From: an uncultured Bacteroidia bacterium
GTDB lineage: Bacteria; Bacteroidota; Bacteroidia; NS11-12g; UBA9320
DNA: 32,066 nucleotides
NCBI GenBank assembly: GCA_905478335.1
Contig: CAJQIC010000024.1
Location: 1-32,066 of the forward strand
Direction of reading: 5' to 3'
In this document: positions 1-32,066 of the stretch, in pieces
How the letters are laid out: the number at the start of each line of letters is the position of its first letter
How positions within the stretch are numbered: position 1 is the stretch's first letter
Program-made: the position numbers and the translations under genes
Notes under the pieces: model-generated
Told to the model about the DNA's origin: nothing
The model's database searches: none
The model's input: the letters and a program-made list of their open reading frames with translations, nothing else

Positions 1-3000
1 CAACTAACGGAACTCAATTCTTCTTTAACTTAATTGATACAACTGAATTTAGAGCAGTTTACCAATCAGGTGTTTGTGCTACAGACGCATCTGCATCTGT
101 TACTGCGACGCCAAAGGCTCTGCCATACGCTGAAATCAGTGCAATCATTGATGATAGTATTTGTGCAGGAACAACTGGTGACTTTGAAATTACAGTTGAT
201 TATGTAGACGTTGGATCTGACTTTACAGTGTACTTCTCTGAAGGAACTGTAGGTAATAGCGAATCATTTACACAAAATGCTAGTGGTGTTCATACAATCA
301 CAAGTGGAGTGTTAACGTCTAAAACATTGATACAATTGATATCGATTGAAGTAACAAGTACTGGATCACCAAGTGTACCAGCTTGTTCTAATACGCTTAC
401 AAGCAATGGAACAATAACTGTTGTTGACTTGCCGTTTGCTTCTATTACGGCTGGCCCGGATACACTTTGTCAACAAGACAAAATCGTATTTACAGTTACT
501 GTAACAAACCTTCTTTCTACGGATAATTGGGAATTACGTTACGAATTAGAAAGCGATGAGGATACTATTACAGGTACTGGTCCAGGTAGTGTAACTTGGG
601 TTGATACGGATTCAAACACAGCTGAGTCTGCTAAGATTCAACTTATTGAAATCTTGAATGCATCTAACCTTGGTATTTGTAAGTCAGTGAATACTGATGA
701 TTGGGATATTTATATCTACAAACCTACAGAGCCAGGTACTATCGCAGCGTCTACGGATACTATTTGTAAAGGTGGAAGCACAACTATTGCTGAAGTAACA
801 GGTACGCCTAAACAAGGTGTAACGGTTAGTTGGGAATACAAGCCGATTAGCACAACTAATTGGACTGGTTTAACAAATAGCAATACAACGTTGACTATCA
901 CTAACTTGTTAGAAACAACAGATTATCGAGCAGTATACAAATCAGGTGTTTGTGATACAGCGCACTCTAATGTAGTAAGAATTCAGGTTGAAGAATTACC
1001 ATTGGCAACGATTAGTGGATCAACATCAATTTGTGCAGGGGATTCGGTAAACTTGACTGTTACTGTATCTAACGTAGGAACAAATCAAGATTGGGAAATT
1101 GATTACTTGACTGGTACATTGTATGGTAAGATGACTGGTTCTGGATCTGGTACCCACACATTAAGAGTTGGTAATTTTACTACCAATTCTGATGTTATCT
1201 TACAAGAAATCAGAACAGTGTCTGGAACACCAATGTGTATTAATGATAAGTTAACGAATAACGCGCAAGCGAGAGTGAATATCAACCCAAGACCATATGC
1301 TAGCTTAAATAGCACAGTGTCTCCGGTTTGTCAGAACAGTACTTCTTCATTCACGTTCACAGTATCAAATGTGAAGAGTGGTGATGACTGGTCATTGACT
1401 TACCAAGTTGATGATGCTCATGCAAGTGCTGTAACAACTGCAGGAAAAGGTCCTGGAACATTTACAGTAGCAACACCTACGTTAACTGATGATAAAACTT
1501 ACGTTGTAAGATTTACAAACATTTTAAATACAACTACAGGTTGTGACTCTTCATTGAGTTCTACAATGGATATCGTAGTTGATGCAACAACAACTCCGGG
1601 TTCTGTTGCTTCTGATACTACTGTATGTTACGGTGCACATGTTGGTACAATAACACACACTGGTGGTAACGGTAGCATCGCAAGATGGGAGAAATCAACT
1701 GACGGTGGTACTAGCTGGTCAACGATTACTAACACAAGTAGCACTTATACATATACTAACTTGATAACTACGACACTATTTAGAGTTGTAAAAATGAACG
1801 GTGTGTGTAGTGAAGCTTCAACAAGTCCTGTAACGGTTACTGTTAATGCTCTACCAGTTGCATCTATATCAGGTTCTGATACGGTTTGTGCTGGTGAGTC
1901 TGGTAACTTGACTGTAACTGCAACCAACACTCAAGGTGAGGATTGGAGAGTATCATACTTAGTTGGTACTGTACTTGATACGTTAAACGTTAGTGGTCCA
2001 CTTACAACTGGAACTATTAACACTGGATCAATTAAGACAAATACAGACGTAACATTGAAGAAGATCTGGATGACTTCGGGAACTCCTCAGTGTGAAAACA
2101 ATAACTTGTCTAACAATGCTAAGGCAACTGTCGAAGTTGATGATGAGCCAAATGCAACACTTATTTCATTAACTGATTCAGTTTGTACTGGTAGCCCTGC
2201 TAACGGTAAGATTACTGTAGCTGACGTTAGAACAAGCGAAAACTGGATTGTATACTGGTCTATCAACGGTGGTACTGCTGATTCTGTGACTGGAACTGGT
2301 CCTGGAAGCTTCAACTTTACTACGGCTAACTTGACGGTACATCCTTCTACACTTAGATTGACTAGAATCGTTAATGTAACTACTGGTTGTGAAGGTTCTC
2401 CTACTGATCAAGACGTTGTAACGGTTTCACCAACTACGGTAGGTGGTACGTTAACAGCTAACGATACAGTTTGTAAAGGTGCTAACAGCGGAACATTGAC
2501 ATTAGGTGCTGACGCAATTGGTACAGTGACTGGATGGGAGTATAGCACTGATAATGGTTCCACTTGGACTGCTATCAACAATACAAGTACAACTTACAAT
2601 TACACGAACCTTACTTCAACAACTCAGTACAGAGTTATTGTGAAGAGCGGAGCTTGTAATTCTGAATATTCTTCAGTTGTAACGATTACTGTTAATGAGT
2701 TACCGGTAGCAGCTATAGTTGCTGTAGGTGCAAGTAGCATTTGTGAAGGTTCTTCAACATTCGTTGCAATCAACGTTACTAACGTTGATGCTGGAATGGA
2801 TTGGGATCTGAAATACTTACAAGGTTCTTCTGTTAAAACGTTAAGTGGAAACGGTCCTGGTGCAGATACAATCTGGACTGGAACATTGTCAAGTACAACT
2901 GATATTACATTACAATCATTGACTATCACTAGTGGTTCTCCACAGTGTGCGAATAGTAACTTAACTAATCAGTACACTACAACGATCACAATTCTTGATA

Positions 3001-6000
3001 ACCCAACGGCTACATTTAAAACGTACCCTGCAAACATCTGTAAAGGTGAAACTCCGACTGTAACGGTCGATGTGGATGACGTGTTAAGTACTGAAGGGTG
3101 GACAATTATTTACAAGGTGAATAATGGATCAAATATCTCTTCGACAGGTGTAGGGTCTGGAGTGTTCACACTTGCAAACATGCCTCAGTTTAATACTGAA
3201 GGCCCTAACGGTTTAAGATTGGTGTCCATTACGAATACTAGTGCTAATCCTAATTGTACAAGTGCCTTAACTGACTCTATAACAATTAACGTAGACTCAA
3301 CTTCTCTTGGAGGTACAATCAGTGGTGTTAGTATTGTATGTAAAGGTGACGGTGCTGTATTGTCTCTAAGCGGAAACAGAGGAAGTATCGTAAAATGGCA
3401 ATACTCAACAGATGGTATTAATTACTATGACATCGCAAACACTTCAGATACATTAGCAGTTGCTAACCTTCAGACTAAGACTTGGTATAGAGTTGAGGTA
3501 ATGAATGGTGTGTGTGCTGCTGAATTCTCAAGTGCTAAAACGGTTGATGTACAAGAATTACCAACTGTAACGATTAATAACCCAACAATTGATATTTGTG
3601 CAGGAGAAACGACAACCCTTAGCTTGTCTATCGGTAATGTGACTTCTACATCTACTTGGTCAGTTGATTATAAAGAAAACGGGACTTCAGGTTCATACAC
3701 TTCAGGTACTGGAACAAGTGAATCAATCACTTTCGGACCTTACTCTTCTACAACTACAATTGAGATAGTTGGTGTTACTGTGACGAATGGCTTAGGTTGT
3801 TCAAATACAATCAGTGAGAAAGCAGTTGTAACTGTTACTGATAACCCAACGGCGTCTATTACTACTGTACCTGACTCGCTATGTGAAGGTGATGTATTAG
3901 TATTTACTGCTAGCATCGACAACGTAGCAACAGGAACTAAGTGGGAGTTAGATTATGAAATCGACGGTACTGCTGGACCAACTAAGAAAGGAACTGGATC
4001 AGGAACGTTCACAGTGAATACTGGACGTACTGTATCTCCAAGTTCTGTTAAGGTTCAGTTAACTGAAGTTCTATTGGATAATGCATTAGGATGTAACACA
4101 GTATTGAATGATTCAGCTGAAATTAAAGTGAGCCCAACAACTGTAGGAGGAACTTTATCACCAGCTACATCTACGATATGTGAAGGAGAGTCTGCAACGC
4201 TTACGTTGTCAGGTGAGACTGGAGCAGTTCAAAACTGGGAGTACAGTACTGATAATGGAGCTACTTGGGCATTATTGTCTAACACAGCGAACACAGTAAC
4301 AATCACTAATATTAATGTAACTACATTATACAGAGTGTTTGTTCAGAGCGGAACATGTGCAGGAGCTTACTCAACGGTATCTACTGTAACGGTTATAGAA
4401 ACGCCTAGCGCAACTGTAACAAGTAACGCAACGGTTTGTCCTAACGATGCAGCTGTATTTACATTAAGTGTAACTGGCATCGCTGCAACTGACGGTTGGT
4501 CTGTTGTTTACAAACGAAACGGTACGACAGTTGGAACTCCAGTTACTGGAACAGGTTCTGGTGACTTTAACTTCAGTGTTGCTGGTTCTGCATACTCTGG
4601 TAACCCAACATTGATTACTGTTGAATTAGTGAGCATAGAGAATACAACATATAGTTGTGTGAACAGTAACTTAACGAGCAGTGCAACAGCTAGAGTTACT
4701 CCTAATCCTACTGCAAGCTTTACTGCGGTTAACAACTGTGAAGACAGCACGGTATCATTCAGCAATACATCTTCAATTCCTGAAGGAAGTATTACTACTT
4801 ACAAGTGGTACTTCGGTGACGGTGATTCAAGTGTGAATGGTAGCCCTTCTCATGTATACAGCGCTGCTGGAACATATAACGTAACATTGGTAGTATGGAG
4901 TGATAATGGATGTAGAGGTGAGGTGACTCAGTCTATTGAAGTTTATCCTAACCCAACTGCTGACTTTACATTCAGTAATGTATGTAAGAACGAAACATTC
5001 TCTGCGACGGACCAATCATCTGTAGCGAGTGGATCTATAACTTCATGGTTCTGGCAGTTCGGTGATGGTACAACATCAACGAATCAGAATCCTACACATG
5101 ATTATGCTGCATCTGGAAACTACGATGTAACGCTTACAGTTGTAACGAACAACGGTTGTTCAAATACTACATCTAAAGAGCTTACAGTGTACATATTGCC
5201 AGAAGCTAACTTCGTTGCAAGTCCTGTTTGTGAGGATGCACCAATGCAGTTTGTTAATGCATCAGCTATTGGTTATGGAACAATGACTTACGAATGGAAC
5301 TTCGCTGGTCAAGGTTCATCGGCTGATAAGGATCCTACATTTGCATTCACTGGTTTCGGAACGTTCAGTGTTGAATTGATCGCAACTAGTAACAATGGAT
5401 GTAAAGACACAATCGTTAGAAATGTAACTATTTACCCAGCACCTACTGCAGACTTTACCGTAGTTGATGTATGTATCGGAGAAGCAAGTGTGTTCACTAA
5501 CACATCAACTGTTCCAGGTACGGATAACATAATCGAATACTTCTGGGATTTCGGAGACGTTAACTTCAGTGGTATTGAGAACCCAACGCATACATATGCT
5601 GCGTCAGGCGACTACAATGTAACATTGAGAGTTAAATCAAATAGAGGTTGTGAGAATTCAGTAACTAAGGTTGCTAGTGTGATTGCACTTCCTGATGTTG
5701 ACTTAACGGCTAACGGTCCTACTGAGTTCTGTGATGGAGATAGCGTATTATTATCTGCTAACTCTAATGCTAGAACATACGATTGGACTTGGACTGGTGG
5801 AACATCAACAAATGGTTCAGTATCTGCTAAAGATAGTGGATGGTACAAAGTGAGAATTTCTGCTCCACCGATTGGTTGTGAGAATGAAGATTCTATCTTA
5901 ATCGTTGTACATTCATTACCTGACGCAAAGGCTTGGCCAAGAAACAAAGTGACTCAGTCTATTGATACAATCAGCAGAGGTCAGTCCATTGATTTACATG

Positions 6001-6449
6001 CATCAGGTGGTGTTACTTACCTGTGGTCTCCAACGACATACTTAAACCCATCAGACATGGCTGATGTTATGGCTGAAAGAGTTGATATGACTACAGATTA
6101 CACAGTAACTGTAACTGATGAGTTTGGATGTACTAACGAGGCTCAATTGAGAATCGTAGTTCTAGACAACTTTGACTTGACAGTTTATAACGCTGTAACA
6201 CCGAACGGTGACGGAATGAATGATACTTGGATTATCGAAAACATCTGGGCTTACCCAGAAGCTGAAGTGGTAATCTTTAACAGATACGGTATGGAAGTGT
6301 ACAGATCTACTGGTTATAACAATGACTGGGATGCTACGTACAAGGGTAATGATTTACCTGACGGTCCTTACTACTATGTGATTGTTCATGCAGACTTCCC
6401 AGACTTGGTGTACAAAGGTGTTATTAACGTAATACGGGAGACTAAATAA
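1..6449 (+). CDS. Giant secreted Ig-like/PKD repeat protein with type B T9SS C-terminal domain (5' end outside window)
   Basis: The reading frame is open from base 3 to the stop at 6449, so at least 2148 residues are seen and the true start lies left of the window; the GTG at 228 is an internal Val. From the left edge to about 4700 the protein is a chain of Thr/Ser/Asn-rich Ig-like modules of about 95 residues, each with a Cys near its start (ICAG, VCKG, VCTG types) and often a WxY or DWxxxY core. Four PKD domains follow (about 4707-5697), with W-x-FGDG or related motifs and a Y-x-V-T-L strand. Two further Ig-like modules come next. The end (about 6178-6446) is a gliding-motility-associated C-terminal domain, with the TPNGDGMNDTW, VVIFNRYG and LPDGPYYYVI motifs. 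This domain marks type B T9SS cargo. It is probably a cell-surface adhesin or sheath protein; the ligand is unknown. The next gene encodes PorP/SprF, the usual partner of type B cargo. Confidence 0.93.
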   Translation, partial: TNGTQFFFNLIDTTEFRAVYQSGVCATDASASVTATPKALPYAEISAIIDDSICAGTTGDFEITVDYVDVGSDFTVYFSEGTVGNSESFTQNASGVHTITSGVLTSKTLIQLISIEVTSTGSPSVPACSNTLTSNGTITVVDLPFASITAGPDTLCQQDKIVFTVTVTNLLSTDNWELRYELESDEDTITGTGPGSVTWVDTDSNTAESAKIQLIEILNASNLGICKSVNTDDWDIYIYKPTEPGTIAASTDTICKGGSTTIAEVTGTPKQGVTVSWEYKPISTTNWTGLTNSNTTLTITNLLETTDYRAVYKSGVCDTAHSNVVRIQVEELPLATISGSTSICAGDSVNLTVTVSNVGTNQDWEIDYLTGTLYGKMTGSGSGTHTLRVGNFTTNSDVILQEIRTVSGTPMCINDKLTNNAQARVNINPRPYASLNSTVSPVCQNSTSSFTFTVSNVKSGDDWSLTYQVDDAHASAVTTAGKGPGTFTVATPTLTDDKTYVVRFTNILNTTTGCDSSLSSTMDIVVDATTTPGSVASDTTVCYGAHVGTITHTGGNGSIARWEKSTDGGTSWSTITNTSSTYTYTNLITTTLFRVVKMNGVCSEASTSPVTVTVNALPVASISGSDTVCAGESGNLTVTATNTQGEDWRVSYLVGTVLDTLNVSGPLTTGTINTGSIKTNTDVTLKKIWMTSGTPQCENNNLSNNAKATVEVDDEPNATLISLTDSVCTGSPANGKITVADVRTSENWIVYWSINGGTADSVTGTGPGSFNFTTANLTVHPSTLRLTRIVNVTTGCEGSPTDQDVVTVSPTTVGGTLTANDTVCKGANSGTLTLGADAIGTVTGWEYSTDNGSTWTAINNTSTTYNYTNLTSTTQYRVIVKSGACNSEYSSVVTITVNELPVAAIVAVGASSICEGSSTFVAINVTNVDAGMDWDLKYLQGSSVKTLSGNGPGADTIWTGTLSSTTDITLQSLTITSGSPQCANSNLTNQYTTTITILDNPTATFKTYPANICKGETPTVTVDVDDVLSTEGWTIIYKVNNGSNISSTGVGSGVFTLANMPQFNTEGPNGLRLVSITNTSANPNCTSALTDSITINVDSTSLGGTISGVSIVCKGDGAVLSLSGNRGSIVKWQYSTDGINYYDIANTSDTLAVANLQTKTWYRVEVMNGVCAAEFSSAKTVDVQELPTVTINNPTIDICAGETTTLSLSIGNVTSTSTWSVDYKENGTSGSYTSGTGTSESITFGPYSSTTTIEIVGVTVTNGLGCSNTISEKAVVTVTDNPTASITTVPDSLCEGDVLVFTASIDNVATGTKWELDYEIDGTAGPTKKGTGSGTFTVNTGRTVSPSSVKVQLTEVLLDNALGCNTVLNDSAEIKVSPTTVGGTLSPATSTICEGESATLTLSGETGAVQNWEYSTDNGATWALLSNTANTVTITNINVTTLYRVFVQSGTCAGAYSTVSTVTVIETPSATVTSNATVCPNDAAVFTLSVTGIAATDGWSVVYKRNGTTVGTPVTGTGSGDFNFSVAGSAYSGNPTLITVELVSIENTTYSCVNSNLTSSATARVTPNPTASFTAVNNCEDSTVSFSNTSSIPEGSITTYKWYFGDGDSSVNGSPSHVYSAAGTYNVTLVVWSDNGCRGEVTQSIEVYPNPTADFTFSNVCKNETFSATDQSSVASGSITSWFWQFGDGTTSTNQNPTHDYAASGNYDVTLTVVTNNGCSNTTSKELTVYILPEANFVASPVCEDAPMQFVNASAIGYGTMTYEWNFAGQGSSADKDPTFAFTGFGTFSVELIATSNNGCKDTIVRNVTIYPAPTADFTVVDVCIGEASVFTNTSTVPGTDNIIEYFWDFGDVNFSGIENPTHTYAASGDYNVTLRVKSNRGCENSVTKVASVIALPDVDLTANGPTEFCDGDSVLLSANSNARTYDWTWTGGTSTNGSVSAKDSGWYKVRISAPPIGCENEDSILIVVHSLPDAKAWPRNKVTQSIDTISRGQSIDLHASGGVTYLWSPTTYLNPSDMADVMAERVDMTTDYTVTVTDEFGCTNEAQLRIVVLDNFDLTVYNAVTPNGDGMNDTWIIENIWAYPEAEVVIFNRYGMEVYRSTGYNNDWDATYKGNDLPDGPYYYVIVHADFPDLVYKGVINVIRETK
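120..4403 (+). repeat. Coding super-repeats, five units of about 850 nt inside the giant protein
   Basis: A junction of the form E-L-P-x-A-x-I (or a variant) followed by a Cys-containing strand recurs with its Leu codon, or the equivalent position, at 120, 996, 1851, 2700, 3558 and 4401. The spacings are 876, 855, 849, 858 and 843 nt. Each unit of about 281-292 residues holds three Ig-like modules in fixed order: a DW-x-x-x-YL type, a TGTGPGSF type, and a GWEYSTDNG-type module ending in a YRV-x-x-x-SGxC strand. The copies have diverged, so this is an old duplicated architecture and not recent slippage. Confidence 0.85.
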
Positions 6450-6479
6450 TAATTAACAAGAATCCTTAGAATTAGAAAA

Positions 6480-7964
6480 ATGAAAAAAGTATTAATATTT
6501 ATCGCGTTCGTTGTTCTAGGTTTAACACAGGCATTTGCTCAGCAAGTACCGATGTATAGCCACTACTATTACAACCAATTCTTGTACAATCCAGCTATGG
6601 CAGGATCAAAGTCTTACGGTCAGGTTTACTTGATTAACCGTAACCAATGGTTCAACATACCAGGAGCTCCACAAACTCAAGCTTTGACTATTGATGGTCC
6701 TTTAAGGAACAACAATGCAGGTCTTGGTCTAGGTGTTTACCGTGACGTTGCGGGTCAGTTTAACATTACTGGCGGTACTGCAGCATATAGATATACTTTA
6801 AACCTTGGTAACTCAGGGCAAAAGTTATCTTTCGGTCTTGCATTAGGTGTTCTAAACAATAGAATTGACTTAAATGACATCTCCGTTCAAAACCCATTGG
6901 ATCCAGTTACTGCTGCAACTTATCAAGGAGCAACAGGATTTGACGCCAACATGGGAGTGAATTATGAAGTCAATAATTTCAACATCGGTTTAGCTGTACC
7001 ACAAATTTTAGGTGGAGAGTTGGCTTATGATGCTATTAAGAATACGGTAACTGACCAAGTGGTTCGTTATGGTATGGCACGTCAGTTTGTATTGAACGCA
7101 GGTTACAACTGGGATATTAATGGCGATGAAACATGGTTCTTACAACCAAATGCATTGTTAAGATATACACCTAATACTCCTGCACAATATGACATCAGCG
7201 CAATGCTTAATTACCAAGACAAGTATTGGATTGGTGGTATGTTCAGAAGTGCTTATGCTGTAACAGCTGCAGCTGGTCTTAGACTGGCAGATCAGTTTGT
7301 TGCTGGATATGCTTATGATATCTCTGTACACAAAGTAAGTGAATACACAAAGGGTGCTCATGAAGTAATGTTAGGTTACCAGTGGGGTGGAAGTCCAATG
7401 GATAATCCAGATCTTAAGAAGAAGTTTAAAGACATAGACGATAAACTTAATAAAGAAGAGAAGGACATCGATTCACTTGGTAACGAAATCAAGAAAAACA
7501 GAAAGGATATCGATAAGAATACAGATGATATTGATGACAATGATACTGACCTTGATGAAATCAACGACAAGATCAAATCATTCGAACAGTTCATGCAAGA
7601 TTACAAAGACGGTAAACTTGGTAGTGGCTCTGGTTCTGGTAAAGTGTACACGTTTAACAACGTATATTTTGCAACGAACAAGTGGGACATTAGAACTGAA
7701 GCACGAGCTGAATTAGATAACCTTGTTATCATCTTAAAAGATAATCCAAACTTGAGAATTGAGGTTGCAGGTCATGCGGATCAAAGAGGTTCTGCTTCTT
7801 ACAACCAATGGCTGTCTAACAAACGTTCAGTTGCGGTAAGGGATTACCTTATCTCGAACGGTGTTGGAGCATCTCAATTAGAAGTAAAAGGTTATGGAGA
7901 GGATTCTTCATTCCCTACATTGGACGAAAACAGAAGAGTTGAGTTCAAGATTATTTCTGAATAA
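6480..7964 (+). CDS. PorP/SprF-type T9SS membrane protein fused to an OmpA peptidoglycan-binding domain
   Basis: This 494-residue protein starts with a signal peptide (residues 1-20, ending AFA before QQ). Residues about 21-305 match the PorP/SprF family: the early YYNQFLYNPAMAGS segment is diagnostic, followed by alternating beta strands and the late VMLGYQWG strand. Residues about 308-380 form a charged, DID-rich probable coiled coil, then a Gly/Ser hinge. Residues about 390-494 are an OmpA-like domain with the GHADQRGSASYN and LSxxR motifs that bind peptidoglycan diaminopimelate. PorP/SprF proteins sit in the outer membrane and help deliver or attach type B CTD cargo. The gene begins 30 nt after the giant type B protein, so the two are probably co-transcribed and functionally paired. 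Most PorP/SprF proteins are about 300 residues and lack the OmpA part. Confidence 0.93.
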   Translation: MKKVLIFIAFVVLGLTQAFAQQVPMYSHYYYNQFLYNPAMAGSKSYGQVYLINRNQWFNIPGAPQTQALTIDGPLRNNNAGLGLGVYRDVAGQFNITGGTAAYRYTLNLGNSGQKLSFGLALGVLNNRIDLNDISVQNPLDPVTAATYQGATGFDANMGVNYEVNNFNIGLAVPQILGGELAYDAIKNTVTDQVVRYGMARQFVLNAGYNWDINGDETWFLQPNALLRYTPNTPAQYDISAMLNYQDKYWIGGMFRSAYAVTAAAGLRLADQFVAGYAYDISVHKVSEYTKGAHEVMLGYQWGGSPMDNPDLKKKFKDIDDKLNKEEKDIDSLGNEIKKNRKDIDKNTDDIDDNDTDLDEINDKIKSFEQFMQDYKDGKLGSGSGSGKVYTFNNVYFATNKWDIRTEARAELDNLVIILKDNPNLRIEVAGHADQRGSASYNQWLSNKRSVAVRDYLISNGVGASQLEVKGYGEDSSFPTLDENRRVEFKIISE

Positions 7965-7985
7965 GAGAATTATAATATTTATGTC

Positions 7986-8017
7986 AAAAGGGAGCGTTTA
8001 ACGCTCCCTTTTTTTTT
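7986..8017 (+). terminator. Rho-independent terminator after the PorP-OmpA gene
   Basis: A 7-bp GC-rich stem (GGGAGCG / CGCTCCC, about 7990-8008) with a five-base loop is followed by an uninterrupted run of nine T. Four A bases before the stem extend the pairing. It lies 25 nt after the stop codon of the PorP-OmpA gene and closes that two-gene unit. Confidence 0.9.
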
Positions 8018-8036
8018 GATATTTGTTAACCTAGAT

Positions 8037-8618
8037 ATGGAACTAATAACTAAGATTTTAAGTGTTGCAACAGCCGGAGCAATGGCCTTGGGTTGTGGTA
8101 CGTCGAGTAGAAAGATAGCAACGCATGAAAAACCAGTAGAAGGAATGAATTTATACGAATTAAACTTAATGTCCCTAAATGAAGCGGATAAAATCGATTT
8201 AAGCGCTTTTAAGGGTAGATACATCTTATTTGTCAATGTAGCGAGTAAATGCGGTTATACGTCTCAATACGATGGCTTACAAGCCTTGTATGAATCTAAT
8301 ACTGATAACTTAATGATTATTGGTCTGCCATGTAATCAGTTTGGTTTTCAGGAGCCTGGAGATAGTACTGAAATTGCATCGTTTTGTAGCAAGAACTATG
8401 GCGTTACTTTTCCTATATCCGAGAAATTAGATGTAAAGGGTGATAATCAACACCCAATTTATGAGTGGTTAACTCAAAAGAAATATAATGGAGTTGGAGA
8501 CTATAATGTTTCCTGGAACTTCAATAAATTTTTAGTTAGTCCAAAAGGGGAACTTGTTGCATACTTCGGGTCAAAGGTTAAACCTCAAAGTGAAGAGATT
8601 ACGTCTTTGTTGAAGTAG
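8037..8618 (+). CDS. Glutathione/thioredoxin-type peroxidase (Cys-GPx), probable lipoprotein
   Basis: The product is a GPx-fold peroxidase that reduces H2O2 or organic hydroperoxides. From the ATG at 8037 it is 193 residues. The catalytic segment NVASKCGYT gives peroxidatic Cys72; LPCNQFGFQEPG supplies the conserved Gln (Q105) and a second Cys (C99); SWNFNKFLV holds the conserved Trp. C117 sits where thioredoxin-dependent GPx enzymes carry the resolving Cys, so thioredoxin is a more likely reductant than glutathione. The N-terminus is hydrophobic and ends in ALGC at Cys20, a plausible lipobox, which would place the enzyme in the periplasm. A TTG at 8016 would lengthen the ORF but lies inside the upstream terminator, so the ATG is preferred. 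It converges on the DUF2147 gene with a 12-nt gap. Confidence 0.93.
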   Translation: MELITKILSVATAGAMALGCGTSSRKIATHEKPVEGMNLYELNLMSLNEADKIDLSAFKGRYILFVNVASKCGYTSQYDGLQALYESNTDNLMIIGLPCNQFGFQEPGDSTEIASFCSKNYGVTFPISEKLDVKGDNQHPIYEWLTQKKYNGVGDYNVSWNFNKFLVSPKGELVAYFGSKVKPQSEEITSLLK

Positions 8619-8630
8619 CCGCTAGCTAGA

Positions 8631-9104
8631 TTACTTAACGCGAGTCCATTCTGAGGTTCTTCCTAACCAAGTCATACCAGAGATGTATCCTCGAAGTTTG
8701 AGTTTGTCGGTATTGCCCTCATCAAATTCCATGTATCCGTCATATGTTTTGCCGTTTCTAGGGTCGTACACCGATCCATTAACCCATCTTTGATCTTCTG
8801 AATCAAATTCAAAGTACTTCAAAGCCACTAAACCGACTCTTTCGCGGTCACGAAGGTTTTCGTTCGGATTGTTAACATCTGTTTTAGGAGAACCATCTGA
8901 ATTGTTAGGTTCTGCCATCCAAATCGTTTTCCCAGAGTACTTACCATTACTCGCTAAAAATATTTTGACCTTCGCGTCTTTGTCTGCAGTCCAATACACG
9001 CCCGTAATGTCTGAGGCCTTAACAGAATCGTTTGAATTTTTTATTGAAGCAAATGCGGTTAAGGTAATTCCTATCAGTGCAGCGTATAAAACATGAGTTC
9101 TCAT
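8631..9104 (-). CDS. DUF2147 family exported protein
   Basis: A 157-residue protein with an N-terminal signal peptide (about residues 1-20, MRTHVLYAALIGITLTAFAS). The rest fits the DUF2147 family: an early ITGVYWTADKDAKVKIF strand, a Y-x-G-K-x-I-W segment, a G-L-x-x-L-K-Y-F strand, a W-V-N-G-x-V-Y-D-P-x-x-G-K-T-Y motif and a final LRGYISG-x-x-x-LGRTSEW strand. The family is a small periplasmic beta-barrel-like fold of unknown function, common in Bacteroidota and Proteobacteria. It is divergent from the YifB-type gene, with a 75-nt spacer. Confidence 0.88.
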   Translation of the reverse strand: MRTHVLYAALIGITLTAFASIKNSNDSVKASDITGVYWTADKDAKVKIFLASNGKYSGKTIWMAEPNNSDGSPKTDVNNPNENLRDRERVGLVALKYFEFDSEDQRWVNGSVYDPRNGKTYDGYMEFDEGNTDKLKLRGYISGMTWLGRTSEWTRVK

Positions 9105-9129
9105 AAATATCCTTTTCTATGTGATTTGG

Positions 9130-9138
9130 TGCAAGATA
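9130..9138 (-). promoter_or_regulatory. Possible variant -7 box (TATCTTGCA) upstream of the DUF2147 gene
   Basis: On the minus strand the 9-mer TATCTTGCA lies 25 nt before the DUF2147 start codon. It resembles the Bacteroidota TAnnTTTG box with one T missing. The identical 9-mer occurs upstream of the M1 peptidase gene (20912-20920). No convincing -33 element was seen, so this is a weak call. Confidence 0.25.
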
Positions 9139-9167
9139 CGATTATTCTATGACGTATGTAACTACCA

Positions 9168-9175
9168 TATTTTTG
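9168..9175 (+). promoter_or_regulatory. Consensus -7 box TATTTTTG, 4 nt before the YifB start codon
   Basis: TATTTTTG fits the Bacteroidota -7 consensus TAnnTTTG exactly and ends 4 nt before the ATG at 9180. With the usual position of the start site a few bases downstream of this box, transcription would begin at or next to the ATG, giving a leaderless mRNA. No TTTG -33 element at the expected spacing was found. Confidence 0.4.
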
Positions 9176-9179
9176 TCCG

Positions 9180-10718
9180 ATGCTAGTGAAGACATATGGT
9201 AGTGCTATACATGGAGTGGATGCTTTTACAATTACCGTTGAGGTTAATGTTGGAAGTGGAACAAAAGTGCACATGGTGGGCCTACCAGATAATGCCATTA
9301 AAGAAAGTCAGTTAAGAATAGCCACAGCGTTCAAGAACAATAAATTGACTATGCCAAGAAACGGCATAGTTGTAAATATGGCTCCAGCAGATATTAAGAA
9401 GGAAGGCTCTGCCTATGACCTTACCATTGCTACTGGAATACTTGCGGCATCAAACCAAGTAAACCATGATAAGCTTGAGCATTTATTGATTATGGGTGAG
9501 TTGAGTTTAGACGGAAGCATTTTGCCGTTAAAAGGCTGCCTGCCAATCGCCATACAAGCGGCTAAAGATGGCTTTAAAGAAATGTTGGTGCCAAGCGAAA
9601 ACGCGAAAGAGGCAGCAATAGTCAAAGACTTAAAAGTATTGGCCGTCAAAAACTTGAGCGAAGTTATGGCATATTTAAATGGAGATTTAATCTTGAAACG
9701 TATACGGGTTAATCCTCGGAAACAATTCGAAGAAGCATATGATAAATTTTCTAATGATTTTTCTGACGTTCAAGGACAGCAGAACATAAAACGTGCCTTG
9801 GAAATTGCCGCTGCAGGTGGGCACAATGTAATTTTAATAGGACCGCCCGGTGCAGGTAAAACAATGCTAGCTAAGAGGCTTCCGTCTATCCTGCCATCCT
9901 TGACATTACATGAGGCTTTAGAGACCACAAAAATTCATTCGGTAGCTGGCAAACTCGGACAAGATAACGGATTGGTAAGTAAAAGGCCGTTTCGCAACCC
10001 ACACCATACCATAAGTGATGTGGCACTTGTAGGCGGAGGAAATAATCCGCAACCCGGCGAAATTTCTCTTGCGCACAATGGGGTTTTGTTTTTAGATGAA
10101 CTACCAGAATTTCAAAAGTCCGTTCTTGAGGTCATGCGACAACCGTTGGAAGATAGAATGGTATCTATATCAAGAGCTAGATTTTCGGTAATTTATCCAG
10201 CTGCCTTTATGTTGGTGAGCTCGATGAATCCTTGCCCTTGTGGGTATTTTAATCATCCCGAGAAGGAATATGTATGCATGCCAGGAGCTGTGAAAAAATA
10301 TCTGAGTAAAGTATCCGGGCCACTCTTAGATAGGATTGATATTCATATTGAAGTGACACCAGTTGAGTTTGATGATTTGATACACAAAAAAGATGCTGAA
10401 AGCAGTACGACCATTCGCCAAAGAGTAGTTACCGCGCGGAATCTCCAAGAAAATAGATTCGAAAATATGAAAGACAGGCATTGCAATGCCCAAATGGACA
10501 CGAAGCATATTCAGACACATTGTAAGATAGATCAGGCTGGTTCTACGCTACTAAAAACAGCGATGAAGAAGTTGAATTTGTCTGCTAGGGCGTACGATCG
10601 GATTTTGAAAGTCAGCAGAACGATTGCTGACTTGGCCGGTAACGAGACGATACAAATTGAGCACTTGGCAGAAGCCATTCAATTTCGAAGTTTAGATCGT
10701 GAAAACTGGGGAAATTAA
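9180..10718 (+). CDS. yifB: YifB/ComM-family Mg-chelatase-like AAA ATPase
   Basis: The 512-residue protein has the three-part layout and usual length of the YifB/ComM family. An N-terminal ChlI-like (Lon-protease-fold) domain covers about residues 1-170, starting MLVKTYGSAIHGVDAF. A central Mg-chelatase-type AAA+ ATPase covers about 190-395, with Walker A GPPGAGKT at 221-228 and Walker B VLFLDELPEF near 302-311. A C-terminal Mg-chelatase-like helical domain runs from about 405 to the end (LSARAYDRILKVSRTIADL). Despite the name it does not make chlorophyll; in naturally competent bacteria ComM is a hexameric helicase that promotes branch migration of incoming DNA. Whether this organism takes up DNA is not shown here. 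It is transcribed alone, divergently from DUF2147. Confidence 0.95.
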   Translation: MLVKTYGSAIHGVDAFTITVEVNVGSGTKVHMVGLPDNAIKESQLRIATAFKNNKLTMPRNGIVVNMAPADIKKEGSAYDLTIATGILAASNQVNHDKLEHLLIMGELSLDGSILPLKGCLPIAIQAAKDGFKEMLVPSENAKEAAIVKDLKVLAVKNLSEVMAYLNGDLILKRIRVNPRKQFEEAYDKFSNDFSDVQGQQNIKRALEIAAAGGHNVILIGPPGAGKTMLAKRLPSILPSLTLHEALETTKIHSVAGKLGQDNGLVSKRPFRNPHHTISDVALVGGGNNPQPGEISLAHNGVLFLDELPEFQKSVLEVMRQPLEDRMVSISRARFSVIYPAAFMLVSSMNPCPCGYFNHPEKEYVCMPGAVKKYLSKVSGPLLDRIDIHIEVTPVEFDDLIHKKDAESSTTIRQRVVTARNLQENRFENMKDRHCNAQMDTKHIQTHCKIDQAGSTLLKTAMKKLNLSARAYDRILKVSRTIADLAGNETIQIEHLAEAIQFRSLDRENWGN

Positions 10719-10770
10719 ACAGAACACAAGCAAAGGAACAGCTTAGTTACATTTAGGAACAAAAGTTGTT

Positions 10771-10778
10771 TAGTTTTG
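10771..10778 (+). promoter_or_regulatory. Consensus -7 box TAGTTTTG, 4 nt before the propeller glycosidase start codon
   Basis: TAGTTTTG fits TAnnTTTG exactly and ends 4 nt before the ATG at 10783, the same geometry as at 9168-9175. This implies a leaderless or nearly leaderless transcript. No -33 TTTG at 19-21 nt spacing was seen. Confidence 0.4.
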
Positions 10779-10782
10779 ATAT

Positions 10783-11898
10783 ATGAAGCTAAAGTTCTTA
10801 TCTACTATATTTTGTTTGATTACTTCAGTCTATGTATTTGGTCAGGCTAAAACAGCAGTGTCGCAGGATGTAATGACCCAAATGTATGATGAAATAAAAA
10901 CACCGCACAAATATGGGATGGTTATGATTCACGACGACACATCGAGTATGATAGATTGTGCCACCATTTTTAGACAAGACAGCACATGGTACATGACCTA
11001 TTTGGTGTTTGAGGGAAAGGGATATGAAACTTGGTTGGCCAAAAGTGATAATTTGTTAGACTGGGAAACTATCGGAACAGTATTGCCCTATAATTCTATT
11101 GAAGACAACAAGTGGAACCAATCCGCTGGCTATCCAAGCCTTGTCGACCATAACTGGGGCGGATCGTACGCCATTAGCAAGTTTGACAACAAATACTGGA
11201 TGTCGTATTTTGGAAGTAACTCAATGGGCTATGAGAGAGGGAAGCTATCTATAGGGATGGCATACACCGAAAAAGACGTTACCAAAGCGCATTCATGGAA
11301 CAGGCTTACCAAACCCGTTATGACTACAAATGATGACGATGCCGGCGTTTGGGAGAGCGATAAATTGTATAAAAGCAGTGTCATTTGGGACAGCACCAAA
11401 ATTACCGGAAGTCAGTTTGTTATGTTCTATAATGCGGTAGGGGATACCTCAACATTTGAAAACTGGGTTGAAAGGATTGGCGTGGCCACCTCCAATGACA
11501 TGATTCATTGGGAGCGTTACGAAGGCAATCCCGTCATAGATCACTATGTTGGCTTGACAGGAGATGCTGTTATCCAAAAGATTGATAGCGTTTACGTAAT
11601 GTTTTATTACGGGGCTTTTTGGCCAAAAGGCAGGAAAGATGCCTTTAACCGCTTTGCTTGTTCATACGACTTACTTCATTGGACCGACTGGAATGGTGAA
11701 GATTTAATTTCTACTTCTGAAAGTTATGATGAAAAGTACGCGCACAAACCATACGTAGTAAAGCACGATGGAATTGTGTACCATTTCTATACCGCCGTAA
11801 ACAACCTCGAGCAACGCGGATTGGCTGTGGCAACATCAAAAGATGTAGGCAAGAGTACATTGGAATTTAAGAAAGTAGATCTTAAACTAAGACGATAA
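10783..11898 (+). CDS. Exported five-bladed beta-propeller glycosidase-like protein (GH43/GH32/GH130 fold)
   Basis: A 371-residue protein with a signal peptide (about 1-20, ending VFGQ). The body shows repeated propeller-blade motifs: WYMTYLVF followed by WLAKSDNLLDWETIG, KYWMSYFGSN, QFVMFYNAVG followed by GVATSNDMIHWERYEGNPV, VYVMFYYGAF followed by ACSYDLLHWTDWNGEDL, and VYHFYTAV with GLAVATSKD. The pattern 'aromatic strand, then S-x-D-x-x-x-W' is typical of five-bladed glycoside hydrolases of the GH43/GH32/GH130 type. Family and substrate cannot be fixed by eye. The convergent GH28 gene next to it (11-nt gap) and the nearby GH106-like gene suggest a role on pectin-like or rhamnose-containing glycans. 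Confidence 0.75.
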   Translation: MKLKFLSTIFCLITSVYVFGQAKTAVSQDVMTQMYDEIKTPHKYGMVMIHDDTSSMIDCATIFRQDSTWYMTYLVFEGKGYETWLAKSDNLLDWETIGTVLPYNSIEDNKWNQSAGYPSLVDHNWGGSYAISKFDNKYWMSYFGSNSMGYERGKLSIGMAYTEKDVTKAHSWNRLTKPVMTTNDDDAGVWESDKLYKSSVIWDSTKITGSQFVMFYNAVGDTSTFENWVERIGVATSNDMIHWERYEGNPVIDHYVGLTGDAVIQKIDSVYVMFYYGAFWPKGRKDAFNRFACSYDLLHWTDWNGEDLISTSESYDEKYAHKPYVVKHDGIVYHFYTAVNNLEQRGLAVATSKDVGKSTLEFKKVDLKLRR

Positions 11899-11909
11899 TT
11901 CAACTCAAA

Positions 11910-13409
11910 TTACGGTTGAGGTTTTGAATGAATTATAGTTTCTTCTTTACGGTCACCTTGAATTTTAATTTTGTCTAAATTGAGGTTTATCACGTCATCA
12001 AAGACAAAGGCTGGTCTATAATCTGCATGCTTTATTTTAAAGCGTGCATTAGTGAGTGAAAGTCCTTCAGCGTGTCGCACGTATAACCCCCAGGCAGGAA
12101 GCTCTCCAAACATCGAAAACTCAGGGTATTCTTCTATTTTTTCAGGGATATTGTAAAGCCTGTCAATTGGAGCATTGGCATAACTGGAAGACCCTTTACC
12201 AGGGTAGGTGACTTTAATATTGTTGATTGAGACGTTCGTGATACGATTACCCGGGTAGCCCGTTATTGAAATTGGAAAGATGTTGTGAAAACATGGTAAC
12301 GAAGGGCCACGTAAGTCATAATGAATGTCTGGTTGAATGAACGGCACTGTACATTTGATATTGTCAATGGTTACATTATTAATCGAACCATCGGGCATAT
12401 GGTTATAGACAGCTCGTTTGTTTAACTTTATGAAAAGGGCATTACCGGTATTTTTAGCGTGAATATTTCTAACTAGAATGTTTTCAATCACACCTGTCTC
12501 CCAACTTTCAATAGCTATTGCCGATCTATAGGTGTCATACACTTTGATGTCTTCAATGCGTATATTTTTAAACCCACCGAATGAGGAGGTGCCAAGTTTA
12601 ACAGCACTTGCGCTTGAACGCACGGTGCAATTGTAAATGTGAATATTCTCACAGATGGGTTGAAGTGCTTGATTTCTTTTATAAGACTTGACACAAATGC
12701 CATCATCTGACGCGTTAATCTTAGAATCGGATATCACCACATTTTTACAATCAATGATATCGATGCCATCATTATTCCAGTAAGAAACACTCTCTACAGT
12801 GATATCATGAACCCGGACATTCGTGCACAAGTCATAGACTTGGACCCAACTGGCTGCATTCTTAATATTCACGGATTCAACTTCTATTTTGGAACAATTA
12901 ACAAATTGAATGAGTTGAGGCCTTACATGTGCCTTTGGCCGTCTTTCTTTAAATTGATACGCGTTACTATCTAATTTGCCTTCATAAAAGAGGTTATCAA
13001 TTCTTTGTGCAAGTTCTTGTCCTTGACCATCGATAACACCAGGTCCGCTGATCTTTATATTCGAATCGTTCAGGCAGAGTAACAGTGATTTCCAATTGTA
13101 CGTAGCTGTTGTACGAGACAATGCATAGTAATCTTCAACATTGGTGCTACCAATTAACGTGGCCCCTTTATTAAGGTGAAAGTCAACATTGGACCGGAGC
13201 CTGAGCGAGCCTGTTAACCAATTCCCTTTGGGTATAATGACGCGTCCGTTTTTGTGTTTGCTAGCCTCGTCAATGGCCAATTGGATTTGTTTTGTGCTGT
13301 GCACTTTGCTGCTATTCACTGCACCGAAATCAGTAATGTCAAAGTCTTGACCAAAACAAGTAGTACAAACAAAGCCTAACGTTAAGAAAAATATTATGCG
13401 CGGTATCAC
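11910..13409 (-). CDS. GH28-family exported glycoside hydrolase (polygalacturonase-like)
   Basis: A 499-residue protein with a signal peptide (about 1-20, ending TTCFGQ). It opens with the classic GH28 lead-in DFDITDFGAV, then KGNWLTGSLRLRSNVDFHLNKGATL and GPGVIDGQG, followed by right-handed parallel beta-helix coils. Catalytic-type motifs are WNNDGIDI (residues 211-218, the NTD-type Asp) and ASDDGICVKS (233-242, the DD pair). The usual G-H-G motif is replaced by SSASAVKLGTSS (265-276) and the usual R-I-K by RSAIAIES (295-302). This points to a GH28 branch with non-standard substrate binding, not a plain endo-polygalacturonase. GH28 enzymes hydrolyse galacturonan or rhamnogalacturonan. Single gene, convergent with the propeller glycosidase. 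Confidence 0.9.
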   Translation of the reverse strand: MIPRIIFFLTLGFVCTTCFGQDFDITDFGAVNSSKVHSTKQIQLAIDEASKHKNGRVIIPKGNWLTGSLRLRSNVDFHLNKGATLIGSTNVEDYYALSRTTATYNWKSLLLCLNDSNIKISGPGVIDGQGQELAQRIDNLFYEGKLDSNAYQFKERRPKAHVRPQLIQFVNCSKIEVESVNIKNAASWVQVYDLCTNVRVHDITVESVSYWNNDGIDIIDCKNVVISDSKINASDDGICVKSYKRNQALQPICENIHIYNCTVRSSASAVKLGTSSFGGFKNIRIEDIKVYDTYRSAIAIESWETGVIENILVRNIHAKNTGNALFIKLNKRAVYNHMPDGSINNVTIDNIKCTVPFIQPDIHYDLRGPSLPCFHNIFPISITGYPGNRITNVSINNIKVTYPGKGSSSYANAPIDRLYNIPEKIEEYPEFSMFGELPAWGLYVRHAEGLSLTNARFKIKHADYRPAFVFDDVINLNLDKIKIQGDRKEETIIHSKPQP

Positions 13410-13502
13410 AACAAATCAATCAATAGTTTCGGTGCAATTTAGTCATTCTGGCAACATGGTATTAAATAATAATAAAGTCCTCCCACATACGTTTTGTTAA
13501 AT

Positions 13503-13510
13503 TATATTTG
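13503..13510 (+). promoter_or_regulatory. Consensus -7 box TATATTTG upstream of the DUF6973-like gene
   Basis: TATATTTG fits TAnnTTTG exactly and ends 8 nt before the TTG chosen as the start of the next gene (13519). An in-frame TAA at 13498-13500 limits the ORF on the left, so the transcript leader would be very short. No -33 element was seen. Confidence 0.35.
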
Positions 13511-13518
13511 GTCAAAAG

Positions 13519-14478
13519 TTGGATAATTTGAGAATCACAACATTCGGGATACCTCTGTTTTTTGCGCTACTGTTACTGATAATCAGCTTATTTAATAGTC
13601 ACGGAGAAGAGGCCATATCAAAAGACCAACATATTGGCGTGATGCCAAAGTGTGAGCCACTTCTTGCCTCAAGATTTAAAGACTTGGATGAACTGAAGCA
13701 AGTGGTGGATATTGAATACGAGGTGTTCGGCGTACATGAAGACACAATTGAAGGGTTGGTGCGTTTGACGTATGGCGGAATTGAAACAGAACTTCAATCG
13801 GGTATTTCACAAGATGATATCATAAAGGTTCGTGACGGCAAAGTTATGGATGCAGTTGGCCTCATGATTGAGTCGCCCTATGCAATTCGTAACCGCATTC
13901 ACTTAAATAAAATATACAAGTTGGCGCGTCGGAGACCTTTAATTTTTGGAGAAGGCGACATTGCATTTTATGATTTGGCGTTGGCTTGTGTTTCGAATAT
14001 GAATTTCGACTACACCTATATTCAAACGCCAAGAGATACGTCTGAGAAAGGGTTTATCAATACATATAATCACATTATAGCGCAGGCATTAATAACCTCT
14101 ATTTTTTCTAAAAAGATGGCTGATTTTGTGGCTGACGTGCATGAGTTGAAAAACATGCCTGAATTGGTTCATGGTAACTTTTCCGAAGACCAACTCATTG
14201 ATTCTAATAACAATCCCGTAGATAATTATGTGGATATCATAAACAACGAAATTGGACAACAAATCGGCATAGCGTTGAAAGCAAAATATGGAATTACGCC
14301 TGACACGGAATGGGATAACGTTTTGTTAACCGCATATATGAACGACGTTTGGCAAGTGTTTTGTGAAATTTCAGGTGTTGTGCCTAAACCATTTGTAATC
14401 CACGATACACTGATGAAAAAAATGTCTAGAAAGATAAATAGAGTCAAATATGACCTCACCTATTTTAGTGTGAAATAA
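13519..14478 (+). CDS. Membrane-anchored protein with a possible DUF6973-like domain
   Basis: A 319-residue protein with one N-terminal hydrophobic segment (about residues 9-26, IPLFFALLLLIISLF), so it is exported or anchored. No ATG lies upstream of residue 42; TTG at 13519 (or TTG at 13528) is needed to keep the hydrophobic segment, and an in-frame TAA at 13498 blocks any longer form. The C-terminal half contains NTYNHIIAQALITSIF, then FVADVHE, then DNYVDIINNEIGQQIG. This order (N-x-x-x-H, HE, N-N-E-x-G) resembles from memory the DUF6973 family, found in secreted and some polymorphic-toxin-type proteins; the usual D-A-x-R-H core is altered here. The function is unknown and the family match needs a profile search. 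It converges on the pentapeptide gene with a 1-nt gap. Confidence 0.6.
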   Translation: MDNLRITTFGIPLFFALLLLIISLFNSHGEEAISKDQHIGVMPKCEPLLASRFKDLDELKQVVDIEYEVFGVHEDTIEGLVRLTYGGIETELQSGISQDDIIKVRDGKVMDAVGLMIESPYAIRNRIHLNKIYKLARRRPLIFGEGDIAFYDLALACVSNMNFDYTYIQTPRDTSEKGFINTYNHIIAQALITSIFSKKMADFVADVHELKNMPELVHGNFSEDQLIDSNNNPVDNYVDIINNEIGQQIGIALKAKYGITPDTEWDNVLLTAYMNDVWQVFCEISGVVPKPFVIHDTLMKKMSRKINRVKYDLTYFSVK

Positions 14479-14479
14479 G

Positions 14480-15766
14480 TTAGTTTTTATCCGCTAAATA
14501 GAACTTAGTAGATCCACTAGCCCATGTCGAGTCAATGATCTCGTACTGATTCTTCAACGTATTCAAGGCTTCTTCCGTGCCCTTAACAAACCAGTCTTCT
14601 GACACCTCAACTCCTCCTAATATGGTTGAGGAGAATTTTGTTTCAGCAATGTTCGCTTTTATGAGTCGTCCATCACTTAAGTTGCTATTACTCAAATCGG
14701 CTTTAGTCAAATTTGTTACAGCAAAGTCACACTGCATTAAGGAAGCTTGAGTCAGTTTGCTCGAGGTTAAATTGGCAATCACAAAAGTAGACCCACTTAA
14801 ATCAGCATGTTGAAACTGACCATTAGAAAGGTTAGCCCCAGTGGCATCCGTGAATTTCATTTCTGCTTTGTTCATTTGAACCCAAGCCATCGATGCACTG
14901 CGGATATCGGTATTGTTTAGCGTTGCCTCATTTAGGATGGCTCCCGTCATGGTTATTTCTCGTAATCGACTATCGTTAAGATTTATACCCGTTAAGTCTG
15001 CGTTCGAGAGGTCTGCTGATTCTAAGTTTATGCCGCTAAAGTCAACCTGTTTGAGTTTTGAATCTCTTAAATCGGCGTAACTGAAATCGACCTTCGACTT
15101 GATTTTATTGAAAGAAGTGCTATCAAGATCCATCAATGTCAATGCCATTAATAACTGGCCTCGTTCCGGGCTTAAAGCATTTTCCCCTAAACTATCCTTG
15201 TAAAAATAACGATAGGGCTTTAGAGAAAAACTAAAGGCCGCAACACGCGCAACGGTAGCATTACTTATTGGGCCTTCTGGATTATCTTTTATTTCTGAAT
15301 CAACTAAACTTAAAACATTAGACATCAGGTCTACTTGCTGCTTTTTGTTTATTGCATCAGCCATTTCCTCCAATTCGATTAGCCGTGAATCAAATTGTTG
15401 GGCATTTGAGTGTAAGGTTTTCGTTTGGAAGTGAATTACCGCAGCCAGTCCAGCACAACCGATGAGTACGATTGCCGCAGTTAACAACCACATGGTTCTA
15501 TAGTTCGACTCAATTTTTTTGGTACTACCTTTCTCGATCCCATTAATTCCTTGCATTACCGCACCGCTAGATCGACGTATCTGCGCAACCATCATTCCTA
15601 AAACGAAAAGTAAAAAGCAAGCTACGAAGCCGACCCAAAAGTGTTTAGAAGGGTCAATAAATGGGACATTTAGGTATCCAATAACCCACCCAACGGTCAT
15701 CACAAGGATTACAAGAAGTACTTTCCCGATTTTTCTTTTCACGGTGTAAATATACTCATTAGACAA
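14480..15766 (-). CDS. Pentapeptide-repeat membrane protein
   Basis: The product is up to 428 residues. Three hydrophobic segments are seen at about residues 14-32, 43-62 and 92-113, followed by a short probable coiled coil (about 117-145). From about residue 225 to 390 there is a run of A(D/N)Lxx-type pentapeptides, for example SADLSNADLTGINL, HADLSGSTF and KADLSNSNLSDGRL, forming a right-handed quadrilateral beta-helix. Such proteins often act as protein-binding scaffolds; no function can be assigned. There is no ATG: the ORF begins at TTG 15766, but a GTG at 15742 (giving 420 residues) is preceded 4 nt upstream by TATATTTA, close to the -7 consensus, so GTG may be the real start. Confidence 0.85.
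   Translation of the reverse strand: MSNEYIYTVKRKIGKVLLVILVMTVGWVIGYLNVPFIDPSKHFWVGFVACFLLFVLGMMVAQIRRSSGAVMQGINGIEKGSTKKIESNYRTMWLLTAAIVLIGCAGLAAVIHFQTKTLHSNAQQFDSRLIELEEMADAINKKQQVDLMSNVLSLVDSEIKDNPEGPISNATVARVAAFSFSLKPYRYFYKDSLGENALSPERGQLLMALTLMDLDSTSFNKIKSKVDFSYADLRDSKLKQVDFSGINLESADLSNADLTGINLNDSRLREITMTGAILNEATLNNTDIRSASMAWVQMNKAEMKFTDATGANLSNGQFQHADLSGSTFVIANLTSSKLTQASLMQCDFAVTNLTKADLSNSNLSDGRLIKANIAETKFSSTILGGVEVSEDWFVKGTEEALNTLKNQYEIIDSTWASGSTKFYLADKN
15747..15754 (-). promoter_or_regulatory. Near-consensus -7 box TATATTTA, 4 nt before the GTG start of the pentapeptide gene
   Basis: On the minus strand TATATTTA differs from TAnnTTTG only in the last base and ends 4 nt before the GTG at 15742. 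The geometry matches that at 9168 and 10771. If real, the longer TTG start at 15766 is excluded. Confidence 0.25.
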
Positions 15767-15882
15767 TACTGGTGTTTGATAACGGTATTCAAATTAACAG
15801 ACAAGGTCCAAAAAAAATACCGCGCATGAACTCGTGATTAAAAAGACAATATTTGCAGAAGTATTTTTCTTATTTTTAAAAA

Positions 15883-17889
15883 ATGAAATTCCTTCAAATA
15901 ATCCTTATTTCGACTGTGGTATTGTCCACTTTTGCCTCTTGTGGTCAACAGAATACTGGCGATACGATAACAGAGAACAACCCGTTTTATCCGAATTCAA
16001 AACCATCTACAAGATGGTGGTGGTTTGCTACTGAAATAAAAAAACCAGATATAAAATATCAATTGGATTGGGCGAAGGCCAATAATTTTGGAGGAGTAGA
16101 AGTGGCATGGGTGTATCCACTATATCGGTATAAAAACATGTATAAATATGACCACAACCGTCACTATGCCATCGATAGCTCAGCGCAAAAATGGCTTAGC
16201 CCTGAATGGTCAGACGTAGTGACCTATACAAAGCTTTACGCCGATTCAATTGGTCTTGCTTGTGATTTCACTTTTGGTAGTGCGTGGCCAGTTGCAGGGA
16301 GCAATATCGATGCTGCTCACTCAACACAAATTTATGGGGATACTTCTTTCAGACAGTATTTGACTTTCGGTTGGACCTGGCCAGAAAATCAATTGGTTGT
16401 CAATCACTTGGATAGCAATGCATTCAGCCTATTCGCTGAGCCAATAAGCGCGGCGCTTGAAAATGCTTTAAAAGGGAGCAAGTCAGCACTTTTTACGGAT
16501 TCCTGGGAAATAAAATTGAACGGCACAAACAAGATTTGGACGCCAGGTTTTGATGTCTCATTTGAAAAGGAATTTGGTTACGACATTATACCTTTTATGG
16601 AAGATGATTTGGATTCATTTCCCGATGTTAGATACGATTATATGCTTCATCTCGAAGACTATGTTACCGAAGGGTTTTACAAACCGTATGTAAGAAAGTG
16701 TAAGGAATTAGGCGCTTGGTCTAGAGTTCAATGTCTAGCAGCTCCAGGAGATATTATGACGCTGTATTCGTTGGTCGATATACCTGAAACTGAAGGGATG
16801 TTAAATAATCCGAATTTCTCAAGAATCGTGAGTTCTTCGGCGTGTTTGTCTTCAAAAAAGATTGTTTCAAGTGAGACATTTACAGATATGTACGGGTTTC
16901 CTAGCACATATTTAAGAGAGGAGCAAACGGCGGATTTAAAGATGGTCGCAGACGCATTGTTCGCACAAGGGGCCAACCATCATTTTTATCATGGTATGCC
17001 TTACAACCCCAAAGGATCTGATACGATAGAATTTTTTGCGACAATTTTCATTGGAAGAGGTGCCAGCCTGACTGAAGAATTACCTGCATTTAATAAATAC
17101 ATGGAAAAAGTTGCGGGCATCATGCAAAGTGGTAAAACGTATAGCGATGTTGGTGTTTACTTACCCTATGAAGACGGGGTAATGAAAGGGCCATATCCTG
17201 AAGAGATACGTCGTGTTTGGGTTTGGGGAGAATATGAAATGAGGTTTATCAAGCCAAACATGGAAACTGAAGGATACCATCCACTTTGGATAAATCGACA
17301 TTTTCTCGATGAAGCAAAATACATAGACAATAGGCTTGTTGCTGGAGATGCATCTTTTTCATCGTTGTTTGTTGATGTTAAGTACATGGATGTGCGCGCG
17401 CTCAGGAAACTGGTTGAATTTGCGAAACAAGGTCTTCCAGTGTGCTTGAAGCAAGACCTTCGTCAGCCGGGTAAAACCAAGTCAGACGATTTTAAGGCAT
17501 TGCTAGCGGAATTAAAATCACTTAAAAATGTAAGTGCAGACATAGCAAAAGTTGTCGATCATCAACCGTTGATTGCAGGTGATACTATCCCTGCGTACTG
17601 GTGTCGTAAACAAACTGATGGGACGTTACATATATTTTTAGCACAGAAGCTGGCCAAAGACTTGGAATATCCTATTTACTCAGGTCAGTCATTTGCTGAT
17701 CAATCTGTCTTCAGAAATCTAACAATAACGGCTAACGGGAAGACTACAACCCACAATTTTGAGTTCAAACCATATCAGAGTATTATGGTGGAAATATCTC
17801 CAAAAGGAAACATGACCTTTAAAGACATAAGCTTTGTTCCTAAAGATCCGGTAATTAAGCCAAGGGAGCCTCAACGAATGAATTTTTAG
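15883..17889 (+). CDS. GH106-like (alpha-L-rhamnosidase-type) lipoprotein
   Basis: A 668-residue protein with a lipoprotein-type signal (FASC, Cys20). The early segment TRWWWFATEIKKPDIKYQLDW (residues 43-63) followed by NNFGGVEVAW matches the opening of GH106 alpha-L-rhamnosidases, whose members begin with an RWWW motif and an (alpha/beta)8-like barrel. Further barrel features are FTFGSAWPVAG, ALFTDSWEI, KIVSSETFTDMYG (E331 is a candidate catalytic Glu) and FAQGANHHFYHGMPYNP (H366, H367 and H370). It lacks the long C-terminal beta-sandwich region of full GH106 enzymes, which exceed 900 residues. The protein probably trims rhamnose from pectic or other cell-wall oligosaccharides at the cell envelope. 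The GH28 and propeller genes nearby support this. The exact family needs a profile search. Confidence 0.78.
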   Translation: MKFLQIILISTVVLSTFASCGQQNTGDTITENNPFYPNSKPSTRWWWFATEIKKPDIKYQLDWAKANNFGGVEVAWVYPLYRYKNMYKYDHNRHYAIDSSAQKWLSPEWSDVVTYTKLYADSIGLACDFTFGSAWPVAGSNIDAAHSTQIYGDTSFRQYLTFGWTWPENQLVVNHLDSNAFSLFAEPISAALENALKGSKSALFTDSWEIKLNGTNKIWTPGFDVSFEKEFGYDIIPFMEDDLDSFPDVRYDYMLHLEDYVTEGFYKPYVRKCKELGAWSRVQCLAAPGDIMTLYSLVDIPETEGMLNNPNFSRIVSSSACLSSKKIVSSETFTDMYGFPSTYLREEQTADLKMVADALFAQGANHHFYHGMPYNPKGSDTIEFFATIFIGRGASLTEELPAFNKYMEKVAGIMQSGKTYSDVGVYLPYEDGVMKGPYPEEIRRVWVWGEYEMRFIKPNMETEGYHPLWINRHFLDEAKYIDNRLVAGDASFSSLFVDVKYMDVRALRKLVEFAKQGLPVCLKQDLRQPGKTKSDDFKALLAELKSLKNVSADIAKVVDHQPLIAGDTIPAYWCRKQTDGTLHIFLAQKLAKDLEYPIYSGQSFADQSVFRNLTITANGKTTTHNFEFKPYQSIMVEISPKGNMTFKDISFVPKDPVIKPREPQRMNF

Positions 17890-17955
17890 TACGATTCGGG
17901 TTTCCTTCCATATGCTATTTAGTACCGGCTGTGGCGATTGGAATAAATAACGATT

Positions 17956-18657
17956 ATGTCTAATTTTAAGTTTAAAAAGTTTGACATCTGTCAAACCAAT
18001 TCAGCGATGAAGGTGGGCACAGATGGTGTTCTGTTGGGTGCTTGGGCGTGCTCAGAAAAGCCTAAACATATTCTTGATATTGGTGCGGGTACAGGGCTAA
18101 TTACATTGATGCTGGCCCAGCGATATCCATTGGCATTACTTGATGGCGTTGAACCAGACCAATTGGCAATTATTGATACCAAACATAATTTTGAACACTC
18201 GGACTTTGCAGACAGATTGACGCTGCATCATGAGCGTATTCAAAATTTTAACCCGAAAATTAGGTATGATTTAATCGTTTCGAACCCGCCTTATTTCGAA
18301 CGCTCTTTGAAACCAGAGAAAGACGGACGAAGAAATGCACGTCACGATTCATTACTTTCTTTTGAAGAACTGATGATAGCCACATCGCGACTATTAACCG
18401 ATTCGGGTAATAGCGATTTTATTATACCAAGCGACCGTGAGCAAGAATTAGTCAAACTGGCTTATACGTATGGCCTGCATCTAAACCGTAAAACTGCTGT
18501 TAGAGGAAAAGAAGAATCTCCAATAAAACGTGTTTTGGTTTCGTTTAGTAGTAACAAATCAACGCCAAAAGTAGACGAACTCGTCATAGAAAAAAGTAGA
18601 CACACGTATACGGAATCATACGTCAATTTGACGAAGGATTTTTATTTAAAAATGTAA
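17956..18657 (+). CDS. trmN6: tRNA1(Val) (adenine(37)-N6)-methyltransferase (TrmN6/YfiC-like)
   Basis: A 233-residue class I SAM-dependent methyltransferase. It begins FKFKKFDICQTNSAMKVGTDGVLLGAW, the characteristic YfiC N-terminus, followed by the SAM-binding motif DIGAGTG (41-47) and the N6-adenine methyltransferase motif SNPPY (109-113). C-terminal RHTYTESYVNLTKDFYLKM matches the family end. The E. coli enzyme methylates N6 of A37 in tRNA1Val. The last 12 nt overlap the convergent small secreted-protein gene. Confidence 0.93.
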   Translation: MSNFKFKKFDICQTNSAMKVGTDGVLLGAWACSEKPKHILDIGAGTGLITLMLAQRYPLALLDGVEPDQLAIIDTKHNFEHSDFADRLTLHHERIQNFNPKIRYDLIVSNPPYFERSLKPEKDGRRNARHDSLLSFEELMIATSRLLTDSGNSDFIIPSDREQELVKLAYTYGLHLNRKTAVRGKEESPIKRVLVSFSSNKSTPKVDELVIEKSRHTYTESYVNLTKDFYLKM

Positions 18658-18975
18658 CACGTTCCATTCCTTTACATGATCACTTCCCTCAAGCCGAATA
18701 GCTGTGAGCGGATCAAATGCTTGATTTACATACTGCACATAAGCGTGTGTAAAAGGCGACAACGCATGCATTGAGTGCCATTCTTCACGAAGGTTTAGGT
18801 AAGGACTAAAAGCAATTGCGATAGAGTCATATTGGTTGCTGTCACAGTCGCACGGAATAACCTTAATTTGAAACTTGTTTTTAGGCGCAACGACGCTGTC
18901 TTTTGCAGTCTGTCCTATTGACGATGTCGACAGCATCAATCCTAGTAAGGCACCACATATTGATTTTACATTCAA
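18646..18975 (-). CDS. Small exported protein of unknown function
   Basis: A 109-residue protein with a clear signal peptide (about 1-21, MNVKSICGALLGLMLSTSSIGQ). The mature part is about 88 residues with a CDCDSNQYDSIAIAFSPYL segment and no motif I recognise. It starts 10 nt after the M1 peptidase stop on the same strand, so it is probably the second gene of that unit. Its 3' end overlaps the trmN6 3' end by 12 nt. Confidence 0.7.
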   Translation of the reverse strand: MNVKSICGALLGLMLSTSSIGQTAKDSVVAPKNKFQIKVIPCDCDSNQYDSIAIAFSPYLNLREEWHSMHALSPFTHAYVQYVNQAFDPLTAIRLEGSDHVKEWNVLHF

Positions 18976-18985
18976 GGCGCGACTT

Positions 18986-20905
18986 TTATTTCTTTATAAA
19001 TCGAGCAACCACAGATAGCTCCTTATCCATGAATTCAATGAAGTAGAGACCATTGGTAATGCCTGAAATGTCTATGGTTTTAAATATTTTTTGATTGACA
19101 TCAAAAGCCCCTTCAACAACTGTTTGTCCAGTGACATTAACAATGCGGTAAGTTGTAAATGGGTACCCAAATGATGACAAGGTTAAATAGTCAGTTGCAG
19201 GGTTTGGGAAGATTAGAACCTCTTTGTCGACATCATCTGTATGTATTACATCACTTGTTGCCAAAACCCAAAGGTTTGGATCAAAATCAACCGAATCAAC
19301 AGCAAAATCAACCTCGAACGATTGGCCAAAAGAGGAGGAGCTAGGGTTAAGTAGGATGCTTTTTTGATTGACGGTGTTCCTTAATCTCAATTGAATTGGC
19401 ATTTCGAAAAAATCCACATCACCATTGGTGGTTTGGTTTACGCGTATGTCTATAACCTTTCCTTTCTGACTCCAGTTAATCGTATAATGCGGATTGCCAG
19501 TCCCATAAAACCAATCATCGAAAAACTCACTGAGGTCCTTGCTTGAAGTTGATTCCAAATGGAACTTTAAATCGGAAGTTCTCGCAAATCCATGGTTTAA
19601 GTTTGGGGAGCTCAAATAATTCCGTAAACCTCGATAAAACAGTGAATCTCCAATTTGCCATTGAATCATTCTGAGCAACTGAGCTCCTTTGTTGTATGTC
19701 AAATGACTACTAAATAATCTCGAAACGTCAAAGGTGTCTATTACAAAAACGGATTCATCTGTTTCGCGCATAGCCCGTTCTTGACTGCCGAGTTGTACAT
19801 TTCTCCAGGTAATTGAGTCTTGCAGTGCTTCTCGAGCAAGGAGGGTGAAATAGGTAGCGAAACCTTCATTTAACCATAAGTCACTCCAAGAACCACAGGT
19901 CACTTGATTTCCAAACCATTGGTGTGCAAGCTCGTGTGCGATGAGTCCGAAGTTCCAACTCCCCATAAAACTCATTGTCTGGTGTTCCATACCTCCACCT
20001 CTAAGAAACTCGGCGTGGCCATATTTTTCCCCAATAAATGGATATGTGCCAATCAACGAGTCAAACAACTGCATAATAGGAATCGTCTTTTTAACCGCTT
20101 CTTCCATGTAAATACGGTTTTCCGGAAATACGTAGTTAAGAATTTCTAAACTATCACCATTTTTGAATGTAACCCAATCTGAAAATGAGTCATAATTGGT
20201 CACAGCAGTGGCTACTAAGTATGTCGTTATTGGATACCTATGGCGCCAGAAATATGTCTGTGTTGAATCGTTTATTTCTTGAATTGAAGCCAATACCCCG
20301 ATACCAGCAGCTTTGTTCCCTTTCGGCACCGTTATCTCCATATCCAATGAATCAATTTTGTCGTACAAACTTTGTTTGCAAGGCCACCATTCCATGGCTC
20401 CGTAGGGCTGGCTCAAAGTCCAAATTATCGGGGCAGAACTGTTTGCCCGTCCGGATTCACGTTCGTAGCTTCTTGACGGGTTCCCAGTAGGGTCGCCACT
20501 ATAATAAACATGTATGGAATCTTGTTTATCCATGGCTATAACACCATTCAACGTAATTTCTAATGTGTTACGGGCATGTGTAAATGTTGTTTTATTGCTG
20601 TGAAACAATACTGAGTCGACATTGAGAGAATCGCTAAGGTCAAAAGATATGCGACTAAAGTTTGGAATAAGGGGTTTAAAATAACTCGTCACCTTGCCCG
20701 ACATGTGTCTTTGTCGAGGATCTATATGGAGTGCAAGCCTATGATACAGGATGTCATAATCTTTTCCAACAAGCGATTTTTTTCCTTGAGACGACTTAAA
20801 CGTCGACAGGTCTCTGAATTTTGATTTGAATTCTGCTTCCGATTGAGAAAAACAATTTGCCTGAAATAAACCCAGACTTATTATGAATAGAATTCCTTTC
20901 CACAT
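18986..20905 (-). CDS. Secreted M1-family metallo-aminopeptidase with type A T9SS sorting domain
   Basis: The preferred ATG at 20905 gives 639 residues starting MWKGILFIISLGLFQANCFSQ, a good signal peptide; an ATG 54 nt upstream would put 18 unsuitable residues before it. The N-terminal beta domain leads to the substrate motif GGMEH (304-308) and the zinc site HELAH (324-328) with the third ligand E347 in WLNEGFATY, at the exact M1 spacing. A later TYNKGAQLLRMI segment supplies the conserved catalytic Tyr. The last 80 or so residues are a type A T9SS sorting domain: FPNPATDYLTL, V-x-G-Q-x-V-V, then GLYFIEF and a basic end. The enzyme is therefore exported and cell-attached or released, trimming peptides for nutrition. 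Confidence 0.95.
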   Translation of the reverse strand: MWKGILFIISLGLFQANCFSQSEAEFKSKFRDLSTFKSSQGKKSLVGKDYDILYHRLALHIDPRQRHMSGKVTSYFKPLIPNFSRISFDLSDSLNVDSVLFHSNKTTFTHARNTLEITLNGVIAMDKQDSIHVYYSGDPTGNPSRSYERESGRANSSAPIIWTLSQPYGAMEWWPCKQSLYDKIDSLDMEITVPKGNKAAGIGVLASIQEINDSTQTYFWRHRYPITTYLVATAVTNYDSFSDWVTFKNGDSLEILNYVFPENRIYMEEAVKKTIPIMQLFDSLIGTYPFIGEKYGHAEFLRGGGMEHQTMSFMGSWNFGLIAHELAHQWFGNQVTCGSWSDLWLNEGFATYFTLLAREALQDSITWRNVQLGSQERAMRETDESVFVIDTFDVSRLFSSHLTYNKGAQLLRMIQWQIGDSLFYRGLRNYLSSPNLNHGFARTSDLKFHLESTSSKDLSEFFDDWFYGTGNPHYTINWSQKGKVIDIRVNQTTNGDVDFFEMPIQLRLRNTVNQKSILLNPSSSSFGQSFEVDFAVDSVDFDPNLWVLATSDVIHTDDVDKEVLIFPNPATDYLTLSSFGYPFTTYRIVNVTGQTVVEGAFDVNQKIFKTIDISGITNGLYFIEFMDKELSVVARFIKK

Positions 20906-20911
20906 TGAACA

Positions 20912-20920
20912 TGCAAGATA
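20912..20920 (-). promoter_or_regulatory. Possible variant -7 box (TATCTTGCA) upstream of the M1 peptidase gene
   Basis: On the minus strand TATCTTGCA lies 6 nt before the ATG at 20905. The same 9-mer precedes the DUF2147 gene (9130-9138). It is one T short of the TAnnTTTG consensus. Weak evidence, given as a shared motif. Confidence 0.22.
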
Positions 20921-21065
20921 GTCTATATGCAGACGTGTAAGGTAATGACAGTAGTGCATAAATGACTAAATCCAACAATCTTTATATGCGAATGACAAAG
21001 CACCCCTATTCGATATATATTCGCCTCGTATTTATTTCATTACATTTACGCAACTAAAAATTATT

Positions 21066-23471
21066 ATGAAGAGACTTTTATCACTTGGGTTTACCACAAT
21101 ACTGAGTGTTACGGCGTTATATGCGCAGTTAACCCAAACAATCACCGGTAGGGTGGTTGATACAGATACAAAAGCCGGTTTGGCGGCAGCTACCGTTTTG
21201 GTCGAGACTGCTGATGGATTTGGTGCAACTACTGACGAAATGGGTTACTACGAGATCCTAGAAGTGCCAATTGGTCGACATCGTCTGTCTATTGAATATG
21301 TGGGTTATGATCCTATATCACGCGAGAACATAATGGTTACAAGCGGCAAGGCCGTGAACTTGGACGTTGAAATGGTAGAGTCCGCCAATACGTTAGGAGC
21401 CACTGTGGTTCAATTTAAAAAATCTAAGGTTAGAAGTAACAACGAAATGGTCTCTGTTAGTAGTAGGAGTTTTGATGCTGAGGAGGCTGAAAGATATCCT
21501 GGTAGTAGACAAGATCCTGCACGTATGGCGCAAAACTATGCTGGGGTCGCAGGCACCGATGACCAAAGAAATGATATTGTTGTTCGAGGAAATTCACCAT
21601 TAGGATTACTATGGCGTTTTGAAGGTGTTGACATATTTAACCCGAGTCATTTTGCCGTTGCAGGTTCTACAGGTGGACCAATCAGCATGATAAACAACAA
21701 ACTTGTTGGAAACTCTGACTTTATGACCAGTGCTTTCCCTTCTGAATATGGAAATGGAATTTCTGGTGTCTTCGATTTAAAGTTCAGAAACGGTAATTAT
21801 AATGAGGCTGAATATAGCGGTCAGTTTGGATTGTTTGGCACGGAAATACAAGCTGAAGGGCCTATAAACAAGAAAAAGAAGTCTTCGTATATCGTGTCAT
21901 ACAGGTATGCCACATTCGATATTTTTAGCTCTTTAAATATTGACCTCGGAACCGACGCTGTTCCTAAATACCAAGACTTAAATTTTAAACTAAACTTTCC
22001 GAACAAGAAAGGGTCATTTGCCATTTTTGGATTAGGTGGATTAAGTTCAATAGACATTGTATTTAGTGATGATTTTGAACCAACTGAAGAACTTTATGGT
22101 CAAAAAGACAGAGACCAATACTTTAGAACTAACATGGGCGTAATGGGCGCTACCTGGGAACGACAAATGAAAAATAACAAGTCATTGAATGTAGTGCTGG
22201 CGCACAACGTTCAACAGGTTTTGTCTGACCATAACAAAATCTTTAGAGACCCAAGCGAGTTTACAAATGTTTCATTGGTTCCGGTTTCTAGGTCAAAAAT
22301 GTTACATGGGAAAACGACATTACACGCTTCTTTGAACAAAAAATATAGTGCAAGGAGTAATCTGAAAGTTGGGTTAATAACAGACGCTTATTTCGTAAAT
22401 TATTTGGACAGTGTTCAAAATGAACTTGACCTAACGCAACCTATGACTGAGCTATTGAATGCACAAAACAACCCGTTAATGATTCGGGGATACGCAAGTT
22501 GGAAGTATCGCATAACTTCTATGCTTACACTTAATACCGGTCTTCATGGAATGCACTTTACCCAGAGCAACACAACATTAATTGAGCCTAGAGTCGGCCT
22601 CAAGTGGAGAAGAAGCTCCAACGAAACTTTTGGTTTTGGATATGGTATGCACAGCCAAGTACAGCCATTATACATTTACAACACCTTATTTGTAGATTCT
22701 GTAGGCAACAACTATGGAACGCATAATGATGGAATTGCTCCAACGCAAAGTCATCATCTCGTATTGTCTTACGAGAAGGTGGTTAAAAAGAATTTGAGGA
22801 TTCGTGGAGAGATCTATTATCAGCAGCTGTACAACGTTCCAGTAGAAGTTATTTCCAGCTCCTTTTCATTGTTGAACCAAGGTTCTGGGTTTGAAAGATT
22901 TTTTCCTGACGTGATGACCAACAGCGGTACAGGAACTAACCAAGGATTGGAGTTAACAGTAGAAAAGTTCTTTACCAATAATTATTATTTCATGGCTACA
23001 GGGTCTATTTATGATTCAAAATATAAAGGGAGTGATGGTGTCGAACGCAATACTGATTTTAATGCGAATTACATATTTAATTTCCTCGGTGGTTACGAAC
23101 ACAAAATGGGTAAGAATGATAAAAATGCGTTAATCTATGGGATGAAGTATACAGTTGGCGGCGGTAAGCGCTATTCCCCAATTGATACGGCGGCCACTAG
23201 GTTAGATGGGGCAAATGTTATTCTTGATGGCTCTCGTCGTAATATTTATCAATTCCAAGATTATAGCAGACTAGACCTAAAAATTGGATTGAGAATCAAC
23301 ACGAAAAAGACGACACATGAAATATCAATTGATATTGCGAACGTTCTGGATACTAAAAACGTATTAAAAGAGAGTTACTTTGACGATCCTGAAAATCCAG
23401 GATCCAAAATATTCGCTAAGGAATATCAACTCGGAAGACTGCCGAATTTTTGGTATAAATTTAATTTTTAG
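21066..23471 (+). CDS. TonB-dependent outer-membrane receptor with carboxypeptidase-regulatory-like N-terminal domain
   Basis: An 801-residue protein with a signal peptide (about 1-20, ending LYAQ). Residues about 22-108 form a CarboxypepD_reg-like beta-sandwich (ITGRVVDTDTKAGLAAATVLVE, TTDEMGYYEILEVPIGRHRLSIEYVGY). A plug domain follows (about 115-225, with NDIVVRGNSPLGLLWRFEGVDIFNPSHF), then a beta-barrel to the C-terminal Phe. It imports a substrate too large for porins using TonB energy. No SusD-type lipoprotein is adjacent, so it is not a classical polysaccharide SusC. It is followed 5 nt later by a cupin, an iodotyrosine-deiodinase-like enzyme and a PLP enzyme on the same strand, which may act on the imported compound. 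Its substrate is not known. Confidence 0.94.
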   Translation: MKRLLSLGFTTILSVTALYAQLTQTITGRVVDTDTKAGLAAATVLVETADGFGATTDEMGYYEILEVPIGRHRLSIEYVGYDPISRENIMVTSGKAVNLDVEMVESANTLGATVVQFKKSKVRSNNEMVSVSSRSFDAEEAERYPGSRQDPARMAQNYAGVAGTDDQRNDIVVRGNSPLGLLWRFEGVDIFNPSHFAVAGSTGGPISMINNKLVGNSDFMTSAFPSEYGNGISGVFDLKFRNGNYNEAEYSGQFGLFGTEIQAEGPINKKKKSSYIVSYRYATFDIFSSLNIDLGTDAVPKYQDLNFKLNFPNKKGSFAIFGLGGLSSIDIVFSDDFEPTEELYGQKDRDQYFRTNMGVMGATWERQMKNNKSLNVVLAHNVQQVLSDHNKIFRDPSEFTNVSLVPVSRSKMLHGKTTLHASLNKKYSARSNLKVGLITDAYFVNYLDSVQNELDLTQPMTELLNAQNNPLMIRGYASWKYRITSMLTLNTGLHGMHFTQSNTTLIEPRVGLKWRRSSNETFGFGYGMHSQVQPLYIYNTLFVDSVGNNYGTHNDGIAPTQSHHLVLSYEKVVKKNLRIRGEIYYQQLYNVPVEVISSSFSLLNQGSGFERFFPDVMTNSGTGTNQGLELTVEKFFTNNYYFMATGSIYDSKYKGSDGVERNTDFNANYIFNFLGGYEHKMGKNDKNALIYGMKYTVGGGKRYSPIDTAATRLDGANVILDGSRRNIYQFQDYSRLDLKIGLRINTKKTTHEISIDIANVLDTKNVLKESYFDDPENPGSKIFAKEYQLGRLPNFWYKFNF

Positions 23472-23476
23472 AGCAC

Positions 23477-23875
23477 GTGAGAAAAATATTGACTCTTGGA
23501 ATGTTGATTTTTCTAAGCCAGCTAGTGGCTGGTCAGGTAATACAAGCAAAATCACTTAAGCCGGACTCAACTTCGTATGCCAATGTATTTGTTAAGCCAC
23601 TTTATTCAGACAGTTTAAGCAGCTCTTTTGCCATTTGGATAAAAAATGAGGTAAAACCCCATAAGCACTTGAATCATTCTGAAGTGGTTACTGTATTGCG
23701 CGGAAAGGCAATAATGTGGGTAGGACAAGATTCAAGTGTAATCAAAAAAGGAGACGTCATTGTAATACCCAAAGGGACGGTACATTCAGTTGTGACAAAG
23801 AGCAAAAAACCACTGCTTGTCGTGTCGGTCCAGTCTCCACGTTTTGTTGGTAAAGATCGGGTATGGGTAAAATAG
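23477..23875 (+). CDS. Exported single-domain cupin protein
   Basis: A 132-residue protein beginning at GTG 23477, 5 nt after the TonB receptor stop; no ATG is available at a suitable place. It has a signal peptide (about 1-19, MRKILTLGMLIFLSQLVAG). The cupin motifs are KPHKHLNHSEVVTVLRG (metal ligands H62, H64 and E69) and GDVIVIPKGTVHSV (fourth ligand H103), so a metal centre is likely intact. Such periplasmic cupins may be enzymes or ligand binders; the reaction is unknown. Tight spacing on both sides (5 nt and 6 nt) places it firmly in the four-gene unit. Confidence 0.88.
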   Translation: MRKILTLGMLIFLSQLVAGQVIQAKSLKPDSTSYANVFVKPLYSDSLSSSFAIWIKNEVKPHKHLNHSEVVTVLRGKAIMWVGQDSSVIKKGDVIVIPKGTVHSVVTKSKKPLLVVSVQSPRFVGKDRVWVK

Positions 23876-23881
23876 GATAAG

Positions 23882-24544
23882 ATGGAAGAGAACTTTATAC
23901 CTTATCATCGGGAAGACCCATCAATAGAAGATCTGACCAAACGTTCGGAGGATTTCTATCATAGTTTGGACAAACGGCGGTCTGTGCGTGTTTTTGATTC
24001 TAAGCCAGTACCAAAGGCAATTATTGAAAACATAATACTGGCGGCAGGTACGGCACCTTCAGGTGCACATAAGCAACCTTGGACGTTCTGTGTACTTAGT
24101 AATGCTGAATTGAAGTCAAAAATTAGAGAAGCTGCAGAAACAGAGGAATACGAGAATTACCATGGTCGTATGTCAGAGGAATGGCTCAAGGATTTAAAGC
24201 AGTTTGGAACAGATTGGCGAAAACCATTTATCGAAATTGCTCCTTGGATAATTGTGGTCTTTAGAAAGACCTATGACTTAGATGGAGATCAAAAGACAAA
24301 AAATTATTACGTGCAAGAATCCGTAGGAATTGCTTGTGGTATGCTTATTACAGCGATACATAATGCGGGTCTTGTGACGCTGACGCATACACCTAGCCCG
24401 ATGAATTTCCTTACTAAAATTCTGAATAGGCCGGTAAACGAAAAGCCATTTTTATTACTTCCTGTTGGCTATGCAGCTGCTGATGCCAGCGTTCCGGACT
24501 TAAAGCGGAAGTCGCTTAAAGACATTGCTGTTTTTTACGAATAA
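23882..24544 (+). CDS. Iodotyrosine deiodinase-type FMN nitroreductase (IYD homologue)
   Basis: A 220-residue nitroreductase-fold flavoprotein. It matches the iodotyrosine deiodinase (IYD) branch far better than generic nitroreductases: RRSVRVFDSKPVP, AAGTAPSGAHKQPWTF, the active-site lid TEEYENYHGRMSEEWLKDL, then TDWRKPFIEIAPWIIVVF, YYVQESVGIACGMLITAIHNAGLVTLTHTP, and VPDLKRKSL near the end. The three residues that clamp halotyrosine in human IYD (E157, Y161, K182) correspond with exact spacing to E89, Y93 and K114 here. IYD enzymes reductively remove iodine, bromine or chlorine from tyrosine. No signal peptide, so cytosolic. Its stop overlaps the next start by one base (TAATG), suggesting coupled translation. 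A bacterial IYD is known from the Bacteroidota species Haliscomenobacter hydrossis. Confidence 0.9.
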   Translation: MEENFIPYHREDPSIEDLTKRSEDFYHSLDKRRSVRVFDSKPVPKAIIENIILAAGTAPSGAHKQPWTFCVLSNAELKSKIREAAETEEYENYHGRMSEEWLKDLKQFGTDWRKPFIEIAPWIIVVFRKTYDLDGDQKTKNYYVQESVGIACGMLITAIHNAGLVTLTHTPSPMNFLTKILNRPVNEKPFLLLPVGYAAADASVPDLKRKSLKDIAVFYE

Positions 24545-25413
24545 TGTTTGATCACAAATCGATTGTTCAAGAGATAAAAACACCATTTGTGTTGAAATCA
24601 GGTGTTCGTGTGTTTATGCAGCGAGATGACCAGATTCATCCCTTTATTTCAGGGAATAAATGGTTTAAATTGAAACACAACATTCGTGATTTTTTAACCA
24701 GTGAGGCAACATCTATAATGACCTTTGGTGGTGCGTATTCAAATCATCTTGTAGCCACTGCTGCGGCATGCGCAATGCAACAAATACCTTGTATGGGAAT
24801 GGTCAGAGGTGATGAACTGCAGCCCAATTCAAATTATGTTCTTCGCCTATGTTCTGAATTTGGTATGAAGTTGAAGTTCATATCTCGGCAAGGGTATTCA
24901 GAGGCAAAACGTAATCCGTCAGAATTTGAAAATAAGAAGGTGTTTGTCATTCCTGAGGGAGGTGACAATGCAGCCGGAATCTTAGGATGTCAAGACATTG
25001 TTAAGGATTATACGCTATTTGACCATGTTGCGGTACCAGTGGGCACGGCAACTACTTTTAGCGGGATAATAAATGGGTCCAAAGGAGAAAGTCATATTCA
25101 AGGATTTGCCGCGTTAAAAAATGCGTCCTACTTGTCTGAAACGGTCAGTGGCAATACATCGTATAACAATTGGACTCTTCAAACGTCATACAGTTATGGT
25201 GGTTTCGGGCATTTTGACGAAAGCCAATCAAAATTTAACCGTCAATTCGCCAGTGAAACCGGAATCTTACTTGATCCAGTGTACACTGGCAAAATGATGC
25301 GCGGTGTTTATGCTTTGATCAGCGAAAATGTGATTAAGCCAGTTGAATCAGTTCTTTGCATTCACACTGGGGGTCTTACAGGACTTTTATCCGAAAAGTG
25401 GTTGAATTCTTAA
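24544..25413 (+). CDS. PLP-dependent ACC deaminase/D-cysteine desulfhydrase family enzyme
   Basis: A 289-residue fold-type II PLP enzyme. ISGNKWFKLKHN holds the PLP-binding Lys39, FGGAYSNHL is the conserved phosphate or substrate loop, and PVGTATTFSGI and HTGGLTGLL complete the family signature. Members act on 1-aminocyclopropane-1-carboxylate or on D-cysteine; with the residues visible, a D-cysteine desulfhydrase-like role is the safer guess because the chain is shorter (289 against about 330-340 residues). It begins inside the stop codon of the IYD-type gene (TAATG overlap), so the two are likely translated together. Its link to halotyrosine use is inference only. Confidence 0.87.
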   Translation: MFDHKSIVQEIKTPFVLKSGVRVFMQRDDQIHPFISGNKWFKLKHNIRDFLTSEATSIMTFGGAYSNHLVATAAACAMQQIPCMGMVRGDELQPNSNYVLRLCSEFGMKLKFISRQGYSEAKRNPSEFENKKVFVIPEGGDNAAGILGCQDIVKDYTLFDHVAVPVGTATTFSGIINGSKGESHIQGFAALKNASYLSETVSGNTSYNNWTLQTSYSYGGFGHFDESQSKFNRQFASETGILLDPVYTGKMMRGVYALISENVIKPVESVLCIHTGGLTGLLSEKWLNS

Positions 25414-25466
25414 CTTGTCGTAAAACAAGCTCCAGTACATAGACTTAACGTAGTTTCTAGCCGATA

Positions 25467-25910
25467 TTATTTGTTAGAGGGCGGCTTGACGTTAGCCTTA
25501 ATGGTAAACATAGATGGGCTCATTTCACTGTTGTATATAATCGACAATGTCTTTATCTGATTGCCAACCTTACCTGCTGAGTTAAACGAAACCGTAATTT
25601 CACCAGTTTTACCAGGTTCAATTGGTTCTTTCGACCACGTTGGTGCGGTACATCCACATGGGGTGTTAATTCGACTAATGACCAATGGAGCAGAACCGTC
25701 GTTCACAAATGTGAACACATGAGTTACTTTAGCACCCTGGTCGATTGTTCCAAAATCATACTCCGTTTCATTCATTAACAGTTTTGGAGTACCCACAGGA
25801 GTTAAGGTAATTACAGGTTTTTCTTCTTGATCGGTTTCATCTTGAGCAAGAACAATGGTTGAGTTAAAGCAAAATCCAGCCAACAGGATAGTAAGTAATA
25901 TATATTTCAT
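25467..25910 (-). CDS. Exported DUF1573 protein (copy 1)
   Basis: A 147-residue protein with a signal peptide (about 1-22, ending VLAQ) and one DUF1573 immunoglobulin-like domain: YDFGTIDQGAKVTHVFTFVNDGSAPLVI, then TPCGCTAPTWSKEPIEPGKTGEITVSFNSAGKVG. The Cys pair C85/C87 in CGCT is the family hallmark. DUF1573 proteins are common in Bacteroidota envelopes and their function is not known. The second paralogue lies directly upstream on the same strand, separated by a terminator, so the two are probably transcribed separately or with attenuated read-through. Confidence 0.92.
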   Translation of the reverse strand: MKYILLTILLAGFCFNSTIVLAQDETDQEEKPVITLTPVGTPKLLMNETEYDFGTIDQGAKVTHVFTFVNDGSAPLVISRINTPCGCTAPTWSKEPIEPGKTGEITVSFNSAGKVGNQIKTLSIIYNSEMSPSMFTIKANVKPPSNK

Positions 25911-25948
25911 TTGTGTTGTTTCGTTTTAATAGGCTAAAATTATGCCAA

Positions 25949-25982
25949 AAAAAACCCAAACAACAAGTGTTTGGGTTTTTAA
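25949..25982 (-). terminator. Rho-independent terminator between the two DUF1573 genes
   Basis: Arms AAAACCCAAACA (25951-25962) and TGTTTGGGTTTT enclose a short ACAAG loop. Read on the minus strand the stem is followed by a run of eight T. It lies 18 nt past the stop of the upstream DUF1573 gene (26000) and before the start of the downstream one. Confidence 0.88.
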
Positions 25983-25999
25983 GTGTTTTAATGTTTTTC

Positions 26000-26449
26000 T
26001 TATTTTGGATTCGCTTGTACCGGTGGTGCAGCGTCAACTGGAGCACTCTCTACAGTACCTCTAATTGTAAGAAATTGAGTTCCATTTTCGCCATTATACT
26101 TTACAGTAATGGTTTTTGTGAAATTCCCAGGACGTCCTTTAGAGTTGTAAATCGCTGTTATCTCCCCAGTAGCTCCTGGAGCCACAGGCTCACGTGTCCA
26201 TTTTGGAGTCGTGCATCCGCATGAAGCACGTACAGAATTTAGTACTAAAGGCTCATTTCCAGTGTTTGTAAATTTAAATGTCACTGTCGCTTGAGTGCCT
26301 TCTGTGATTTTGCCAAAGTTGTGTTCTACTTTTTCAAATTCGATTTTAGCACCTGTACTGCCATCTGCTTCTACAGTTTCTGTATTTTGTGCTTGTGTGA
26401 AAGCTACAAATCCTATAGCCAATAACAATGTAACAAATGTTCGTTTCAT
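26000..26449 (-). CDS. Exported DUF1573 protein (copy 2)
   Basis: A 149-residue protein with a signal peptide (about 1-20, MKRTFVTLLLAIGFVAFTQA). It has the DUF1573 layout: HNFGKITEGTQATVTFKFTNTGNEPLVL, then ASCGCTTPKWTREPVAPGATGEITAIYNSKGRPGNF, with Cys77 and Cys79 in the CGCT motif. It ends in a Pro/Ala-rich tail. It is clearly paralogous to the downstream gene in domain and motif order but the sequences have diverged well. A good -33/-7 promoter lies upstream (26484-26515). Function unknown. Confidence 0.93.
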   Translation of the reverse strand: MKRTFVTLLLAIGFVAFTQAQNTETVEADGSTGAKIEFEKVEHNFGKITEGTQATVTFKFTNTGNEPLVLNSVRASCGCTTPKWTREPVAPGATGEITAIYNSKGRPGNFTKTITVKYNGENGTQFLTIRGTVESAPVDAAPPVQANPK

Positions 26450-26483
26450 AATGTTTAAGTTGTCGTGTTTAAATATTTAAAGT

Positions 26484-26515
26484 CAAAATTACTCGTTCAT
26501 GGGTAATTAAACAAA
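26484..26515 (-). promoter_or_regulatory. Full Bacteroidota promoter (TTTG-N20-TAATTTTG) for the DUF1573 gene
   Basis: On the minus strand TTTG (26512-26515) is followed after exactly 20 nt by TAATTTTG (26484-26491), matching both the -33 and -7 consensus elements of Bacteroidota sigma-70 promoters at the expected spacing. The predicted leader to the ATG at 26449 is roughly 30 nt. This is the best promoter in the window. Confidence 0.6.
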
Positions 26516-26540
26516 TGACGTGCCAAAAACGACACAACCA

Positions 26541-27317
26541 TTAATTTCTATAGTTAGCCCTGCGTTTTTCACGGAATGACGACGTACCTTCTTCAAATTC
26601 TTCTGTTTCGAAACAGGAGCCAAAGTGTTCTATTTCCAATGCCATTCCGTCCTGATTCGTGTCAAAGTATGCCTTGACACATTCCATTGTTTTTGCAATA
26701 CCTTGTGGCGATTTTACTGCTATCTTGTTTATGATAGAGTAACACTTCTCCATAAGTTCTGCTTGGTCCACTACGTGATTAACCAAACCCAAATTCAGTG
26801 CTTCTTTAGCGCCAATCATGTCGGCGGTGGTCAGCATTTCTATCGCTTTACCTTTACCTACAAGTTGTATTAATCGCTGAGTGCCTCCATAACCAGGAAT
26901 CAAACCTAAGTTTACCTCCGGTTGTCCAAACTTTGCGTTTGGGCTGGCAATACGCATATGGCAAGCCATAGCCAATTCGCAGCCTCCGCCAAGAGCAAAG
27001 CCATTGACAGCTGCCAATACAGGTTTGAGACAATTTTCAACCGCATGCATAACCGCATGTCCATCGGCGCTTAACTGGCGTCCTTGTGTTTTACTAAAAT
27101 CTTTGAACTCTGCGATATCCGCACCAGCTGCAAAAGCCTTTTTCCCAACACCAGTAATGATTATACCATATACGGCTGGGTTTGCTTCAGCTTCTTCAAC
27201 GGCTTTTTTAATTTCCTGAAGCAGCGTTGCATTAAGTGCATTCATCTTATCCTCACGATTAATCGTAATGGTATAAATGTGGTTGGCTAAGTCTGTTCTG
27301 ATAAACTGAAAAGGCAT
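26541..27317 (-). CDS. Enoyl-CoA hydratase/isomerase (crotonase family)
   Basis: The ATG at 27317 gives 258 residues, the standard length; an ATG 63 nt upstream would add an atypical leader and sits upstream of the putative promoter box. Crotonase motifs are intact: KAFAAGADI (60-68) and FALGGGCELAMA form the oxyanion hole, E114 and E134 (QPEVNLGLIPGYGGTQRL) are the two catalytic Glu residues of a true hydratase. It would hydrate short-chain enoyl-CoA in fatty- or amino-acid breakdown. It is divergent from methylmalonyl-CoA mutase, with a 114-nt shared upstream region, which fits joint use in branched-chain amino-acid or odd-chain acyl-CoA catabolism. Confidence 0.94.
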   Translation of the reverse strand: MPFQFIRTDLANHIYTITINREDKMNALNATLLQEIKKAVEEAEANPAVYGIIITGVGKKAFAAGADIAEFKDFSKTQGRQLSADGHAVMHAVENCLKPVLAAVNGFALGGGCELAMACHMRIASPNAKFGQPEVNLGLIPGYGGTQRLIQLVGKGKAIEMLTTADMIGAKEALNLGLVNHVVDQAELMEKCYSIINKIAVKSPQGIAKTMECVKAYFDTNQDGMALEIEHFGSCFETEEFEEGTSSFREKRRANYRN

Positions 27318-27332
27318 AAATTTAAATTTCGG

Positions 27333-27340
27333 CAAAAATA
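27333..27340 (-). promoter_or_regulatory. Consensus -7 box TATTTTTG for the enoyl-CoA hydratase gene
   Basis: TATTTTTG on the minus strand fits TAnnTTTG and ends 15 nt before the ATG at 27317. It supports 27317 as the start, since the longer ORF start at 27380 would lie upstream of the promoter. No clear -33 TTTG was found. Confidence 0.4.
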
Positions 27341-27418
27341 CATTAAACTGAAGTTCAGTGCTGTGAATTGGACAATACATGTAGATGAGGTTTAAAGATG
27401 TAGTTTCATTCCCTTTTT

Positions 27419-27426
27419 TACCTTTG
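27419..27426 (+). promoter_or_regulatory. Consensus -7 box TACCTTTG, 5 nt before the methylmalonyl-CoA mutase start
   Basis: TACCTTTG fits TAnnTTTG exactly and ends 5 nt before the ATG at 27432. It is the third exact match with a 4-5 nt gap to the start codon in this window. No room is left for a cobalamin riboswitch in such a short leader. Confidence 0.4.
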
Positions 27427-27431
27427 CCGCC

Positions 27432-30400
27432 ATGAATGACCAGAGGTTGAGTTTTGAAGAATTTGAATTTCCATCAAAAGAGGCATGGATTCAACAAGTA
27501 ATCAAAGAACTTAAAGGGAAGCCAATTGAAGCGTTAAGCAAAGATTGGTGTGGAATTGATGTTCAGCCGTTTTACCACCAATCGGATAAGACGTCAACCA
27601 TGCCTTACCCAGTTTCTGGCTCAAAAAACTGGAAACTCATTCTTGATTATTGCGAAGAATTCAATAGTGATCTATACGAGAACGTAGACGGTGTAGCTTG
27701 GGACGAACCCGTGTCGAAAGAAAAGATTTGGTACAATACTAGTGGCCATTCAGGCAAGGGTGACAGTGGGTATGCGTTACAAAATCTTAAACCATCTAGT
27801 CTTAAAACCTTAGATATTCATTCGTTTAAAAAAGAAAGACAAACACCCATATTTTCGATTCTGAATCCCAACGTCAATATTGTAGGTGAAGGGGAGATAC
27901 GATTTTTCGTAGAAAAGGCGAGCGAACTGGCTAAAAGTTTAATCGCGCTTGGTGTTGAAAACCCAGAACTATCTATAAACATAGAAGTGCAGGTAGGCTC
28001 CAATTTTTTCTTTGAGGTAGCCCGCATACGCAGTTTGAGAATTGCCATGGAACACGTTTTTAATGGCAAATGTCCTACTATTACAGCCGTATGTGGCGTG
28101 ACCAGTGGTGATGAAAAAGAGTATAACAATCTGTTGCGCTTAACAACAATGGCGATGTCTTCCATTATGGGGGGTATTGATTTCTTATACATAAAATCGT
28201 ACAAAAAAGAGGTTGACGCTGAAAGTGTTCGGTGGTCAAGAAATATTTCACATCTACTGCGATATGAAAGTCATTTGGATTTTGTCGAGGACGTGGCTAA
28301 CGGGTCTAATCTCATAGACTATCTGACTAGGGAGCTCCTGAAGAATGTGGATGTTAAACAATTTCATACCGATAAGGAAATAACAACAAGTTCTACGCAA
28401 GAAGGAATAGATTTAAAAAGCAATTACCAAAGCACAGATAAGCCACAAATGGCGGATTTCGTTTCTGGAATTGCACCAAATTTACGGGGACCCTATGGTT
28501 CTATGTATGCCATACGGCCCTGGACAATTCGTCAATATGCTGGATTTAGCACTGCAGAAGAATCAAATGCTTTCTACCGGAGAAATTTAGCAGGCGGACA
28601 AAAAGGACTGTCTGTTGCATTTGATCTGGCTACTCACAGGGGGTATGACTCAGATCACCCAAGAGTAAAAGGAGATGTCGGTATGGCCGGTGTTGCCATC
28701 GACTCTGTTGAGGACATGAAGATATTGTTCGATGGTATACCGCTCGATAAAATGTCGGTTTCAATGACCATGAACGGCGCCGTACTTCCCATTATGGCTT
28801 TTTATATTGTGGCCGCGCAAGAGCAAGGGATCGACATTCAAGCGCTTACGGGTACCATTCAAAATGACATCTTAAAGGAGTTTATGGTACGAAACACCTA
28901 CATATATCCTCCAGCGCCATCCATGCGGATAGTCGGAGACATCTTTAAATATACCGCTACCAATATGCCTAAGTTTAATTCTATAAGCATAAGCGGATAC
29001 CACATGCAAGAGGCTGGGGCAAATGCCGCCATAGAGCTAGCGTACACATTGGCCGATGGTTTGGAGTATGTCAGAACGGGAATAGACTCAGGGTTAGATA
29101 TCGACGATTTCGCACCAAGATTGAGCTTTTTCTGGGGAGTTGGGATGCACTATTTTATGGAAATCGCTAAGTTGAGGGCTGGAAGGATCATATGGGCTAA
29201 ATTGATAAAACAATTCGATCCGAAAAATCCAAAATCCCTTGCGCTTAGAACACACTGCCAAACAAGCGGGTGGAGTTTAACTGAGCAGGATCCGTTCAAT
29301 AATGTTGCGCGTACTTGTATTGAGGCTAAGGCGGCAGTTATGGGTGGTACGCAATCCCTGCATACCAATGCGTTGGATGAAGCTATTGCACTACCTACCG
29401 ACTTTTCTGCTAAGATTGCTAGAGACACGCAGATATACTTACAGACAGAGGTAGGTTTAACCGATGTGGTTGATCCTTGGGGAGGTAGCTTCTTTGTTGA
29501 ATCGTTAACCAAAGAACTAGCCGATAAAGCTTGGGACTATATCTTAGAAGTTGAAGCTTTAGGGGGTATGTCAAAAGCTATTGAAGCCGGAGTGCCCAAA
29601 CTACGTATCGAAGAATCAGCGGCTCGAAAGCAAGCCAAAATTGATAGTGGAGAGGATGTTATTGTCGGAGTCAATCAATATCAAACGGAACATAAATCAG
29701 AAATCGACATCTTAGAGATTGATAATGATGAGGTGCGATCGAATCAAATAAATAGAATTAAAAAAATTAAGGCGACTCGAAACAATGACGCCGTGCAATT
29801 AGCGCTTAATCAGCTTGAAGATGGTGCAAAAGGTGATGCGAATAATCTATTGGAACTCGCCGTGAATGCAGCTAAAGAAAGAGCTACATTAGGGGAAATT
29901 AGTACAGCATTAGAAAATGTTTTTGGCAGATACCAAGCGGTGACGAATAGCGTTTCTGGTGTATATTCGAAAGAGGTGAAGCAGGATAGTGATTTTATAG
30001 AGGCGAGCAAAGCATCAGACAATTTTGCAGTGAATTATGGGCGTCGTCCAAGAATCTTGGTTGCCAAAATGGGCCAAGATGGACACGACCGTGGCGCAAA
30101 AGTGATTGCCACAGGTTTTGCAGACATTGGTTTTGATGTTGATATCGGTCCGTTGTTTCAAACACCAAGCGAGGTAGCCAAGCAGGCTATTGAAAATGAC
30201 GTACATGTCTTAGGTATTTCAAGTTTGGCTGGGGGCCATAAAACCTTAGTTCCTGAAGTTGTGGAACAGTTGAGACTTTTAGGACGTGAAGATATTGTTG
30301 TCGTAGCCGGTGGGGTAATACCAGAACAAGATTATAACTTCTTGTTCGAAAGCGGGGTCTCATTTGTGTTTGGGCCGGGTACTGTTCTTAGCAAAGCTGC

Positions 30401-30437
30401 AATGGATATCATTCAGGCTATTCCAAATAACACATAA
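27432..30437 (+). CDS. mutB: Single-chain methylmalonyl-CoA mutase: small-subunit-like half fused to B12-binding large subunit
   Basis: A 1001-residue protein in one unbroken frame. Residues about 1-320 look like the non-catalytic small subunit (MutA) barrel: [31 protein letters not shown], then [26 protein letters not shown] and [21 protein letters not shown]. From about 340 it is a full large subunit: [72 protein letters not shown] (catalytic-site His) and a C-terminal B12 domain with DGHDRGAK (His885 is the lower cobalt ligand) and VVVAGGVIP. It converts (R)-methylmalonyl-CoA to succinyl-CoA with adenosylcobalamin. Typical organisms encode MutA and MutB separately; here the small half lacks its own B12 domain and is joined to MutB. 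No G-protein domain is present, so it is not IcmF. Confidence 0.95.
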
Positions 30438-30451
30438 AAACAAGGCATAAA

Positions 30452-30476
30452 AAAACCCCGATATTATCGGGGTTTT
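30452..30476. terminator. Bidirectional terminator between the mutase and the small T9SS-domain gene
   Basis: Perfect arms AAAACCCCGAT (30452-30462) and ATCGGGGTTTT (30466-30476) flank the three-base loop ATT. On the minus strand the stem runs into seven T, on the plus strand into four T, so it serves both convergent genes but better the minus one. It is preceded by the 14-mer AAGGCATAAAAAAA, which recurs at 31808. Confidence 0.9.
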
Positions 30477-30494
30477 AAACATCTTATTATGTCG

Positions 30495-30827
30495 TTACGG
30501 TTTCTTGACCGTCATTCGTTTTGTTACTTTCTCACCGTTGCTTTCCAACGTGTAAAGGTAAATACCTTCTGTATAGTTACTCACGTCTAACACAACCATT
30601 TTCTCTGTAATCATACGTGACTCAATTACCTTACCCACGACATTGTAAACTGTAATAGTAGCTTCACCTTGAAAAGTTGCTTCAATGTATGTTTTTCCGA
30701 TTGCTGGGTTTGGATAATTCTGTCCAACTTTAATGTTTCCACCCTCAGTGTCATAGCTTGAAGGCGTAACTGTCTGAAACGACATTAATCCCGCGGCCAT
30801 AAATAGTATTAGTAAGAGTTGTTTCAT
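30495..30827 (-). CDS. Tiny exported protein that is mostly a type A T9SS sorting domain
   Basis: A 110-residue protein: a signal peptide (about 1-17, MKQLLLILFMAAGLMSF), a linker of about 17 residues, then a complete type A T9SS C-terminal sorting domain from about residue 35 (VGQNYPNPAIGKTYIEATFQ, ITVYNVVGKVIES, VLDVSNYTEGIYLYTLESNGEKVTKRMTVKK). There is no cargo domain. It is not a truncated remnant by any visible sign, since it has its own -33/-7 promoter, its own signal peptide and a terminator. It may be a surface peptide, a carrier for anionic LPS attachment, or a decoy for the sortase; function unknown. Confidence 0.85.
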   Translation of the reverse strand: MKQLLLILFMAAGLMSFQTVTPSSYDTEGGNIKVGQNYPNPAIGKTYIEATFQGEATITVYNVVGKVIESRMITEKMVVLDVSNYTEGIYLYTLESNGEKVTKRMTVKKP

Positions 30828-30838
30828 AACTATTGTTT

Positions 30839-30866
30839 CAAAGATAATACAAATTATTGTGCCAAA
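30839..30866 (-). promoter_or_regulatory. Promoter (TTTG-N16-TATCTTTG) of the small T9SS-domain gene
   Basis: TATCTTTG (30839-30846 on the minus strand) fits TAnnTTTG and ends 11 nt before the ATG at 30827. A TTTG lies 16 nt further upstream (30863-30866), slightly closer than the usual 19-21 nt. Confidence 0.45.
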
Positions 30867-31025
30867 ACAATAATTGATTTGTCATAATTAACATTTTGGC
30901 AATTCTTGTTTCTGTATGCCTCTGTATAACAGCTTGTTGCGGCTAATTGTTTGCGGTTTTTTATGTGTAGAATAGATGTCGTTAATTTTCGAACAGGTGA
31001 CTCTTATACCTAACACTTTGCTGTT

Positions 31026-31718
31026 CTATTGTTTCTTTTGGAAGACGTTAAGGTTGGCCTGGATTCCAATTCCCATGATAAACGGGTCATATGCGAATTC
31101 TGGTGGGGCATTACTTGTGTTTAAAAGTGGCAGTGAAAGTCCTAATTGCACGTGTAACTTCACATGTTCTGAACCACCCCTAAAGGTATACGCAGGTTCT
31201 ACAAACTGGACACTGAATGGGTCCACGCTTTGAATCATTTGGTTTTGATATTCAACATGAGACATCCTCAAGGACAAGTGATTCTCAATTTTCTTATGAT
31301 CAGAAATAAACCCAAAAGAGGGTTGAATGTAGTAACGATTGAAATCTACCTCAAAAGCATTGGATGGGTCGCCAACTGTCCCAGTGCCTATTCCTCCAGA
31401 TATTTGTAGATGCATGTTAGACTCTGAGTCGTAGTGGTAATAACCACCTTCAACCGTCAACACACGGAAGTAGTCGTTGGAAAAAGAATCGGTGTTGTTT
31501 GATGAATAACCCATAAATGAGGCACCTGCAAACCCATGATCAGAGAACGCGTAAGATGCGGAAGCACTGCCCGTATAAAGGCCTTGAACATTTAGCGCGA
31601 TGCCTCCTTTTTCTTTGTGGGCTGGCGCTTGAATGTGCGGAGGGAGGTAGTATAATTCGCATCCTACAAAAAGGAAAGATGCGAGTAGAATGCAAACGCG
31701 TTGAAGGTAAGATGCCAT
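31026..31718 (-). CDS. Outer-membrane beta-barrel-like lipoprotein of unknown function
   Basis: The ATG at 31718 gives 230 residues; the ORF extends to a TTG at 31736 but that codon lies within the putative -7 box. The N-terminus (MASYLQRVCILLASFLFVGCELYYLPP) is a lipoprotein signal with Cys at residue 20. The body alternates short amphipathic strands (GIALNVQGLYTGSASASYAFSDHG, VLTVEGGYYHYDSESNMHLQISGGIGTG, RYYIQPSFGFISD, HVKLHVQLGLSLPLL, MGIGIQANLNVF) as in small eight-stranded outer-membrane barrels. No family is recognised. Similar proteins in Bacteroidota are annotated only as hypothetical. Confidence 0.75.
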   Translation of the reverse strand: MASYLQRVCILLASFLFVGCELYYLPPHIQAPAHKEKGGIALNVQGLYTGSASASYAFSDHGFAGASFMGYSSNNTDSFSNDYFRVLTVEGGYYHYDSESNMHLQISGGIGTGTVGDPSNAFEVDFNRYYIQPSFGFISDHKKIENHLSLRMSHVEYQNQMIQSVDPFSVQFVEPAYTFRGGSEHVKLHVQLGLSLPLLNTSNAPPEFAYDPFIMGIGIQANLNVFQKKQ

Positions 31719-31733
31719 AGATGTTCGTTTTCT

Positions 31734-31741
31734 CAAAGTTA
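31734..31741 (-). promoter_or_regulatory. Consensus -7 box TAACTTTG for the barrel-like lipoprotein gene
   Basis: TAACTTTG on the minus strand fits TAnnTTTG and ends 15 nt before the ATG at 31718. It overlaps the alternative TTG start at 31734-31736, which argues against that start. No -33 TTTG was found at the expected distance. Confidence 0.4.
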
Positions 31742-31807
31742 GTTTAAAAATAAGTGGTTTGTGTGTAGTGTGGTAAACGAGATTTGGCGATGCCTGCTTA
31801 TCATATT

Positions 31808-32060
31808 AAGGCATAAAAAAAGGCCTGACCTATAATGGTAAAGACATTCTATTTTAAGCGCGCCATCCAGGATTATTCCCTTCGCCCCCAACTTCGCTGC
31901 ACTGCGTTGTGCGCTTCACTCAAGGGCCTGGAAAGCCGTGCAGTGGATCAAGCCCGACAAGCTGTCGCTTGCTTTATCTTTTTTCATGCTTTTGCGCTGA
32001 AGCAAGCTTCGCACAACGCATAAAAAAAGCCCGACCATTCGGTCGGGCTTGATCATCAAG
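31808..32060. repeat. GC-richer non-coding element with nested inverted repeats, running to the right edge
   Basis: The stretch 31737-32066 has no convincing gene. From about 31850 it is clearly richer in GC than its surroundings and packed with inverted repeats: TGCGTTGTGCG (31903-31913) pairs perfectly with CGCACAACGCA (32010-32020); GATCAAGCCCGAC (31946-31958) pairs perfectly with GTCGGGCTTGATC (32042-32054); CGACA-AGC-TGTCG forms a small hairpin at about 31955-31967. The left flank AAGGCATAAAAAAAGGCCTGACC (31808-31830, given here as two parts AAGGCATAAAAAAA and GGCCTGACC) is echoed at 32015-32036, about 207 nt later. It looks like an intergenic repeat or a structured RNA unit; copies elsewhere cannot be seen from this window. 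Confidence 0.55.
32022..32050 (-). terminator. Strong rho-independent terminator at the right end
   Basis: AAGCCCGACC (32027-32036), loop ATTC, GGTCGGGCTT (32041-32050) make a perfect 10-bp stem. Read on the minus strand it is followed by seven T. It would end a minus-strand gene lying beyond the right edge. Its right arm can instead pair with GATCAAGCCCGAC at 31946, or with ATCAAGC at 32056-32062. Confidence 0.85.
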
Positions 32061-32066
32061 CGCCCC

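Follow-up and report, generated by a model that had tools for sequence, protein, structure and literature searches.

The window, defined as the whole 32,066-nucleotide stretch of DNA analyzed here, carries a set of four closely spaced forward-strand genes. In order, these encode a TonB-dependent-receptor-like outer-membrane protein with an N-terminal carboxypeptidase-regulatory domain (positions 21066–23471; 801 aa; PF13620/PF13715 above cut-off), a single-domain cupin with a GTG start (23477–23875; 132 aa; Cupin_2, E = 1.4e-12, above cut-off), an iodotyrosine deiodinase (IYD; 23882–24544; 220 aa), recognized from its sequence, residues, and fold model and by homology an FMN-dependent reductive dehalogenase, and a PLP enzyme of the PALP fold (24544–25413; 289 aa; PALP above cut-off) nearest to the D-cysteine desulfhydrase/ACC deaminase-like group. 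The ORF calls give a gap of 5 nt between receptor and cupin, a gap of 6 nt between cupin and IYD, and a 1-nt overlap between IYD and the PLP enzyme, so that the tight, same-strand arrangement described in an earlier note on this DNA is correct. Upstream of the receptor gene is a divergent gene for an M1-type peptidase. On the downstream side, two DUF1573 proteins and an enoyl-CoA hydratase (25467–27380, reverse strand; assigned from ORFs, domains, and the loci of relatives) converge on the set, and a methylmalonyl-CoA mutase gene lies beyond them. The DUF1573 proteins form a tandem pair (25467–26449), the first of which scores 72.5 bits on the NCBIfam OS_HP2 (seleno)protein model (NF041425; cut-off 100); at the related locus L110 (genome G034), four DUF1573 proteins occur in tandem.

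In the 3660 bases around the IYD gene, the Bacteroidota promoter motif TANNTTTG does not occur, although 4.3 matches would be expected, and the region 20900–26600 contains 11 sigma-70-like sites versus 16.6 in shuffled sequence. Because no promoter was identified by these scans, co-transcription is judged from gene spacing, which indicates that the IYD gene is probably co-transcribed with the receptor, cupin, and PLP enzyme genes in the lineage that carries this operon. Inspection by eye finds signal peptides on the receptor and the cupin, and none on the IYD or the PLP enzyme, by which the four products would be spread over three compartments without an inner-membrane carrier to connect them. 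Among the window's ORFs, the four-gene set contains no inner-membrane transporter, and a complete uptake route is therefore not encoded there.

The gene at 23882–24544 encodes a full-length, real bacterial IYD. In a phmmer search against the PDB, six IYD chain sequences rank above the other 33 matches (5ko7, E = 1.1e-89; mouse IYD, 6.5e-61; human IYD, 2.3e-59; 6pz0, 1.7e-24), and the best non-IYD nitroreductase has an E-value of 5.4e-11. Sequence identity is 61% to the IYD of Haliscomenobacter hydrossis (HhIYD; over 216 residues), 48% to the mouse enzyme, and 46% to the human enzyme; it is 24–25% to NfsB, YdjA, a paralogue in the same genome, and a BluB. The protein is a member of PF00881 in the nitroreductase superfamily, scores 52.4 bits on the BluB family model TIGR02476 (below its curated cut-off of 150), and has only one match in the window's own genome at E ≤ 0.001. 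Residues E89 (codon at 24146–24148), Y93 (24158–24160), and K114 (24221–24223), all on the forward strand, align with human E157, Y161, and K182, which we take to be the halotyrosine/substrate contacts. The human residue offset in this alignment was set by hand and then confirmed by structure-entry numbering, in which residues 3–220 of the model correspond to human residues 71–290. Together with W101, L105, T110, and T170 (human W169, L173, T178, and T239, the last presumably the Thr near FMN N5), these three residues are the same in all 101 aligned IYD rows, 96 of them distinct (the frame-broken sequence from genome G030 is left out), and the five outgroup nitroreductase rows lack the full residue set. 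Hence the intact halotyrosine clamp is a rule for the family, and not a peculiarity of the window. Also recognizable are the RRSxR motif (R32-R33-S34-R36) and the PSGAH motif (P59-S60-G61-A62-H63). The sequence from G030 (locus L019) has a TAA stop inside the IYD match and may represent a pseudogene or an assembly error.

IYD is a homodimer, and the structural comparison made here used a single-chain model (pLDDT 90.1). The first twelve entries returned by the fold search are all IYD crystals, led by 5ko8 (Z = 27.0, 1.6 Å over 217 residues, lid included) and with 4ttc close to it (Z = 26.9); the first non-IYD entry has a Z-score of 18.9. The claim that the protein has the IYD lid, and that E89, Y93, and K114 are spaced as in human IYD, was thus confirmed by alignment, entry numbering, and fold. 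A tree with outgroups was rejected as proof of an IYD clade, as the outgroup branches are saturated (length 10) and two of the five outgroup rows (Escherichia coli NfsA and a BluB) were placed among the IYD rows; the identification consequently rests on sequence, residues, and fold.

The enzyme type is already known from the same phylum, Bacteroidota, and the gene is a genuine but ordinary bacterial IYD. HhIYD (5ko7, 5ko8, 5krd), an active deiodinase for which the PDB titles name bound iodotyrosine, has the same E/Y/K contacts and does not differ from the window IYD in any of the tested residues. Compared with vertebrate IYD/DEHAL1 (4ttb, 4ttc, 3gb5, 3gh8; 46–48% identity), the window protein retains the equivalents of E157, Y161, K182, and T239, but lacks a membrane anchor (as judged by eye) and has K64 and S172-P173 where the human enzyme has T132 and L241-N242. 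The IYD of entry 6pz0, presumably from Thermotoga neapolitana and solved with FMN and L-tyrosine, matches the fold at Z = 22.9, but only at 30% identity over 184 aligned residues. DEHAL1 is presented as a member of the nitroreductase family in one article (PMC7538488). Among open-licence papers, we found none joining iodotyrosine with TonB-dependent uptake, none on halotyrosine together with IYD or with reductive dehalogenation, and none on a Thermotoga iodotyrosine deiodinase, although absence from that body of literature is weak evidence. To our knowledge, the reason why bacteria keep an IYD is not settled.

For the receptor (21066–23471), the earlier label of TonB-dependent receptor carries one reservation: the N-terminal carboxypeptidase-regulatory domain alone exceeds its Pfam cut-off, whereas the match to the Plug domain (PF07715) is weak (E = 0.058; 14.4 bits versus a cut-off of 23.9) and the beta-barrel (PF00593) is not matched. 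One of eight scanned receptor relatives (L116, with 40% full-length identity to the window receptor) passes both the Plug (24.3 bits) and the TonB_dep_Rec PF00593 model (52.9 versus 27). By sequence, the PDB entry closest to the receptor is that of a carboxypeptidase D domain (E = 0.0036); the AlphaFold model of the receptor, built from a five-row alignment, is not usable (pLDDT 40.3). The cupin has a signal-peptide-like N-terminus by eye, and its His and Glu residues are conserved in 11 of 11 aligned relatives, in a pattern that we take to be that of metal-binding cupins. The best NCBIfam model for the PLP enzyme is the D-cysteine desulfhydrase family TIGR01275, at 118.1 bits and thus below the cut-off of 289.4, and the best PDB match is 1j0a (E = 1.4e-20); these are likewise PALP-type and have the GNK, DPVYTGK, and HTGG motifs in common with the window protein. 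The SGNK and HTGG motifs are common to PLP proteins of the operon and to those not linked to an IYD (11 of 11 aligned), and there is therefore no sign of a changed PLP active site in the operon.

At E ≤ 1e-40, an IYD gene is carried by 106 of the 396 genomes searched in the class and by 19 of the 108 in the order. All 19 belong to the window's family (here f1; 38 genomes), and one of them is G030 with its internal stop; the named relatives are Bacteroidota. Six of these 19 genomes (G000, G032, G033, G034, G036, G037), from three genera, have the order receptor-cupin-IYD-PLP enzyme, and one further genome (G012, 78% complete), from a fourth genus, has cupin-IYD-PLP enzyme without the receptor (genera g1, g7, g9, and g10 together). 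With longest-ORF starts, neighboring genes of the operon in f1 overlap by as much as 23 nt or are separated by as much as 40 nt, and across the tightly coupled genera the identity of the partners falls to 39% for the PLP enzyme, 52% for the cupin, and 58% for the receptor. Homologues of the receptor, cupin, and PLP enzyme are found at none of 75 other named IYD loci (stretches of 3.4–20.7 kb; blastp, E ≤ 1e-5; 80 named loci less five whose IYD is identical to that of an f1 genome). Conservation of the neighborhood, as raised in the earlier note, consequently holds for 7 of the 19 IYD-bearing f1 genomes (6 with all four genes) and for 0 of the 75 other named loci: the neighborhood is lineage-bound, and the four-gene operon is found only in one small bacterial group.

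Within f1, 32 of 38 genomes have the PLP gene, compared with 19 of 38 for the IYD and 25 of 38 for the cupin; the receptor is found in 14 of 38 at E ≤ 1e-60 and in 9 of 38 at more than 50% identity. All nine genomes with such a close receptor are IYD-positive, including three in which the two genes are unlinked. In the four genomes examined for this feature (G001, G005, G006, G028), the neighbors of the PLP gene are DUF1573 and enoyl-CoA hydratase genes, and no IYD is present at the locus; in G001 and G010 the receptor and cupin genes are near each other, with one divergent gene between them and the IYD elsewhere. The downstream flanking genes are also kept beside the operon in G034, G036, and G037. 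Since this lineage generally conserves the order of its genes, a shared order says little by itself about shared function. On its simplest reading, the operon appears to unite neighborhoods that are older and were once separate, and to have been kept by descent. In G035, an 87%-complete genome from the window's genus, none of the four operon genes has a match at the thresholds applied.

The remaining 12 IYD-bearing f1 genomes share a different setting, in which a gene for a biotin/lipoyl protein is beside the IYD in 12 of 12, and PadR and PspC genes (9 of 12) and a DUF3078 gene (9 of 12) occur within about 1.5 kb. Three of these loci are without PspC, two being cut by contig ends and one (G023) uncut. 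The 19 loci thus fall into two settings that do not overlap (7 cupin/PLP and 12 biotin/lipoyl). At loci L101 (G001), L103 (G010), L106 (G017), L113 (G020), L114 (G028), and L115 (G023), the series runs from a PadR regulator through a PspC-domain protein, the IYD, the biotin/lipoyl protein, and a DUF3078 protein to a receptor-like gene; PadR and PspC are missing from L115. At five of six loci retrieved at length, the receptor-like gene shares the strand of the IYD and follows it at a distance of three or four genes; the sixth is cut by a contig end. The one such receptor tested, at L101, contains a Plug domain, and the gene after it encodes an HMA/MauE-domain protein.

We also constructed a tree without outgroups, which comprised 61 rows after duplicates were dropped and rows from outside the family were reduced to roughly one in two. 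In this tree, the 11 intact IYDs of the second setting cluster together, separate from the operon rows (support 93/99), and the two settings therefore hold two different groups of IYD. Counting f1 rows only, the seven operon IYDs make up one side of a branch (93/99), with rows from outside the family lying among them; a single clade for the seven is not rejected (p-AU = 0.173), nor is one for the six without G012 (p-AU = 0.412).

Across the class, the PLP gene is found in 256 of 396 genomes, versus 106 of 396 for the IYD, and relatives of the receptor in 247 of 396. Of the 101 IYD genomes outside f1, one (G119) has a cupin homologue no more than 10 kb from the IYD, with five ORFs between them. 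Among the matches listed, a receptor homologue lies within this distance in 1 of 41 non-f1 IYD genomes with coordinates (G290, with two ORFs between them, one on the other strand), and a PLP homologue in 0 of 37. Cupin and IYD co-occur at the level of the genome outside f1: 34 of 71 genomes with a cupin also have an IYD, versus 67 of 313 genomes without one (odds ratio 3.4; p = 1.9e-5 by Fisher's test, with no correction for relatedness).

If the four-gene set is a joining of older neighborhoods kept by descent, then the enzyme most likely works alone, with partners that are probably not pathway steps. We consider it moderately likely that the window gene specifies a cytosolic FMN-dependent IYD of this kind, whose neighbors do not perform further steps of a halotyrosine pathway. 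In this enzyme, by homology, E89, Y93, and K114 would hold a halotyrosine beneath the lid, and reduced FMN would supply it with electrons; iodide, bromide, or chloride would then leave the free halotyrosine, with release of tyrosine, and this product may enter ordinary catabolism via the HPPD route. HPPD (TIGR01263) is encoded in 35 of 38 f1 genomes, and so an outlet for tyrosine would exist with or without an IYD. Several observations count against an IYD acting alone: the tight coupling across four genera despite the divergence of the partners, the restriction of the close receptor to IYD-positive f1 genomes (three of the nine unlinked), the co-occurrence of cupin and IYD outside f1, the lack of all four genes in G035, as if they had been lost together, and the receptor-like gene that is near the IYD in five of six loci of the second setting as well.

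With the exception of G035, the same observations are those that favor the route envisaged in the earlier note, in which the receptor would import a tyrosine-like compound, or a peptide, that carries halogen, the cupin would act on it in the periplasm, the IYD would dehalogenate it in the cytosol, and the PLP enzyme would handle the amino-acid part. The tight coupling covers all four genes in six genomes of three genera, and cupin-IYD-PLP enzyme in one more genome, which belongs to a fourth genus. We nonetheless regard this route as unlikely, given that the set contains no inner-membrane transporter, that the SGNK/HTGG motifs of the PLP enzyme are the same with or without an adjacent IYD, that 12 of the 19 f1 IYDs have other direct partners, that the genes flanking the operon are conserved too, that receptor relatives are widespread, and that the PLP gene is common without an IYD both in the family and in the class. 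What stands of the earlier proposal is thus the identity of the enzyme, on sequence, residues, and fold; the dedicated route finds little support in a gene set kept in 7 of 19 IYD-bearing f1 genomes and at 0 of 75 other named loci. Two other explanations concern the substrate. Membership of the nitroreductase superfamily (PF00881), PspC/PadR neighbors in 9 of 19 f1 IYD genomes, which hint at a membrane or stress context, and the worm orthologue SUP-18, which reportedly acts on a potassium channel, would fit a main role in reducing another compound (of quinone, nitro, or flavin type) or in redox sensing, with deiodination as a side activity; the invariance of the halotyrosine-contact residues in all IYD rows, and the lack of the set in the five other nitroreductases, make this improbable. 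It is very improbable that the operon has its role in sulfur or D-amino-acid metabolism, centered on the PLP enzyme, and that the IYD was recruited for a non-tyrosine substrate: the PLP enzyme is nearest to the D-cysteine desulfhydrase/ACC deaminase-like families, but it passes no curated cut-off there, and the halotyrosine residues of the IYD are intact.

A small chance remains, in our estimate, that the set is an operon, not described before, with which one Bacteroidota family scavenges halotyrosine: capture of halotyrosine or halotyrosyl peptides at the outer membrane would be followed by the periplasmic cupin step, reductive dehalogenation by the IYD in the cytosol, and disposal of the amino-acid part by the PLP enzyme. 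If so, together with the receptor-like gene of the second setting, it would for the first time link dedicated uptake systems to an IYD in bacteria. The interest of the case lies in the two alternative settings rather than in a demonstrated pathway. These non-overlapping settings, with their different IYD groups, offer defined, testable contexts for the cellular role of IYD, and the case warns against inferring a pathway from one operon.

HPPD was considered as a marker of a link to tyrosine and rejected, as its presence in nearly all f1 genomes makes it non-discriminating. Two HPPD-type genes above cut-off occur in 6 of 6 genomes with the four-gene set versus 5 of 32 other f1 genomes, a post hoc comparison that is confounded by kinship; in G000, the pair is located at C74:2179-3243 and C41:2161-3063. 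At the 75 named loci, the gene upstream of the IYD is oriented oppositely in 22 cases and lies on the same strand within 30 nt in 17. A short-chain-dehydrogenase-like gene is directly upstream of the IYD, on the same strand, at 14 of the 80 named loci, of which 11 are titled Saprospiraceae, and the gap between the two genes is less than 30 nt at 7 of the 14 (examples of this arrangement are L040, L052, L072, L090, and L099).
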